Shown here piece by piece: positions 1 to 64,000 of a stretch of DNA of 64,000 bases. Source of the stretch: Rubellicoccus peritrichatus. Lineage in GTDB: Bacteria > Verrucomicrobiota > Verrucomicrobiia > Opitutales > Cerasicoccaceae. The DNA lies in contig NZ_CP136920.1 of NCBI RefSeq assembly GCF_033100135.1, forward strand, positions 1,364,001 through 1,428,000, in the 5' to 3' direction. Numbering within the stretch: position 1 is the first letter of the stretch; every line of letters begins with the position of its first letter. A model generated the notes under the pieces. That model was not told the DNA's origin, did no database searches, and saw nothing but the letters and a program-made list of their open reading frames with translations. A program made the position numbers and the translations under genes.

Positions 1-1
1 C

Positions 2-931
2 CGCTTCAAAAAAGCGTTCTACTTTGAACAAATCCAAAATGGCCTCATTGCAGGTTCTCCGATGCTTTGTCATGGGCCAATCGCTTTTTTCGACGAAGTG
101 TTGGACGCTGATTCAGTTTACCAGAATTACCGGCAAAATGCAGTAGATTACGATCCAGAGATGGAAGCGAACCTGAGGCATCTATATTTGGGGCAGAACA
201 GCCAGCCTTTCACTTGGCAGCCTGATGGTGACTGGACGGAAAAACTCAATCTGAGTCTGAAAGAGCCTGATCATTTGGAATCTTTTCATCTGCAAGGCTA
301 TACAGATGCCCCCTCGATCCTGTCGGGTGAAGGTCTGTTAGTCGAAACGCCTCAGATTCCTCAACAGTCCGACTCACTGGAAAACCAGGTCTATCTTTGG
401 ACCAGGGAAGTATTTGAAGGAGACCTCTATGTTGAACTCGACTTCAAGCCCCTGCGCCCCAATGGGCTGAGCTTACTCATGCTGCAAGCTATCGGCATGA
501 GTCGCGAAGATACCTTGACAGACTATGATCCGCCAACTTGCGGCAACATGGACACCGTTCATAGTAGTGACACGCGTAATTATCACTGGGAGTTTTATCG
601 CGAGATGAACGATGTTCGTAACGATCTCGCTTCCGGCTGTTTCCTGAAAAATCCGTTTTGTTGGCCCCTGGGCTATGGGACGCTTCCCGCTCCACTGGAA
701 ACGAATCAATGGCATCAGCTCAAATTCCTTCAAAACGATGACCGGCTCATCGGGGCTATTAATGACCAAATTGTTTTTGATGCGAGAGACTCCAGCAACA
801 CCAACTCGGGCTCTGTCTATAATTGCGGACATGTCGTTCTGCGTTGTATGGTGAACACTAAAGTGCTTTTCCGAAACCTGCGCATCCTTAATGGCCAAAC
901 GGCATTTCGAGAGTTTTCGCGGCAAGCGTAA
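2..931 (+). CDS. DUF1961 family protein, 3' part (5' end outside window)
   Basis: The reading frame is open from base 2 to the stop at 931, so the gene starts upstream of the window; the ATG at 62 is probably internal. The C-terminal two thirds (from about residue 75 after that ATG) looks like the DUF1961 fold: a Y-H-W-E-F-Y-R-E-M-N-D-V-R-N-D block, then K-N-P-F-C-W-P-L-G-Y-G, a W-H-Q-L segment and a closing beta-strand F-R-N-L-R-I. DUF1961 proteins are concanavalin/jelly-roll-like and occur in polysaccharide-degradation loci; their biochemical role is not well defined. The preceding ~100 residues are not DUF1961 and may be the tail of another domain, so the full protein could be a fusion. 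The next gene on the same strand begins about 140 bp downstream. Confidence 0.6.
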   Translation, partial: RFKKAFYFEQIQNGLIAGSPMLCHGPIAFFDEVLDADSVYQNYRQNAVDYDPEMEANLRHLYLGQNSQPFTWQPDGDWTEKLNLSLKEPDHLESFHLQGYTDAPSILSGEGLLVETPQIPQQSDSLENQVYLWTREVFEGDLYVELDFKPLRPNGLSLLMLQAIGMSREDTLTDYDPPTCGNMDTVHSSDTRNYHWEFYREMNDVRNDLASGCFLKNPFCWPLGYGTLPAPLETNQWHQLKFLQNDDRLIGAINDQIVFDARDSSNTNSGSVYNCGHVVLRCMVNTKVLFRNLRILNGQTAFREFSRQA

Positions 932-1067
932 GCCCTATTCCGTGACGGCAAGCGATGTCTTGCTTTGCAAGGGCTATCTGGTTTCATCAAAGCGATAAGC
1001 GACTAAATTGGATGATTCCGTGAATTCCAGTTGCCTGATGGTGAGGACTGCTTTCACTAGCGGTTCC

Positions 1068-2468
1068 ATGTCGGCACTTTCTTACAACTATCTCCATGAA
1101 TCCCTCGCCGCACAGCCTCTCTTTGAGGATAAAACCTGGCGTCTTTCGCCCGAGGCATGGCGTTTGTCGCAGAAGCAGGTTGATGAGCTGGAGAAAATCG
1201 GACAGGCCTGTTTGGAGTTCTATCGAGCGCTGGATACGCTTTATCAGCGTTCGGCCGCAAAGAAGAACCTTTTACGGAACCGTGATCTAAACGCTTCCTG
1301 GGTTTCCAGTTACCTGGATCGGGGCAAGCCGCGCAGACTGATTGAGCATGCACGATTGAAGGAACTGAGATCCAATGTTCCCTGTGTGATTCGTCCCGAC
1401 CTGCTGATGACTGAAGATGGTTTTGCCCTGACTGAGCTGGATTCTGTCCCTGGCGGTTTTGGGCTGACCGCTTTCCTCAACAAACTTTATTCAAGTGAAA
1501 CGGATATCATTGGTGGTGATGGGGATGCCATGATCGAGGCTTTCTTTGACACACTCGCTGCACAGGTCCCTGATGTCGAAAACCCTGTTGTCGCGATCAT
1601 TGTTAGTGATGAGGCAGCCACCTACCGCCCGGAATTTGACTATATTGCTGAAGTCCTCCGCTCCAAAGCAAAGCATGTCCATGTGCGGCATCCGGATGAT
1701 ATTATGCCGATGGGCAACAAGCTCTTCGTGCCGGTGGAAGGAAATCCACTCCAAATTGATGTGATCTATCGCTTTTGGGAGCTGTTTGATCTCGGAAACG
1801 TTTCAACTGCAGAGCTCATTCTGACCGCAGCCGAGGAGGGTGAGGTCGTCGTGACTCCGCCGATGAAGGCTTATCATGAGGAAAAGCTCAATCTGGCTTT
1901 GCTGCATCACCATGCGCTTGAGGATTTCTGGCGGGAAAATCTATCCAAAGGCGCCTTTCGGACGCTTCGCAAGATTGTGCCTCACTCCTGGGTGATGGAT
2001 CCGGTGGAACTCCCGCCCAACGCCGTGCTGGATGCGCCTCCTGTCCAGGGTAAGCCCATCATCCGCTGGGAAGAGCTTGGAAAGGCATCCCAAAAGGAAC
2101 GGAACCTCATCATCAAGGCCAGTGGCTTCCATGAAACAGCCTGGGGGGCCCGTAGTGTGACATTGGGCAGCGATGTTTCCCGCGAGGAATGGGAGGGCGC
2201 CATTGAGGAAGCTGTCGAGATGGCGGGTGAAACGCTCCATGTCCTGCAGGATTACCGAAAACCCAACCGCCAGCGCCATCCAGTCTATTTCGATGCGGAA
2301 AACATTGGCGAAATGCAGGGTCGTTTGCGCTTGTGTCCGTATTATCTGGTTCGGGGTGATTCCGCTACATTGTCAGGCACATTGGCGACCTTTTGTCCGG
2401 CGGACAAAAAAATCATCCACGGGATGAAAGATGCCGCCATGTTGCCGTGTAAGCTTTCTGATTCCTAA
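1068..2468 (+). CDS. ATP-grasp-like protein of unknown substrate
   Basis: I do not recognise the exact family. Two blocks recall circularly permuted ATP-grasp (glutathionylspermidine-synthase-like) proteins: a central R-P-D-L-L-M-T-E-D-G-F-A-L-T-E-L-D-S-V-P-G-G segment, in which an acidic residue would bind metal, and a late L-I-I-K-A-S-G-F-H-E-T-A-W-G-A-R segment, typical of a phosphate/glycine-rich loop. No signal peptide or membrane segment is seen, so it should be cytosolic. The frame is open further up, with a TTG at 1008 and an ATG at 1038; I prefer ATG 1068 (M-S-A-L-S-Y) because the upstream residues look non-coding, but no clear ribosome site decides it. It is followed after 130 bp by a sigma-factor operon and is probably a separate unit. 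Confidence 0.55.
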   Translation: MSALSYNYLHESLAAQPLFEDKTWRLSPEAWRLSQKQVDELEKIGQACLEFYRALDTLYQRSAAKKNLLRNRDLNASWVSSYLDRGKPRRLIEHARLKELRSNVPCVIRPDLLMTEDGFALTELDSVPGGFGLTAFLNKLYSSETDIIGGDGDAMIEAFFDTLAAQVPDVENPVVAIIVSDEAATYRPEFDYIAEVLRSKAKHVHVRHPDDIMPMGNKLFVPVEGNPLQIDVIYRFWELFDLGNVSTAELILTAAEEGEVVVTPPMKAYHEEKLNLALLHHHALEDFWRENLSKGAFRTLRKIVPHSWVMDPVELPPNAVLDAPPVQGKPIIRWEELGKASQKERNLIIKASGFHETAWGARSVTLGSDVSREEWEGAIEEAVEMAGETLHVLQDYRKPNRQRHPVYFDAENIGEMQGRLRLCPYYLVRGDSATLSGTLATFCPADKKIIHGMKDAAMLPCKLSDS

Positions 2469-2567
2469 ATGGTTCATTGTTAGGTGGTTACTTTATTGTA
2501 AAAGACTTTGAGACTCGGGTTTCTGGGGGAAAGCCCTTGCTATTTTTAAGAAAGTTAATTTTATTGG

Positions 2568-2585
2568 GAACATTGGAGGATGTTC
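2568..2585. promoter_or_regulatory. Inverted repeat GAACAT-N6-ATGTTC upstream of sigma factor
   Basis: A perfect 6-bp inverted repeat with a 6-nt centre ends 13 bp before the sigma-factor ATG. The centre contains GGAGG, so a repressor bound here, or the RNA hairpin itself, could mask the ribosome site. Such short repeats also arise by chance, so the regulatory role is only inferred. Confidence 0.25.
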
Positions 2586-2598
2586 GGGGTTCTAGCTC

Positions 2599-3216
2599 AT
2601 GAACACACTAGCCATGACCCCTAAATCTGAAAAAGCAGTCCACGATCAAATCCTGGTTGACCGTTTTAAAAGCGGTGACCAGGCCGCATTTGATGAAATG
2701 GTCACACTCTACTGGGACCGTATTTTTTCCCGTGCCTTCAAGCTTCTCAATAATCACGAGGACGCTGAGGAAGTCACTCAGGACACATTTATCCGCGCCC
2801 AGAAGGGCCTGGAGAACTTTCGCGGTGACGCTTCGTTCTCTACCTGGCTCTTTCAAATCGCCACAAACCTGTCCCGGAACAAATACTGGTACTGGTGGAG
2901 GCGTAAGCGCTCCGCATCGGTTTCTCTCGACCAGTCCCTGGCTGATGATTCAACCGCAACCCTGATTGATATCCTTCCTTCCGAGGGGCAGACACCAGGT
3001 GATGCGACCTTGACTCAGGAGTTTGTTGATGAGGTAGGCAAAAGCATGCAGCATCTCACTCCAAAACACCGTGAGATTCTGGTCCTTCGCAACGTTCACA
3101 ATCTTTCATACGAAGAAATCGCAGACGAACTCAACATCAGCGTGGGAACGGTTAAAAGCCGGATCGCACGTGCTCGGGACAGCCTAAGGGCTGAGCTGGG
3201 CAGCGATTTTCAATGA
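2599..3216 (+). CDS. ECF-type RNA polymerase sigma factor
   Basis: A 205-residue group 4 (ECF) sigma factor, which directs RNA polymerase to a specific promoter set. Sigma region 2 spans about residues 20-105: D-R-F-K-S-G-D-Q-A-A-F-D, then E-D-A-E-E-V-T-Q-D-T-F-I-R-A, then F-S-T-W-L-F-Q-I-A-T-N. Region 4 spans about 150-200, with L-T-P-K-H-R-E-I-L-V-L-R and the helix-turn-helix Y-E-E-I-A-D-E-L-N-I-S-V-G-T-V-K-S-R-I. A tryptophan/tyrosine-rich linker (Y-W-Y-W-W-R-R-K-R) follows region 2. The stop overlaps the next start by 4 bp (ATGA), so it is translationally coupled to a single-pass membrane protein that is the likely anti-sigma factor. ATG 2599 is used; an in-frame ATG at 2614 is possible. 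Confidence 0.93.
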   Translation: MNTLAMTPKSEKAVHDQILVDRFKSGDQAAFDEMVTLYWDRIFSRAFKLLNNHEDAEEVTQDTFIRAQKGLENFRGDASFSTWLFQIATNLSRNKYWYWWRRKRSASVSLDQSLADDSTATLIDILPSEGQTPGDATLTQEFVDEVGKSMQHLTPKHREILVLRNVHNLSYEEIADELNISVGTVKSRIARARDSLRAELGSDFQ

Positions 3217-3983
3217 CAGACGGACGTTTCGAAAAGCTTGTAAACCTTTACCTCGACAAGGAAATCTCGCCCAAGGAGCTTAGTGACCTTAAGGCGGAGA
3301 TCGCGCATAATCTTGTCAGGAGACAAAAGTTTGAACGGCTTTGTCGCGTCCATGCCGCCTCTCGCAAGGCACTGATCAGTAGCTCATCCAAATCGGGGAT
3401 CAGCAGCTTCCTTCATGAGGAGGTCAATACGATCGAAGCCAAGCGTGGGCAGCGCATCAGTAAACGTAAGGCCGGGACACCGGACGATGCCATTCGCCAG
3501 GCCAGAAACCTGCTCACCCGCACTGTTGTTGCCTGTCTCATAATCATGCTTAGTGCGGGACTGTTTGCCGCCTATGTGATCGATAAGGCAGCAGAGAAGG
3601 TCAGAGACGCAGCAAGGCCGGATGAGATGCCAGGGCCATTGGATACCTTTTCCCTCACCAGTCGTCAGGACATACTTGGGCAAGCGGATGCCTTTATCGT
3701 GGGGACGGCAGATACGAATCAAAAACGCATTTCCGAGTTTTTTGTGCTGAAAGTATCAGCATTTGATTCCGAAACGGATATCAATCCGCAAGGAGTTGGA
3801 GTGCAGTCCCTGATTCAATGGAGCGAGACCGCCTCGCCAATGGAATTGCATCAGCTGGAGACTGCCTTGCAGCGTGCTGGTTACCATCTGCCTGGCACAT
3901 CGGCGCCAATGGTATTCCCAAAGACGCGGCCCATGATTATTACGGTGGATGAGCTGGAGGCGATGATCCACGGGTCTCAGTAA
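3213..3983 (+). CDS. Probable membrane anti-sigma factor
   Basis: A 256-residue protein starting on the ATGA overlap with the sigma gene. Residues 1-75 form a basic cytosolic helical region that opens like zinc-less anti-sigma domains (L-V-N-L-Y-L-D-K-E-I-S-P-K-E-L); one transmembrane helix lies at about 103-123; the rest (124-256) would be periplasmic and has no domain I recognise. This topology and the operon position are typical of a regulator that holds the sigma factor at the membrane and responds to an envelope signal. The classical H-x3-C-x2-C zinc motif is absent: C44 stands alone. The function is inferred from position and topology rather than from a named family. Confidence 0.7.
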   Translation: MTDGRFEKLVNLYLDKEISPKELSDLKAEIAHNLVRRQKFERLCRVHAASRKALISSSSKSGISSFLHEEVNTIEAKRGQRISKRKAGTPDDAIRQARNLLTRTVVACLIIMLSAGLFAAYVIDKAAEKVRDAARPDEMPGPLDTFSLTSRQDILGQADAFIVGTADTNQKRISEFFVLKVSAFDSETDINPQGVGVQSLIQWSETASPMELHQLETALQRAGYHLPGTSAPMVFPKTRPMIITVDELEAMIHGSQ

Positions 3984-4025
3984 AAAAGCTGGCTAATTTC
4001 AGATGATCTTGCTGTTTTTCGGGCT

Positions 4026-4796
4026 GTGTCTGGCCAAAGCTCACTTGAATCACTGACTTTGCAAACCCTGGCGCTTTCAAAGGAGGTTCTGAGGGGGATG
4101 CGGGATTTGGTTTTTCCCCGGGATTGTCTGGTGACTGGTATTGGCCTTGATGAAGATGGACACCATTACCTGTCAGGCGAGGCAGTTCGAAACCTGTATC
4201 CGATTCGCTCTCCCCATTGCCAGACCTGTGGTTTTCCCTTTTTCGGGGAGTTGATCGGCACCAGGGAGTGTCCGCATTGCATCGAGTTGGATCCGGATTT
4301 CGAGCAGGGTAGGAGTTTGCTTTTGGCACGCGACACAGGACGGGCCTTGATTCATGAATTGAAGTATCGTGGAGGTGCTTATGTCCTATCGGATATTCAG
4401 CGAATCCTGGCTGATGTTCCTGAGTTTCGGACCTTTCTGGAGGGTGCAACTCTGATTCCTGTGCCGCTCCACCGTAAACGTCAGCGTAAGCGTGGTTTCA
4501 ACCAAAGCCTTTTACTGGCAGAACTGTTTGCGAGGGAGGTGAATGAGGCGTCTGTCGCGAATATCCTGTGTCGAACCCGAAACACCAGTTCTCAAACGAG
4601 ATTGAAGCGCCGCGAACGTCACAATAACGTTAAAAACGCATTTGCACTTCGCCGGGGAGCTATCATAGATTCCGGAATTCGTTACGTATTAATCGATGAT
4701 GTTTTTACAACCGGCGCAACGCTCAACGCATGTTCCAAGGTCCTGCGATCCGCTGGAGCTGGCCAAATTGATGTCGCTACGCTGGCACATGGGTAA
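4026..4796 (+). CDS. ComF family phosphoribosyltransferase-like protein
   Basis: A 256-residue ComF-type protein. An N-terminal zinc-ribbon-like cysteine set is visible at about C34, C65, C68, C82 and C85 (H-C-Q-T-C-G and E-C-P-H-C). The type I phosphoribosyltransferase fold follows, with V-P-L-H-R-K-R-Q-R-K-R-G-F-N-Q, which is characteristic of ComF, and the PRPP loop V-L-I-D-D-V-F-T-T-G-A-T at about 221-232. ComF proteins contribute to natural transformation in several bacteria, but the enzymatic substrate is not established. The start is GTG 4026. It is followed at 27 bp by accD, on the same strand, and may be cotranscribed with it. Confidence 0.88.
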   Translation: MSGQSSLESLTLQTLALSKEVLRGMRDLVFPRDCLVTGIGLDEDGHHYLSGEAVRNLYPIRSPHCQTCGFPFFGELIGTRECPHCIELDPDFEQGRSLLLARDTGRALIHELKYRGGAYVLSDIQRILADVPEFRTFLEGATLIPVPLHRKRQRKRGFNQSLLLAELFAREVNEASVANILCRTRNTSSQTRLKRRERHNNVKNAFALRRGAIIDSGIRYVLIDDVFTTGATLNACSKVLRSAGAGQIDVATLAHG

Positions 4797-4823
4797 TTCC
4801 TAACACTCAAAAATCTTTTTGTT

Positions 4824-5696
4824 ATGCCAATCTTTGGAAAGCCGAAGTACCATACCGTTCGAGTAAAAAAGAAGGACATGCCGACCGGTTTATGGTCGAA
4901 ATGCCCGGAGACCGGTGAGATCATTTATAACAAGGAGCTTGAGCAGAACTGGATGGTGGTGCCCAAGAGCAATTACCATTTTCCGCTGCCTGCTCGCAAA
5001 CGCATCGCCCTGTTGCTAGACGAAGGCTCCTTTGTCGAGGAAGATCACGATTTGGAATCGCGCGACCCTTTGACCTTTGTCGACAAGCGCCCTTATCCAA
5101 CCCGGATCAAAGATGCGCAAAAGAAAACGGGTGAAAAGGATGCTGTCGTCAGTGGAATGGGGACCATGCAGGGGATGCCAGTGAGTATTGCCGTGATGGA
5201 TTTCAGCTTCAATGGCGGTAGCATGGGTTCTGTTGTCGGAGAGAAAATTACCCGTGCGATTGAGCGTGCAACCCGCGAAAAGTGCCCTGTGATCGTGGTG
5301 TCCGCCTCTGGTGGAGCGCGTATGCAGGAGGGAATTTTGAGTTTGATGCAAATGGCCAAGACCAGCGCTGCTTTGGCCCGTCATTCGGAAGCGGGATTGC
5401 CTTATATCAGTGTCCTGACGAATCCCACGATGGCTGGAGTCATGGCGAGTTATGCTTCTCTGGGGGATGTGATCATCGCTGAACCTAAAGCCTTGATTGG
5501 TTTTGCCGGACCCCGTGTGATCAAAGAAACCACCCAACAGGATTTACCTTCAGGCTTTCAAACATCTGAGTTCCTTGTTGAGCGTGGGTTAGTCGATCAG
5601 ATTATTCATCGTCACCAGATGCGTGATCGCATTTCGCTCCTCCTGAAGGCTTTCATGAATGGAGCAAAGGCAACCGGCGAACGTCGTTCGGCTTAG
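4824..5696 (+). CDS. accD: Acetyl-CoA carboxylase carboxyltransferase subunit beta, zinc ribbon degenerate
   Basis: Beta subunit of acetyl-CoA carboxylase carboxyltransferase, which together with AccA moves the carboxyl group from carboxybiotin to acetyl-CoA to make malonyl-CoA for fatty acid synthesis. The crotonase-like core is well conserved, including [26 protein letters not shown] and G-F-A-G-P-R-V-I. Oddly, the N-terminal Cys4 zinc ribbon is mostly lost. Against E. coli AccD from memory (C27, C30, C46, C49) the segment aligns without gaps but reads C27, T30, V46, S49. At 290 residues the length is normal. It has no clear Shine-Dalgarno and lies 27 bp after the comF-like gene; accA is not in the window. 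Confidence 0.94.
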
Positions 5697-5722
5697 TACT
5701 TTAGGCTTCAAAGCCTTATTAC

Positions 5723-5816
5723 TTAGCCGCAGATGAACACAGATTTTCGCGGATAAATAAAATTGGTAAGATCCATTGAAATTATCTGCGTTTCATCCGC
5801 GTCAATCCGTGGCTAA
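5723..5816. repeat. Dispersed inverted repeat, 'ttagccgcagatgaacac' type
   Basis: Left arm 5723-5754 and right arm 5784-5816 are imperfect reverse complements (left begins TTAGCCGCAGATGAAC; the right, read in reverse, begins TTAGCCACGGATTGAC). Related arms recur inside the elements at 35527-35617 and 58746-58846. It fills the accD-folC gap and could fold into a long hairpin in either transcript. Just upstream, 5702-5716 is a small AGGCTT/AAGCCT hairpin that could end accD transcription. Confidence 0.75.
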
Positions 5817-5849
5817 TAATTTGAGTTCTCAGAATTTTCTTTGGGCAAA

Positions 5850-7142
5850 ATGACTTACGCCAAAACACAAAAGTATCTCTATGGTTTGAAGAACCAGGGA
5901 AGTAAGTACGGTATTGATCGTATTCGGACCTTTACGGATGCATTAGGTCATCCCGAACGTGGATATCCTGTGATTCATGTGGCTGGGACTAATGGCAAGG
6001 GCTCGGTCTGCGCCATGCTGGAAGCGATATACCGTGAGTCCGGTCGGAAGACAGGTCTTTTTTCATCGCCGCATCTGGTTTATCTCGGTGAGCGTATCCA
6101 AGTGGATCGGCAAGCTTTGCCACCCGAGGCAATCACGGAATATGTAAAGCGTCTGCAGCCGGTCGCGGAGAAACTTGGTCAAGAGGACCCCGATGAGCAT
6201 CCGAGTTTCTTTGAGTTCATGACGGCGATTGCTTTTCTCCATTTTTTGGATTCGCAGGTGGATCTGGCAATTATTGAAACCGGCCTTGGCGGGCGGCTTG
6301 ATTCAACAAATGTCGTTGAACCGGAGATTTCGATTATCACCTCGATCAGTTTGGATCATCAGCAACAACTGGGTGACACAATCGAAGCCATCGCAATGGA
6401 GAAAGCTGGTATTATCAAACCTGGTAAACCAGTCATAACGGGTTGGCTGCCGGAAGCCGCTGAGCGGGTGATTCATGCTGTTGCTGAAGAACGTGGATGC
6501 GTGGTGCATGCGGTGAAAGAAACTTTTGGCGATGACCTTTCCAAGTATCCACAGCCTTCGCTCGAAGGTGAGTTTCAGCGAATCAATGCTGCCACGGCAA
6601 TGCTTGCTGTTAAAGTGCTTCAAGAGCGTTTCCCAGTTACTCAATCAGCTATCGCCTCTGCTTTGGTCAAAGTGGAATGGGCTGGCCGCTGGCAAAAAAT
6701 CTACCTGGACCGCGGCCGCCTTTTGATTCTCGATGCGACGCATAATGAAGAGGGGGCCCGTATGCTTGAAGGAAACCTCAAGCGCCTGGTTCAGGAAACA
6801 GGCAAGAAGCCTGTCGTAGTTACCGGGACGCTTGGGCAGTCGCGAGCTGAGGCCATGATGCCGGTTATTTGCGAGCATGCTTCGGAGATCATTTTATTAG
6901 TTCCAAACCAACCCCGGGCCTGCACGATTGAAGAGCTTCGTGCGGCAATCCCTGAGGGTTTCAAAAAGCCTGTCTTGATCGGCGACATTGATGAGTTGTT
7001 TCCAGCACCCGGAGTCTGCAGCGAGGGCGAGGAGGATGATGTGATCGTAGTAACGGGATCGATTTATCTCATCGGAGAAATATGCGAACGATTATTTACG
7101 AATACAATGTCCGGCGAAGGTATGCTTCAGGATTTGATCTAA
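5850..7142 (+). CDS. folC: Bifunctional folylpolyglutamate / dihydrofolate synthase
   Basis: A Mur-ligase-superfamily enzyme that adds glutamate to folates and, in bifunctional members, makes dihydrofolate from dihydropteroate. The ATP loop H-V-A-G-T-N-G-K-G-S is at about residues 43-52; S-S-P-H-L follows; the central block I-I-E-T-G-L-G-G-R-L-D-S-T-N is diagnostic; D-A-T-H-N-E-E-G-A near residue 295 marks the C-terminal Mur ligase domain; and V-T-G-S-I-Y-L-I-G-E closes it. Length is 430 residues from ATG 5850. A TTG at 5841 would add three residues, but the ATG gives the usual M-T-Y-x-x start. It stands alone between a repeat and a hairpin that separates it from the opposing que operon. Confidence 0.93.
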   Translation: MTYAKTQKYLYGLKNQGSKYGIDRIRTFTDALGHPERGYPVIHVAGTNGKGSVCAMLEAIYRESGRKTGLFSSPHLVYLGERIQVDRQALPPEAITEYVKRLQPVAEKLGQEDPDEHPSFFEFMTAIAFLHFLDSQVDLAIIETGLGGRLDSTNVVEPEISIITSISLDHQQQLGDTIEAIAMEKAGIIKPGKPVITGWLPEAAERVIHAVAEERGCVVHAVKETFGDDLSKYPQPSLEGEFQRINAATAMLAVKVLQERFPVTQSAIASALVKVEWAGRWQKIYLDRGRLLILDATHNEEGARMLEGNLKRLVQETGKKPVVVTGTLGQSRAEAMMPVICEHASEIILLVPNQPRACTIEELRAAIPEGFKKPVLIGDIDELFPAPGVCSEGEEDDVIVVTGSIYLIGEICERLFTNTMSGEGMLQDLI

Positions 7143-7155
7143 GATTGATAACAAA

Positions 7156-7225
7156 AGGAGCGGGGGCATTCCTGCCCCTCGTCGAATCCTAAGATAATAC
7201 AGGGGGGAGGAATGCCCCCGCTCCT
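7156..7225. terminator. Bidirectional hairpin / intergenic palindrome between folC and queE
   Basis: A long palindrome: AGGAGCGGGGGCATTCC begins at 7156, and its reverse complement ends at 7225, with about 20 bp between the arms. It sits between two convergent genes, so it can act as a two-way terminator, though the T-tracts are poor. The sequence also looks like a dispersed intergenic repeat rather than a simple terminator. Confidence 0.65.
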
Positions 7226-7247
7226 CTAGTCACTACTAATTGTGGTA

Positions 7248-7907
7248 CTACTTTGCCAGCGATGCCTCTGGCATGGCAGAAGGGTCCATTTCATCGGCTC
7301 GGTAGTTTTTGTGAACCTGCCAGCCGGCCCTGAACTGAGCCTTACGTTCTTTAACTGCTTCGGTTATGGCTTGGAGAATTTTTGGATTGTTACGCTGTGA
7401 CCATTCGGGATTCAACCAGATTGGCTTGTTTGCATGAGCCAGCTTCAGTTCGTCGGACCAATAAGAAATGGCATCTTCCGTGTCCACGATGACTTTTAGT
7501 TCATCAGCTTGTGAGACGTTCTCCTTGAGGGGCGGCTTTTCGCGTTTCGGACTTACTGTAATCCAGGCAAATGTTCCTCGAATCTCAAAGCCACCACTTG
7601 TTTCCAAGTGAGCAGTCAGGTTCTTTTGGGCAAGGGCCTGGGTCAATGGGCCAAGGTCATGAATCGCAGGTTCGCCTCCGGTGATGACGACAAATTCGGG
7701 ATTTGCCGCGGCCGCCCGTTCGGCAAGCGCTTCCACTTCAACACGATCAATTTTGCTTGGAATATGATTGGGGTGCCAAGTGCCGGCTGAGTCACACCAG
7801 GGGCAGTGCACGGGACAACCAAACAGCCGAATGAAGAAAGCCGGTCTTCCCTGATGACAACCTTCGCCCTGCCATGAGTAGAACGTTTCGTATACGGGAA
7901 GTTTCAT
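7248..7907 (-). CDS. queE: 7-carboxy-7-deazaguanine synthase (radical SAM)
   Basis: Converts 6-carboxytetrahydropterin to 7-carboxy-7-deazaguanine, the third step towards preQ0/queuosine. The radical-SAM cluster cysteines are C31, C35 and C38 (G-C-P-V-H-C-P-W-C, i.e. C-x3-C-x2-C). The glycine-rich V-I-T-G-G-E-P-A motif at about 74-81 binds SAM, and the tail Q-V-H-K-N-Y-R-A-D is typical of QueE. Length 219 residues fits. It lies 148 bp downstream of queD on the same strand, and gene order queC-queD-queE supports one pathway unit even though the last gap is larger than the others. Confidence 0.93.
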   Translation of the reverse strand: MKLPVYETFYSWQGEGCHQGRPAFFIRLFGCPVHCPWCDSAGTWHPNHIPSKIDRVEVEALAERAAAANPEFVVITGGEPAIHDLGPLTQALAQKNLTAHLETSGGFEIRGTFAWITVSPKREKPPLKENVSQADELKVIVDTEDAISYWSDELKLAHANKPIWLNPEWSQRNNPKILQAITEAVKERKAQFRAGWQVHKNYRADEMDPSAMPEASLAK

Positions 7908-8055
7908 TTCTTATGGTAAATTAGCCAAAGAGTTACGGAGTGCATAGAGAATAATAAAAAGCTTCATAGCGTTCATGAGCAGCCCAATTAACCCTATCCT
8001 AGCATAGTCGTATGTAAAATAAATCTCTGAGCCCTCTTTGACTCTGTGGCAGATA

Positions 8056-8490
8056 TTATTTCTCTGCGCGATAAATCGCCGAGTTTTTTCCGTCTTCGAT
8101 AATCTCAACTTCTACAATAAAAGCGCGGTCATCAGTATCTTCGCGGACCATTTTGTTGAAGAGCGTGTAAATGTGCTCGGCCAGGCCTTCGCTGGATGTG
8201 TTTGGCAGATGGTATACTTTGAAAAGCTCAGGAGCGCTTTCGACCAGTTTTTTCCCCGCTTCGTCATCGTCTGCAATCACGCAGGCATGATCGAGGTGGT
8301 CGTCTATCCACTGCTTCAGAAACTTCAGCCTCCCGAAGTCGACTACAAAACCGCATTCATCGGTTTTATGGCAACCAAATGTCAATGAGATGGCCCAGTT
8401 GTGGCCATGGAGCAGATGACAATGCCCCGGATGTTTGTGCTGTCGGTGTGCGAACGGAATATCGCTGTATGTTTTTTTGCAGAGTAACAT
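8056..8490 (-). CDS. queD: 6-carboxy-5,6,7,8-tetrahydropterin synthase
   Basis: Makes 6-carboxytetrahydropterin from dihydroneopterin triphosphate for queuosine synthesis. The 144-residue protein has the QueD signature C24-x3-H28-G-H30 (catalytic Cys plus zinc His), an earlier zinc-ligand candidate at H15, the F-V-V-D-F block at 48-52 and the L-D-H catalytic motif at 66-68. The frame continues upstream of ATG 8490, but those residues overlap queC in another frame. ATG 8490 is preceded by a good GGAG ribosome site 8 bp away and lies only 1 bp after the queC stop, so it is almost certainly the true start and is coupled to queC. Confidence 0.93.
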
Positions 8491-8491
8491 T

Positions 8492-9193
8492 TTATAGTCT
8501 CCAATCATTGGATACCATGGTTTCAACCGATGGCGCGTTATCCGCGTAAGGTGTCGGGTCTGGAACTCCGGCGAGATAAAAAGCCTCACGGCGTTCGATG
8601 CAGGTTCCGCAGCGACCGCAATGAATTGCTCCACCCTGATAGCAGGACCAGGTTTGCTCAAAAGGAACGTCCAGCTCGGCTCCCAGTTTGACTATGTCGG
8701 CCTTGGTTTTGTTGACAAACGGACGGTCCAGATGAACTTCGTGCCAATCAGCCAAACGAATCGCGTGATCCATCGCTTCGGCAAATTCATTCCGACAATC
8801 CGGATAAATGGCATGGTCGCCCGAGTGTGCAGCATAGGCGATGGAGTCCGCCTTCATGGAAATTGCCCAGCCGGCAGCAACAGAAAGCAGGATCATATTT
8901 CGATTAGGGACGACGGTGGCTTTCATGGTTTCCTCGGCGTAATGCCCTTCGGGGACCGCGATGTCCACGTCCGTCAAGCTGCTGTTAGCAAGAAGTGGTG
9001 TCAGAGTGGTCAGATCGACCACGCGATGTTCGATGCCCAGTTGCGTGGTGATTGCAGCAGCAGCATCCAGTTCTTTGGAATGGCGTTGCCCGTAATTGAC
9101 CGAGAGCGTTAGCAACTCGTGTCCCGCCCGATGAAGGCTGTAGAGAAGGACGGTCGAATCGAGACCGCCTGAATATATTAAGACCGTTTTCAT
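8492..9193 (-). CDS. queC: 7-cyano-7-deazaguanine synthase
   Basis: ATP-dependent enzyme that turns 7-carboxy-7-deazaguanine into preQ0, the nitrile precursor of queuosine. The PP-loop S-G-G-L-D-S is at residues 8-13 and the zinc cysteines are C184, C192, C195 and C198. Length 233 residues is standard. The frame extends to 9235, but ATG 9193 gives the canonical [10 protein letters not shown] start. It is the first gene of the minus-strand queC-queD-queE group. I saw no preQ1 riboswitch in the leader. Confidence 0.95.
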
Positions 9194-9375
9194 TAGATTC
9201 AGTTGTTCCGGCCAAAACCGGTCCCTGGGAATCAATTAGCAGGGAAAGGCGCAGGATAATGGGCCTTTTTTGGGTTTTGTCACGAACAAAACCAACCAAG
9301 GTGAGGTATGGATTAGGCTGCTTTATGATCGCTTCCAGCCAAGGATTGTTGATTATCAGTTGTAGGACCCAAATC

Positions 9376-9648
9376 ATGAAAAATAATGCCCTGACCAATC
9401 AGCAGCTCAATGAAATCACTGAAGCAATCCTGGCTGGCCGTAAGATTGAAGCGATTAAAACCTATCGAATTGCTGCTGGAGTTGGTTTGAAGGAAGCCAA
9501 GCAGGAGATTGATAGGATCACCGATGATCTTGCCGAAGAGCATCCAGAATTGAAAGAGGCAAAGGGAGCTGGCTGCGCATCGGTTATCGCGCTGGGATTT
9601 GGCGTTACTGTTGCTCTGGGCTGCACACTGGAGTACCTTTCCAGGTGA
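9376..9648 (+). CDS. Small membrane protein with ribosomal L7/L12 C-terminal-like domain
   Basis: A 90-residue protein. Residues 21-46 (G-R-K-I-E-A-I-K-T-Y-R then G-V-G-L-K-E-A-K-Q-E-I-D) match the signature of the bL12 C-terminal domain, which in the ribosome recruits translation factors. Here it is not the ribosomal protein: there is no N-terminal dimerisation domain or hinge, and residues 68-83 form a glycine-rich hydrophobic stretch that could be a membrane helix. Proteins of this layout exist in many bacteria and lack a defined role. ATG 9376 is chosen; an upstream in-frame extension to 9259 looks non-coding. It is monocistronic between the que operon and rpsA. Confidence 0.75.
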   Translation: MKNNALTNQQLNEITEAILAGRKIEAIKTYRIAAGVGLKEAKQEIDRITDDLAEEHPELKEAKGAGCASVIALGFGVTVALGCTLEYLSR

Positions 9649-9893
9649 TCGCCGAAATTGAGGCAAATAATAGTGTTTTTTTGATCACATTAATCTGAGA
9701 GAGGTTTCTTTTCCATCTTCCCGTTCTTCCTGTTTCGTAATTTGCTCTTTTTAATGGGATCTTAGCCTGTCATTAAAAGCTTGTCCACGGCCCCGTCTTT
9801 TGCTCTTCTCTTTGCCCTTTTCCGCTGCTTCCGACTTTTGGGAGCGGCGTTTTGTTCTAGTAAAATAGATAACCAACAACACAATCCTCAACC

Positions 9894-9919
9894 CTCTGCA
9901 GGCTCTACAGCCCGCAGAG
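9894..9919 (+). promoter_or_regulatory. rpsA leader hairpin
   Basis: A compact stem: CTCTGC/GCAGAG outer and GGCT/AGCC inner pairs with a CTAC loop, ending 15 bp before the rpsA ATG. No Shine-Dalgarno is seen between hairpin and start. In E. coli rpsA the leader folds into hairpins and S1 represses its own translation; a similar role here is inference. Confidence 0.4.
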
Positions 9920-9934
9920 ACAACACATAAATAC

Positions 9935-11593
<1,659 letters not shown>

Positions 11594-11627
11594 GCCTCAG
11601 GCTTACTCGGAAATTGTTTCCTTTCAG

Positions 11628-11663
11628 ACTCCGGTCGCGCTCATGCGTGGCCGGAGTTTTTTT
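11628..11663 (+). terminator. Rho-independent terminator of rpsA
   Basis: Stem ACTCCGG/CCGGAGT with an inner CGC/GCG pair, followed by seven T. It lies 35 bp after the rpsA stop. A second small hairpin (GTAAGCC-TCA-GGCTTAC) overlaps the stop codon at 11590-11606. Confidence 0.85.
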
Positions 11664-11741
11664 GTGACTTTGGGCGGGTCTTTATCGAGAATACCAGGGC
11701 TAACGGGCATTCAATTCCTCCATGCCTTTGTCCATTTATCA

Positions 11742-12197
11742 TTAAAAATGCATTCCAGGGGCTCCAACACTGCTAGCTGGCTTCTGTTTTACTTCAAGTT
11801 TGCCGCGCTCGAATTGCACACGCACATCGTGTTTCGTGAAGTGGAGGTTTAGCTTGTCGTCTTTAAGGGTGTAATAGCAGATGAAGTCACCCTTTTCATC
11901 GAGATCGAGGCGGATCTTGCCCTTGTCCATATAGTAGTCGCCTTTAAAGATCTTCTTACCGCCGTCGTTCATCATCGCGGTGGCATAGAACGTGCCATGT
12001 TCTCCCAGGTTCAGACCGATATCACTGACAACAAGCCAGAGTCCGTCGCCTGAGATATTGGTTGATTTCCAATCTCCAAAAAGCTCTTTGACTCGCATGA
12101 GTTCACGCCCCGCGTGTCTCTTGCCAGGTGGAAGGGCATCAGCAGCAATAGAGAAACAGAGCAGAGTGATCAGCAGGAGGAATGAGTTTCGCTTCAT
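11742..12197 (-). CDS. Exported hypothetical protein
   Basis: A 151-residue protein with a clear Sec signal peptide (M-K-R-N-S-F-L-L-L-I-T-L-L-C-F-S-I-A-A-D-A, cleavage near residue 21). The mature part is a short beta-rich domain with alternating hydrophobic residues (G-D-W-K-S-T, G-L-W-L-V-V, G-T-F-Y-A-T, I-R-L-D-L-D, F-I-C-Y-Y-T-L, L-N-L-H-F), resembling small lipocalin/calycin-like barrels that begin 'L-x-G-x-W'. This is a resemblance only; I do not recognise the family. ATG 12197 is preferred over the start at 12227 because it opens the signal peptide. It is convergent with rpsA. Confidence 0.65.
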   Translation of the reverse strand: MKRNSFLLLITLLCFSIAADALPPGKRHAGRELMRVKELFGDWKSTNISGDGLWLVVSDIGLNLGEHGTFYATAMMNDGGKKIFKGDYYMDKGKIRLDLDEKGDFICYYTLKDDKLNLHFTKHDVRVQFERGKLEVKQKPASSVGAPGMHF

Positions 12198-12265
12198 GAT
12201 TCGAAGCTTAGCAAATAGAAGGATCACTGGAAGGGAAAAGCAGAGTAGTCACTTTGAAAGTGGAT

Positions 12266-12398
12266 AACTAACAGGAAGATCGGAGAGAGCGGAAAGAAAA
12301 ATTGCGAAATGTGCATGCAAGTCCAGGTCTCAAGAGATGCGCTTGGGGCGTTTTTCACTTCAAGATACATCCTCCCGTTCCCTCCGGTCTTCCTGTTA
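12266..12398. repeat. Intergenic inverted repeat (AACAGGAAGA family)
   Basis: Left arm about 12268-12293 (begins AACAGGAAGATCGGAG) and right arm 12371-12398 are imperfect reverse complements across a ~77-bp centre. A looser copy of the right arm (cttcccgttcttcctgttt) occurs at about 9697-9721, before rpsA, so this is a dispersed family. The 306-bp stretch from 12198 to 12503 holds this element and otherwise no gene I can support. Confidence 0.55.
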
Positions 12399-12503
12399 AA
12401 TTTCTCTGCTTAATGGGCCGTACGAAACGCCGCTTGACGCCAGCCCCGGTCTTTCCATCTTGTTTGGCTGTCTTTTTCAGAATAACTGCGAAATCAAATC
12501 ATC

Positions 12504-13733
12504 ATGGCATCAAAAAAAGTTGGCATTCTCACCGCAGGCGGGCTCGCCCCCTGTCTATCATCCGCGATTGGCGGGCTTATCGAGCGTTATACCGAGATTT
12601 CGCCTGATATTGAGATTCTCTGCTATCGCAGTGGTTACAAGGGATTGCTTTTAGGTGACAGTATTAAGGTCACACCAGAGATGCGGGCCAATGCGCATAT
12701 TCTCCATCGTCATGGTGGTAGCCCGATTGGGAACAGCCGGGTCAAGCTGACCAATGTGAAGGATTGCGTGAAGCGTGGTCTGGTTAAGGAAGGGGAGGAC
12801 CCACAAAAGGTGGCTGCAGACCAGTTGGTGAAAGACGGTGTCAGCGTGCTGCACACCATTGGTGGCGATGATACCAACACCGCCGCTGCTGACCTCGCCG
12901 CATTCCTCCACGAGAATAACTACGAACTGCAGGTCATCGGTCTTCCCAAGACTATCGACAATGATGTTTTCCCGATCAAACAAAGCCTCGGTGCCTGGAC
13001 AGCTGCTGAAGAGGGAGCCAAGTTTTTCCGCAATGTGGTAGGCGAGCACAATGCGAACCCACGCATGCTGATCGTTCACGAAGTGATGGGCCGCAGTTGT
13101 GGCTGGTTGACGGCGGCAACTGCCGATGTATATCGCAAAAACATTCTGGGTGATCGTGGTTTGCTTGACGGGCTCGGCCTGACTGAAAAGCGCCTCGACG
13201 TCCATGCAGTTTTTATTCCTGAAATGGAAGTGGATATTGCAGCCGAAGCCGGGCGCTTGAAGGCCGTTATGGATGAGCATGACTGCGTGAATATATTCAT
13301 CAGTGAAGGTGCTGGTGTGGAAGGTATCGTCAAGGAGATGGAAGCTGCCGGTCAGGAAGTCCCACGCGATGCTTTTGGCCACGTAAAACTCGACGCGGTT
13401 AATCCTGGCAAATACTTTGGCGAACAGTTCGCCGAGATGCTTAATGCAGAGAAAGTGATGATCCAAAAGAGTGGCTATTTTTCAAGGGCTGCTCCGGCAA
13501 ATGTCGATGATCTGCGTTTGATCAAGTCCTGCACGGACCTAGCTGTGCAATGCGCACTTGAGGGGCAGAGTGGTGTTATTGGACACGACGAAGATCAGAA
13601 CAATGTTCTGCGCGCGATCGAATTTCCAAGGATTAAGGGTGGCAAGCCATTCGATATTGATGAGCCCTGGTTTGGCGAATTACTTGACTCGATTGGGCAG
13701 CCCAAGGGCAAGCGCCTGGAAGTCGGCCACTAA
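12504..13733 (+). CDS. pfp: Pyrophosphate-dependent 6-phosphofructokinase
   Basis: Glycolytic enzyme that phosphorylates fructose 6-phosphate using pyrophosphate, a reversible reaction. The phosphate-donor loop reads G-G-D-D-T (residues 120-124), where the second Asp marks PPi-dependent enzymes in place of the Gly of ATP-PFK. The substrate loop is P-K-T-I-D-N-D (148-154), whose Lys is the other PPi hallmark; M-G-R-S-C-G-W follows near 194. Length 409 residues is close to the compact bacterial PPi-PFK class. No clear ribosome site lies before ATG 12504. A terminator follows within 85 bp. Confidence 0.92.
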   Translation: MASKKVGILTAGGLAPCLSSAIGGLIERYTEISPDIEILCYRSGYKGLLLGDSIKVTPEMRANAHILHRHGGSPIGNSRVKLTNVKDCVKRGLVKEGEDPQKVAADQLVKDGVSVLHTIGGDDTNTAAADLAAFLHENNYELQVIGLPKTIDNDVFPIKQSLGAWTAAEEGAKFFRNVVGEHNANPRMLIVHEVMGRSCGWLTAATADVYRKNILGDRGLLDGLGLTEKRLDVHAVFIPEMEVDIAAEAGRLKAVMDEHDCVNIFISEGAGVEGIVKEMEAAGQEVPRDAFGHVKLDAVNPGKYFGEQFAEMLNAEKVMIQKSGYFSRAAPANVDDLRLIKSCTDLAVQCALEGQSGVIGHDEDQNNVLRAIEFPRIKGGKPFDIDEPWFGELLDSIGQPKGKRLEVGH

Positions 13734-13814
13734 GATTAGATTCTCCAAGTCTTCCTATTCGAATCCTGTTACTTGCAGGTTTCTGCAGCTTTTCAGAAGA
13801 TTTCCCGATAGAAG

Positions 13815-13851
13815 GCCCTATTTGATGCAAATGCACAAATGGGGCTTTTTT
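13815..13851 (+). terminator. Rho-independent terminator of pfp
   Basis: Stem GCCCTATTTG / CAAATGGGGC with an 11-nt loop, followed by six T. It lies about 80 bp after the pfp stop. Confidence 0.85.
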
Positions 13852-13971
13852 AGGTAACGTTCATCTTCTGTTCATGTTTGGTGTGGTATAATTGGGCGCA
13901 TCAACGGTGTTCTGTTCCTTATGGTATGCCGTATTGGTCAGAAATTGAAACTTAGAAGTATCACCAAGCCT

Positions 13972-14352
13972 ATGATTTCGAACATAATGGAAGGTCCAGT
14001 ATCTGCTTCGTCTTTTGAAGATAATTCGGAGCGCATTGAGATACTTCGAGGAATGCTTAAAGATTTGTATGAATTCGGGACCACCAGGTTCCATGGTGAC
14101 GTTGTTAGTTTTACACGCGAGTTCAGGAGACACGAAAGCCATTGGATAAAATGCAGGCTATACCATTTGCTTGTCGGCAGCACTCCACCGGATTGCTGTC
14201 TCTTGTTTGATGGTGAAGGCGAATATTCAATCGAGCATTTTATCAGAGAATCATGGGCTGCCCTTTCTTTCGTGCCCAGGCGGAAGCGTTTGAAAATCGG
14301 GCTGAAAAAATGCAAAATCAATTCCAGGAACACCTTCTGTTCCATCATTTGA
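13972..14352 (+). CDS. Unknown small protein, tandem paralogue 1
   Basis: I do not recognise this family. The 126-residue product is clearly homologous to the next gene along most of its length: both share P-V-S-A-S, R-I-E-x-L-R-x-M-L-x-D-L-Y-E-F, H-G-D-x-V-x-F-x-R, R-H-E, L-Y-H-x-L-V-G-S-T-P-P-x-x-C, G-E-Y-S-I-E-x-F-I-R-E-x-W and S-x-x-P-x-R-K-R-L. The arginine/tryptophan pattern suggests a helical cytosolic protein; there is no signal peptide or membrane helix. ATG 13972 is chosen because its context matches the paralogue's start; the frame is open to 13921. Conservation of both reading frames after duplication supports real genes. Confidence 0.65.
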   Translation: MISNIMEGPVSASSFEDNSERIEILRGMLKDLYEFGTTRFHGDVVSFTREFRRHESHWIKCRLYHLLVGSTPPDCCLLFDGEGEYSIEHFIRESWAALSFVPRRKRLKIGLKKCKINSRNTFCSII

Positions 14353-14596
14353 AGCCAGCCTAATCCTAGCAAGGCCGGAAACCTTTAAACCCAGTAAGTT
14401 TGAACTGTGTTGTTGGAATCCATCCTGTTGTTTGGGGCGAATTTCAAGATTTAGTGTGGCTAGGGTGCGAATAAGGGAAAATGTCTAACAAAATAAGGTT
14501 TTGTCCTGAATCTTAATGATATCTTCATGTTAGATATGATAGCATTGCTGCCATAAACTAAGTTCAACCTCTTGGATGTGATACTTATAATAGATA

Positions 14597-15016
14597 ATGA
14601 TTTCAACCATCGTGGATAGCCCAGTATCTGCTTCATTCGATAATGAAGGTGCAGACCGCATCGAGATGCTTCGAAGGATGCTGGTGGATCTCTATGAGTT
14701 TTCATCATTCAGAATTCATGGAGATATTGTGATGTTTTCAAGATTTCTCCAGAGGCACGAAGATGATCTGGAGAGCTGCTTGCTTTATCATGTTTTGGTC
14801 GGCAGTACTCCGCCGGAAAGCTGTACTTTCTTGGATTTAGATGGAGAGTACTCAATTGAGCTTTTTATTCGAGAGGCATGGATGGCTTTATCTTTTTTGC
14901 CTTCTCGCAAACGTTTGAGAATTAGTTTAAGTAAGTCACAAATAGAGGAACAGTATCAACGGAAATGTAATCAAACGGATTCCTTATCCTCTTCAGGAAT
15001 TTATCTTTGCCGATAG
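14597..15016 (+). CDS. Unknown small protein, tandem paralogue 2
   Basis: Paralogue of the preceding gene (see the shared blocks there), 139 residues, with a different and longer C-terminal tail (Q-I-E-E-Q-Y-Q-R-K-C-N). The two copies are separated by 244 bp in which I see nothing else. The stop codon ends at 15016 and the stop of the giant convergent gene begins at 15017, so the two genes meet with no spacer and no terminator hairpin is visible. The function is unknown. Confidence 0.65.
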   Translation: MISTIVDSPVSASFDNEGADRIEMLRRMLVDLYEFSSFRIHGDIVMFSRFLQRHEDDLESCLLYHVLVGSTPPESCTFLDLDGEYSIELFIREAWMALSFLPSRKRLRISLSKSQIEEQYQRKCNQTDSLSSSGIYLCR

Positions 15017-18000
15017 TTAATCCGTCACGCTGATGCGAAAGAAGGCTCTTTCAGAGTCCAGGTCGGTGTAAATTTCCAGGATGACTGGTTCGGTTTTAGT
15101 CGCTCTGAAGGAATCGATTGTTTCCCAGGTTTGCAAGTCGCTTGAGGCTTGTATTTCATAACGGTTTGAAGCGACGACGTCATACTCAACCAGGATAAGG
15201 TTGTCCTCTCCCGGTGTCCCCAGACCTGAACCACCGAGGACGATTATGGGAACCGGAGATGTGTTTGCTATGTTTGGATCCGTATTGAGCAGTTGCTCAA
15301 TTTTATTGCTTAAACCGTCATTATCCGGATCAATGGATTTCTTAGTAATTCCCGGTATGTCATCGGGAAAATAGAAGAGAATGTAGGACATGTATTTACG
15401 GTCACGTACCTGGTCTACATCTGTTGGGTAAACGCCGAAATTGTGGTCTCCAAACTCGGTATACTTCCGGGTATCTGTGCTGCTGTCTACGGGCTCAGAG
15501 GATGCAATGACGGCGGAAGAGACTCTGCCCGGATCGAATTGTGACGATGCGACTGCGAAAGAGGCGACCACCATGTCCTCCGTGTCCGCAGTGGTTTGGG
15601 TGGTAGTATCCACCGTGATATAGTTTTCGTCATGGGTGCTGAGCTGCGATGGATAAGCCAGGATGTGCACATCGTAAGTTGTATCAGTTTCCACGTCGTA
15701 GAAGCGCCAGAAGCCATCGTCGTTCGTCACTGTTTTGAGGTCCGTATTTGCATCGTAGGTGTCATTGTCGTTCTGATCGAGAAAGAGCATGACGCCCTGG
15801 ATGCCTGATTCGTCATCGTCGAAAAGGCCATCGGAATTAGTGTCCTCAAAGACGTAGCCCGAGATGGAATCGAGCAGGTTGACGTCGAAATCGACTTCGG
15901 TCGATTCATTCGAAACATAGGTCGTTGTGACCAAGTCTTTGTCGGTATCATTATCTTGATAGCCATGAGGAACAACAACCCCAATGGTAACACTACCCGT
16001 GTCGACATCATCAAAGACGTAATTCCCCTCACTGTCAGTCAGCGTGCTTGGCTCAGAACTGGCATCATATTGAAAATCACCGTCAGTATCCAGAAACACA
16101 CGAAAGCCTTCCAGGGGGTTCGTCTTGTCAGTGTCATAGACAACCCCATAGACCGGTGATTCTATCGTAAAGGCATCGGAATAGGCACTGTATCCAGTCG
16201 ACTGCTGACCATTCGAGATACTTGCATAAAAATAGACGGTTCCGTCCTGAACCTGTGTGACGTTTTTAACGGTCCATACCATATCAAAAATTCTGTAAGT
16301 GTATCCGAGCGTTGTTATGTCCCCTTCGGAGTTGTAGGGGATGTTCGACATAATGGGTGTTCCGTCGTGACCGGTGTTATCAGTATCCGCGAAGATAGTT
16401 ATATATGTATCGCCAGCATATTTATCCGGAGCCGTTGCATGTAGATTGATATCGAGCTTTTGCCCGGCGTGGAGCACAGAATCTGTTGAGTCGCTGGTGA
16501 CGCACCATGCACTTTTGTAAGAGCTATAACTGTAAGTGAACAAATTATCATGATCAACAGATGACCAGGCATCATGGCATGATTCGAGAGGATTAAACGC
16601 GGATACTGAGGTGATTACGGCATCATCATCCTCAATATCGGCAATAAGAACAGAAGGCTTCGCAAGGCCATCGTATTGTGTGATGGTCGGTTCATTTATT
16701 GTAACAATGCCTCCAAGTTCCAGTGATTCCGGATATTGGAATGTAATGACTACGGTTCCAGGTACTAGCTCATCGATAACAGTTTCTCCGTTGATTGGAC
16801 TCTGTTTGATCCAGCCTTGGGTGCTGACTTTGGCTCCCTGCGAATTAGTGAAATCGAGAAGCAGTGAACCAGAGCCGGAATCGCCATCGGCTTTGGTGGT
16901 GAAAGCACCGTCAGTGAAATCCATCACAGTCATGCTTAATGGTTGAGCGTGATAAGTCTTTTCGGCGACCAAGTCTATGATAGTACCAGTCATGGTGATT
17001 TTCATCTCAGAGATGTCCTGCACGGTCCCACTGCCATCGTCCAGGTACCAACTCATGTCAGCAATGAATGAACTGGCGCCCTCGAATTCGAAAGTATAAG
17101 TCTGCTGGGCATAGGTGATACCTTCGTTTTCGATCGTTTGTTCAACGTCCTCAATGTCATTATTGATGTTATCAATGTCTCCACTGCCAATAAAGACGAT
17201 GTCTCCACCATCAAATTTGTATTTGATACCGGCCTCCTCGGTATCGCCAAACATGTGAATTTCGACCCAGGCCGCAGCAAAGCTTTTGGAGCCATCTTCC
17301 ATATCAACGAGGAGATCGAAGTCGATCTCACCAAGATCTTCACCACCAATCAACGGAATGCCACTCGGAACACGAACCTCTGCGCTCGCTTGCATGATAA
17401 TGTACTCGCTTGTAATGACAAGTTTATCGGTGATCTTGAACCCGTAGTCAGAGGGCAGATATACGTCACTGCTAAGCGAATATACCTGATTGGCCCAGTT
17501 TATGTTCATTTCGCCATCGCCTCTGAAAATCAATGCGTCCCAATCGTCGCCATCTTCATAGGCGCCAAAGTAAACCGAGTCACTGATCACGAGTTTGGTT
17601 TTATCCACATAGACCTCTCCCTCCATATAGGCCAGGGTGACATCAGTGCTGCCAATGCCGATCTGGCCGCCGAACTCCAGACCGATGGTGCCATCAAAGA
17701 TCAGGTCAGCCGGCTGGTCCAGGTTTTCCAGCGTAACGCTCATTTCGGCAACGTCGACACCGGTATCGAGGACCTCGATGCCTTCGGAGGTGCCAGTCGC
17801 TTTATACTCCAGAAAGATATCGCTTATTTTGCCGTTGTCGACCACTACCTCGGCATCAACTTCACCTTCCAGTTCGGGGATATAGATATCTACCGTGATA
17901 TCCACAATGATTTCGTCAGTGTTGTCGCGACTGTAATCCACGGCGACTTCCTGAAGTTGCGCAAAGCCGAGATTGATCCTGTCGACTTCAATGGCGAGAT

Positions 18001-20131
18001 CGTCGATCATCCAGGTGTTGTCGACAATCTCAATGCCGGGATTGTCACTGTCGCCGAGGGTAATGACGGTATCCCATAAGGCATCGAGCTCCGCCTCGCC
18101 GTAGACCGTGTAGGTGGTGTTGTCGGAAGTGTAGGTGATGGTGAGGGGGTTGTCTTCCGGTGACTTGAATTCAAAGCCGCCCAGACTGATATCAGTGGAG
18201 ATACCAATGTCGACAGATTCCACGATCCCTCCTTCAATCTCAAAACCTGGTGTGTCGGCATCCCCGAGGAAGGCATCGATTTCATCGCCTTCAATCACCA
18301 CATCGACTTCACCATAAACTTCGTATAAGTCGTCTGTGCTGTTATAGATAAAGGTCACGCCATCGTCGCCCAAATTGATATCGATTCCATAAAGGGAGAA
18401 ATCCGCTGTCAGGGTGGCATCGAGGGATTGCAGGACAAAGTGGTTGTTGGAATCGCCTACCAGTTCCATTCCTGGTGCGTCGGAGGTGCCGGCCTGGATG
18501 CCGAGTGTCTGGTTGTCGAAGGTAACGCTAAGTCCGCCGAAGAGTTCGAAAACTTCACTCGTTTCGTTGTAACTGACGCCGAGGTAGTCGCCGGTGGTTT
18601 CAATTGTCAGACCGGAAAGGGTGATCGATTCTGAAATACCAACGTCGAAGTTGTTGAGAACACCGTCGGCAAAGGCAAAACCGGGGTTATCACTGGTTCC
18701 GAGGAACCCCGAAACATCGACACCGTCTACACCCACAGTGATGTCGCCATAGATTTCAAAGACATTGTCGACATTGCTGTAATCTGCATTCCCGATCTTG
18801 GAATAGTTGATGGTAACATCATCCGGAACGAACTCGACGCCGTAAAAGTTCATATCACCACTGACGCTGATGAGGAGTAGCTCTAGCTCCAGAGCATAGG
18901 TGATGGCATCGGCACTGAGAATAATGCCCGGGCTGTCATAGGTGCCGGCATCAAATTCCACATCCTGATCGCCAAAAGAAATTTGGATACCGCCAAAGGC
19001 ATAGTAATAATCATCGATTCCCGTATGGCTGAAGCCAATACCATCGTCGATTGTTTCAATGGTGACGCCTGCAATGTCGATGGATTCCATGATGATAAAA
19101 TCGACTCCGACAAGGTCGCCATCCTTGATTCGCATGCCGGGATAAGAGGTCGTGCTTCCATCGCCATTGATCGCATCATACCCGAAAGTCGCTGATACCA
19201 TGTTGCTTTCGATGGCGACACTGACCGTGCCGTCGATTTCGTAAAAATCCGTAGACTGGTTGTAAATGAGAGTAAGGGCATCGACGTCAAAGTCCAGTGA
19301 GTCGACTGAAAAGCTTCCACTGACCGTTGCGTTAAGGCTTTCCAGAATGAGTTGACTGGAGTCATTGCTGGAAAGCACGATTCCCGGATTGTCGATGTTG
19401 CCCAGAGTGGCAGTAAAGGTGGTATCGGTCCCGTCATAACGGATGCTGACGTCACCGTAGCTTTCGTAGAGATCTTCCATGGAATCATAAACGAAAGTGA
19501 AAGGCCCGCCGGCGCTTCCGATTTCAATGACGACACCATCGTAAGTCATGTCATCGGTGATGCCAAAACTGAAGCCGGATAAATCGCCTCCATCAATGAT
19601 CAATCCCGGTGTGTCTGCATCTCCCAAGGTGACCGTAAGCGGATCGGCATTCGACCCATCATTAAATTCAAGTGATGCGGATCCAAAAAAGATGTACTGG
19701 GCATCATCGGAGTCGTAGATAAAGGTCAGTGGATTATCGCTATCGACTGCGAAGCTGGCACCATAGAATTCGAAGTCCGTTTCCACCATAGCGGTAAGAG
19801 ATATGAGGTTGTTACCCGAATCAATGAGGAGGCCATCATTACCATCAGTATCCTCCATGGTAACGGTGAAAGATTCACTACCGAAGGTCACGGTAGATTG
19901 ACCTGAAGCACTCCAGCCGCCGTCGTTAGTTGAGGTAAAGGTCAGGCTATCCGCGTCAACCGTGATTCCTTCCAGAACGAGGTCTCCGGCCGGAGCTGTG
20001 TTGGCTGATGCGCCAGTCATTACAGCAAGTTTGGCAATGAGTATGAGAGTAAAGGCATTTCGATTTGGGACTAACTGCCGTATTGTCGTTAGTCGCATCA
20101 ATAGGGCTTTAATCAGAGAAAAGCGAGTCAT
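15017..20131 (-). CDS. Giant secreted repeat protein (1704 aa), downstream copy
   Basis: An exported protein. The N-terminus has a long signal region (hydrophobic L-I-L-I-A-K-L-A-V-M-T-G, cleavage near A-S-A at ~43). About nine imperfect 75-95-residue modules fill roughly residues 50-740, each with an F-x-Y strand, Y-x-x-Y/F-G, then L-G-D-x-D-x-P-G and an I/V-x-x-G turn. A unique beta-rich middle follows. Two SdrD-B-like segments with D-x-D-x-D/N calcium loops lie at about 1330-1510, a thrombospondin type 3-like D-P-D-N-D-G-L-S-N-K near 1600, and a C-terminal beta domain ending F-F-R-I-S-V-T-D. No sorting motif is recognised. It is 47 bp downstream of its longer paralogue and probably in one operon. 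Confidence 0.8.
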   Translation of the reverse strand: MTRFSLIKALLMRLTTIRQLVPNRNAFTLILIAKLAVMTGASANTAPAGDLVLEGITVDADSLTFTSTNDGGWSASGQSTVTFGSESFTVTMEDTDGNDGLLIDSGNNLISLTAMVETDFEFYGASFAVDSDNPLTFIYDSDDAQYIFFGSASLEFNDGSNADPLTVTLGDADTPGLIIDGGDLSGFSFGITDDMTYDGVVIEIGSAGGPFTFVYDSMEDLYESYGDVSIRYDGTDTTFTATLGNIDNPGIVLSSNDSSQLILESLNATVSGSFSVDSLDFDVDALTLIYNQSTDFYEIDGTVSVAIESNMVSATFGYDAINGDGSTTSYPGMRIKDGDLVGVDFIIMESIDIAGVTIETIDDGIGFSHTGIDDYYYAFGGIQISFGDQDVEFDAGTYDSPGIILSADAITYALELELLLISVSGDMNFYGVEFVPDDVTINYSKIGNADYSNVDNVFEIYGDITVGVDGVDVSGFLGTSDNPGFAFADGVLNNFDVGISESITLSGLTIETTGDYLGVSYNETSEVFELFGGLSVTFDNQTLGIQAGTSDAPGMELVGDSNNHFVLQSLDATLTADFSLYGIDINLGDDGVTFIYNSTDDLYEVYGEVDVVIEGDEIDAFLGDADTPGFEIEGGIVESVDIGISTDISLGGFEFKSPEDNPLTITYTSDNTTYTVYGEAELDALWDTVITLGDSDNPGIEIVDNTWMIDDLAIEVDRINLGFAQLQEVAVDYSRDNTDEIIVDITVDIYIPELEGEVDAEVVVDNGKISDIFLEYKATGTSEGIEVLDTGVDVAEMSVTLENLDQPADLIFDGTIGLEFGGQIGIGSTDVTLAYMEGEVYVDKTKLVISDSVYFGAYEDGDDWDALIFRGDGEMNINWANQVYSLSSDVYLPSDYGFKITDKLVITSEYIIMQASAEVRVPSGIPLIGGEDLGEIDFDLLVDMEDGSKSFAAAWVEIHMFGDTEEAGIKYKFDGGDIVFIGSGDIDNINNDIEDVEQTIENEGITYAQQTYTFEFEGASSFIADMSWYLDDGSGTVQDISEMKITMTGTIIDLVAEKTYHAQPLSMTVMDFTDGAFTTKADGDSGSGSLLLDFTNSQGAKVSTQGWIKQSPINGETVIDELVPGTVVITFQYPESLELGGIVTINEPTITQYDGLAKPSVLIADIEDDDAVITSVSAFNPLESCHDAWSSVDHDNLFTYSYSSYKSAWCVTSDSTDSVLHAGQKLDINLHATAPDKYAGDTYITIFADTDNTGHDGTPIMSNIPYNSEGDITTLGYTYRIFDMVWTVKNVTQVQDGTVYFYASISNGQQSTGYSAYSDAFTIESPVYGVVYDTDKTNPLEGFRVFLDTDGDFQYDASSEPSTLTDSEGNYVFDDVDTGSVTIGVVVPHGYQDNDTDKDLVTTTYVSNESTEVDFDVNLLDSISGYVFEDTNSDGLFDDDESGIQGVMLFLDQNDNDTYDANTDLKTVTNDDGFWRFYDVETDTTYDVHILAYPSQLSTHDENYITVDTTTQTTADTEDMVVASFAVASSQFDPGRVSSAVIASSEPVDSSTDTRKYTEFGDHNFGVYPTDVDQVRDRKYMSYILFYFPDDIPGITKKSIDPDNDGLSNKIEQLLNTDPNIANTSPVPIIVLGGSGLGTPGEDNLILVEYDVVASNRYEIQASSDLQTWETIDSFRATKTEPVILEIYTDLDSERAFFRISVTD

Positions 20132-20178
20132 TGTCTAATGTATTGTAAAACGGTTTTGTGTTATGTTTGCCCGGTATA

Positions 20179-23100
20179 TCAATCCGATACTCTTATGCGG
20201 AAGAAGGCCTGTTCGGAGCCCAAATCAGTGTTGATCTCGAGGATAACCGGTTCGGTCTCAGTGGCCCTGAAAGAATCAATTGTTTCCCAGGTTTGCAGGT
20301 CGCTGGAGGCTTGAACTTCATAGCGATATGAGGCGACGAGATTGTATTCGACCAGAATGAGGCTGTCATCACCCGGGCTTCCCAAGTCTGGATCACCAAT
20401 GCTGATAATGGGAATTGGAGATGTGTTAGCGGTGAGCGGATCCGTGTTCAGGAGTTGTTCGATCTTGTTGCTCAGTCCGTCATTGTCCGGATCGAGAGAT
20501 AAACCGGCTAACCCAGCGACACTGTCGGGAAAATACGACAGGACATAGGTCATATACCTGCGATCACGAACCTGATCGACGGCACCTGGGAAAACGCCGA
20601 TGTTATTGTCCCCAAACTCGGTATATTGTGGACTGGATGTCGCGAGGAAAACAGATGCTGTTGCCAATTCGGAGGAAGCAGGGATGCTGCTACCGGTATC
20701 CGGGATGCTCACGGTGGTTGTGTCAACCGTTATGAAGCTTTTATCACTTGTGCTTAACTGCGAAGGATAGGCCAGAATGTGCACGTCATAGCTTGTGTCG
20801 ACCTCAACCTCGTAAAAACGCCAAAAGCCTTTGTCATTGGTGATTGTTTTTATGTCGGTGCTTGCATCATAGGTGTCGTTGTTGTTCTGGTCGAGAAACA
20901 GTTGAACGCCCTGGATGCCCGACTCATTGTCATCAAAAATGCCATCAGAATTGGTATCCTCAAATACATAGCCCGAGATTGAATCGAGCTGGTTGATATC
21001 AAAGTCGACTTCAACGGACTTACCGCTAATGTAAGTAGTTGTGACAATGTCCTGGCTCGCTTCATTGGACTCATAGCCATATGGAATAATAACGCCCACG
21101 GAAACAGTTCCTTCAGGAACATTGTCAAAGACGTAGTGCCCGTTTGAATTGGAGATCGTGCTACGGTCAGTCAATGCGTCGTAATCCAGATCTCCGTTAA
21201 GATCGAGATAAACGCGAAGGCCTTTCAAATTCTTGCCGCTATTACTGTCGTAAACTCGGCCATAAATAGATGGCGTGATCTTGTAAGGACCGAAGTAATC
21301 GGAATAGGCGATCTTCTGATTATTATTGTTGATTTGAGCGTAGATATAATACTCTTGAGTCGGGTCCTGGTTGATGTTCTCGATTTTCCAGTCAAGAGTT
21401 TGCGAGACATCGGTATTGCTGCCGCCGTACTGGTAATCGACAAATGTGGAAACTGCAGTGCCGTCATAGTCCGTGTTGTCTGTGTCCACGTAAAGGGAAA
21501 TGTTGGTCTCATTGACAAAGGCGACATCGGAGAAGTATTTCAGATTGATTGGTAAGGTTGTTCCACCGAATAGAATGTCTTCACTTCCGGAAGTATCGGA
21601 GTTGCTGTCATTCAAGGTGACCGATTCTATATCTATGCTTGGGTCTGCATAATCGTAGTAGATACTGACGTGAGGTTGGGAAAATGTGACTTCAACTTTT
21701 TGTCCGTTAATCCTTTCCGGATAGGCGATGTGTAAAACGCCTTTTCCTTTTTCCAGTTTGTAAAAGCTGTCCACTTTGCTACTATCGAAAGTGTCCATTT
21801 TGTAAGAACCCTCGGAAATGATTTTGACACCACTGCTATGGGTTAGCTCCATGGCGTCAGAGCTGCCTGGCTCTCGCGATGTGAACTGGTCAATGGGCGG
21901 GTTATTGATCACATAGGCGGAATCGTCCATGCTGTAGACGACCCGGTCGAAACTCACCTGGTCGTTAAGTATCCGTGCAGGGTCATTTGTTGGTGCAATC
22001 ACTTCATCGATCCATACTGATGGAAGGATTATTGTATCACTGCTTCCTTCGTGTCTTGCTGTCCAGTCCAGGCTGATCATGAATGATGTTGCGCCTTCCG
22101 GGATATCGAAAGCGAAACTTTTAGCAATGAAAGTTGGGCCGCCGTTTTGTGCATCCGCAACAGCGGTTGCTACCTGTCCCTGCAGGTAGTTGACATCGCT
22201 GCTGTTGAGGTAATCGAAACTGCCATCATGAAATGTGTACTTGATGCCGACTTCCTCCGTGGTGAAGAGTAAATTTAAATCGACCCAGGCTGCAGCAAAG
22301 CTGTTGATAGCATTACCGGTTCCGTTCGAGTTTTCTGTCAGATCAATGAGGAGATCGAAATCAATCTCTCCTAATTCATCACCACCAATCAACGGAATGC
22401 TATCCGGGACACGGACTTCAGCCTTGGATTGGAGAATGATATACTCTTTGCTGAAAATAAGATTTTCCTCGATCTTGATACCGTAGTCGGTCGGCAAATA
22501 AAGATCGCTGTCCAGCGTATAAATGTCATCCGCCCAGTCGAGAGACATTTCGGCAGTGGCTTCAAAGATGAGCGACTTCCAGTCGTCGCCATCTTCATAG
22601 GCGCCGAAGAAAACTTTGTCATTGAGAGTCAGCTTTGTGCTGTCGACGTAAACTTCACCCTCAATATAAGACAGGGTGGCATCAGTACCTCCGATACCGA
22701 TTTGACCTCCGAATTCCAGACCAATGGTTCCGTCGAAGATCAGATCTGCCGGTTGATCAAGGTTTTCGAGTGATACACTCAGCTCGGCGATATCAACTCC
22801 AGTATCCAGAATTTCGATACCCTCGGAACTGCCTACGGCCTTGTATTCCAGAAAGATCGAAGTAATTTTACCATTGTCCGTATCCACAGTGGCGTCGATA
22901 TCTCCCTCGAACTCCGGGATATAAACATCCAGCGTCATATCAACAATGATATCGTCAGTATCGGAATCACGGCTGTAGTCGACTTCGACTTTTTGGATTT
23001 GAGCAAAGCCCAAATTGATTTTATCGACTTCGATATCGAGATTTTCGATGTCCCACTTGTTGTCGATGATTTCGATGCCGGGGTTGTCGGAGTCGCCGAG

Positions 23101-26100
23101 CGTAATAATAGTATCCCATAATGAGTCGAGTTCAGCTTGTCCGAATACCGTGTAGGTTGTGTTGTCAGCTGTGTAGGTAATTGTGAGTGGGTTGTCTTCC
23201 GGCGATTTGAATTCAAAACCACCGAGACTGATATCGGTGGAAACGCCGATGTCGACGGACTCCACAGTCCCGCCTTCGATCTCAAATCCAGGTGTGTCGG
23301 CATCCCCGAGAAAGGCTTCGATTTCATCGCCTTCTATTGTGATATCAACATCGCCATAGACTTCGTAAAGGTCGCTCATTTCATTGTAGACGAAGGTGAC
23401 ACCATCATCGCCAAGATTGATATCGATTCCGTAGAGGGAGAAGTCCGCCGTCAGTGTCGCATCGAGATACTGAAGTATCATATGATTTTTCTCATCACCC
23501 ACCAATTGCATGCCAGGCTGATCAGATGTCCCTGCTTGAACGCCAAGTGTTTGCCCATCAAAGCTAACACTGAGTCCGCCGAATACTTCATAGCTGTCAC
23601 TCGTTTCACTGTAGCTGAAACCAAGGAAATCACCGGTTGTTTCGATTGTAAGGCCGGAGAGTGTGATGGACTCCGATATGCCGAGATCAAGTCCTTCAAG
23701 GGCTCCGTCAACAAAAGTGAAGCCAGGATTATCCTTCGTTCCGAGGAAGGCGGAAACATCGACTCCGTCCACTCCGACTGTGACATCACCATAGATTTCA
23801 AAAATGTTGGAAGCAAAATTGTATTCGGAGTCGCCCAGTTTGGAATAGTTGACTGTAAGATCGTCAGGAACCAGCTCGATGCCGTAGAAATTCAGATTGC
23901 CACTCACACTGATTAGCAGGAATTCAAGCTCCATTGCATTTGTCGTCGAATCGGCACTGAGAATAATACCTGGACTTTCATAGTTGCCGGCATCGAATTC
24001 AACATCCTGATCACCAAATGCGATTTTGATGCCACCAAAGCCGTAATAGTAATCCTGAATGCCGGTATGGCTGAAGCCTATGCCGTCATCGGTTGTGTCC
24101 ATCGTAATGCCGGCGATTGAGATGGACTCAGTAATGATGAAATCGACTCCGACCAGGTCACCATCTTTAATCCGCATGCCGGGATAGGAAGTGGTTGTAC
24201 CGTCATCTTCTACAACGTCGTAGCCGAAGGTGGCCGATAACATATTGCTCTCAATTGCTACTTTGACCGTGCCATCGATTTCGTAATAATCCGTCCTTTT
24301 GCTGTAGATGAGGGTCAGGGCATCGACTTGGAAATCGAGAGAGTCCACACTAAAGCTGCCGCTCACTGTTGCGTTGAGGTTTTCGAGGGTGAGTTGATTG
24401 GAGTCATTGCTGGAGAGGACGATTCCGGGAGCATCTGCATCGCCAAGCATCACATCCAAAACAGAGCCAGTGTCATCATAGCTTATACTGACTTCGCCGT
24501 AGCTTTCATATAAGGATTCAGAAGGATTGTAGACGAAGGTGAAGGCCTCGGCGGCGCTTCCAATTTCAATAACGACGCCGTCGTAAGTTAAATCAGCCTG
24601 AATGCCGAAGTTGAAACTGGAAAGTGTGCCGCTATCGATTACAAGTCCTGGTGTGTCGGCGTCGCCGAGTACAACCGCGATCTCTTCGGGCTCTGTGCCA
24701 TTGTGGAAGTCAATTGAAGCAGACCCGTAAAGGGTGTATTCTGTTGCATCCGAATCGAAGATAAAACTCAGTGGGTTATCCATATCGACGGTGAAACTGA
24801 CTCCATATACTTCAAAGTCTGCCTCTACTTGTGTGTCCAGTGAAACAAGGCTGCCATCACTCTTCATGACCAGCCCGGCATTACCGCCTGCGGTGCTTAG
24901 TGATATACCAAACGATTGATCTTCGAATGAGGCAGTGGCCCCGCCGGTGACACTATAAGTGTCGTCGTCTTCGGAGTAGGTGAAACCGAAGCCATTCTCA
25001 TCCGGGGTAATGGTTAGGCCGTGGAAGCTCAAGGTGTTGTCTGACGCGATCGTTAAGCTGAGACTGGTGACATCTCCGTTCGAGACTTCGACTCCCGGTG
25101 TATCTTCATCACCGAAATCCACTTCGTATGAGCTGCTGCCTAGAGAGAGATCGGCAGTGCCATAGAACTTATAGTCACCGTCATCCGAATCATAAACAAA
25201 ATTCAAACCCGCGTCCTGATCTGTGGCAAAGGTCATTCCGGCAAGAGTGAAATCTGCACTGACTTTGGCATTGAGCGAAACGAGGGCGAGCTTGCCATCT
25301 GAGCCAACTTGCATGACAAATCCAGCATCTCCATCCGCTTCAAAAGAAACGCCGACTGATGAATCGAGAAAGGTGAGCGTGGCACCGCCTGCAGTTCCGT
25401 AAGTGTTATCAGTCGCAGAGTAACTGAAGGTTAGTCCTGAGTCATCGGGTGTGATGGTAATGCCACCGAGATTTAGTTCGCCATCCGTTGCAATGGTAAA
25501 GCTGTGACTCTGCGTGGTGCCATTGGCGATGACCAAACCCGGGTTATCAACATCTCCCAGTGAAACATCGGTAGAAGTGCCGACAATCTCAAGTGTGGCG
25601 TCCCCGTAAAGCTGGAATGTCTGGGAGTCCGTATCAAAAACGAAAGTAAGTGGATTGTCAGGATCGACGGTGTAGTCAGTTCCATAGAGTTCGAAGTCGC
25701 TGTTAACTTCGGCAGTGAGTGATTCGACGATTTGATTTCCATTGCCATCCTGACCAATGGCGAGACCATCTGTACCAATCTCAATGTCGAAGGACTGATC
25801 TGCATAAGACACGGTTGATGTTCCGGTATAAAGTGTCGTGTTATTGGGACCAGAGGTTGTTGTCAGGTTGTCGAGGTTGAAGGTTAGGCCGTTGAAAGGA
25901 ACATTCCCGGCTGGCTTTGCTGTGAATGATTGCACAGTCATCACGCCTTCGCTGTTCAGTCCAAGGACGAGGGAAGCCTCTTCGCCCTCACCGAATGTCT
26001 GTGCGACGGAGCTTCCATTAATGTAAAAGGAACCGACAAGCTGATAAGTTTGCGAATTGTAATCATAAACCAGAAGGGCATATGCCGGGACGCTTTGGCC

Positions 26101-27093
26101 TTCATACATGATGTCAGTTACAGAAAAGGTGCTTCCGGCCATCTGAAAAGAATTTCCATAAATCGTCAGGATCGTTTCATAGGGCTGATCATCGAGGAAA
26201 GCCAAACCGCCGTCGAAATACGGATCTATCTGATCCCAGAAATCCTCCAGCCTGACGTCGTAAGTCATTCCATCAATGGTGACAGTGGCACTTCCTGCTA
26301 GGGTGTAGAGTATTCCGTTGACGCTGTTATTGGGACCGCCATTCGATATCGTTCTCTGCTTAAAGTCTACATTGTCGAAGTTCGCTAGGTTCTGCAAACC
26401 GTGCAGATTCCAGGTGGCAGTCGTAACCCCAAAGCGGACAAAATCGGCGATGGGTTGTGGTTCCAGGGCGCTGTTGTAGTTGACCGTCATCCACCCAAGT
26501 TCTCCCTGGAAGAAGGTGATTAAATTACCGTCATGGGAAAAGGTAATGGGGCCTTTCACGACTAAGGCAGTGTCACTGGTATCTGCTACATCATCCGGAT
26601 TCGATAGTTGGATTTGTGACACGACGAGCTGGTAAAGTTGGACGGAGAGGGTTTCGCCGGAGTTGATGTCGAATCCGTTTGTTGTCAAATCACTGACAGC
26701 CCAGGTTTCGGAACCTGGTCCTGTGTACTCTGCCAGGCTCTCGAGCTTTGTTTGGTCCGCTGAAATTCCGTAAAGTGTGTAGGGTTGTTGAACAGTAAAA
26801 TTACCGGTATTGCTCGTGTTCACCTCAACGGTGCCATCGATCCGAATCAATGGCCGAAACGCTTCGCTGCCAGTTGGAGCGTAGCCGATCAGGACCTCAT
26901 CGGTGAAGGTGTAAACACTTCCAGCCAGACTGCTGTTGGCATCATCGACTTGAAAGCGGATTGATCCCAGATCAACTGTGACTGCGCAAAGTTTTGCTGA
27001 CAACCCAAAGGCGATGGCGAGCAGGCCCAGGCGATATGGCTTCAAAGCGGCGGTTCTTCTGAAGCGTCTAATAGAGGGTGATGGATTGGTCAT
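20179..27093 (-). CDS. Giant secreted repeat protein (about 2304 aa), upstream copy
   Basis: Paralogue of the adjacent 1704-residue protein. From about residue 800 to the C-terminus the two align closely, including runs of near identity such as S-P-E-D-N-P-L-T-I-T-Y-T and L-G-D-D-G-V-T-F. This copy has about four more modules and a unique N-terminal domain of ~330 residues. Total modules are about thirteen. SdrD-B-like calcium segments lie near 1940-2100, the thrombospondin 3-like motif near 2197, and the tail is ...F-F-R-I-R-V-S-D. I prefer ATG 27093, which precedes an R-R-F-R-R n-region and hydrophobic L-G-L-L-A-I-A-F-G-L signal core; an upstream ATG at 27138 is possible. The module family is not one I can name; a surface, adhesion or matrix role is inferred. 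Confidence 0.8.
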   Translation of the reverse strand: MTNPSPSIRRFRRTAALKPYRLGLLAIAFGLSAKLCAVTVDLGSIRFQVDDANSSLAGSVYTFTDEVLIGYAPTGSEAFRPLIRIDGTVEVNTSNTGNFTVQQPYTLYGISADQTKLESLAEYTGPGSETWAVSDLTTNGFDINSGETLSVQLYQLVVSQIQLSNPDDVADTSDTALVVKGPITFSHDGNLITFFQGELGWMTVNYNSALEPQPIADFVRFGVTTATWNLHGLQNLANFDNVDFKQRTISNGGPNNSVNGILYTLAGSATVTIDGMTYDVRLEDFWDQIDPYFDGGLAFLDDQPYETILTIYGNSFQMAGSTFSVTDIMYEGQSVPAYALLVYDYNSQTYQLVGSFYINGSSVAQTFGEGEEASLVLGLNSEGVMTVQSFTAKPAGNVPFNGLTFNLDNLTTTSGPNNTTLYTGTSTVSYADQSFDIEIGTDGLAIGQDGNGNQIVESLTAEVNSDFELYGTDYTVDPDNPLTFVFDTDSQTFQLYGDATLEIVGTSTDVSLGDVDNPGLVIANGTTQSHSFTIATDGELNLGGITITPDDSGLTFSYSATDNTYGTAGGATLTFLDSSVGVSFEADGDAGFVMQVGSDGKLALVSLNAKVSADFTLAGMTFATDQDAGLNFVYDSDDGDYKFYGTADLSLGSSSYEVDFGDEDTPGVEVSNGDVTSLSLTIASDNTLSFHGLTITPDENGFGFTYSEDDDTYSVTGGATASFEDQSFGISLSTAGGNAGLVMKSDGSLVSLDTQVEADFEVYGVSFTVDMDNPLSFIFDSDATEYTLYGSASIDFHNGTEPEEIAVVLGDADTPGLVIDSGTLSSFNFGIQADLTYDGVVIEIGSAAEAFTFVYNPSESLYESYGEVSISYDDTGSVLDVMLGDADAPGIVLSSNDSNQLTLENLNATVSGSFSVDSLDFQVDALTLIYSKRTDYYEIDGTVKVAIESNMLSATFGYDVVEDDGTTTSYPGMRIKDGDLVGVDFIITESISIAGITMDTTDDGIGFSHTGIQDYYYGFGGIKIAFGDQDVEFDAGNYESPGIILSADSTTNAMELEFLLISVSGNLNFYGIELVPDDLTVNYSKLGDSEYNFASNIFEIYGDVTVGVDGVDVSAFLGTKDNPGFTFVDGALEGLDLGISESITLSGLTIETTGDFLGFSYSETSDSYEVFGGLSVSFDGQTLGVQAGTSDQPGMQLVGDEKNHMILQYLDATLTADFSLYGIDINLGDDGVTFVYNEMSDLYEVYGDVDITIEGDEIEAFLGDADTPGFEIEGGTVESVDIGVSTDISLGGFEFKSPEDNPLTITYTADNTTYTVFGQAELDSLWDTIITLGDSDNPGIEIIDNKWDIENLDIEVDKINLGFAQIQKVEVDYSRDSDTDDIIVDMTLDVYIPEFEGDIDATVDTDNGKITSIFLEYKAVGSSEGIEILDTGVDIAELSVSLENLDQPADLIFDGTIGLEFGGQIGIGGTDATLSYIEGEVYVDSTKLTLNDKVFFGAYEDGDDWKSLIFEATAEMSLDWADDIYTLDSDLYLPTDYGIKIEENLIFSKEYIILQSKAEVRVPDSIPLIGGDELGEIDFDLLIDLTENSNGTGNAINSFAAAWVDLNLLFTTEEVGIKYTFHDGSFDYLNSSDVNYLQGQVATAVADAQNGGPTFIAKSFAFDIPEGATSFMISLDWTARHEGSSDTIILPSVWIDEVIAPTNDPARILNDQVSFDRVVYSMDDSAYVINNPPIDQFTSREPGSSDAMELTHSSGVKIISEGSYKMDTFDSSKVDSFYKLEKGKGVLHIAYPERINGQKVEVTFSQPHVSIYYDYADPSIDIESVTLNDSNSDTSGSEDILFGGTTLPINLKYFSDVAFVNETNISLYVDTDNTDYDGTAVSTFVDYQYGGSNTDVSQTLDWKIENINQDPTQEYYIYAQINNNNQKIAYSDYFGPYKITPSIYGRVYDSNSGKNLKGLRVYLDLNGDLDYDALTDRSTISNSNGHYVFDNVPEGTVSVGVIIPYGYESNEASQDIVTTTYISGKSVEVDFDINQLDSISGYVFEDTNSDGIFDDNESGIQGVQLFLDQNNNDTYDASTDIKTITNDKGFWRFYEVEVDTSYDVHILAYPSQLSTSDKSFITVDTTTVSIPDTGSSIPASSELATASVFLATSSPQYTEFGDNNIGVFPGAVDQVRDRRYMTYVLSYFPDSVAGLAGLSLDPDNDGLSNKIEQLLNTDPLTANTSPIPIISIGDPDLGSPGDDSLILVEYNLVASYRYEVQASSDLQTWETIDSFRATETEPVILEINTDLGSEQAFFRIRVSD

Positions 27094-27500
27094 TATCTGG
27101 GTTTTCTGAAAATGTTTGGTCGACTTCCCAGCGGGCATTCCAAGTTGAAACGCTGGATCACGTCTATTTTGCGGCCTTTTCCAAGTAGATTCTAAGCGTT
27201 ATGCTGGGACGCTAGTTGCGAGTAGAGTTGTACGGAATTTGTTTGGTATGAAGGCGTCAGGAATTGGGAAAATTATGTCTGATGTAAATTTGTGTGGTGC
27301 GATTTTTAGCACCACGCTGGAATTTGACATTATTATAGCAAAAACGAGATTAAGATATCATTAAGATTTGCAGCAGGCACGCTCATAAATACCCCATTTC
27401 GGGCATAGGGAGGTTTTACACTGTCGCGTTTGGCGAGCTGAGTGAAGTGGGCGTGAGAATGTATCTTTTCCAAGTTATGATGCGAACTTTGAGCGCCATA
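27094..27500. other. Intergenic region upstream of the giant-protein genes
   Basis: About 400 bp separate the giant gene's start from the stop of an AraC gene on the same strand. It contains a perfect 7-bp stem GTGGTGC / GCACCAC at 27294-27315 with an 8-nt loop and AT-rich DNA at 27320-27365. It must hold the promoter for the giant pair, but I cannot place -35/-10 boxes with confidence. No gene is supported. Confidence 0.5.
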
Positions 27501-28346
27501 CTAGTCAATCTCGCGCACAAGAAAGCTGTCCCTTTTGCGCCCGCGTATCTGCTTGGGTGACTGTCCGAATTCACTGCGGATGAAGCGATTGAAATTTGCA
27601 AGGTCGTCGATCCCGACGGAGGCAGCGATCTCCTGAATGGGTTCGTTGGAATAAGCCAATTGGCGGTGGGCATACCTCAAGCGTTTCCGGCGAATGAAAG
27701 TTGCTACCGGGCAACCTGCATGTTTGTTAAAAAGCCTCCCTAGATGCGTCACAGAAATGCCCAGGTGCTTTGCGATCTTTTCAGCGTAGATGTCAGTGGC
27801 GAGATGAGTGTCAATCATGCGCATGGCACTGCGGACATGCCTTCGTCCCTGGCGATCGACGGCGCTAGTCTCGGCCGGGGCTCCAACTTCTTCAGATATA
27901 GCTAGCAATAAGGCCCAGAGCTCGACCTCTGCATTCAGTGAAATCGGCTTATCCTGCGGTGTGCTCAAGTGTAATTGAATCACTCTTTCGAAACGCGATC
28001 GTACATCATCGAGCCCGCTATCTCCAGGTGAAACCATTAAGGGAATGCGCCATTGGAAATCTCCATAGGCCTCTGGCAGGTGGAAATTGAAGGCCATGTG
28101 CTCCCTTTCGTCACCGGCAAATTCATCATAGGCAATTCGGGCATAAGGCTCGCAGATGCCAACGCTTCCCGGGCGAATTGGCAGCATTGCATCGTTATGT
28201 GTTATCCTTGCGGAATATTGATAGTAATGCATGCACCATATGTCTTTCAGTTGAAAGGAAGTTCTCTTTATTCGAGTATAGTCATCGCTCCCAGCCCAGA
28301 GGATTCGAGGTCTTTCAGATAAATTGATCAGCACACTATCACTCAT
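27501..28346 (-). CDS. AraC family transcriptional regulator
   Basis: A 281-residue regulator. The N-terminal ~150 residues form a cupin-like sugar-sensing domain (G-S-V-G-I-C-E-P, H-M-A-F-N-F-H-L). The C-terminal two-helix-turn-helix AraC domain (about 175-275) has A-E-K-I-A-K-H-L-G-I-S-V-T-H-L-G-R-L-F-N-K and the signature I-Q-E-I-A-A-S-V-G-I-D-D-L-A-N-F-N-R-F-I-R. It is divergent from the GH16 gene, which makes that gene the likely target. The giant-protein genes downstream on the same strand are a second possibility. Confidence 0.92.
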   Translation of the reverse strand: MSDSVLINLSERPRILWAGSDDYTRIKRTSFQLKDIWCMHYYQYSARITHNDAMLPIRPGSVGICEPYARIAYDEFAGDEREHMAFNFHLPEAYGDFQWRIPLMVSPGDSGLDDVRSRFERVIQLHLSTPQDKPISLNAEVELWALLLAISEEVGAPAETSAVDRQGRRHVRSAMRMIDTHLATDIYAEKIAKHLGISVTHLGRLFNKHAGCPVATFIRRKRLRYAHRQLAYSNEPIQEIAASVGIDDLANFNRFIRSEFGQSPKQIRGRKRDSFLVREID

Positions 28347-28367
28347 TTTTTTGACTGCATGTTCAGT

Positions 28368-28395
28368 AATGACAAGTTTTTGTCGTGAATGTCAA
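28368..28395. promoter_or_regulatory. Direct repeats AATGWCAA, 20 bp apart, between AraC and GH16 genes
   Basis: AATGACAA at 28368-28375 and AATGTCAA at 28388-28395 are direct repeats two helical turns apart, the arrangement expected for an AraC-type activator. They lie 22-49 bp upstream of the AraC start and 220 bp upstream of the GH16 start. The role is inferred from spacing and position only. Confidence 0.35.
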
Positions 28396-28434
28396 TTGCA
28401 CTTTTCACGTGAATAGTGTTTAACTTTGTTCGTC

Positions 28435-28467
28435 AAGGGGACGGATTCAGATCAAACCCTGCCCCTT
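28435..28467. repeat. Short REP-like palindrome AAGGGG...CCCCTT
   Basis: AAGGGG (28435-28440) pairs with CCCCTT (28462-28467) around ggacggattcag. It resembles REP-type elements found between bacterial genes. It lies in the 269-bp AraC-GH16 gap; the adjacent bases to about 28545 may include a fragment of an older gene (a short open run ending ...Y-R-R-I-D-Y-D-H-A-V-stop), but I cannot assign it. Confidence 0.4.
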
Positions 28468-28615
28468 ATACCCACCCAACCCCTCAGCAACAATCTCATG
28501 GAGAGCATCTACCGACGCATTGACTACGATCATGCTGTATGATCACAGCCAAAGGTGCGTGCCGTTTCTTACATGATTTTATGTTTCTGGAGGATATATA
28601 ATAACCTATAAGAAC

Positions 28616-29476
28616 ATGAATACCCCTAGCATACAAATCATCAAAAACATCGCAAAGCTGGCGTCTTTTAAATACGCTGCATTGCTCGGCATGCTTACCG
28701 CTGTGCCTCTGTCGCTTGAAGCTCAGAAGTTATCTGCCCCTGGTGGATGGAGTATCTACAATTGGGCTACTGATAATTTCAATGACACCAGTGTTGGATG
28801 GCAATGGAACAACACTCATAGCTTTTATAACTGGGAAAACTCCACTCGAAAGAATGGACAGAAAACCTGGACTCGCTTCCGTACCCAGAATGTGATCATG
28901 AATGGGTCAACACTTCGGATCATCAACTGGCACCATTCAAGTCCAATTACAGAGTGGAATCCAAAAATCAATGCGAATGCGACCTTTGATTATTCAGGTG
29001 GCGTTTTAGGCTCCAAGGCCAATTGGCTGGTTGAGGGGCAGTTCCAGTGCTATTCGCAAGTGCAGTGGAACTTCGCTGATATCTGGCCAACGTTCTGGAC
29101 GGATAAAGGCGGTGCAGATGAGCTTGATATCATGGAGTATCAAAGTGATATCCTGAATCATTCCCACCATGATAAGCAAGTGACGGGCTCAACTAGAAGC
29201 TCCAAACGCGTATGGGCTCCATGGACACAACCCACGTGGCACCATACCTGGGCCATGGCGCGCGTTCGCAGCTGGACTCACTGGGCCGCACGGACCACAC
29301 GCAATACTCAAGCTACATTCTATATTAATGGTAAGTTGGAGCACACTTCACAATGGCATCGAGTGGACACTAACATGGAAATGTTGTTCACTTCCAGTCC
29401 CCATTTTCATCATCTTCCAGCTCCAGGAAATTATCCCGATTATTATATTGATTGGGTAGAAACTCATATTCCTTGA
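28616..29476 (+). CDS. GH16 family glycoside hydrolase, exported
   Basis: A 286-residue secreted beta-glycanase candidate. The GH16 catalytic signature E-L-D-I-M-E is present at residues 169-174: E169 nucleophile, D171 assisting, E174 acid/base by family precedent. It is preceded by W-P-T-F-W-T, as usual in GH16. A signal peptide covers about residues 1-37 (cleavage near L-E-A-Q). GH16 includes agarases, carrageenases, laminarinases and porphyranases; I cannot tell which. The catalytic domain is unusually rich in Trp and His (H-H-S-S, S-H-H-D-K, H-F-H-H). It is divergent from an AraC gene with paired direct repeats in between, and ends at a strong terminator. Confidence 0.8.
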   Translation: MNTPSIQIIKNIAKLASFKYAALLGMLTAVPLSLEAQKLSAPGGWSIYNWATDNFNDTSVGWQWNNTHSFYNWENSTRKNGQKTWTRFRTQNVIMNGSTLRIINWHHSSPITEWNPKINANATFDYSGGVLGSKANWLVEGQFQCYSQVQWNFADIWPTFWTDKGGADELDIMEYQSDILNHSHHDKQVTGSTRSSKRVWAPWTQPTWHHTWAMARVRSWTHWAARTTRNTQATFYINGKLEHTSQWHRVDTNMEMLFTSSPHFHHLPAPGNYPDYYIDWVETHIP

Positions 29477-29514
29477 TTCGCTGGATTTTTCAGCTTTTTA
29501 GCAATCTATAAAAT

Positions 29515-29546
29515 AAGCGCCCTAACCATTGAGGGTTAGGGCGCTT
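29515..29546 (+). terminator. Terminator hairpin after GH16 gene
   Basis: Near-perfect stem AAGCGCCCTAACC / GGTTAGGGCGCTT with a short ATTGA loop, 39 bp after the GH16 stop, followed by a modest T-containing stretch (cctatttgg). Confidence 0.8.
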
Positions 29547-29611
29547 CCTATTTGGTCTATGATTGCTCTTTGGACATGAGATGATAAATAAGAAAATCCG
29601 CTATTCACCTG

Positions 29612-30559
29612 GTGATCACGTTTTCAAATGTAACTAAACGCTTTGGACAAAAGGTCGCGGTTAACGACCTTTCTTTTCAGGTTGGAGCCGGAGAGGTTCT
29701 TGCGCTTTTAGGTCCGAACGGCGCGGGCAAGTCGACCTCGATGAAGATGCTCACAGGTTATCTTCCTGTCTCTGATGGAACCGTTTCTGTCTGTGGATTT
29801 GAAATGCACGAAAAAGCCGGTTCGGCACAATCGCGTATTGGTTATTTGCCCGAAGGAACACCTTTGTACACTGAGGCGACGGTAATTGAATTTTTGCGTT
29901 TTGCAGCTGCCGCTCGTGACGTGCCAGCCAAAAAACAAAAGCAGGCAGTATCACGCGTGGTGGATTGTTGCGGTTTGGAGGAGGTTCAGTATCAGTTAAT
30001 CGATACGTTGTCCAAGGGTTATCGCCAACGCACTTGTCTGGCTCAAAGTATCATTCACGATCCTAAAGTACTGGTTTTGGATGAGCCAACTGATGGATTG
30101 GACCCAAATCAAAAGCAGGATATCCAGAACATGATTTGCGAAATGGGTGAGGACAAAAGCATCCTGCTTTCTACCCATATCATGGAAGAGGCAGAGTTTA
30201 TGTCTGATCGTATTCTGCTTCTCAGCAAAGGTCAATCGGTTGCCGAAGGCACAATGGATGAGCTTAGGCAAAAGCTCTGTAACCAACATAGAATCATTTT
30301 GAAACTTGCCGATGTCTCTTCAAGTGAGGCTTTGGATGTTTTTCAAACGATTCCCGCAGTAGCTAAGGTTGAGCAAGAAGAGTCTGCTGCTTCTGAACTT
30401 TCATTGACGATCTGGGTTGCCGAAGATGAGTCAGGAAGCTCCAGTCTGCTTCCCGAGCTGGCGACCCTTTGTCATGAGAAAGCCTGGCGCGTGATCGGGA
30501 TGAAGGTGGTCGAGGCCAGCCTTAAGGACATATTTGCTGAAGCCACACGCGAGTCGTAG
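29612..30559 (+). CDS. ABC transporter ATP-binding protein (GldA-like)
   Basis: A 315-residue ATPase. Walker A G-P-N-G-A-G-K-S-T is at 34-42, the ABC signature L-S-K-G-Y-R-Q-R, Walker B V-L-V-L-D-E-P-T-D-G-L-D-P, and the switch His in L-L-S-T-H-I-M. The G-Y-R-Q-R signature and downstream neighbours place it with GldA/NatA/CcmA-type exporters. It starts at GTG 29612 and is followed 25 bp later by its permease. In Bacteroidetes GldA-GldF-GldG are linked to gliding motility, but outside that phylum the transported substrate is unknown, so I leave the symbol empty. Confidence 0.92.
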   Translation: MITFSNVTKRFGQKVAVNDLSFQVGAGEVLALLGPNGAGKSTSMKMLTGYLPVSDGTVSVCGFEMHEKAGSAQSRIGYLPEGTPLYTEATVIEFLRFAAAARDVPAKKQKQAVSRVVDCCGLEEVQYQLIDTLSKGYRQRTCLAQSIIHDPKVLVLDEPTDGLDPNQKQDIQNMICEMGEDKSILLSTHIMEEAEFMSDRILLLSKGQSVAEGTMDELRQKLCNQHRIILKLADVSSSEALDVFQTIPAVAKVEQEESAASELSLTIWVAEDESGSSSLLPELATLCHEKAWRVIGMKVVEASLKDIFAEATRES

Positions 30560-30584
30560 TTGTATATTATCAAAAAGGATTATA

Positions 30585-31352
30585 ATGGAGTCTGTTCCTC
30601 TTCGAAGTGCGATCAATCGTATCTGGGTCATCTATAAGAAGGAACTCCTGACTTTTGTCTATACGCCCACGATTTATGTGTGCTTTGCGCTCTTTGTCTT
30701 CTTTGCGAATTACCTGAATTTTGTCCTGGGGCATTTTTTCCAGCGAGATGAGGCATCACTTGCCAGTAGTTTTTTTAGTTGGCATCCCTGGTTGTACGCC
30801 TTTTTCGCACCTGCCATATCGATGCGTCTATGGTCGGAAGAGTATCGTCAAAAAACGATGGAGTTGCTGTTCACTATGAGATTCAAGCCATGGGAAATCG
30901 TAATGGGTAAGTTCTTTTCATCGTGGACTGTGCTGCTCATTGCTTTGCTGCTTACCGTTCCGATGATTGCAACCCTCTATCATCTTGGGCCTCCTGATGC
31001 CGGTCCACTGATCTCCGGCTATCTTGGCAGTGCGCTCCTGTCGGGTGCATTGCTAGGTGTTTCTATTGCTGCTGCCAGCTTCTCCTGGAATCAATTCATT
31101 TCGTACATTCTTGGCGCTTGCTGCTGCTCTCTGCTGCTTGTCCTTGGATCAGTGGCAAGTATGGATACTTTCATTCAAATGCTTTCGGGTTTCAGCTGGG
31201 TGTCTGACTGGCTGGGAGCAATGAACTTTACCGCCCATTACAAACACTTTCAGAGAGGCGTCATCGCTCTGCCTGCAATCGTTTATTTTGTGTCGACTGC
31301 AGTCCTTGGGCTCTACTGTGCGCAGATGCTGATCAATAATAAAAGAAGATAA
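30585..31352 (+). CDS. ABC-2 type transporter permease (GldF-like)
   Basis: A 255-residue membrane protein with about six transmembrane helices (around 22-42, 58-80, 108-130, 144-165, 175-200, 228-248). It matches ABC-2 permeases of the GldF type: an N-terminal I-Y-K-K-E-L, then S-M-R-L-W-S-E-E-Y-R-Q-K-T-M-E-L-L, which is characteristic. The open frame reaches 30534, overlapping the ATPase gene, but ATG 30585, with an AAGGA ribosome site about 8 bp upstream, is the better start. It forms the channel partner of the preceding ATPase. Confidence 0.9.
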   Translation: MESVPLRSAINRIWVIYKKELLTFVYTPTIYVCFALFVFFANYLNFVLGHFFQRDEASLASSFFSWHPWLYAFFAPAISMRLWSEEYRQKTMELLFTMRFKPWEIVMGKFFSSWTVLLIALLLTVPMIATLYHLGPPDAGPLISGYLGSALLSGALLGVSIAAASFSWNQFISYILGACCCSLLLVLGSVASMDTFIQMLSGFSWVSDWLGAMNFTAHYKHFQRGVIALPAIVYFVSTAVLGLYCAQMLINNKRR

Positions 31353-31366
31353 CTTTAAGCGAATCT

Positions 31367-33190
31367 ATGAAATCCGGAAATCAATGTCTGTCCCTTCTTG
31401 TGGCTGTGTCATTGTATGTGCTGATCAACTTTATTGTCGGCAACTTCCGCTTTCAATGGGATTTGACTGCTTCGCGTCAGCATTCGATTTCGAATACAAC
31501 TAGGGAAAAATTGAGAGGTCTCGAAAGCCCTGTTACAATTCGATACTACGCCAGTGTTGGTGAAAATACGATGCCTTATGATTTGCGGGTCTACGGCGAT
31601 AAAGTGGAATACTTCCTGGATATACTGGAGCAAGAGGGGCGGGGCAATATCGAGGTCATTCGTTATGATCCGAAGCCCGGGAGTGATGCGGAAGAAACGG
31701 CGAACTTTGACAGTATCACCAGTAATTTTAATCGCAACCAGGGGCGCTTTTATTTTGGACTTTCTGTCAGCTGCCTGGATCGAAAAGTTAAGATTCCTTT
31801 TTTGCATCCCGACCGTGAGGGCTTACTCGAATATGATATGCTTCAGGCTATTGATACGGTTACGAACCAGAATCGAAAGACCATTGGGATTCTTAGCGCG
31901 CTTCCTGTCATGGGTGGCGAGTATTCGAATGAACGCGGAGAAGGGGTGTTCCCACCCTGGTTATTTATCAAGGAGTTGCAACGCAGCTATGATGTTGCGT
32001 CATACGACAAGGATATTGGTGCCTTGCAGACAGTCCCGCCAGACTTGTTGATCATTATGCATCCGGTAGGTTATGGTGAACCTGTCATGCGCGAGGTGGA
32101 CCAGTACATCGCAAATGGTGGAAAGGTCATAGTTATGCTGGATCCCTATTCCGGGGCCATTGAAATGATCAACCCCAGCCTTCAAAGAGAATTCATGAGT
32201 TCTGATTTTAGAAAGCTGCTTAACGCCTGGGGTGTTCATTATAATTCCGTTGAAGTGGTTGCTGACATGAATCTCCGCTCCGAGGTTGATCGCGGCTTCG
32301 GGCCCGAAACCCTGCATACTGTGCTGGATATTCCCCAGCGATACATTCACAAGGAAGATCCGATTACTGCCGGGATCAATATCCTTGGTTTTCCGTATGC
32401 CGGGCATTTCTGGCCTGCGCCTTCCATGGCAGGCCGTATCATTCCGCTGGTGAGTACTTCGAAGGTTGTTTCTACGGTCAAGTCGGATGAGCTGTTTCGC
32501 ATCAGTAGGGAAAAGAATGAGACGCTATTGAAGTCGTTTGAGCCGGATGGGCGCAGGCGGGTGATTGTTGCCAAACTCCTGGGTGAGTTGGGCTCCGCAT
32601 ACCCTGAGACCGAGCGCAACTTCACGGCTGAGCCTGATGCTTCTCAGGTCATACTATTTGCTGATGCTGATTTCGTTTTCGATCCATTCGCTGGTGAAAC
32701 GGTCCAACTGTCTGAATCGGAGGCGACCCTTAAACCCTACAACGGGAACCTCGCCTTATTCTCCAATGCGGTCGATCATCTTATCGGTGAGGACGTTTTA
32801 CTGGCTGCTCGCGGTAAGGGGGCGGTTCGTTATCCGCTCGTCGGATTGTCCGATATCAAACTGGATATTGAGGGGCAGTATGACGAACAGCGCCTAATTA
32901 TCCAAAAGCAACTGCAGGATCTTGAAGACAAGCTTGTCGTGATCTCAAAGGAGGAGCAGGAAAAGGATACGAATCAGTTTATTGAAAACAAGAAGGTGCT
33001 CAATCAGCTTTTGGCGGAAAGAGATAAGGCAGAGGACGATCTGGTCGCGATCGAAAGACAAATCGACTACGCGCTGCAGCAGGTGAAAAACCGCTATCAA
33101 TGGGCGAACACGCTGACGGTGCCATTGATTGTGCTGCTGGTGGGAGCAATCATTATATATCGTAGAAATTCACACTCACGAGCACGATGA
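31367..33190 (+). CDS. GldG-family ABC transporter auxiliary protein
   Basis: A 607-residue protein with one N-terminal membrane anchor (about 7-25), a large periplasmic domain of GldG / ABC_transp_aux type (H-S-I-S-N-T-T-R-E-K-L, then G-G-K-V-I-V-M-L-D-P-Y-S at ~258-269), a coiled coil at about 505-575 and a C-terminal transmembrane helix near 583-600. The family partners with GldA/GldF-type ATPase and permease. It begins 15 bp after the permease stop and overlaps the next gene by 4 bp, so the operon is tightly coupled. Confidence 0.88.
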   Translation: MKSGNQCLSLLVAVSLYVLINFIVGNFRFQWDLTASRQHSISNTTREKLRGLESPVTIRYYASVGENTMPYDLRVYGDKVEYFLDILEQEGRGNIEVIRYDPKPGSDAEETANFDSITSNFNRNQGRFYFGLSVSCLDRKVKIPFLHPDREGLLEYDMLQAIDTVTNQNRKTIGILSALPVMGGEYSNERGEGVFPPWLFIKELQRSYDVASYDKDIGALQTVPPDLLIIMHPVGYGEPVMREVDQYIANGGKVIVMLDPYSGAIEMINPSLQREFMSSDFRKLLNAWGVHYNSVEVVADMNLRSEVDRGFGPETLHTVLDIPQRYIHKEDPITAGINILGFPYAGHFWPAPSMAGRIIPLVSTSKVVSTVKSDELFRISREKNETLLKSFEPDGRRRVIVAKLLGELGSAYPETERNFTAEPDASQVILFADADFVFDPFAGETVQLSESEATLKPYNGNLALFSNAVDHLIGEDVLLAARGKGAVRYPLVGLSDIKLDIEGQYDEQRLIIQKQLQDLEDKLVVISKEEQEKDTNQFIENKKVLNQLLAERDKAEDDLVAIERQIDYALQQVKNRYQWANTLTVPLIVLLVGAIIIYRRNSHSRAR

Positions 33191-34311
33191 ACAAACGGCA
33201 GGTATTCACAGTTTTGTTTTTGAGCCTTCTGGCTGCTGTCGCATATTATATCTTTCAGGAGCGGCAGTTTGTCAGCCAGGAGGTCAGGGAGGATGAAAAA
33301 CTGGTATTTCCAAACCTGCGTGCTGGTGAAATTCACACCATGGTCGTTAGCAATCGATTCGGCACTCTGACGTTTAAAAAGCAAGGTGATGATTGGGCTA
33401 TTGTGGAGAAGGAAAACTACCTCGCAGACCCGGTGCTCCTGAATGAAACCCTCAGTGCGCTCACTAACCTCAAGATTGCTCAAAAGACTCTCGTGGATGA
33501 GTCGCAATGGGCACAAATCGGAGTGCAGGACCCAGGCGAAGCTGGAGCCATCGGAGTTGGCTGTCGAGTTGATCTATATGGTGCAGACGGCTACGAGCGC
33601 GGTATCATCATTGGTTCGCTGCAAGCCTCCGATAGTGAAGCGTCCCGTATGTTTGGGGCGGAGTTTGATGGCCGGAATTTTATACGAGAAAAAGATAGCA
33701 ATCAGATCTACCTTGTTGGTCAGTCATTATCTTTCTTTAATACAATACCTTCTAATTGGCTTATGAATATACTGAGCAATCCCTACGCATACAAAAGCAT
33801 AACATATGTCGATGAGGGGGAGCGCGTCTGGAGTCTCGTCCGAGGTAGCCGGGCGGAGCCGTATCTTCTTTATGGTGAATCCGATGACGTTGGCACACCT
33901 TTACCCAACCTCACTCAGACGGTTGATTACGCCTTCGCTTCAATGTTCATCAAGGATGTCTTTCCGGCGGATTTTGAACGCAATTCAGTCGACATTTCCG
34001 GTGACCGTTACTTTGAGCTGGAAGCCTTGGATGGCTTTGCCCAGCGCATATATATTGGTGGGAAAACCAGAATGTCGGAGCAGGAGCGCCTGAGCGGAGA
34101 TGGTGCCTCCGGAGTGATGCGAAAGGTGCGCACGGGTACCTATCGTTATGCGTTTATTGAATGGTTAAGCGATAGAATAAAACCTTCTCCGAATGAGCCT
34201 CCATATTCCGGGCGGACTTATCTTGTTCATGGTCCCAAGATGAATGATCTTATGATTAATCACGATGAGATGCTGGTGTTTGAAAGACTCAGCCCCGCCA
34301 GCAACAACTAA
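33187..34311 (+). CDS. DUF4340 domain protein
   Basis: A 374-residue membrane-anchored protein starting on the stop of the GldG-like gene (ATGA overlap). There is a single N-terminal helix at about 5-22, then a DUF4340-type extracytoplasmic domain: F-P-N-L-R-A-G-E-I-H-T-M-V-V, a beta-strand T-L-T-F-K-K-Q-G-D-D-W-A-I-V-E-K, and a later Y-L-V-G-Q-S-L. DUF4340 genes regularly follow gldA-F-G-like operons; the domain function is unknown but is presumed to be part of the same envelope complex. Confidence 0.85.
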   Translation: MNKRQVFTVLFLSLLAAVAYYIFQERQFVSQEVREDEKLVFPNLRAGEIHTMVVSNRFGTLTFKKQGDDWAIVEKENYLADPVLLNETLSALTNLKIAQKTLVDESQWAQIGVQDPGEAGAIGVGCRVDLYGADGYERGIIIGSLQASDSEASRMFGAEFDGRNFIREKDSNQIYLVGQSLSFFNTIPSNWLMNILSNPYAYKSITYVDEGERVWSLVRGSRAEPYLLYGESDDVGTPLPNLTQTVDYAFASMFIKDVFPADFERNSVDISGDRYFELEALDGFAQRIYIGGKTRMSEQERLSGDGASGVMRKVRTGTYRYAFIEWLSDRIKPSPNEPPYSGRTYLVHGPKMNDLMINHDEMLVFERLSPASNN

Positions 34312-34329
34312 CTTGGTTACGTTTATGCA

Positions 34330-35376
34330 ATGAGAGTTATCATAATCAGTTTCGTTGTTCTTTGTTTGTGCTCTTTTCTGTTAATTGCTTTTTTTCCGGA
34401 TTCAGCCGAGCCTCTTGAAACAGTTGAAATCCAGGTTGAGGCGCGCCCCAAAGAGCAACCTCTCCAGTCATCATCAAGCGAGCCAACTGGTTTGGCGTCT
34501 GATTTGTTGGGCGACGATTTTCAGTTTGGTCTGGATGCTTTTATCCCTCCTAAGACTGTAGCCGAGCAGATAGATTTCATTTTAACTGACGCTACGGTAT
34601 CTAGCGATAAGTATCTTTTGCTGGTCGAGCTATTGGGGACGAACGAAGGTGAGGTCCTGGCCTACCTTTCCGAGCGCCGCTACCCTGAACAAATGGCTGT
34701 CGAGAGTGCGGAGTATGACGAAGTTGCCATGATTACTCGTGCGCTCCTCGAATTTTACATGGAAAAACCTTTGGCCGACAATCTTCAGAAAGTCGAACAA
34801 CTGCGCCCAACTGGACCGCTCTTTAGTAATATTGTCGGCGATCTCTTTTTTGCCGGAGCCGGGGCGGAAAGTGCTGGCATCGCTTACGATTGGGTTATGG
34901 CGAATCCCGAACATCCTGCATCCCTTCGTTCCGGCGCCACGATTGGCACCATGCTGAGTGATTTTACACCTGAAGAGGCCTGGAGCAAAGCGGTCGATTT
35001 GCCGGAAGGGCCTATTCGCACGCGGGCATTTACCGCCATTGTGGTGGAGTCCACCAATGGCGATATTGATGCGGCCATCGATTATATCAATTCGATTGAA
35101 GAAACCCCGGATCTCGATGAAGCCATTTCCGGAGTACTCAGTCAGGGGATGAACAGCGGTTACCCTTACTCGGAGCTGGTTGATATTGCTGTGGCCCCTG
35201 TCGACCCAATGTATCGCTCATCCAGTCTCGTCATGCTCTTCAATAACTGGGCTGCGGATGACCCGGCTTCGCTGGTTGAATGGTCCAATCAGCAACATCA
35301 ATTTCCGCCGGACCAGATGGCCGAGATCAATCTTGTCGTGAAGCAGACTCTGGAAAGGCATCAAGTCGAATTTTAA
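34330..35376 (+). CDS. Membrane-anchored helical-repeat protein, unknown
   Basis: A 348-residue protein with an N-terminal signal-anchor (I-I-I-S-F-V-V-L-C-L-C-S-F-L-L-I-A-F-F, residues 3-21), a low-complexity linker to about 60, and an all-helical remainder with a repeated pattern in which a Trp-Ala/Gly-x-x-D/N-P step (for example W-A-A-D-D-P-A-S-L-V-E-W near 317-328) is followed by a helix. Similar W-x-x-x-D-P repeats are frequent in Verrucomicrobia and Planctomycetes proteins. It begins 18 bp after the DUF4340 gene and probably ends that operon. No enzyme motif is visible. Confidence 0.65.
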   Translation: MRVIIISFVVLCLCSFLLIAFFPDSAEPLETVEIQVEARPKEQPLQSSSSEPTGLASDLLGDDFQFGLDAFIPPKTVAEQIDFILTDATVSSDKYLLLVELLGTNEGEVLAYLSERRYPEQMAVESAEYDEVAMITRALLEFYMEKPLADNLQKVEQLRPTGPLFSNIVGDLFFAGAGAESAGIAYDWVMANPEHPASLRSGATIGTMLSDFTPEEAWSKAVDLPEGPIRTRAFTAIVVESTNGDIDAAIDYINSIEETPDLDEAISGVLSQGMNSGYPYSELVDIAVAPVDPMYRSSSLVMLFNNWAADDPASLVEWSNQQHQFPPDQMAEINLVVKQTLERHQVEF

Positions 35377-35467
35377 GGCGCAGTTGTTGCTTTAATCGAA
35401 TGTATTACTTCTGTTCCTGATTCCCGAAAACAATCCTTATCTTCATCCTCCAACTCTACATATTGAT

Positions 35468-35780
35468 CTCTCGCCAAGACGCCAAGGCGCGAAGATCGCT
35501 TTGCCACAGAGGACACAGACTCTTTTATCCGCAGATTACTGAGATTTCCGCGAATTAAGAAGAATGCTCATTTGATTGACTGAATCCAATCTGTGCTCGT
35601 CTCGCGCAATCCACGGACAGATTGAAATCATGCACTTGATGAAGGCCGAACTGTTTCTGTGCCTTCTGTGGTCAAAACTCCACCATGATCAACTTCGTGA
35701 TCTTGGTGCGCGCTTTGTGTTCTTTGTGGCCTATTCCTCAGAGTAAGACTGCTTTGCGCCTTGGCGTCATCGCGAGAGAC
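35468..35780. repeat. Triple-nested inverted repeat element
   Basis: Three concentric arm pairs lie inside the 715-bp gene-free stretch 35377-36091: outer 35468-35494 with 35752-35780 (core GACGCCAAGGCGC), middle 35501-35520 with 35651-35675 (CCACAGAGGACACAG type) and inner 35527-35556 with 35583-35617 (ATCCGCAGAT / TCCGTGGATT type). The inner arms resemble 5723-5816 and the middle arms resemble 58698-58875. A direct segment, CTTCGTGATCTTGGTGCGCG onward (35693-35731), matches 38914-38952. From 35781 to 36091 I see only AT-rich DNA that must include the promoter of the next gene. Confidence 0.75.
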
Positions 35781-36091
35781 TCAACCTGGATGGAATCCGA
35801 TGGGATGGTTTGGGAAGACTGAAAGGCAGATCAGATAGGTGATATTTATATAGAAGTCATTATTTGCTTGCCCGAAGCCGGGAATGCCATCTTAGTGAAA
35901 ACGACATCATCTCTTTTAGTATCAATATGGGACATCTTTAACTATCTATTCTCTGTGTTATGTATCATTATTCACACATTCAAAAACCATCTGTAATACG
36001 GCAGTCTGTTTCTCGAAATACAAGCTGATTGCGAACAGGTGGGCTTTTGTCCTTTTTCTCCATTTACCACAAGCACTTCCCAATTAAAATC

Positions 36092-38680
36092 ATGAAAATA
36101 ACCAATCGTATCTTCCTGATCGCCGCTCTCGTTTCCTTATCCGGGCTGGCTCCGTTGCAGGCCCAGACAGATCTCACTGTCACTGGTGATCTCATTGTCG
36201 AGGGAGCCGGCGGTGCAACCATTGATCACGACCTGCAGGTCAGCGGTGACGCCATTGAGCTTGGGGTCTGGACGACACCGAATCCAGATACCACGGCCCT
36301 CCTGATCGGAGCGGATACGTCCACGACGCCTGCCAAAATTACTTTCAGCGGCAGTGCGACGGATACCTACTTTTCCTGGGAAACCGATGGCACCGCCACC
36401 ACCCCAGTTGAGCTAATGCGGTTGAGCGAAGACGGCGTCTTCACTATTTTTGATACGGCTTCCAGCAACACCATGGTGCTGGACCCATCCGTGCCGTCGC
36501 TGACTGCCAATGGTATTGATTACCTTGCCGGCTACGGCACAGCAACCAAGCTGGTGGACAGCCTTGGGAACACCGTCGCCTTAGTCGATGCCAATGGTAA
36601 TCTGGTCTTCGATGCCGGCTCCACTGTCACTTTTGATGGAGCCGTCATCGCCAATGGCACGCTGGTTGCTGCCAGCAGCCTGCAGGTGGGCACCTCTGAG
36701 GCTGTTGACGGTGATCGCTTCGAAGATATCATTGAGGTCAGTAAACTTCTCACCACGCCGGACACCAGTGCGGAAGACTGGATAACCAATTTGTATGGTT
36801 CTTCGGTTGTCAGTATTGCGGGTGTCGGTGTCGATAACAATAACTACCGCTATATTGCCGGGACTTTTCACGGTGTTCTGGTTCTTGGAGATGAGACGCT
36901 GACCAGTGCTGGTGAGGAGGATATCTTCATCGCCAAGCTGAATGCCAGTGGCCTTGTCCTGTGGGCCAAGTCCTATGGAGGCAGCGATGCTGATGTGGTT
37001 GACGCCATGTCCGTTAGCAGCACTGGTAAATTCGCAATCGGCGGGCATTTTAAGAGCAGTGACCTTGACTTTACCGGATCATCACTACCCAAGGCAGGCA
37101 CCGATGAGGATGTCTTTGTTGCGCGCATAACCGGCAGCACGGGCGATACAACCTGGGCAACAGCTTTTGATGGCTCCAACCGGGATGATCTCGTCAATGC
37201 CATCTCCATCGATACTGCTGGCGAGGTTACAGTTGCAGGAGCCTTCAAGAGTAATTCCTTCCAAGTCGGGAGCACCTCTCTGACTAAAACCAGTCCCACA
37301 AACTCCGAGTCTGATATTTTTGTGGCACAACTGGATGCGGCAACGGGTGATCCGCACTGGGTCAAATCCTTCGCCAGTGATCGTTATGATTACGCCGGAG
37401 CCTTGGCAACTGATGGTACATCGATTTTCATGACGGGCCATTATCGCGGGCCCAGCATTACTTTTGATAGCACGACTCTGACCTCTGCCGGTAACGTTGA
37501 CTTTTTTATCGCATGCCTTGATATCACCACTGGAATTACCACATGGGCTCAATCCTTTGGGGACAACAGCTATGAGTATGCGGAGGCACTGGCACTGGAT
37601 AATAATGGAGACGTTATTATTGGTGGTAATTTTGCCAGCGCTCAACTTGCTATTGGCGGCACAACCCTCGCGCGTTCCGGCTCCTATGACTCATTTGTCA
37701 TACGTATGGCTGGTACGGATGGCACTGTGGTCTGGGCAACTTCTTTCACCTGCAATGCCGATGACGGAGTCACCGATCTGTCGTTTTCCAATAACAGCGA
37801 AGTCATTGTCACGGGGTATCACGCTTATTCCCCCAATGTCCCGCTTGAAATCGTATCAGGCGAGATCCTGCCCAGTGCCGGCTCTTATGATATCTATGTT
37901 GCCGGGTTGGACAATTCAGACGGCAATGCCAATTGGGCCAGGTCATTTGGCAGCAGTGGGGATGACGGGCCAACATCGATTATTGCTGCGCCCGATGACA
38001 ACATCAGCCTAACGGTATCTTTGGCCAGTGCAGCAGCCTTCGGAAGTCGTGTCGGCCTGGATGCCGCTCTCTACACCGTGGATCCCGTCTGGCTGCAGGC
38101 CTATTCCCCCGCTGTACCGAGCCAGACCTCGCTGAGCATCTACGGTGGCGCCGCCATTGGCGAAAGTGCCATCGCCCTTGGCGCCGGCAGCATTGCCCAG
38201 GGAGATGGCTCCTTTGTCTGGGGCGCAAACAACGTCGCTCTTGGCACCGGATCTACCGCTCTGGGTTCTTACACCAGCGCCGGGGCCTACCTCTCAGCCG
38301 CAATGGGGCAATACAATATAGGTGGTTTTGATGGCGCTAATAACGGCGATACTCAATGGGTCGATCTCGATACGCTTTTTGAAATTGGAAATGGAACTGA
38401 CGAGGCCAATCGCTCTAATGCGCTCACCCTCCTAAAAAACGGTCAACTGACTCTCGAAAACAAATACTGGGATGATCAGAGCCCAACGACCGTTCCGGCA
38501 GACTCCAACAGTTCCGATGGCAACGCTCTCGTCGTCAATGGCCATAGCCAATTCAATGGCAATGTGAATACCAAAGACTTGAAGGTCGCAGGAGATGCGG
38601 ACTTCGAAGGCTCCGTTACTATCGCGAAAATCCCAGCTCAGGGCGGTCTGGACATGGGTGGCTTCGACGGCAGCCTCTGA
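36092..38680 (+). CDS. Secreted protein with beta-propeller-like and YadA-head-like repeats
   Basis: An 862-residue exported protein; signal peptide M-K-I-T-N-R-I-F-L-I-A-A-L-V-S-L then L-Q-A at residue 24. Residues ~25-230 are tail-fibre-like (D-L-x-V-x-G-D, L-V-D-A-N-G-N-L-V-F). Residues ~240-660 contain about seven ~55-residue repeats (D-I/V-F-I/V-A-x-L, W-A-x-S-F-G-G/S, A-I/L-x-x-G) resembling SBBP-type propeller blades. Residues ~680-750 look like a YadA/Hia head (A-I-A-L-G-A-G-S-I-A-Q-G, V-A-L-G-T-G-S-T-A-L-G). The tail S-N-A-L-T-L-L-K-N-G-Q then recalls chaperone-less phage fibre ends. No membrane anchor is seen at the C-terminus, so it is adhesin-like but incomplete as a classic trimeric autotransporter. 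ATG 36092 is chosen for the signal peptide. Confidence 0.75.
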   Translation: MKITNRIFLIAALVSLSGLAPLQAQTDLTVTGDLIVEGAGGATIDHDLQVSGDAIELGVWTTPNPDTTALLIGADTSTTPAKITFSGSATDTYFSWETDGTATTPVELMRLSEDGVFTIFDTASSNTMVLDPSVPSLTANGIDYLAGYGTATKLVDSLGNTVALVDANGNLVFDAGSTVTFDGAVIANGTLVAASSLQVGTSEAVDGDRFEDIIEVSKLLTTPDTSAEDWITNLYGSSVVSIAGVGVDNNNYRYIAGTFHGVLVLGDETLTSAGEEDIFIAKLNASGLVLWAKSYGGSDADVVDAMSVSSTGKFAIGGHFKSSDLDFTGSSLPKAGTDEDVFVARITGSTGDTTWATAFDGSNRDDLVNAISIDTAGEVTVAGAFKSNSFQVGSTSLTKTSPTNSESDIFVAQLDAATGDPHWVKSFASDRYDYAGALATDGTSIFMTGHYRGPSITFDSTTLTSAGNVDFFIACLDITTGITTWAQSFGDNSYEYAEALALDNNGDVIIGGNFASAQLAIGGTTLARSGSYDSFVIRMAGTDGTVVWATSFTCNADDGVTDLSFSNNSEVIVTGYHAYSPNVPLEIVSGEILPSAGSYDIYVAGLDNSDGNANWARSFGSSGDDGPTSIIAAPDDNISLTVSLASAAAFGSRVGLDAALYTVDPVWLQAYSPAVPSQTSLSIYGGAAIGESAIALGAGSIAQGDGSFVWGANNVALGTGSTALGSYTSAGAYLSAAMGQYNIGGFDGANNGDTQWVDLDTLFEIGNGTDEANRSNALTLLKNGQLTLENKYWDDQSPTTVPADSNSSDGNALVVNGHSQFNGNVNTKDLKVAGDADFEGSVTIAKIPAQGGLDMGGFDGSL

Positions 38681-38793
38681 AGCTCTTCCTCGTATCATTT
38701 TATTAATCCGCTCTCTCTAAAACCGCCTCGGACTGATCCAGAAATCGCCATGAATAGCCTTAAGCGCCAACCTGTCATATCATCCACCAGCAG

Positions 38794-38866
38794 TAGCGGC
38801 CAGCGTCCCCGCTGGCCACAACGACTTATAGGCAAACGAAATGGCCAGCGGGAACGCTGGCCGCTA
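38794..38866. repeat. Inverted repeat TAGCGGCCAGCGT...
   Basis: A 25-bp arm at 38794-38818 (starts TAGCGGCCAGCGTCCC) is matched at 38842-38866 by its reverse complement with one mismatch, around a 23-bp centre. It lies between two genes and could serve as a terminator for the upstream one, but its form is that of a dispersed intergenic palindrome. Confidence 0.8.
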
Positions 38867-38904
38867 TCTAACACAGCCTTTTCATCATCTTCATCGCAAA
38901 TCCT

Positions 38905-39687
38905 ATGAAAACACTTCGTGTTCTTTGTGTCTCCTTTGTGCTCTTCGTGGCCCAAAACGGAGCATCCTCACTCCACGCCGACCTCTACCCGCAGTGGTGG
39001 ATCGACCAGGGTGTCATCTCCGACGGACAGCAATCACCTGCTGCGCCCGGTGAAACCGGTCATGACCCGGTGGCATGGGATGCCTGGGTAGCCGGGAACT
39101 TCACGCCGGCCAACGCAGGCCAAGCCAAAAACCTGGCCCAGAAGGCAATGTTTGAGATGGAAGCCAAACAAGCCGGCTCGGCCGGCACCACCATCACCAG
39201 CCTGGTCAACGGCTTTTCCATGGCCTCAGAGGACAATTATGTTCCCATCAATACCGGCCAGGTCAAAAACCTGGCCAAAACCTTTTACGACCGTTTTCAC
39301 GAGGTCGATTTCACCGTCACCCTGTCCGACGGCACCATCATCGCGGATAACACCTATCCCTGGGACCCAGCCACGCCCGTTGAACAGAACTATACCCCCG
39401 TCAACGTTGGGCAGCTCAAGCGTGTATTCAGCTTCAGTCTGGCAAACTGGCCGCCGGGCGAACCAGCTGAAGGTGATGGTCTGCCGGATGCTTGGGAGAT
39501 TCTGCACTTTGGAAGCATCAATGTGGCAAACGGTGATCCTACTCTCGGGCCGTTGACGGATTATGATGCTGATACTCTGACAGATTACGAGGAGTTCCAC
39601 GCTGGGACTGATCCGACCGTCGCGGACACACTGCTGGCTGATACTGGCGATCAGACTGAGTTGCTGATCTGGAAGCTATATCGCTAA
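38905..39687 (+). CDS. Exported protein with three N-Y-x-P-x-N-x-G-Q-x-K repeats
   Basis: A 260-residue exported protein. The signal peptide (M-K-T-L-R-V-L-C-V-S-F-V-L-F-V-A, cleavage near 25) is followed by P-Q-W-W-I-D-Q-G-V-I. Three copies of a short motif then occur: N-F-T-P-A-N-A-G-Q-A-K-N-L-A (65-78), N-Y-V-P-I-N-T-G-Q-V-K-N-L-A (111-124) and N-Y-T-P-V-N-V-G-Q-L-K (162-172). I have seen this motif as a verrucomicrobial module next to RHS proteins; its role is unknown. The C-terminus has D-G-L-P-D-A-W-E and a calcium-loop-like D-Y-D-A-D-T-L-T-D-Y-E-E. Bases 38914-38952, inside the signal peptide, match a dispersed repeat. The big RHS gene starts 61 bp downstream. Confidence 0.72.
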   Translation: MKTLRVLCVSFVLFVAQNGASSLHADLYPQWWIDQGVISDGQQSPAAPGETGHDPVAWDAWVAGNFTPANAGQAKNLAQKAMFEMEAKQAGSAGTTITSLVNGFSMASEDNYVPINTGQVKNLAKTFYDRFHEVDFTVTLSDGTIIADNTYPWDPATPVEQNYTPVNVGQLKRVFSFSLANWPPGEPAEGDGLPDAWEILHFGSINVANGDPTLGPLTDYDADTLTDYEEFHAGTDPTVADTLLADTGDQTELLIWKLYR

Positions 39688-39748
39688 TAGGTCGTATAGA
39701 AAGCCGTCATCAAATTAAAAACAATTCATCTCTCAAAATTCACGTTTT

Positions 39749-42700
39749 ATGAAAATTTCTAATTCTGGCAATTTCTCATCAACATACTTCATACATACCT
39801 TCTTTGGTTTGCTGGCCGGGATTGCTCTATTAAGCGCATCAATTGTGCATGCGCAATGCGGCCCTGATTGTAATGATGAGATAGAAGTGGATTTCTACGG
39901 CGAGATACTGGAGCTTGGTTATGTTATGTTATGGAGTCCAAATGGTATCTCCTTCAACGGTTCATTACTGACTTCTACCGGGGGGGCTACTGGCGCGTGG
40001 TTTTACGATTATCCTTCATTGAAAATGCCATTAGACACGGACGTTGATTTGCAGTTTCTCGGTTCAGTGTTCCGGTCGAGTAATGCTGACCCAAATGATT
40101 CTTCCGATATATATTTCAGTGTGGAATTAAGAATTCCCATTTGCTATAAAAAGATATCCCATAATGGAGAGGTGTTCGAGCTGACGGAGGAAGAGGGGTA
40201 TGGCATCGGTCTCCCGAATACCGAAGAGCAGGCAGACGGGACATACGTAAATGTGGTTTATTTTTCACAGGATACTGACGTTAATCCATCTGACTGGACT
40301 ATTCGTATCATCACCAATGATGAAGAACAATCCGGTGGTGGCACCTCATCCGGCAGCCCGGCTTCGCTTCCGCCGACTCATGCTAGTTTCGATATCCCTA
40401 TGGGGATGGTGGATAAAGAGACTTCTGCCGGGCGCTTGTTTTTTAGTCTGGATGATCTGGTCGAGTCGACTGACCCACTGCTTTCGACTTTTAATTCGCT
40501 CATCATTGGCATCAACCAATATGCCACGGCTGACATCGTGACGCGTAGTGGTGGAGTGCTTGACGGTGCACTTTCGCAAGTGGCGGCGCCGGATGCGCTT
40601 TTTGTTTTTAAAGACGGTTGGTGGAATGGTGATACTTTGCTGGAGGAAGATGGCTACGACGGGCAGCCCTTGACTTCGGGCACTTTTGAAATCATCTCTT
40701 ATCCGACTTATACCGGGACCAATCCTTATACACCATCAGGTAATGCCAATGAGCTCTGGCGTTTCGAGCAGGTCGGAACCACTGCCGGGGGTGACTTGCA
40801 ATTGAAGGTGACGCACATCACCAATCCGGGCCAAGTGGACGAAACCATCGACTGGGATACTTTTGAACGCATTACTGTGGATTACCTGGCAGACGACAAT
40901 GCGAATGGTCTTGTGGGTGGGGCAGCCTTAGTCACTCCTGTCGAAACAGGCTGGAGATGGGTTTCCCAAAGTGGTGACATGACCAAAGACCTCTATTGGA
41001 AGGAAAAGGTGGAACTTGGGCTATCTGATCACCTCTACGAATTTGTTGCCTACTATGATAATCGCACGGGCACGCCAGTGCTCAGTTCCCAGGTCGTTAG
41101 CAAGCATGAGAAAATCGGTGATGACTGGCTTGTTACCAGACAATTCGACGATCCAGACGGGGCCAATCGTATCACGATTTGGACTTATGAGGCAACGGAT
41201 ACAGATCCTGATTACGACTTAGGAGAGCTTATCAGCGTGGAATACCCGGACGCCTCTTGGGAGCACAACGCGGTTTATAACAGCGAGGGTAAAGTTACTA
41301 CGCGCTATCTGCCGTGGAAAGATGTGACGCTGGCTCAGGCCATCGCTACCAGCGGAACAAACTGCAAGGTAATTGAAAAAGAATACGATCCTGAAGCAGG
41401 TGTTGATTACCGCCAAACCACTAAAATCGAAAACATCATTACGGCCAAGTATGAACGCCGCAGCGGTGGCGTTACCCGCCGCTACACCAATGGGACCAAC
41501 CACCTTGATACTGTCAATGACATGCCTGACTCGGTCACCCGCCCTGATGGCACGATGACGAGCTATGTCCGTGAAAATGGTTTTTGGAATCCGACAAATG
41601 AAATCTTTTATCCAGGTAGCACCGATCCTCAACCAGCTGGGACAGTCTCCGCCTTTCGCAAAACGGTGAAGGAAGGCACCAGCACCTCGCCCGAAGGGAT
41701 TGCCAATCAAACCACCTGGCGACGCACCATTACGGTCGATGGCGAACTGATTCTTTCGGAAACGCTGGCCTATGATGGCACGGCGACGCCACCGGTGATT
41801 CAAAGCACCAGTTACAGTGAAACAGCCGACTCACCGCAAACGGGCTGGCGAACCGAAACAGCAACCGACTCCAGCGGACGCACCCTTTCCGAAAACATCT
41901 TTGATGATAACTATCGCCTGCGCGAATCGATTGACGCTTCCGGCATCAAAACGGTTTTCACTTATGATGCCGATGGTCGCACGGAGACGGAAACCCGTGC
42001 CGGTTTAACCACGACTTACCAGTATGATACCCTGGGCCGTGTGGAAGGAACGACCATCACGCCGGAGGGTTTGACCACGCCGGAATTGACCACCAGCACC
42101 ACTTATCACCCCACTGGTGAAGTCCATACGCAAACCGATGAAAACGGCTATACCTCGACTTTTGCTTACAGCAACGGAGGACGCACTCTGACTATGACCC
42201 GCCCTGATGGTTCGACTGAAATTACGGATAGCTACCTCGACGGTCAGACCAAGAGCGTGACCGGCACGGGGTTGATCCATCAGTATTACACTTACTCAGT
42301 TCTTGCCAGCGGCAACCGGGTGACGCGCGATGAGGTCGGTTCCTCCGGCTCTGTGCGCTGGTCGGAACGCGAAACCGACTGGAACGGACGCATCGTGGAG
42401 GAACGCCGTCCGGCTTACTCCGGTGCCGATCATATTACGGCTTACTTTTACAACACCCTCGGTCAACTCTGGAAGCAGACTCGAACGGGTCTCGGTCCTT
42501 TGCTTTTCACTTACAATAGTTTGGGTGAGCGTCTGCGTCAGGGCGTCGATCTGGATGCGAATGATACCTTGGATGAAGCTTCCGGCGAACCGATTAGCGA
42601 AATTTTTACGGACTATCACTTCGATAGCGGCATCTGGTATCAACGCAGTGTTTCCAAACGCTGGTTGACGGATGGCAGTGCCACAGCCACTGACATCAGC

Positions 42701-45700
42701 ACGACTTTGAACCGCCTGACCGGACTTTCCGCCACCACCATGAGCGAAAGCAAAGTAACTGATGTTTACGGTGATGAAACCGTCAGCACGATGACGGTCA
42801 ACCGCGCCACCGCCACCGTGACCCAAACCACGGACTTGCCTGATACCACCCGTGACGCAGTCAGTATCACTATTAGCGGGCGGCTTGATTCCTCGACCGA
42901 TCCGCGTATCCCTGCTGTTGAAAATGGAACAACCAGCTACGCCTATGATAATCTGGGACGGCTGGAAACGATGACCGATCCAACCAATGCTGTCACCACC
43001 CAGACTTATTACGCAAATAGCACGCAACTAAAAACGATTGAACCGGCCATTGGTGCTATAACCGAGTTTGTTTATCGTTCGCAGGGGCAAACCGGAGCCG
43101 GGCAGATAAAGAGTCAGCTAACCAAAAGCGCGGACGGCACGACCACCTTAAGCCAGATGGATTACACCCACGATGCTCTGGGCCGTATCACCAATCAATC
43201 CGGTAGCGGCACTTATCCGGTGGCTTATGGTTTTGATCCGACCTACGGCGATCGCACGACCTTGACCACTTATCGCGGTGTGACCGGCGACGTCACGACC
43301 TGGGTTTATCAACCCGCCACCGGCCTCCTCACCCGCAAGGAATATGCCGACACCAAGGGCACTGATTACACTTACCACGACAACGGCCTGCTTCACACGC
43401 GAGTATGGCAGCGGGACATCGCAGGGCAACGCATCACTACCACCTACACTTACGATGATCTGGGACAACCGGATTTGACGGATTACTCCGACAGCACGAC
43501 CGACATTGACTGGACTTACAACCGTGCCGGACGTCTGACGGGCGTGATAGATGCCGCCGGAACTCACACTATGGATTACGCCGATGATGGGCAACTGACT
43601 GACCACACTGTGATCGGTGGCATCCTTGCTGGTCTCGACCTGAACAACACTTATCCGGCTCATGGTAAACGCGAGGTTTTGAGCGCAAGTCTCGGTGCAA
43701 CCGACTTGCTCAACCATCAATACACTTACCATGCTGATACCGGACGGTTGGATACGGTCAAGGATCGCAACCCGTCGGGCCTCGGCCAGATTGCCAAGGC
43801 CACTTACGCATACAAACCCGCCACTCATTTGACGGAATCCATCACCCTGCAAAACGCGACGACGGATGTTCTCACACGCTCGATGACTTATGATGCCCTG
43901 CATCGGGTTGATACCCTGACGGCAAAAGATGCTTCCCTCAACACGCTCAACTCCCACGATTACCTTTACGATGCCCGTGGCCGCCGCGAGCGCAACGACC
44001 GTGAAGACGGCACTTACTGGATTTACGGATACAACGACCGCAACGAAGTCATCAGTGGGAAGAAGCACTTCAGCGACGGAAGCATCATGCCGGGGCACGA
44101 CTTCGGTTATCAGTTTGATAACATCGGCAACCGCGATGACATCACCCTTGAAGGTCAAATCTATGATTGGGACGCCAACGCGGTTAACCAGGTCACCTCA
44201 CGAGAAATCCCGGCGGACTACACCATCACCGGCACGGCCAATGCGAACGCCGCCATCTTCGTCAACGGCATCGCCGCCGAACGAAACGGTGACTTCTGGG
44301 GCGGTAATGTCACCGTGGACAACAGCACAGCCTCCGTCGCAACACCGCTCAACATCGAAAGCCTCCTGGCCAACGCCGGCCCCAGCGGCGAAGTGTTAAC
44401 CAACTCCGCCAGCGCAGGGACACTCTTCGTGCCACAAACCCCAGTCGCCCCGGCTTACGACGGCGATGGCAACCTTACTCAAGACGGCCGCTGGTCCTAC
44501 ACCTGGAATGCCGAGAATCGCTTGATTGCGATGGAAACGATCCCCGCCGCTTACAACGCTGGAGCCCCACGCGAAAAGCTGGAGTTCGTTTACGACTATC
44601 AGGGGAGGCGCGTTAAGAAAACCCTTTCTTCCTGGGATAGCGGGAGCATGGGATTCGTTGTTGATCGAGAAATAGTATTTATCTACGATGCTTGGAACTT
44701 GATAGCCGAAATCACAACCAAGAACAGCACAACCACGGAACAGACTTACCTCTGGGGCTTGGACTTGAGCGGTACATTGCAAGGTGCCGGTGGAATCGGC
44801 GGCTTGCTCGCTCTTCAATCGAGTGGAAGTAGCTACCTTCCAGCCTATGATGGCAACGGCAACGTGTCGGCTTTAATCGCAGCAATCGATGGCACTCTTG
44901 CCGCCGAATACGAGTATGGACCCTTTGGGGAGCCCATCCGTGCCGAAGGGACAGCTACTGGAGCGAATCCTTTTACCTTTTCAACGAAATACACTGATAC
45001 CGAAACCGGACTGCTCTACTACGGTTATCGGTATTATGATGCCGAATTAGGACGATGGCTCAATCGTGATCCGATTGAAGAAGTAGGCGGGATTAACCTG
45101 TATGGGTTTGTTGAGAATAACGCTATTCTAAATACAGATTTATTAGGTAATAGGATCACTACAAGAGGTAATCAAGGCTTTCGTGATGCTATTGAAAGCG
45201 CTCTAGAGACTATTACAGGGGCTGACTTGGAGTGGTGCCGTTTGGGTGGCCGTAGGCGATCAATGCAATCCGGTTATCGCCTATCGATTATCAGTGATGG
45301 AACAGGTAAAGTTTGGGATGACCTAGAACCTGGTATAACCGGTCTTTTTAGGACTTATCGAATCATTCGCGCCCCATTCACAGACAATGCAAATGCACAA
45401 ACTAGTGGTTGGTTTACTAGAGATATTAATATAAATGAAAATATTAACGTATTGTTGCCGGTTGAGGATGGATTAGATAAAAATGGCAGGCCTAAATATA
45501 GGGATGAACTAGTTCCATTTTCTGTAGTATTGTGGCATGAGCTAGTTGGACATTCTATATTAGCTCTAGGTCATCCATATGAAGACTGGAACATATACTT
45601 TCATTACTGGACTGCGCCAATACTTGGAACTCCACTTCCAGCGGAAGCTGGGCGTGTTGATCCGACAATAGAAATAGAAAATGAAGCGCGTGCAATTCTT

Positions 45701-45739
45701 GGATTACCAAATAGGAGACCTCAATATTATGATTACTAA
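39749..45739 (+). CDS. Sec-exported RHS/YD-repeat protein with metallopeptidase-like C-terminal tip
   Basis: A 1996-residue RHS protein, the polymorphic-toxin scaffold that builds a beta-cocoon around a variable C-terminal domain. Signal peptide residues 1-35 (A-S-I-V-H-A). A large N-terminal region without YD repeats is followed by YD repeats at about 700-1780, for example Y-D-A-D-G-R and Y-D-T-L-G-R. The core ends R-Y-Y-D-A-E-L-G-R-W-L-N-R-D-P-I-E-E, then N-L-Y-G-F-V-E-N-N and D-L-L-G-N. The ~215-residue tip after this is visibly AT-richer and carries W-H-E-L-V-G-H (H1930), an HExxxH variant of a zinc-peptidase motif, so a toxin role is likely but unproven. The stop overlaps a lipoprotein-like gene by 11 bp, the expected place for an immunity gene. 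Confidence 0.88.
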   Translation: MKISNSGNFSSTYFIHTFFGLLAGIALLSASIVHAQCGPDCNDEIEVDFYGEILELGYVMLWSPNGISFNGSLLTSTGGATGAWFYDYPSLKMPLDTDVDLQFLGSVFRSSNADPNDSSDIYFSVELRIPICYKKISHNGEVFELTEEEGYGIGLPNTEEQADGTYVNVVYFSQDTDVNPSDWTIRIITNDEEQSGGGTSSGSPASLPPTHASFDIPMGMVDKETSAGRLFFSLDDLVESTDPLLSTFNSLIIGINQYATADIVTRSGGVLDGALSQVAAPDALFVFKDGWWNGDTLLEEDGYDGQPLTSGTFEIISYPTYTGTNPYTPSGNANELWRFEQVGTTAGGDLQLKVTHITNPGQVDETIDWDTFERITVDYLADDNANGLVGGAALVTPVETGWRWVSQSGDMTKDLYWKEKVELGLSDHLYEFVAYYDNRTGTPVLSSQVVSKHEKIGDDWLVTRQFDDPDGANRITIWTYEATDTDPDYDLGELISVEYPDASWEHNAVYNSEGKVTTRYLPWKDVTLAQAIATSGTNCKVIEKEYDPEAGVDYRQTTKIENIITAKYERRSGGVTRRYTNGTNHLDTVNDMPDSVTRPDGTMTSYVRENGFWNPTNEIFYPGSTDPQPAGTVSAFRKTVKEGTSTSPEGIANQTTWRRTITVDGELILSETLAYDGTATPPVIQSTSYSETADSPQTGWRTETATDSSGRTLSENIFDDNYRLRESIDASGIKTVFTYDADGRTETETRAGLTTTYQYDTLGRVEGTTITPEGLTTPELTTSTTYHPTGEVHTQTDENGYTSTFAYSNGGRTLTMTRPDGSTEITDSYLDGQTKSVTGTGLIHQYYTYSVLASGNRVTRDEVGSSGSVRWSERETDWNGRIVEERRPAYSGADHITAYFYNTLGQLWKQTRTGLGPLLFTYNSLGERLRQGVDLDANDTLDEASGEPISEIFTDYHFDSGIWYQRSVSKRWLTDGSATATDISTTLNRLTGLSATTMSESKVTDVYGDETVSTMTVNRATATVTQTTDLPDTTRDAVSITISGRLDSSTDPRIPAVENGTTSYAYDNLGRLETMTDPTNAVTTQTYYANSTQLKTIEPAIGAITEFVYRSQGQTGAGQIKSQLTKSADGTTTLSQMDYTHDALGRITNQSGSGTYPVAYGFDPTYGDRTTLTTYRGVTGDVTTWVYQPATGLLTRKEYADTKGTDYTYHDNGLLHTRVWQRDIAGQRITTTYTYDDLGQPDLTDYSDSTTDIDWTYNRAGRLTGVIDAAGTHTMDYADDGQLTDHTVIGGILAGLDLNNTYPAHGKREVLSASLGATDLLNHQYTYHADTGRLDTVKDRNPSGLGQIAKATYAYKPATHLTESITLQNATTDVLTRSMTYDALHRVDTLTAKDASLNTLNSHDYLYDARGRRERNDREDGTYWIYGYNDRNEVISGKKHFSDGSIMPGHDFGYQFDNIGNRDDITLEGQIYDWDANAVNQVTSREIPADYTITGTANANAAIFVNGIAAERNGDFWGGNVTVDNSTASVATPLNIESLLANAGPSGEVLTNSASAGTLFVPQTPVAPAYDGDGNLTQDGRWSYTWNAENRLIAMETIPAAYNAGAPREKLEFVYDYQGRRVKKTLSSWDSGSMGFVVDREIVFIYDAWNLIAEITTKNSTTTEQTYLWGLDLSGTLQGAGGIGGLLALQSSGSSYLPAYDGNGNVSALIAAIDGTLAAEYEYGPFGEPIRAEGTATGANPFTFSTKYTDTETGLLYYGYRYYDAELGRWLNRDPIEEVGGINLYGFVENNAILNTDLLGNRITTRGNQGFRDAIESALETITGADLEWCRLGGRRRSMQSGYRLSIISDGTGKVWDDLEPGITGLFRTYRIIRAPFTDNANAQTSGWFTRDININENINVLLPVEDGLDKNGRPKYRDELVPFSVVLWHELVGHSILALGHPYEDWNIYFHYWTAPILGTPLPAEAGRVDPTIEIENEARAILGLPNRRPQYYDY

Positions 45740-46091
45740 AACAGGCAGGATTATAATCAGTATTACGGTATTATTTACATTGCTTTTGTGTGCCGCATGT
45801 GAATCAGAAAACATAAAAATGGATTCGGAGAGAATTGACCCTATACTTAAGAAACATTTCGAAAGTGATTTCGACAAAGCAGGGCTTAATGAAGTTTCTC
45901 CCGAAACGTATTTAAAGCTACGGGACAATACTGAGTTATTAAAATATGAGTTACCGAATGACCCAAGTATTGCTGATGATTTTGTATACACAATATATAA
46001 AGATTTAGAATCAGGAGACTATTGGATCGTAAAACGTGGTGGGTTTGCTGGCGTAACTATTGTTTATGCAAGTACAACGACCAAACCTTAG
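45729..46091 (+). CDS. Small lipoprotein-like exported protein, candidate immunity protein 1
   Basis: A 120-residue product beginning inside the end of the RHS gene (ATG 45729, RHS stop 45737-45739). The n-region and hydrophobic stretch (I-I-I-S-I-T-V-L-F-T-L-L-L) lead to C-A-A-C at 21-24, with C24 the plausible lipidation site, although the -3 residue is Cys rather than Leu. The mature domain (S-E-R-I-D-P-I-L-K-K-H-F) is a small alpha/beta fold with no family I recognise. The overlap with a toxin-tipped RHS gene and export to the envelope suggest it protects the cell from the tip. The frame extends back to 45681 but ATG 45729 fits the signal. Confidence 0.7.
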   Translation: MITKTGRIIISITVLFTLLLCAACESENIKMDSERIDPILKKHFESDFDKAGLNEVSPETYLKLRDNTELLKYELPNDPSIADDFVYTIYKDLESGDYWIVKRGGFAGVTIVYASTTTKP

Positions 46092-46178
46092 CACGCCTGG
46101 TGCCATATGAAAAGCAGGGGCTCAGCTTCTTGGGCCAAGCAGCAGTGCTTTGCAACATAAGCCTATCATCAGAATGCC
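46089..46178 (+). repeat. RHS cassette junction sequence, copy A
   Basis: A ~90-bp segment about 80-85 percent identical to copy B at 46725-46818. It begins on the TAG stop of the preceding gene (TAGCACGC...GTGCCATA) and runs through GCTCAGCTTCT and CTTTGC-ACATAAG to CAGAATGCC, then for about 25 bp weakly into RHS-core-like sequence before diverging. A one-base deletion breaks the frame compared with copy B. The following 46179-46265 holds no gene. Confidence 0.75.
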
Positions 46179-46265
46179 CCGCCTCTGGCCTTAGTAGCTT
46201 CATCAGTGAATCAGGTTGCGTCGATACCCTAAAATTTGAAACACTTGTCTTAGCTAATTTAGCCC

Positions 46266-46727
46266 ATGAAGTTATTTACACATTATTTTCGCTTCTTACT
46301 TTTCACAAGTATATCTATATCCATTACAAGTGCAACGACGGTAATTCCATTCGAAGAGCTCATTGAGGGGGCGGATCTTATTGTTTATGGAGACATTTCG
46401 ATAAACGAGAGTGAAACTCTCGAATTGATTTATAACGGTAGTGAATCACGATTATATGCATTTGGCATATTGCATTATAAAGGGCATGTCCCTATGGGAT
46501 TGAGGAAAGAAGCCAAAAGTATGCCTGCTGGGTTCAAAGTCATTTTTGAGAGAAGCAACATGGACTCCTATTCTGCAATCAAGAATGGTCTTTGGTTGAT
46601 TGAATATAGTAACTTACTCGATGTTTTCTACCTTAGATATCTCAGTCCTGGACCATATCCTAATCTAAGATCATATCTTGAAGGATTCAGAAAATCAGAA
46701 AAGACAACACCAACAGTAGAACCCTAG
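46266..46727 (+). CDS. Exported small protein, candidate orphan immunity protein 2
   Basis: A 153-residue protein with a Sec signal peptide (F-R-F-L-L-F-T-S-I-S-I-S-I-T-S-A, cleavage near 23) and a mature domain containing I-V-Y-G-D-I-S, W-L-I-E-Y-S-N-L and Y-L-R-Y-L-S-P-G-P-Y. I do not recognise the family. It stands between junction copies A and B with no toxin of its own, so it may be what remains of a cassette whose RHS/toxin part was deleted; this is inference from the layout. Confidence 0.6.
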   Translation: MKLFTHYFRFLLFTSISISITSATTVIPFEELIEGADLIVYGDISINESETLELIYNGSESRLYAFGILHYKGHVPMGLRKEAKSMPAGFKVIFERSNMDSYSAIKNGLWLIEYSNLLDVFYLRYLSPGPYPNLRSYLEGFRKSEKTTPTVEP

Positions 46728-46818
46728 CACGCACAGTGCCATACTAAAAAACGTGAGCTCAGCTTCTCGGTCCAAGAGGAGGCGCTTTGCCACATAAGAC
46801 CTATCTTCAGAATGCCTC
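46725..46818 (+). repeat. RHS cassette junction sequence, copy B
   Basis: Matches copy A from the TAG stop of the preceding gene (46725-46727) through CAGAATGCC, and then continues without interruption into an RHS-core reading frame (from about 46819). It contains AGGAGG at 46777-46782, 4 bp before the TTG at 46787. Confidence 0.78.
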
Positions 46819-48208
46819 AGCACACGGCCCCAGTGGCGAAGTGCTAACCAATAGTGCTAGCGCTGGAACACTCTTCGTTCCACAAACCCCTCTTGTTCCA
46901 ACCTACGACGATGACGGCAATCTCACCCAGGATGGTCGCTGGTCCTACAGCTGGAACGCCGAGAATCGATTGATTGAGCAAGACACTTTAGCCTCGGCTG
47001 TGACTGCTGGTGCCGAAGATTATAGAGTCACCTATCAATATGATTATTTAGGTCGCATGTTTGAGCGCGTTGTCTATAAAGATGATGTCGTGGAAAGCAC
47101 CGAACGTTTCATCTGGGACGGATACAATCAGGTCGCCAAAGTGGACGGCTTAGGCAATCTCTTGCAGACTTACCTTTGGGGTTTGGACTTGAGCGGCACA
47201 TTACAAGACGCTGGAGGCGTCGGCGGATTGCTTTCTGTCACGGACTCAACAGGAACATCGGATGAAACCTTCCTCGCCTTCTACGACGGCAACGGAAACA
47301 TCATGGGTTACGCCGATGCGTCCGACGGTTCCATTGCCGCAAACTTCGATTATGGCCCATTTGGAGAATCCTTGCGCGAAAGTGGCGATGATGTGGGCAA
47401 GCTGGATTTCCGTTTCTCAACCAAAATCAGCGATAGTATAACGGGCATTATACATTACGAGTTGAGGGATTACAACCCAGAGAGTGGTCGCTGGCTCAGT
47501 CGCGATCCTATTGAAGAAAACGGAGGACTGAACTTATATGGATTCGTTGGAAATGATGGGACGAACAATGTTGATATTTTGGGCTTATCCATCACGATTA
47601 ATATAGGATATGATAGTGAAGGGACAAAAGTAAGGTCCAGGCTTGAGAGAATGACTGTAGCGCTTGATGAAGTCCTAAGGAAATGCAAAGAGAACTTCGG
47701 ATTGGATGTAGAGTATGATATCAATGAAGTTGGGACTGATATCGTCAAGACACCATTACTTAGAGGTTTCGGTAGGGTTGGAAACAGAATCAATGACTAT
47801 GGTTATGATTTTGTTGGTCAATTCAAAAACAGATATAATATGACAGACTCAGAATACTCACGGTCACGCTACAATGAGGCAATTACTATAATACAAAGGG
47901 CAGGAGATGGTGTCCCAGTATTGCTTACTGCGGGAACGATTAGGGTTGCCGATGGTATAGCTGAGGGGGTTGCCTTCGACAATCAATCTATCCTTATAAA
48001 CCTTGACCCAACAAATGGAACTTTAAACAGATACGTTTTGGCACATGAGTTAGGTCACTATGCAGGCTATGTTCCACCTAGTGAATTTCTTGCTGATGAT
48101 GGACATCATTACAGCGAGAGTACGAATTTAATGCATGGCCCAGCGGGATCAGAGCCAGATTGTGGTTATTGCATAGCCCTTTGGGCTCTTTCAACAGAAG
48201 AAGAATAG
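46787..48208 (+). CDS. Orphan RHS 3' cassette with zinc metallopeptidase-like toxin tip
   Basis: A 473-residue product that repeats the last part of the main RHS core. The block G-P-S-G-E-V-L-T-N-S-A-S-A-G-T-L-F (from ~15) and D-G-N-L-T-Q-D-G-R-W-S-Y are shared with residues ~1545-1590 of the large gene, and the core ends R-W-L-S-R-D-P-I-E-E, N-L-Y-G-F-V-G-N-D. The ~210-residue tip is different: it has H-E-L-G-H at 420-424 and N-L-M-H at 447-450, reminiscent of a zinc peptidase active site and Met-turn. It lacks a signal peptide. A TTG start with an AGGAGG site 4 bp upstream could allow expression, but the cassette may instead be a silent donor for recombination into the large gene. Confidence 0.75.
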   Translation: MPHKTYLQNASAHGPSGEVLTNSASAGTLFVPQTPLVPTYDDDGNLTQDGRWSYSWNAENRLIEQDTLASAVTAGAEDYRVTYQYDYLGRMFERVVYKDDVVESTERFIWDGYNQVAKVDGLGNLLQTYLWGLDLSGTLQDAGGVGGLLSVTDSTGTSDETFLAFYDGNGNIMGYADASDGSIAANFDYGPFGESLRESGDDVGKLDFRFSTKISDSITGIIHYELRDYNPESGRWLSRDPIEENGGLNLYGFVGNDGTNNVDILGLSITINIGYDSEGTKVRSRLERMTVALDEVLRKCKENFGLDVEYDINEVGTDIVKTPLLRGFGRVGNRINDYGYDFVGQFKNRYNMTDSEYSRSRYNEAITIIQRAGDGVPVLLTAGTIRVADGIAEGVAFDNQSILINLDPTNGTLNRYVLAHELGHYAGYVPPSEFLADDGHHYSESTNLMHGPAGSEPDCGYCIALWALSTEEE

Positions 48209-48226
48209 ATTGTTATATAACTTATT

Positions 48227-48802
48227 ATGAAAAGAACGATCACTTGTTTGCTTATCATCATCGCCCAATACGGATATGCCCACAGTCCTGTTAAATTACA
48301 ATCAGGGCTTGAAGAAATTAAGCTGAAAAGTTTGGAATACGAAGCATTGCTAAGCTCGCTGGCAACAATTGAATTCCTTTCCTGTATGGCCATACATAAA
48401 CCAGATACTATTTATCTTGATATGAGCTCAGTTGAAACCATTGAAACACTTGAGAAGGGTGAGAATTTACACTATCTTGTTCAGCTTCGGCTTGGAGATA
48501 CCATAACCAGGAAAATTGAGATCAAGGGGAAAGAAATTCTCTTATTCTTCACAAGATCTGGCCCGCCAGTCCTTTCTAAGAAGGGGAAAAACGAACCCCG
48601 TGTAGTCGTTCGTGTTTTCAATTTTGATGGTAATCTCACTCAGAATAAAATGGATCTCGAAGGCGATATTTTTGATGTAACTCGATATCGAATGACCTAT
48701 CGAATACTCCAAGATGGTTTTTCACTTATCAGTATGGTTGAGTTTGAGCCTAAAACTGACAGTGATGTCATAAGAGCAGAGCTTGTCGGGAGCGAGAACT
48801 AG
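48227..48802 (+). CDS. Exported small protein, candidate immunity protein 3
   Basis: A 191-residue protein starting 18 bp after the orphan RHS cassette. The signal peptide (M-K-R-T-I-T-C-L-L-I-I-I-A-Q-Y-G-Y-A-H-S, cleavage near 18) is markedly similar to that of the later gene at 49723. The mature domain has L-D-M-S-S-V-E-T-I-E-T-L-E-K-G and a beta-rich end (R-V-V-V-R-V-F-N-F-D-G-N). No known family is recognised. Position directly after a toxin-like tip and predicted export suggest the cognate immunity protein. Confidence 0.65.
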   Translation: MKRTITCLLIIIAQYGYAHSPVKLQSGLEEIKLKSLEYEALLSSLATIEFLSCMAIHKPDTIYLDMSSVETIETLEKGENLHYLVQLRLGDTITRKIEIKGKEILLFFTRSGPPVLSKKGKNEPRVVVRVFNFDGNLTQNKMDLEGDIFDVTRYRMTYRILQDGFSLISMVEFEPKTDSDVIRAELVGSEN

Positions 48803-48835
48803 AGCCGATTGCGTAACAAGTCCAACGGTAGAAAC

Positions 48836-48904
48836 TTAGCGTGCTGCGCCACATGAGCAATGACCTCAACTTCTGGCTTATAGAAGTAGCACTTTGAATG
48901 CATG
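48836..48904 (+). repeat. Degenerate RHS cassette junction sequence, copy C
   Basis: A weaker copy of the junction: TTAGCGTGC, GCCACATGAG, CCTCAACTTCT and CACTTTG appear in the same order as in copies A and B. It begins 34 bp after the preceding gene rather than on its stop codon and runs into a decayed toxin tip. Confidence 0.5.
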
Positions 48905-49036
48905 CATGTTCACCCTAATGGACTGCTTACCCCATCAGAGCCCGGTGATACTGATACGAGAGATGCTTGGCTTGAGTCTAGTCCAAATACTCGATTTACT
49001 ATCCTTGTGCCTTGGGGAGAATATCGTCATTACTGA
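48890..49036 (+). pseudogene. Decayed toxin-tip remnant (JAB/DUF4329-like H-x-H-P-N-G)
   Basis: A 48-codon open run with no start or RHS core. It reads F-E-C-M-H-V-H-P-N-G-L-L-T-P-S-E-P-G-D, then A-W-L-E-S-S-P-N-T-R-F-T-I-L-V and a stop after Y-R-H-Y. H-x-H-P-N-G...P-S-x-x-D is the metal-binding signature of JAB-type and DUF4329-type C-terminal toxin domains. It lies between junction copy C and an exported small gene (5 bp downstream), exactly where a toxin tip should sit. Confidence 0.55.
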
Positions 49037-49041
49037 TTAAA

Positions 49042-49587
49042 ATGAAATATAAAAAAATACTAATACTAATACCTTTATTTATTTTTGACTTGTATGTAGA
49101 TACGAATCATCAACTTTATATTTCTACGTTGAAAGCTGAGTTTGTTGATTTATTCGAGCCAGAAGTTCGAGTTAGTGTGGAGCTAAATAATTCGATCGAA
49201 ACACCGGTGATGGATTCAATTGTCATCGATTACATAGGTAAGACGGTTGTCATTGAAAGCGAAGAGTTGTCTGCCTATGAGCATCCTGATGTCGCTTCCA
49301 TCAAAGTCGAAAGGCCTTCGATGGGTTCTTATGATGAAGAAGGAAATGAAACTGCTGAGAGCAAGTCCACGCTTTATGTGAGTATAGAATTCTTCAAGAA
49401 TTCAATATCTGCGTGGGACCTTAATTCTAAAAAATGTCTTGTGATATTTGCAATATCAGAAGGCACATATCAATATCAGGTGGTGCAAGCCGAAGGCCCA
49501 TCAGCCATTGAAATACTCTATAAAGTGCGCGGTTCTGATCAGTATTTGGCAAACCGTTCAGCAATAAATGAGTTAACTGAACATTAA
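49042..49587 (+). CDS. Exported or membrane-anchored small protein, candidate immunity protein 4
   Basis: A 181-residue product. The N-terminus has K-Y-K-K followed by I-L-I-L-I-P-L-F-I-F-D-L-Y-V, a signal peptide or anchor without an obvious cleavage site. The mature domain begins L-Y-I-S-T-L-K-A-E-F-V-D-L and includes V-V-I-E-S-E-E-L-S-A-Y-E and W-D-L-N-S-K-K-C-L-V-I-F. No family is recognised. It follows the decayed toxin tip by 5 bp, as an immunity gene would, and may survive because it still protects. ATG 49042 is used; an upstream non-ATG extension is not supported. Confidence 0.6.
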   Translation: MKYKKILILIPLFIFDLYVDTNHQLYISTLKAEFVDLFEPEVRVSVELNNSIETPVMDSIVIDYIGKTVVIESEELSAYEHPDVASIKVERPSMGSYDEEGNETAESKSTLYVSIEFFKNSISAWDLNSKKCLVIFAISEGTYQYQVVQAEGPSAIEILYKVRGSDQYLANRSAINELTEH

Positions 49588-49722
49588 GGCGATTGCGTAA
49601 TATGAAAATCTAGATGTGAAGGTGAAACCCTCATGAGATAATTGAAGCAGGTCGTATTATATGTGGCGCATTTATTCGATAATGCTAACGCAGCTTAATA
49701 ATTATACATCGTTTCCAATGTC

Positions 49723-50658
49723 ATGAAAACTGTCATCTACTTGCTTATATTAGCCACACAATATGCGTATGCTGATAGTTCTACTCAAAATCAGCGTTCG
49801 GTTATTGATATACTTGCACTCATGGAGCCTAACACAAGTATTCGAAATGCTGCAGAAATGTCGCGCATATTCAGCTCTAAAATTCCATTTGATCTGGAAT
49901 CAAACCATGGTGATGCTGAGGTGTTTGCAGCTTACTCTCAGACATTGCAAGGGAACTTGGTTGTCAGTGAATCAAGTTTCATAAGTTGGTTAATGCAGAA
50001 GAAAACTGTGTTCAATGAAAGTGAGAAAGAAAATTATATGCTTTTTGATTTTGCAAAGGCATTCAGGCAAGAGCTGGCATCTTCAAATTTTTCAGACTGG
50101 AAGCTAGCAGATATTGGAGACGAAGGAATGATGCCTCTCGTAACCGATCCATCGAAGCCCATGTCATTATATGATAGCCTTTTTCAATTCAGTAGTTTTT
50201 CGATGTTGATACCTCTGGCAAACCCTATATCAAAAGAGATTGCCCTTATCTCTTACGACAAGGCAGGTAGTTTGATTAACATGAACATTGCATGTCTTAA
50301 AGCGAGAGCTTCAATGCCCTTGAATGACTTGCTTAATGTGAGGAAAATGCGCACTTCTTTGCTGAATGCCTCATCAATCAATCTGGTCAAAGACCCTGGT
50401 AAGTCTGATGAATTACATATAGTATTAGGGAATCAGAGGATTAAGGCATTGCTACGCCCAGGAATCTTTCACTCTAAGGAATCATTAATTATTGGAGAAG
50501 ATTTTGAAACCCTTGAAGACTTTATAGACAGACTTGGCTCACTTGGGATTGTTATGAGCTACAACCCGGACGGATATGTTGAACTTGTCAGCATTATAAA
50601 CTATTTGTATGAGAATAAGCTAATTGAGAAGTCATCCTCAGACCCATTTGCTAGATAA
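49723..50658 (+). CDS. Exported protein of unknown function at end of cassette array
   Basis: A 311-residue protein with a signal peptide (M-K-T-V-I-Y-L-L-I-L-A-T-Q-Y-A-Y-A, cleavage near 17) that resembles that of the 48227 gene in both protein and DNA, although the mature parts do not look alike. The mature part is mostly helical (I-D-I-L-A-L-M-E-P-N-T-S, F-D-F-A-K-A-F-R-Q-E-L) and has no motif I recognise. The 135 bp before it begins GGCGATTGCGTAA, close to CCGATTGCGTAA at 48807, another hint of cassette structure. Confidence 0.6.
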   Translation: MKTVIYLLILATQYAYADSSTQNQRSVIDILALMEPNTSIRNAAEMSRIFSSKIPFDLESNHGDAEVFAAYSQTLQGNLVVSESSFISWLMQKKTVFNESEKENYMLFDFAKAFRQELASSNFSDWKLADIGDEGMMPLVTDPSKPMSLYDSLFQFSSFSMLIPLANPISKEIALISYDKAGSLINMNIACLKARASMPLNDLLNVRKMRTSLLNASSINLVKDPGKSDELHIVLGNQRIKALLRPGIFHSKESLIIGEDFETLEDFIDRLGSLGIVMSYNPDGYVELVSIINYLYENKLIEKSSSDPFAR

Positions 50659-50769
50659 GTCTGCAGGACTCTTGTGTATGGGGACACAATCCAACCAAAG
50701 ATAGCAGATCGTTTGCCATCTCTATAGGGTTCTTAAAATTATTTGTTAACTTTCGAGCCAGCTTCTTGA

Positions 50770-50801
50770 GGCGTGGGATTTATGTCGCCCCATGCCTTTT
50801 T
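50770..50801 (+). terminator. Terminator-like hairpin after cassette array
   Basis: GGCGTGGG (50770-50777) pairs with CCCATGCC (50789-50796) with one mismatch, followed by five T. It lies 112 bp after the last stop of the cassette array. Confidence 0.65.
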
Positions 50802-51116
50802 ATCCATCCGAACGTTGCAAGGTAAGGCCCTCCTCCTCCAATTACCCTGTCCTTTCTAACCGAACTTGAGTCACCGCCGGAATGTGCTGCATTCGCTGCC
50901 CAGAGGGCACCCGCTTAAGCACCCCTTCGGGCACGCCTGACGGCGCACCATCTCCGCGCTGTCGCGCTCCGTCACCGTTTTGGTATCAACCGCGGAGCTG
51001 CGTGTTCCCGTCACCGTTTTTCCTCAATTCGTGTGAGGCGGCCAACTCTGCTTTGATGCACTTTGGTATTTGATCTCCGGAATGTAATGATCAACGAACA
51101 AGCATCAAATGCAAGT

Positions 51117-51143
51117 GAGCAACGCGACCGGCCTTGAGTCTGT
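51117..51143 (+). repeat. 27-bp direct repeat, left copy
   Basis: GAGCAACGCGACCGGCCTTG and the next seven bases match 54346-54372 at 23 of 27 positions in the same orientation. Both copies lie next to a phased short-repeat array, and together they bracket the 51753-54124 gene group. Confidence 0.65.
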
Positions 51144-51190
51144 TCAGCAAGTCGAAACCAACTTGCTTGTCTCGTCAGCTGACACTACAG

Positions 51191-51290
51191 TATTGGCAAT
51201 AGACTCAGGCCTTGCGGCAACTGTCTTTGTCCTTGTGGCAGTTACCATTGCCCATAAGGCAGTTGTCTTTGCGCTTTAGGCAATGGCCTT
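51191..51290. repeat. Five-unit array with GGCA cores every 21 bp
   Basis: GGCA occurs at 51195, 51216, 51237, 51258 and 51279, exactly 21 bp apart, each inside a TTG-N-GGCA-R-like context; two units are perfect small palindromes (ATTGGCAAT, TTGCGGCAA). Units 2-4 also share TGTCTTTG or a variant of it. The 21-bp period equals two DNA helical turns, so all cores face one side. There are no long spacers, so it is not CRISPR. Confidence 0.75.
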
Positions 51291-51752
51291 AGACGCAAAA
51301 TCTACCTCATCCGAAGGAATATAAAGGAAAAGACAAAAGTGAACAGTACACGCCAACCATAAGCACAGTTTTTGCCATAATTTGGCTTTGGTCGCGCTAT
51401 GCAGTTTTTGATTCGCTTTGCTCAGGGCTTCGCCCCATCCCGCTGAGCGAGATGCCCATCTCTGCTATGCTCCGTCGATGACGAACCCTTCACTTGTTTA
51501 AGGGAAAGCTCACCTACTTCTAACTGAACAACGAAACACTTTGCCCTCCTCGTGGCGCTGTCCCGGTTTACCAGAGAAATCCTTTGATCTATTTCAATCA
51601 GAACTCTCGTTTCGACTTCGGTAACCGTGTCGCCATGCTCCCCTTAAACCGTCTTGATTTGTCTGAGAACTCTGATTGGAATACAAGTAATGTCAATTTG
51701 ATATTATAGTATTGACCTGATCTCTTTAGCTTCTTCTGATTCTACAGATAAT

Positions 51753-51953
51753 ATGCTGTCTTTAATCTTATTGGTGCTGATGATTGTTCTTTCGGTCTTG
51801 TTCTTCAATGAGCTTGGATTGAAAAAGGTTTTGATTTTTAACGGAACTTACTGGGGAGTTGGGGTATTGTTGTTCCTTGGCGTGCCTGGTTATGTGATCC
51901 TGCTTTTGCATATCGCTATTGTGGGAACCTACTGGATTGTAGCGAAAAGCTGA
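51753..51953 (+). CDS. Small two-helix membrane protein
   Basis: A 66-residue protein that is almost entirely hydrophobic, with helices at about 2-19 and 32-62 (the second possibly two short helices), separated by F-N-E-L-G-L-K-K. I do not recognise it. It ends 20 bp before the next gene on the same strand, so the two are probably co-transcribed. Small size makes this call less certain than its neighbours, but the composition is unlike a random frame. Confidence 0.5.
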   Translation: MLSLILLVLMIVLSVLFFNELGLKKVLIFNGTYWGVGVLLFLGVPGYVILLLHIAIVGTYWIVAKS

Positions 51954-51973
51954 ATGTTTGGTCGGGTGATGCT

Positions 51974-53437
51974 ATGAAGATACGTGGATTTCTCTATATT
52001 GCTTTGACCGTTGTGTTATTGGGTTGCTCATCTGAGGATAGCTCCAGGGAGAAAGATAATGGCTCTGAGATTGAGCTTACGGAGAAAGAGCAGTATTTCG
52101 TAGATCAATACGGTTATGAGCCAGCTTATGTTGCAGAGCTTTACCGAATGCCTGACGCTGAAGTTCGGCAAGTGGTCGAAGCATTTGTCAAAAGTCAGGG
52201 GCAGTCTGAGTCTTACTGGAAACTGATTGTTATTCAGGAACGCGCAATACCGTATCTGATTGCTGTATTGAAGGATGAGAAAAACTATATTCGGCCGAGC
52301 AGAGATTCTCATGCTTATCCGAATGAATCTCCTGCTGAACGCGCGCTGAGTCGCTTGAAGCGTGGACATTATCCAGAGATCAAGCCTTACCTCCTCAGTC
52401 AGGTTTCAAATGATGACTACAATGTGAGATTTAAGATTGCATCACATACCGCGGCTTTCGGCACCGATGATGTGCTGGAGAGTGTTGTTGAACTGGCAAA
52501 TGATGAGAAAGAGCACGTTCGCTCCGGAGTGAGTATTGGTATTCGTGAAGCAGTTAAATCCGGTAAGGCGGCTGACAATTACAAAGAGAAATTATGGGAG
52601 GTTTTTAAGGAAATCTACCTCTCTGGTGGGACCGCAATGTATCGTGATCCTTTGAATACATTGTTGGTCATTGATGAAGAAAAAGCTGTGGCACTGTTGA
52701 ACACTCCAGAGAATCTGGACACAGATAATCCGAATTTGGAACGTGTCCTTTCTGTTTTACTTCAGACCGAAACAGAATTGCCTGCTGATTATTGGTTGAG
52801 TTTGTTGGAAGTTCACAAGCCTGGCATCAAATCCAGCAAATCCAGTCGTATCTTTGAAAAATGCTTAATTGCGCTTGCCCGTAAGAAGCACCCTAAGGGG
52901 AGGGAATTACTCGAAAAAGTACTGGAAGAGAAACCAAATGACGAAGAGAGGAAACTTGAAGGTTATCAGAGGGCAAGAATTGATCGCCAGTTAATTGCCC
53001 TGAATGCGCTGATGCAATGGGATGGCAAGGAAAGTGATTACGATAAAGCCTTTGAGTTGGCTGGTGAGGTCGATTATGATTGGGATCAGGTTGATCCCAA
53101 ATACTGGAAGTACCTTTTCCCACATTACCTTGATGCCGAAGTGCGCAATGGCGGTTTTAGTCAGTATTTTTTTAACTCAAGTAGCGATTATAACGAAGAA
53201 TGCTTGGAAGCTCTTAAATTGATTGGAGCTACCGAGCATCACAGAATTTTGAGTAAAGCGACGAAGCAATTTGGTTTTTGGGGGCCATCTAAGGATAGGG
53301 GGAAGCGTCAGAGCCAGTTGGAAAACCTAAGCGATGAGGAGGCAGAGGCTTTGTATGAATGTAATGATGAGTGGTACGATTTGGATTATCCGGTTGGATA
53401 CTATCTGTTGAAGTATGACTATGAAAGTGGGCTATGA
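51974..53437 (+). CDS. Lipoprotein with HEAT-like repeats and a DUF4375 (DMP19-like) C-terminal domain
   Basis: A 487-residue predicted lipoprotein: signal peptide ending L-L-G-C with C18 lipidated. Residues ~80-330 are helical and look like HEAT repeats (P-Y-L-I-A-V-L-K-D-E, D-D-Y-N-V-R-F-K-I-A-S-H, E-H-V-R-S-G-V-S-I-G-I). The C-terminal ~120 residues carry the DUF4375/DMP19 hallmark D-A-E-V-R-N-G-G-F-S-Q-Y-F-F-N near 400. DUF4375 domains occur in proteins suspected of immunity or stress roles, but their activity is not established. It sits in a three-gene group flanked by phased repeat arrays. Confidence 0.75.
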   Translation: MKIRGFLYIALTVVLLGCSSEDSSREKDNGSEIELTEKEQYFVDQYGYEPAYVAELYRMPDAEVRQVVEAFVKSQGQSESYWKLIVIQERAIPYLIAVLKDEKNYIRPSRDSHAYPNESPAERALSRLKRGHYPEIKPYLLSQVSNDDYNVRFKIASHTAAFGTDDVLESVVELANDEKEHVRSGVSIGIREAVKSGKAADNYKEKLWEVFKEIYLSGGTAMYRDPLNTLLVIDEEKAVALLNTPENLDTDNPNLERVLSVLLQTETELPADYWLSLLEVHKPGIKSSKSSRIFEKCLIALARKKHPKGRELLEKVLEEKPNDEERKLEGYQRARIDRQLIALNALMQWDGKESDYDKAFELAGEVDYDWDQVDPKYWKYLFPHYLDAEVRNGGFSQYFFNSSSDYNEECLEALKLIGATEHHRILSKATKQFGFWGPSKDRGKRQSQLENLSDEEAEALYECNDEWYDLDYPVGYYLLKYDYESGL

Positions 53438-53506
53438 ATCTCACTTGAACTTTGGAATCTCAAAGCAAATGCTGACAGTTAATCCCAATATCAAAACTGA
53501 AGACTT

Positions 53507-54124
53507 ATGAACTACAGAAGAAGAGAAGGAAAAGTTGCCATCATCATACTTGGCGTCATGATTATCGGGCTTGTCGTTTATATCGGCAGTTTTCTGTTGG
53601 ATGTCGGTGGAGATTTTAAGCAGGTATCTGAGCAGCAGGATAACGTTAGGGAATTTGACCCTTCTTTAAAAAAATTGCTGGAGGCGGAGGGCCTCCTGAT
53701 GTCAGACGCGAAAGGGACTGAGCACGGTAATACGACAAAGGCCAAGCGTATTGCCTTGCAATACAGCGTCGCTCTCGGAAACCTGCGGAAGGAATTCTTT
53801 ACTGAAGGCCGGGAACTGCACTTGTCTTTGACGAATGGCGTTTTTATTACCTATTGCACATTGGGTGAAGATAAATGCGCCATTCTCGTTCATGTCCCAC
53901 AATTGGCTGACTACACGGATGAGGCGAAAGAGCTGCTTCATGACATCGCCTGGGCAGCTGCGGTGAATACATTGGAGAAGAATGATCCCGATGCCTTGAA
54001 TAATCTGGCAGTAGGCATTCGCGGTGCACTGAAGTATGATGTTGTTCTGCTTGGAGACAAAGATGGCATTGTTGAACGGTTTGGTCATATTGATGGCCGT
54101 AAAACTTTGAAGGACTTTTTTTAA
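53507..54124 (+). CDS. Membrane-anchored protein, unknown
   Basis: A 205-residue protein with a basic n-region and one transmembrane helix at about 9-31 (V-A-I-I-I-L-G-V-M-I-I-G-L-V-V-Y-I-G). The rest, probably periplasmic, has L-L-E-A-E-G-L-L, G-V-F-I-T-Y-C-T-L-G-E-D-K-C-A-I-L-V-H-V-P and W-A-A-A-V-N-T-L, suggesting a compact alpha/beta domain. I do not recognise the family. It is the last gene before the 22-bp palindrome array and has 69 bp between it and the DUF4375 gene. Confidence 0.6.
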   Translation: MNYRRREGKVAIIILGVMIIGLVVYIGSFLLDVGGDFKQVSEQQDNVREFDPSLKKLLEAEGLLMSDAKGTEHGNTTKAKRIALQYSVALGNLRKEFFTEGRELHLSLTNGVFITYCTLGEDKCAILVHVPQLADYTDEAKELLHDIAWAAAVNTLEKNDPDALNNLAVGIRGALKYDVVLLGDKDGIVERFGHIDGRKTLKDFF

Positions 54125-54173
54125 TTTCATAGGAAGTCCCTGGCTTTCAACCAAGCTACAATAAACGGTCACC

Positions 54174-54324
54174 ATTTGGGCTGGGCCCAAATCTGAAATT
54201 GGGCGTCGCCCAACAACCTTTTGGGAACCGCCCAACAACCTTTTGGGCGTCGCCCAATGAACCGTTGGGAACCGCCCAATACGGAAATGGGCGGTTCCCA
54301 ATTTCATATTTGGGTGCCGCCGAA
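54174..54324. repeat. Seven-unit palindrome array, TTGGG-N5-CCCAA every 22 bp
   Basis: Fifteen-base palindromes start at 54176, 54199, 54221, 54243, 54265, 54287 and 54310 (steps 23, 22, 22, 22, 22, 23) with 7-8-bp spacers. Central bases are CGTCG (units 2 and 4, perfect palindrome TTGGGCGTCGCCCAA), AACCG (3 and 5), its reverse complement (6), CTGGG (1; arms extend to ATTTGGGC) and a degenerate unit 7. Spacer CAACCTT occurs twice. The 357-bp stretch 54125-54481 has no gene; this array fills most of it, followed by the 27-bp direct repeat. Confidence 0.85.
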
Positions 54325-54345
54325 TTTTTTCCCGTTTCCTTTGGT

Positions 54346-54372
54346 GGGCAACGCGACTGGCCTTGGGCCTGT
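54346..54372 (+). repeat. 27-bp direct repeat, right copy
   Basis: GGGCAACGCGACTGGCCTTG and the next seven bases match the copy at 51117-51143 (23 of 27, same orientation). It begins 22 bp after the last palindrome of the array. Confidence 0.65.
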
Positions 54373-54481
54373 GCTGGTGAATGGACTTGTGTAGCCAATG
54401 TTTCGTCAAGTCTAACTCTGTGATCTTTGCGTCTTGGACGCAGCGTAGCGGACGAGAGATCATGATACTGCATTGGTGGTT

Positions 54482-55450
54482 TCATTCACTTCCTCGTCTC
54501 ACACTTCCGGGGGTCTGTCCCGTTGCCTTTTTATAGGCCCGTGAGAAACTGGCCTCACTTTCGTAGCCTAGCTCCTCTGCAATCCCGGCAAGCGTTTTAT
54601 CGGTATCAACCAACCAGCCGTGGGCTACTTCGAAACGCCATTGCCTCAGGTAAGCCATCGGAGTCTGGCCAACAAGATCGACAAAGCGGGCCGCGAGGCC
54701 GGAGCGCGAGACCCCGACTGTTTCAGCAAGGCTTTCTACCGTCCAATGCCGCGTCGGTTCCTGATGTATGAGGCTAAGTACTCGTCCGATCTGCCGGTCC
54801 TGGAGAGCACCGAGCCAGCCGGTTTGTGCATGGGGATCGGTCTGCAGCCAGTGGCGGATTGCCTGCAAAACAAAGATGTCGGATGTTCGAGTGAGAACGG
54901 CGTCGCCACCAGGGCCGAGGCTGATTGCTTCTTGCAGCATCAACTGAACCGATGCGCGAAGCCATTCGTTGCCTGGGGTCGAAGCCTGCATTAATATGAT
55001 CTTTGGCAGGAGGCTGACCATGCGTCGGGCCGCAGGATCTTTGACTGAAACCACTCCGCAAATAAGTCCAGCGGGAGCGCCTCCTCCATCGATTTTCAAC
55101 AGCTCATAGCGCGGGCTTAGGAGTGGACGCTCGTAGTCGTAAAGGTTTATTGCCGGCGTTTCCGGAGCGTCGAGGATTGCGTGACCACGCCCTTGAGGTA
55201 ATAGGGCAAAGTCTCCCGCCTCCATCGCGAATCGTTCGCCATTGGCAAACCTCACCCACGCAGCCCCCTCGGTTATAATATGGAAGATCAAACTGTCGGA
55301 CATCGGAGGGAGATCAATGCCCCATGGTGCCGTTAGCTCCGACCGACAGAAAAAAGCACCGCTAAAACGCAAGGCATGCAATGCTTCGCCAAGCGGATCG
55401 ACCGAACGAAAGGCTTCGTTGGTGGAGTTAGCAGTCACGACTTCCGACAT
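54482..55450 (-). CDS. AraC family transcriptional regulator with cupin domain
   Basis: A 322-residue regulator of the cupin_6/AraC type. N-terminal cupin about residues 15-190 (G-A-A-W-V-R-F-A-N-G-E-R, G-D-F-A-L-L-P-Q-G-R-G-H); C-terminal AraC domain about 220-322 with V-E-S-L-A-E-T-V-G-V-S-R-S-G-L-A-A-R-F and the signature I-A-E-E-L-G-Y-E-S-E-A-S-F-S-R-A-Y-K-K. I prefer ATG 55450; the frame extends to 55513 with less protein-like residues. It is divergent from the NmrA-like gene (93 bp between starts), which is its likely target. Confidence 0.92.
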   Translation of the reverse strand: MSEVVTANSTNEAFRSVDPLGEALHALRFSGAFFCRSELTAPWGIDLPPMSDSLIFHIITEGAAWVRFANGERFAMEAGDFALLPQGRGHAILDAPETPAINLYDYERPLLSPRYELLKIDGGGAPAGLICGVVSVKDPAARRMVSLLPKIILMQASTPGNEWLRASVQLMLQEAISLGPGGDAVLTRTSDIFVLQAIRHWLQTDPHAQTGWLGALQDRQIGRVLSLIHQEPTRHWTVESLAETVGVSRSGLAARFVDLVGQTPMAYLRQWRFEVAHGWLVDTDKTLAGIAEELGYESEASFSRAYKKATGQTPGSVRRGSE

Positions 55451-55543
55451 GAGGGCGATTTTTGTTTTGTTTGGAGAAATTGTCAATTTTGTTGGAGCCT
55501 GGGCCATATTCATTGCGGGACTACTCTTATATACTAGTCGACG

Positions 55544-56407
55544 ATGAAAACAACATACACGGAATCACAAACATCCAACGCCGACGTAGCGGCAGCTCCT
55601 TTCCTTGTGATCGGAGGCAGTGGGAAAACCGGCCGCCGAGTCGTCGAGCGCCTTGAGTCTATGGGACTCGCTGTCCGTAGTGCATCTCGCTCCAGCAGTC
55701 CGAGCTTCGACTGGCATGATTCGTCCAATTGGGGTGATGTTCTTGCGGGCGTCAAGGCCCTCTACGTAACCTATCATCCCGACCTCTCGGTGCCTGGTGC
55801 TTCCGACCACATTCGTGAACTTTTGGCCGTATCCAAAATGCAGGGCGTCGAGCGTGTCGTCCTGCTCTCCGGACGTGGCGAAGAGGAAGCTCAACTTTGC
55901 GAGCGCCTTGTACTCAATTCGAGTATTCCAGCGACGATTGTTCGTTGTGGTTGGTTCAACCAGAACTTCTCGGAATCCTTCTTCCGTGACCTGCTAATGG
56001 GTGGAACGCTCGCTGTACCCAATGCCAATGTAGGCGAAGGTTATGCTGATGCTGATGACATCGCTGATGTTGTCACAGTTGCCCTCACCGAAGACGGGCA
56101 CGCTGGCCAGATCTATGAGTTGACCGGACCTGAGTTGCTGACATTTCGCGAAGTCGCCAAGATTTTCACCGAAGTCACTGGGCACGACATTAAAGTCGTT
56201 GATGTTTCACGAGAAGCTTTTGTCGAAGGACTCAGGGCAGCACAGTTGCCGGACGACATGGTCGGGCTTGTGGACTATCTCTTCAACGAAGTGCTCGATG
56301 GGCGCAACGCGAGCCTAAGCGATGGCGTGCAACGTGTCCTTGGTCGCCCACCTCGCGATTTCCGCAGCTTCCTTCAAAAAGCTCACCTTGCTGGAGCATT
56401 TGCCTAA
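55544..56407 (+). CDS. NmrA-like NAD(P)-binding oxidoreductase
   Basis: A 287-residue atypical short-chain dehydrogenase. The Rossmann nucleotide motif is L-V-I-G-G-S-G-K-T-G-R-R-V at about 21-33, near the N-terminus, with S-R-S-S-S-P-S-F-D-W just after the second strand. Then V-V-L-L-S-G-R-G and I-V-R-C-G-W-F-N-Q-N-F replace the usual catalytic block. It belongs to the NmrA/azoreductase-like group; the substrate is unknown. It is followed by a DUF1772 gene 51 bp downstream and divergent from an AraC gene, an arrangement I associate with proteobacterial genomes. Confidence 0.9.
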   Translation: MKTTYTESQTSNADVAAAPFLVIGGSGKTGRRVVERLESMGLAVRSASRSSSPSFDWHDSSNWGDVLAGVKALYVTYHPDLSVPGASDHIRELLAVSKMQGVERVVLLSGRGEEEAQLCERLVLNSSIPATIVRCGWFNQNFSESFFRDLLMGGTLAVPNANVGEGYADADDIADVVTVALTEDGHAGQIYELTGPELLTFREVAKIFTEVTGHDIKVVDVSREAFVEGLRAAQLPDDMVGLVDYLFNEVLDGRNASLSDGVQRVLGRPPRDFRSFLQKAHLAGAFA

Positions 56408-56458
56408 TGCCTTGCAAGCAGTGTACTGAATTATTCTTCAATCACTAAAAGGGAGAAC

Positions 56459-56965
56459 ATGACAATGAGCCAACAAATCTTTGCCTGCCTTTCGCTCTTC
56501 GCCGCTGTTACAACGACGCTTGTCGCAGGGTTCACCTTCACTTTTGCAGTCATCATCATGCCCGGTATCAAGCAGCTAGAGGACAGCGCCTTCATTCGCA
56601 CATTCCAAGTGATCGACGGCATTATCCAGGGCGGGCAACCGCTATTCGGAGTGGTCTGGATTGGGTCCATTCTGTCGACCCTGGCAATTGCGGCAATAGG
56701 ACTCTTTCAGTTCGATGGCTGGCATAAGTGGGTACCGGTTGCAGTTGCTACAGTCTACTTCGTCGGAGTGCAACTGCCGACCTTTACGATAAACATACCA
56801 CGCAACAATCGCCTGCAAACACTGCAAGTCGGATTAATGGACCATGCTTCGATAGTCAAGGAACGCTCTTACTTCGAGGCGACGTGGAATCGCTGGAATG
56901 TTATTCGCACCTGGGTAGCACTTGCAGTATCCATTTCACTTATGCTCATATTCAAAACAACCTAG
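56459..56965 (+). CDS. DUF1772 family integral membrane protein
   Basis: A 168-residue protein with four predicted transmembrane helices (about 7-32, 58-80, 90-108, 145-165). The family features are the M-P-G-I-K-Q-L block after helix 1, N-I-P-R-N-N-R-L near 112-119 and the C-terminal F-E-A-T-W-N-R-W-N-V-I-R-T. DUF1772 includes anthrone-oxygenase-like proteins, but most members have no assigned activity. It is in an operon with the NmrA-like gene and probably under the divergent AraC regulator. Confidence 0.88.
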   Translation: MTMSQQIFACLSLFAAVTTTLVAGFTFTFAVIIMPGIKQLEDSAFIRTFQVIDGIIQGGQPLFGVVWIGSILSTLAIAAIGLFQFDGWHKWVPVAVATVYFVGVQLPTFTINIPRNNRLQTLQVGLMDHASIVKERSYFEATWNRWNVIRTWVALAVSISLMLIFKTT

Positions 56966-57087
56966 CTCAATCAAAAGGAATAGTCTCTGGAGCGAACGGA
57001 GATTCAAGTTACATTAAAATGAGGGAGAAATCCATTTGAAGCCTCCGGCTTCATTGAAACACTTGAAGGTCGCTTTGATATCTTTCT

Positions 57088-57117
57088 CATGTAGTTTCCT
57101 GGATCGGAAACTACATG
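57088..57117. promoter_or_regulatory. Perfect 12-bp inverted repeat upstream of beta-helix gene
   Basis: CATGTAGTTTCC (57088-57099) and its exact reverse complement GGAAACTACATG (57106-57117) flank the 6-bp TGGATC. It lies 115 bp upstream of the next ATG. There is no T-run after it, which argues against a simple terminator, so an operator or leader hairpin is plausible. A smaller hairpin, GAAGCC-TCC-GGCTTC, lies at 57038-57052. Confidence 0.55.
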
Positions 57118-57231
57118 TATGGAATCGAGTAGTTTGTGATGTGAGTTTGGCCTGCTATTCTTTTTGATGTCGGCCAGTCTATCACCCCTTTAGTCTCAGG
57201 CGACGACGTTTACTCTGAATTCCAATACCCC

Positions 57232-58665
57232 ATGATAAAACATCTGCTTCTCGCAATTTTAGTAAGTTCGAGCCTGTTGATAAGCTCTTCACTCTTTGCT
57301 CTGAATGGACATTTTCGAATCGCCTCACAGGCAGGTCTCTCTCGATATGTTGAAAAAACGAGTAATACCAACTGGACCGTTGTTCGGCATTACAATGAGC
57401 AGAACAGTCGTGGTGGCAGCATCTGGAAAATCACTTCTCTTGGAAATGGTTACCACAAAATTGAAATGGGAGGTAAAGCCTTGACGGGGAGCAGTACGCA
57501 GTGGGCTGACGTAACTGTTTTTCCATACAGCGGATGGTCTTCTCAGCAGTGGGAGATCACGAGTATTGGTTCCGGATACTACAAGATCATTGGAAAAACC
57601 GGAAAAGCACTGACGGGCTCCGGCTCCAGTAACGGTGTAATAACAGAAGTTGCAACCTATAGCGGATGGAGCTCACAGAAATGGAAATTAAGTCAAATCA
57701 CGGATACTGCTATCACGAATGGAAACTGGACCTGGATTTATTACAACATGAACCGGACCTGGAACCTGGAACTACTGAAGTCAAACACGCTTGTGATTGA
57801 TTGTGACTTTCATGATTTTGCTACGCGCGCAATCAGGGTTGAAAATGTGAGTAACGTTACGATCCTTCGGACTAAACTTCGCAACATTACCAGCGATTTT
57901 CCTCTCTATATAATCAACTCAACGAATGTGACGGTCGATGATTGCCTTCTTCAGAATAATATCCGGCCGGCGGCTGCGCATAGCGCCTTTATCCGTGTGG
58001 GCGGAGGTAATAATGTCACGATCAAGAGGAATGAAATTCTCAATGCGGATGGAAATGCGATATTTAACGAAGATTGTGACAGCCTGACTATTGATAACAA
58101 CGTGATTCGAACAACGGGTCGATACCCATTCAGTATCAGCGCTCCATTTCACGGCATCTATTCACGATCACCCGATGCATTGATTCAAAACAACACGATT
58201 TCTGATTGCAGGGACGGTAGTGGAATCAGTGTGCGGACGACTGGAAGAATACTATCCAATATGATCTATGATTGCCGCAATAGTGGGATCGCTTATTGGC
58301 CAAATGCAGCTCCGGGAAGCAGCAACCTTTTGCGGATTGAGTATAATGAAGTGACACAAGGGGCCAGCTATGTTGATCAAACATGGTCATCAGCACTGTG
58401 CATCGGTATCTTCGACTCCAGTGGGTCGACACCTGTTTCCAACTATTTTCATAATTTCCTTATCGCTAACAATGATTGCGTGGTCGAAGGCGTTAGTGGC
58501 TCAAATGATGCGGTTGTAGCAACCAGTATCTACGGAATCAGTCTCCCATACGGATACGGTAATATTGATGTCATGAATAATATTCTAGAGGATCAGCGCA
58601 GTGTCGAAAACCATCTTGATAACGAAAGTCAAATGGATCAGGTTTCAGGGAATTCACTGCTCTAG
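57232..58665 (+). CDS. Secreted ricin-type lectin plus right-handed beta-helix protein
   Basis: A 477-residue exported protein: signal peptide 1-24 (L-L-L-A-I-L-V-S-S-S-L-L-I-S-S-S-L-F-A). Residues ~25-160 form a RICIN-like beta-trefoil with two clear subunits sharing G-K-A-L-T-G-S and Y-S-G-W-S-S-Q-x-W. From about 175 to 450 there is a right-handed parallel beta-helix, with many N-V-T-I and D-N-N-V-I repeats (V-S-N-V-T-I-L, N-N-V-T-I-K-R-N, L-T-I-D-N-N-V-I) as in pectate-lyase-like and other polysaccharide-active enzymes. The catalytic residues cannot be assigned. It lies next to a sulfatase and a heparinase-like lyase, which suits a lectin-guided glycan enzyme. Confidence 0.8.
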   Translation: MIKHLLLAILVSSSLLISSSLFALNGHFRIASQAGLSRYVEKTSNTNWTVVRHYNEQNSRGGSIWKITSLGNGYHKIEMGGKALTGSSTQWADVTVFPYSGWSSQQWEITSIGSGYYKIIGKTGKALTGSGSSNGVITEVATYSGWSSQKWKLSQITDTAITNGNWTWIYYNMNRTWNLELLKSNTLVIDCDFHDFATRAIRVENVSNVTILRTKLRNITSDFPLYIINSTNVTVDDCLLQNNIRPAAAHSAFIRVGGGNNVTIKRNEILNADGNAIFNEDCDSLTIDNNVIRTTGRYPFSISAPFHGIYSRSPDALIQNNTISDCRDGSGISVRTTGRILSNMIYDCRNSGIAYWPNAAPGSSNLLRIEYNEVTQGASYVDQTWSSALCIGIFDSSGSTPVSNYFHNFLIANNDCVVEGVSGSNDAVVATSIYGISLPYGYGNIDVMNNILEDQRSVENHLDNESQMDQVSGNSLL

Positions 58666-58697
58666 TGTGGTGCCTGCTAAGCTCCTTTCAAAATAAT

Positions 58698-58875
58698 TTA
58701 GCCACAGAGGCACAAAGAACACAGAGCAAAAAATAAATATTCTTTTTAGCCACGGATGAAACGCCGATTGACACGGATAAAACGCGGATTGCATTCAAGC
58801 GATTTCTTATTCTATCAGCGAAAATCGGCGTTCTATTTGAGGCTAATAAAAACAGCTCTGTGTTCTCTGTGCCTA
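58698..58875. repeat. Double-nested inverted repeat element
   Basis: Outer arms 58698-58727 (TTAGCCACAGAGGCACAAAG...) and 58855-58875 (GCTCTGTGTTCTCTGTGCCT...); inner arms 58746-58778 (TTAGCCACGGATGAAACG...) and 58815-58846, each imperfectly reverse complementary. Both arm types recur in the element at 35468-35780. It separates two convergent genes. Confidence 0.75.
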
Positions 58876-58948
58876 TAATAGTTTTATGAGGAATTAAGCT
58901 AACGGGACGCTAGTTTGTCTTATTGACGTACTTGCACCAATGGCACGG

Positions 58949-60313
58949 CTAAAAGATGTTATGAATCGCACCAGCAAGAAAGCTTTCCGGCTCTCCAATT
59001 TTCTTCATGAACTGGCTGAGCTCTTCCCGTAGTTCGCTGATGACTGATTCATAGCGGCTGTCGCCAATCAAATTATTATGTTCGTGAGGGTCTTCAATAA
59101 GGTCATAGAAAAATTCATCTTCGTAGTAGTCCGAGCTTTTTCCCAGGAACCATCCTTCGCGTTGTTTAGGATCGGAAATAGAAAGTTTATACTTGTTTGT
59201 GCGAATGCCTCGGCCGACCTGTGATTCGCTAATCTGGAAGAACACTTTGTTTCGCCAGTTTTTCTCTGCATCAAGAGCGGTACTATCTTGTAGCGGAATG
59301 CCTCGCATATCAGAGGGAACCGGGGTGTCGGCCGCCCGGAGAAAGGTCGGGGCCAAATCTAAAAGGCTGGCAAAAAGATCTGTTTCGAAGCCTGGCTTAA
59401 AACCGGGGCCTGCGCAGATCATGGGTATGCGAATGCTGCTATCGTGGCAAGAGCGCTTGTACTCACTATTTCGTGTTTTAAAATGAGATCCATGGTCACT
59501 TGTATAGACGACGACTGTGTTGTCCCATTCACCTGTTGTCTCTAAGTAATCTCGTATGCGGCCAAAATTTTCGTCAATGGTATGGCAGCAGGCAAGGTAG
59601 TCGGCGAATTCTGATTCCCAGTTGCCTTCGTCTGGTTTAAGATCATCTGGAGCGGTGAAGTCGCGGAAATGGTTTTTGAATCGTTCGGGTGGAATGTGCT
59701 GGTCTAAGTCGTTCTGATGATGCGGTTCAAGGTAAGACAGAGTCATAAAGAAGGGACTTGAGCCCTTCCTTTGTTTCAGAAAGTCGATGCCCCAGTCTGT
59801 GATTGCATCCACGCGATACACGTTTTCAGGAATTTCGATGACATCTTCGTCATGATTGAAAAGGCGCCCACCGTAGGCACTGGTTGTCAGCTCAAGTGCA
59901 TCAGCCGCAATCCAGAAATTTTCATAACCTCCACGGCGCCGCAAAGGGATTGGACGCGTGGTATAGTCATTGACTCCTCCGATGGGGCCAAAACTAGCTA
60001 AGTGCCACTTCCCGATGTATGCAGTTTCGTATCCTGACTCCGTCATCAGATTACCAAGAAATGCATCATTCGCCGGGAGTTTGCGGTGATTAACGAAGCA
60101 ACCAGTTTCCGTTGCATATCGACTTGATTGTATGCATGACCGAGCAGGGCCACATACCGGTTGTGGAGTAAATGCATATCGAAAGCGGGTGCCCTCTTTG
60201 GCCAGGCGATCCAGATTTGGAGTAACGGGTAGCTTCTGACCATAGCAGCCCAATGTATCCCAGCGTTGTTGATCAGAAAGAACGAATAGGATGTTTGGGC
60301 GAGCACTTCTCAT
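58949..60313 (-). CDS. S1-family sulfatase
   Basis: A 454-residue arylsulfatase-superfamily enzyme. The formylglycine precursor motif C-x-P-x-R is C54-G-P-A-R58. The N-terminal metal motif is N-I-L-F-V-L-S-D-Q-Q-R-W-D, and a second block reads Y-I-G-K-W-H-L-A. Further metal or substrate residues occur in V-Y-T-S-D-H-G-S-H. There is no signal peptide, so unlike most polysaccharide sulfatases it is predicted to be cytosolic, or exported by another route. The substrate is unknown; the neighbouring lyase and regulator suggest sulfated marine polysaccharide oligosaccharides taken up before desulfation. It is divergent from the lyase gene (189 bp between starts). Confidence 0.92.
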   Translation of the reverse strand: MRSARPNILFVLSDQQRWDTLGCYGQKLPVTPNLDRLAKEGTRFRYAFTPQPVCGPARSCIQSSRYATETGCFVNHRKLPANDAFLGNLMTESGYETAYIGKWHLASFGPIGGVNDYTTRPIPLRRRGGYENFWIAADALELTTSAYGGRLFNHDEDVIEIPENVYRVDAITDWGIDFLKQRKGSSPFFMTLSYLEPHHQNDLDQHIPPERFKNHFRDFTAPDDLKPDEGNWESEFADYLACCHTIDENFGRIRDYLETTGEWDNTVVVYTSDHGSHFKTRNSEYKRSCHDSSIRIPMICAGPGFKPGFETDLFASLLDLAPTFLRAADTPVPSDMRGIPLQDSTALDAEKNWRNKVFFQISESQVGRGIRTNKYKLSISDPKQREGWFLGKSSDYYEDEFFYDLIEDPHEHNNLIGDSRYESVISELREELSQFMKKIGEPESFLAGAIHNIF

Positions 60314-60377
60314 GACATAATGACTCGAACAGTTTGTAATGTCTGATGTCTGGCTTCGACCTTTCGCTTTTGATACA

Positions 60378-60394
60378 TGTAGGATTAATCTACA
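60378..60394. promoter_or_regulatory. Near-palindromic operator candidate TGTAG-N7-CTACA
   Basis: TGTAGGATTAATCTACA (17 bp) is a near-palindrome centred on ATTAAT, in the 189 bp between the divergent sulfatase and heparinase-like genes. Its size and symmetry fit a LacI-family operator, and a LacI gene lies 2.5 kb downstream. The role is inferred from symmetry and context; no second copy was found in front of the LacI gene. Confidence 0.4.
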
Positions 60395-60502
60395 TTTGTG
60401 TAGGATGTGTTGCCTTGTAAGGCTGCCGTAACTAAGATAAAGTGCTCCTTCGAATTGTCTGCCTTTTGTTAATTTGTATTTATTGAGAAGCTATATTTTT
60501 AT

Positions 60503-62896
60503 ATGTTCGGTTCCTGCCATTTCGCGGCATTGATAAGTTATGCTGCCTGTTATTTTGCTTTCTCTGGTTTATTCATGATGGGGTTTGCGGGTCATTTATC
60601 TGCAGTAACTGTTTCGCTGACCGGGCAGATTGAAAAAGGAATCTTCGATCCTGCTTCCGAAGAGTCGACTACCGGAATGCCAACGTTATATGGACGTTTC
60701 CAAGTCCATTTTAATGATTTAGAAGCTGGCGAATATCGTTTGGCGTTATCCTTTCCTGCTGATGCATTGAATCAGCCATTTCGCATCTGGTTGAATGGGC
60801 ATTTGTATGGGCAATCGGCAGATTTGGAGACTCGCTTGACCCGGGACGATATTGCCGAGTGTTCGGTAGATGTATTGTCCGGAGATGGGAAAATTGACGT
60901 CAAATTCCTTCCCAATGCATCGGATTCTAAAGTGGAAATTGTGGCCCTGGCTCTCTATGGGAAAGGTGGTGAACTTGTTTATCAGCTTGATGTTGAGGAC
61001 GAACAGTGGAGCTTTGACAACGCTCGTATCTGGCCTGCGTCAGTCTATGACTCACCCGATTCAGGGCAAATCGCAATGGTCGCACAATTATTGACTGAAG
61101 CGCCTGTGGGGCTTGGTACGCCAATTTCGGATCGGGAATCCTGGAATGCCTGGGGCGAGTTGAGTGCAGTCAGTCGCCTGGTGGAAAGGGCGGCTCGTCT
61201 TCGACAGGAGCCGACTCCAGTGTTGAATGATGATTTGTATTTAGACTATTTTCGTACTGGTAAACGTGAACCTTATGAAGGACCAATGGGGGAGCGAATG
61301 TATCGACTGACACATTTTGTTATCGCTGAGTGTGTAGAGAATCAGGGACGCTACTTGCCATCAATTCATCGGGAAATTACTGCGATCATTAACGAGAAGG
61401 TCTGGGTTTCACCCGCGCATGACAAGGAGTTGAAGATATTCAATGGAGAATCGGTTGAAGTCGATTTGGCTGCTTCAGGTCGTGCCTGGAACTTGGCCAC
61501 AGCTCTATGGCTGCTAGAGAATAGGATTAGCGCTGATTTACGCATGCGAGTCATTGAGGTAATGCGGAAGAAAGTTTTAGATCCTTATCTCCGTTGCATT
61601 GAAGATGGTCGCTTGTATCCGGGGATGTCGTGGATGCGAATCGATTTTAATTGGAACCCGGTTTGCACTTCCGGAGTTGTCGGTGCTGCGTTAGCGGTCC
61701 TTGAGTCGAGGGAAGAGCGAGCGCCGTTTGTGGCTCAAGCGATGGACAGTGTCCCATTTTATTTGGATGGCTATACAGATGATGGGTATACCTCTGAAGG
61801 ATTGAATTATTGGAATTATGGATATGGCCATTTTGTTCTCTTGGCGGAGGCTGTTCGCCTTGCCAGCAAAGGCCAGATCAATTTCTTTGAGTTAGAGAAA
61901 GCGCGGGTTGCGGCAGAGTTTCCGCTCAAGTTTGAGATTATCAATGAGCGCTATCCCGTCTTTTCTGATGTTGCCTTTGGTGACCGGCCCAAGCCCTGGT
62001 TGCTTGAATTCATTCATGAGCGTATGGGAATCGGCCCAGAGAGTTGGAGTCGCGATGAGCCGTATACTCTTGCGAGCGCCATATCCTTTGGCGGAACGCT
62101 TTACAGTGTTGCTGCTGTTCTCAACTTGGAGAGGGGGGCAAAAGCCGTTGAAAGCAAAGAAGCCTTCAAGAATGTTGCTGGTTTTCCAGATGCTGGCATC
62201 TTCATCTTTCGCTCTAGTCCCAATGACTCGATGCCATCGATTGGAATTGCTGTAAAAGCAGGTCACAATGACGAGAACCATAATCACAATGATGTGGGCT
62301 CTTATTCGCTTGTGGTAGGTGATGCACTTTTGGTTTCCGATCCTGGGATGCGAATTTACGATAAATCCTCATGGAAGGATCGATATGGGAGCAAGATATT
62401 GAATTCCTATGGGCATCCTGTGCCGGTTGTAGGAAAAGGGGATCTTCAAGGAACCGGACGTCATTTTGAGGGTGTTGTAGAAAGTAGTTTGATTGAAGAT
62501 GAATTATCGATTGTAACGATAGATTTAACCATGGCGTACCCTTGCCCGGATTTAGATGAGTTGGAGCGAACGGTTTCGATTGATGAGGTAAGCGGTAGCA
62601 TTGAAATTGAAGACGCAGTATCTTTTGATAAGCCGAGCAGATTTGAAACCGGGATAACATCTTTTTACCCGGTGGAGTTCTTAGGAGATAATCGCGTCGT
62701 TATCCGATCGGACCTATACGAGTTGATTGGAACAATCGACACTGGAGGGGCGCCTTTTTCAATAGTCAAAGAGGAAATCGTTGATAACTTGCCAGGCAGG
62801 AAAATTCCGATTCGCTTGGGAGTTCGGTTTGATGATTTGGTCAAGAATGGATACGTGAAGATCACATTTAAGGCTTCACTTGTTAATACATTCTGA
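60503..62896 (+). CDS. Heparinase II/III-like polysaccharide lyase
   Basis: A 797-residue exported lyase candidate. The N-terminal hydrophobic segment (residues 5-32) ends at L-S-A, a signal peptide cleavage candidate. Residues ~35-155 look like a beta-sandwich; an alpha/alpha toroid follows (~230-520); the heparinase II/III C-terminal beta domain starts with H-N-H-N-D-V-G-S-Y-S near 593 and continues V-V-G-D-A-L-L-V-S-D-P-G. The H-N-H-N-D motif supplies the characteristic His of this family. Members act on heparin, alginate or other uronic-acid glycans; the substrate here is not determined. It is divergent from a sulfatase and adjacent to LacI, so it belongs to a polysaccharide locus. Confidence 0.85.
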   Translation: MFGSCHFAALISYAACYFAFSGLFMMGFAGHLSAVTVSLTGQIEKGIFDPASEESTTGMPTLYGRFQVHFNDLEAGEYRLALSFPADALNQPFRIWLNGHLYGQSADLETRLTRDDIAECSVDVLSGDGKIDVKFLPNASDSKVEIVALALYGKGGELVYQLDVEDEQWSFDNARIWPASVYDSPDSGQIAMVAQLLTEAPVGLGTPISDRESWNAWGELSAVSRLVERAARLRQEPTPVLNDDLYLDYFRTGKREPYEGPMGERMYRLTHFVIAECVENQGRYLPSIHREITAIINEKVWVSPAHDKELKIFNGESVEVDLAASGRAWNLATALWLLENRISADLRMRVIEVMRKKVLDPYLRCIEDGRLYPGMSWMRIDFNWNPVCTSGVVGAALAVLESREERAPFVAQAMDSVPFYLDGYTDDGYTSEGLNYWNYGYGHFVLLAEAVRLASKGQINFFELEKARVAAEFPLKFEIINERYPVFSDVAFGDRPKPWLLEFIHERMGIGPESWSRDEPYTLASAISFGGTLYSVAAVLNLERGAKAVESKEAFKNVAGFPDAGIFIFRSSPNDSMPSIGIAVKAGHNDENHNHNDVGSYSLVVGDALLVSDPGMRIYDKSSWKDRYGSKILNSYGHPVPVVGKGDLQGTGRHFEGVVESSLIEDELSIVTIDLTMAYPCPDLDELERTVSIDEVSGSIEIEDAVSFDKPSRFETGITSFYPVEFLGDNRVVIRSDLYELIGTIDTGGAPFSIVKEEIVDNLPGRKIPIRLGVRFDDLVKNGYVKITFKASLVNTF

Positions 62897-62926
62897 GGTT
62901 TGAGGCTGTTCTGAACTCAATGGACC

Positions 62927-63949
62927 CTATCGGATTTTCCGCACAGACTTTCCATCTTGCCATTCTCCATCTATAAGGAGATGTACTGGTTTCTCCGGGA
63001 TGCCAACTTGGCCTCTGCGAATCATGCTGTCGAGTAAGTCGACGGCAGACTGTCCAATCGAGATACCATTTTGATACATACCAGCAAAGAAGGGTTCCTT
63101 TTTGGTGACTGTAACAAGGGCAAGGCCAATGTCTTCAGGAACTTTCATATTCATACGTGCCAACCAACTTGGCAAGTGATCTGTATTTGTAATGATGACT
63201 TCGGGCCGGTGATTCTCAACCCATGCTTTGAATGGCTCGAATTCGTGCACTTTCTCAAAAAGAGGAGGCACCTTGTCTTTGGTCTGACGATCAACATCCT
63301 CTGCAAAGTACGCTCCGGAAAGTTGATAATCCAGGCGTGCGTCGTGGGAGCGGAGGAGGTGAAGGCCGATCCTTTTATATCCGAGCGTCGCGAGTTTGCG
63401 TTGCAACGTGAGCATGAGTCGGAATTGATGGTTTGAGATTAGATTCAAGTGAGGCTTTACGATGGAGTAACCGAAAGTCACCACGCTAAACTTGTCCCAT
63501 TCAAAATCGTAGTGAGTGTCCGGGTTCGGTTGTGGTGCCAGCAGCACACCCTGTATATTACGGGCTCGGAGAATGGAAATACCCCGTTCGAGGCGGAGTT
63601 CAGGATCGCCAAACCAGAATTGTTCGAGTCCGTAGCCAAGCTCGCGCGCGCGATAGAATGCTCCTTGGAAATATTCTTCGAAACCTGGATAGTAGAGGGC
63701 ACCGCGGCGTTTGGGGTAATTGTCTATCCATCCGATAGTTGCGCGAAATGCCGGATTCTCCTTGTTCCTCTTGTAGGAATTCAATGCAGATAAATAGGGA
63801 TCTCGTCGATAGCCTAGCTCATCGGCTTTTGCTAAAATTTTCTGTTTGGTCGCTTCTGCAACTTTTGTGCTATTTCGTAGAGCTGCAGCAACTGTCGTGT
63901 AATGACAGCCAACGGCTTTGGCGACATCTCTTACCGTAACCCGGCTCAT
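62927..63949 (-). CDS. LacI family transcriptional regulator
   Basis: A 340-residue regulator with the LacI helix-turn-helix at residues 3-50 (V-T-V-R-D-V-A-K-A-V-G-C-H-Y-T-T-V-A-A-A-L-R-N) including the usual hinge start, and a periplasmic-binding-protein-like sugar domain after about 60. Regulators with this D-V-A-K-A-V-G-x-H-x-T-T-V form are abundant in Verrucomicrobia polysaccharide loci. It is convergent with the lyase gene (30 bp between stops, no hairpin seen) and probably controls the sulfatase/lyase pair, possibly through the palindrome at 60378-60394. Confidence 0.93.
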   Translation of the reverse strand: MSRVTVRDVAKAVGCHYTTVAAALRNSTKVAEATKQKILAKADELGYRRDPYLSALNSYKRNKENPAFRATIGWIDNYPKRRGALYYPGFEEYFQGAFYRARELGYGLEQFWFGDPELRLERGISILRARNIQGVLLAPQPNPDTHYDFEWDKFSVVTFGYSIVKPHLNLISNHQFRLMLTLQRKLATLGYKRIGLHLLRSHDARLDYQLSGAYFAEDVDRQTKDKVPPLFEKVHEFEPFKAWVENHRPEVIITNTDHLPSWLARMNMKVPEDIGLALVTVTKKEPFFAGMYQNGISIGQSAVDLLDSMIRRGQVGIPEKPVHLLIDGEWQDGKSVRKIR

Positions 63950-64000
63950 CTATTGGGGTAGTCTTTTTTTTGAGTTAGTTATATTTGTATCGTAACGTTT

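Follow-up and report, generated by a model that had tools for sequence, protein, structure and literature searches.

The palindrome array at positions 54176–54324 of the window is, with a probability of roughly 0.7, one copy of a lineage-specific, non-autonomous repeat that is dispersed between genes, follows a modular plan, resembles BIME and BOX elements, and is mostly neutral. The window is the 64,000-nucleotide stretch analyzed here (positions 1364001–1428000 of the single 5,798,774-base contig of the 5.80 Mb Rubellicoccus peritrichatus genome). Most simply, the data are accounted for by a mostly neutral or selfish repeat. Such a repeat could have multiplied through transposition in trans or through recombination among mosaic repeats, RHS loci being preferred or tolerated as sites.

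The array consists of seven 15-bp palindromes. All seven unit starts listed in the first-pass annotation are correct, and its description of the units as TTGGG-N5-CCCAA holds for five of them, whereas the unit at 54287 begins with ATGGG and the unit at 54310 ends with CCGAA (one mismatch each). The strict 22-bp period it reported is not observed, as the start-to-start steps are 23, 22, 22, 22, 22, and 23 bp, with spacers of 8, 7, 7, 7, 7, and 8 nt (8 nt at the ends, 7 nt inside). Tandem periods of 22 and 44 bp are called by TRF. The unit centers are CTGGG, CGTCG (two units), AACCG (two units), CGGTT, and TGCCG. An inverted center had been noticed correctly, since CGGTT is the inverse of AACCG, but the centers are of more than the two types described. 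The inversion is explained by the structure of the seven-unit copies, which have a second, inverted head after the tail. When one mismatch is allowed, the window holds eight matches to the unit pattern, seven of them in the array, whereas 100 dinucleotide shuffles averaged 2.18 matches and never exceeded 6. The sequence-only profile R1 matches this copy on both strands (plus, 1418172–1418304; minus, 1418196–1418327; genome coordinates). CRISPR repeats are ∼23–50 bp long and are separated by unique spacers of similar length. Units of 15 bp with spacers of 7 or 8 nt, some of them recurrent, therefore do not form a CRISPR array, as the earlier annotation had concluded. The coordinates of the features are collected in the table.

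Table. Features of the array, its surroundings in the window, and similar arrays in other bacteria. Positions are those of the window unless a contig stretch (L number) is given.
Feature	Position	Strand	Basis
RHS-repeat ORF, Rhs_assc_core at 44915–45148	39749–45739	+	profile match
Second, short RHS-core ORF, Rhs_assc_core at 47351–47587, 6.6 kb before the array	46787–48208	+	profile match
Long intergenic stretch (1.3 kb), modules adjoining or near other array copies elsewhere	50660–51973		genome search
∼293-bp module	51336–51629	+	search with the 2686k copy
ORF upstream of the array, 205 aa, no Pfam match, stop ∼50 bp before the array	53507–54124	+	ORF list, Pfam
Whole element copy, seven palindromic units, head-type ends on both sides	54173–54328		alignment of eight copies
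Unit 1, TTGGG-CTGGG-CCCAA, head unit	54176–54190	+	sequence
8-nt head spacer ATCTGAAA, 23-bp step	54191–54198	+	ATxTGAAA between units 1 and 2 in 7/8 copies
Unit 2, center CGTCG	54199–54213	+	pattern match
Unit 3, center AACCG	54221–54235	+	pattern match
Unit 4, center CGTCG	54243–54257	+	pattern match
Unit 5, center AACCG	54265–54279	+	pattern match
Unit 6, ATGGG-CGGTT-CCCAA, tail-type, inverted center	54287–54301	+	ATGGG tail unit in 7/8 copies
8-nt spacer TTTCATAT, inverted form of the head spacer	54302–54309	+	also in the 2399k copy
Unit 7, TTGGG-TGCCG-CCGAA, second head, inverted orientation, followed by a T run	54310–54324	+	sequence
Convergent AraC-type regulator with cupin domain (Cupin_6, HTH_18)	54482–55513	−	Pfam
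Similar 15-bp palindrome arrays, other bacteria	L043 681–906; L051 1–185; L054 4172–4354; L047 7370–7680; L053 274–354		pattern search

The genome-wide search for the motif at 22-bp spacing that had been proposed as a check was carried out, and it bears out the phasing. Each strand has 35 occurrences of the exact unit, and 32 of these sit in eight arrays with steps of 22 or 23 bp. The control pattern, which is the same motif read backward, is found three times, and the exact units that lie singly outside the arrays are likewise three. A chance origin is rejected by the shuffle counts together with the ratio of 35 to 3. The arrays, which comprise 47 units altogether, are located near genome positions 110.1k, 928.8k, 1270.6k, 1418.2k (the window copy), 1471.1k, 2399.7k, 2686.9k, and 2759.2k, and each element is ∼105–150 bases in length. 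A blastn search with an 82-nt stretch of array returned 23 matches. All of those at an E value of 0.01 or better fall within the eight arrays, and three other matches have an E value of 5, which is the chance level. Profile R1, which was built from all eight copies, recognized no further array among the 150 candidates scored out of 352 at first look. A 453-kb scan, covering the window plus the fetched stretches, for unit pairs with no more than three mismatches together agrees with this result.

When placed in a common orientation, the copies display a shared plan: a head unit, the 8-nt spacer ATxTGAAA, unit 2, a 7-nt spacer, an AACCG unit, further units phased at 22 bp, and an ATGGG tail unit. 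Head unit, head spacer, and ATGGG tail are present in seven of the eight copies, and the center of unit 2 is CCCAG in six. The exception is 1270k, in which ATGTGAAA precedes the first recognizable unit (center CTAGG), the unit before that is unrecognizable, and the tail is different. Copies carry five units (110k, 1471k, and 1270k), six (928k, 2686k, and 2759k), or seven (the window and 2399k), and the second, inverted head beyond the tail is found in both seven-unit copies. The last unit of the window array is identical in 2399k, and its CCGAA end also appears in 2686k. Among the 39 spacers of the eight copies, 29 are 7 nt and 10 are 8 nt long. The arms are nearly invariant and the centers are variable, with TTGGG and CCCAA arms alternating at 10 and 12 bp.

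Because the copies agree in unit order, spacer types, and ends, they have spread as whole elements and not by separate local expansions. The 22- and 44-bp tandem periods would also be produced by slippage acting locally on a chance palindrome. However, this origin is extremely improbable given the agreement of eight loci in unit order and ends and a unit number that stays nearly constant at five to seven. Internal duplication may explain the difference between copies with five and seven units.

Only the array core can be aligned across the whole set of eight copies. Beyond the array, 928k and 1270k have nothing in common with other copies, 110k and 1471k have another ∼300 bp in common on one flank plus 27 bp on the opposite flank, and the window, 2686k, and 2759k have ∼25–35 bp in common at the head side. 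The match between the window and 2399k is confined to the array, and 2399k matches 2686k at 80 percent over 590 bp, from the array into the neighboring modules. Other modules beside the arrays are themselves dispersed. The long intergenic stretch upstream of the window array has 17 genome matches including itself, several of which lie beside the arrays at 2399k, 2686k, and 2759k, and it also matches at 1463.9–1465.3k, 6 kb from the 1471k array. For the ∼293-bp module, the 2686k copy used as query gave eight genome matches including the query, some of them partial. Neither the long intergenic stretch nor two RHS queries matched anything in 20 spread-out background stretches of 20 kb. The array and the dispersed modules together present the pattern of mosaic intergenic repeats, and some copies may have been moved or duplicated within larger composites. 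Two other short repeats were seen in the window. One is a second, weaker tandem array with a 21-bp period at 51222–51282, inside the mosaic intergenic region, and the other is a 21-bp unit, CACGGATAAAACGCCGATTGA, in two copies at 58751–58791.

The arrays are frequently found close to RHS loci, which are toxin-like. The Rhs_assc_core profile (TIGR03696) has 12 matches in the genome, and an RHS core is found within 10 kb of five of the eight arrays, within 7 kb of four, and within 3 kb of three. The binomial p values for 10, 7, and 3 kb are 2.8e-6, 2.4e-5, and 7.1e-5 (random-site expectation 0.035 at 10 kb), for distance cut-offs that were picked after the data had been seen. At three loci (the window, 928k, and 2399k), the array is located downstream of an RHS gene and small ORFs, and it adjoins ordinary genes. 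At 110k, the array is upstream of the RHS gene, past three more ORFs on the same strand. Besides the large RHS ORF and the short RHS-core ORF, the RHS locus of the window (39749–50658) contains several small ORFs further downstream that lack a Pfam match and look like tip/immunity cassettes. The 2759k array ends 26 bp before the start of a partial RHS-core match (2759255–2759281), and it may coincide with, or lie close to, the breakpoint of a deletion or recombination. Weighing against the repeat reading are the small number of copies (only eight), the three arrays (1270k, 1471k, and 2686k) that are more than 10 kb from any RHS core, and the several RHS loci in the fetched stretches (1176–1179k, 1951k, 3055k, 4010k, and 4264k) at which no array was found. 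RHS loci might be no more than tolerant regions rich in repeats.

None of the eight arrays overlaps an ORF kept by the gene caller, which is a simple codon-score method that omits some short ORFs (e.g., L010:6627–7154 and L014:6725–7081). By its calls, four arrays are situated between convergent genes, three between co-directional genes, and one between divergent genes. The background of 208 gene pairs (400 kb) includes 37 convergent, 141 co-directional, and 30 divergent pairs. This convergent excess is suggestive only, and the numbers are too small for an orientation bias to count. At least one gene 3′ end faces the array at seven of the eight loci. The nearest stop codon is 4 bp away at 1270k, 28 bp at 110k, 47 bp in the window, and 63 bp at 1471k, and is further away in the other four copies. 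The 1270k array occupies a 148-bp gap between a DUF2059 gene and trpF, which are convergent. DUF2059 adjoins trpF in none of nine family relatives, so no empty site is shown by this comparison. GC skew, sampled in 20 stretches, changes sign at 0.89–1.20 Mb and at 3.72–4.10 Mb, which are likely the origin and terminus, respectively. The eight arrays are all found within 0.11–2.76 Mb. A link to one replichore was dropped because the arrays occur on both replichores when the origin is placed at 0.89–1.20 Mb.

In a rival reading, the array would be a phased operator or a platform for nucleoid proteins. A dimer would occupy each 15-bp palindrome, whose arm centers are 10 bp apart, and since 22 bp is about two helical turns, cooperative binding could silence or organize RHS-rich regions. 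The nearly invariant arms, the varying centers, the 10/12-bp alternation, the spacers of 7–8 nt, and the association with RHS loci are all consistent with this possibility. However, isolated exact sites are not above the control (3 versus 3), gene 3′ ends face most arrays and only one array lies between divergent genes, the exact double unit was not found in the sampled relatives, and the array is not consistently better conserved than the modules shared with it. We therefore regard a platform as rather improbable. The cooperative protein binding that the first-pass annotation gave as one of two readings gains no direct support, as single sites equal the control, the neighboring genes differ, and the AraC-type gene points its 3′ end rather than its start at the array. 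Because of this orientation, the array is also rejected as an operator of that gene. The pull-down with nuclear extract that had been recommended is inapplicable because the host is a bacterium. A more specific version, in which dimeric DNA-binding proteins on the arrays mark the edges of RHS islands and control expression or tip-swapping recombination, is speculative and decidedly improbable.

Strong folding is a general property of the copies. The window array has a predicted minimum free energy of −85 (z −7.8) on the plus strand and −78.5 (z −5.0) on the minus strand, and six other copies have z values between −2.7 and −7.2 on both strands (2399k was left out). All 14 strands from these seven of the eight copies are thus below the shuffle mean, with z from −2.7 to −7.8, and in two of the twelve folds of the six other copies, 3 and 1 of 200 shuffles were equally stable. 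Most of the predicted structure consists of nested hairpins that join different units. This finding, along with uncompensated changes in the arms, speaks against the string of small RNA hairpins that had been suggested. Across the five arm pairs of all 47 units, there are 16 one-sided changes and no compensated ones, and many of the changes are inherited copies of one change. A test of a sixth pair in 20 distinct units gave no signal (15 paired versus 15.4 in shuffles), and this pair is unpaired in the commonest center, AACCG. Adjacent units have complementary centers seven times versus 3.5 expected (p 0.04), a number that is not counted as evidence because the copies are related. Arrays with any such pair number six versus 4.9 expected (p 0.28). 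A terminator scan called no site at the window array, though a T run follows unit 7.

If the array were an RNA element, it would be transcribed from the upstream gene and its fold at the 3′ end would protect the mRNA or aid termination, as has been proposed for REP. Such a role would be in keeping with the stability of all 14 folds, the stop codons within 4–63 bp of the array in the four copies listed above, the array that fills a 148-bp convergent gap, the proportion of convergent settings (4/8 versus 37/208 background pairs), and the T run in the window. We nonetheless consider it unlikely, given that the arm changes are one-sided, the AACCG center leaves the sixth pair open, the terminator scan finds no site at the array, and two of the 14 folds are matched by a few of their 200 shuffles. 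In addition, the orientation numbers are too small, and any palindrome array folds well. Under the favored reading as a dispersed repeat, any effect on the cell would probably be secondary, arising from strong folding near gene 3′ ends and perhaps acting on transcript 3′ ends. Homologous patches of this kind might also be able to recombine between RHS islands.

Conservation was compared between the array and the non-array DNA that the copies share. Identities between copies are 92.6 versus 89.7 percent (88.9 over 27 bp), 93.3 versus 83.8 (37 bp), 86.5 versus 91.6, 91.6 versus 87.3, and 83.5 versus 89.4 percent for array and shared non-array DNA, respectively. The array is therefore above the shared DNA in three comparisons and below it in two. 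Since the arm changes are uncompensated and the array is not consistently better kept, selection for a hairpin or an operator is unsupported. At the level of sequence, evidence for selection on RNA structure or protein binding is thus lacking. The similar conservation of array and modules leaves room for a function that depends on nothing but the arms and their spacing.

The exact double-unit pattern occurs 21 times in the host genome. It was found in none of 35 nearest relatives and in none of 386 other genomes of the phylum sample (the sets overlap). A profile search of nine family relatives gave two weak matches with E values of 0.14 and 0.40, which were taken as chance. The genomes covered by these searches included none of the same genus. 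Elsewhere, the exact double unit is present in 16 stretches of GTDB contigs and in four of viral contigs. Six of the 16 GTDB stretches (L043, L044, L047, L051, L053, and L054) contain at least four units with no more than one mismatch, and L044 was set aside because it looks low-complexity. Stretch L053, from an uncultured Verrucomicrobia bin, has four TTGGGTGGCACCCAA units at 22 bp, and L049 of the same bin has two units with a 23-bp step, lying in the 96 bp that separate convergent ORFs. The arrays in L043, L051, L054, and L047, with periods of 21–24 bp, come from Bacteroidales-type bins and Arthrospira. These occurrences suggest that the palindrome-array form arises repeatedly, and as the stretches were chosen by the same arms, homology is not implied. 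An origin from phages or plasmids is unsupported: a search of the phage and plasmid collections with the 2686k array plus 34 bp of its flank gave no match, and the pattern from head to unit 2 is found in no viral contig.

For now, the array chiefly represents a new family within a familiar class of repeats, since small intergenic repeats are known in other bacteria. The family is compact, well delimited, and mosaic, has been found so far in one genome, and lies nearer RHS loci than chance would predict. If the link to RHS loci holds in sister strains, it will provide a route to examine whether the exchange of parts between RHS islands is helped by small repeats.

The earlier statement that no named element has this form agrees with our searches. 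Rfam returned two sub-threshold matches for 54100–54400, NrsZ at 27 bits (gathering score 76.9) and mir-BART5 at 24.7 bits (gathering score 70), and nothing at gathering score for the seven related loci. The small RNA NrsZ (RF02695) is rejected by its score, and the weak match to its covariance model is probably due to the serial stem-loops. A literature search found no description of this element. Neisserial intergenic mosaic elements with dRS3 join short palindromes to other repeat modules between genes, with arms and spacing that appear to differ from those of the array. With regard to transposons and MITEs, both ends are of the head type, in inverted orientation, in two copies (the window and 2399k), and no target-site duplication was seen by eye.

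The array resembles REP and BIME sequences in its regularly spaced short palindromes (steps of 22–23 bp), its intergenic location in all eight copies, its strong folding, and its mosaic neighbors. REPs are reported in the verrucomicrobium O. terrae, with the tetranucleotide GTAG or CGTC marking one end of each palindrome (PMC3733652). In contrast, the eight array copies, inspected by eye, have no common GTAG or CGTC tag at the ends of units or elements; CGTC is present inside two unit centers of the window copy. REPs usually exceed 100 copies per genome (PMC2817692), whereas 47 array units are distributed among eight loci. Array units are also shorter, at 15 bp repeated every 22 bp, than REP/BIME units of 20–40 bp. 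The genome has three matches to Y1_Tnp, none of them beside an array by coordinates, and a REP linked to a tyrosine transposase (RAYT) is therefore rejected. The best of these matches (L070, 2542337–2542678) has an inverted repeat with GATAGACGCGTTGCGTCAATCCTTCGCTATGTGAT on both flanks, seen by eye and unrelated to the array, and it resembles the TIR-flanked tyrosine transposases of PMC3733652. Because the tag, a linked RAYT, and high copy number are missing, the array is not classified as a REP.

The BOX elements of streptococci have the structure boxA-boxB(n)-boxC and a predicted RNA fold (PMC3049150). The boxA and boxC modules are ∼50 nt, in contrast to the 15-bp units and 7–8 nt spacers of the array. 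Compared by plan only, both have a head module, a variable number of tandem middle modules, and a tail module. By analogy, the array would work like a BIME or a BOX element, being modular, intergenic, palindromic, and dispersed.
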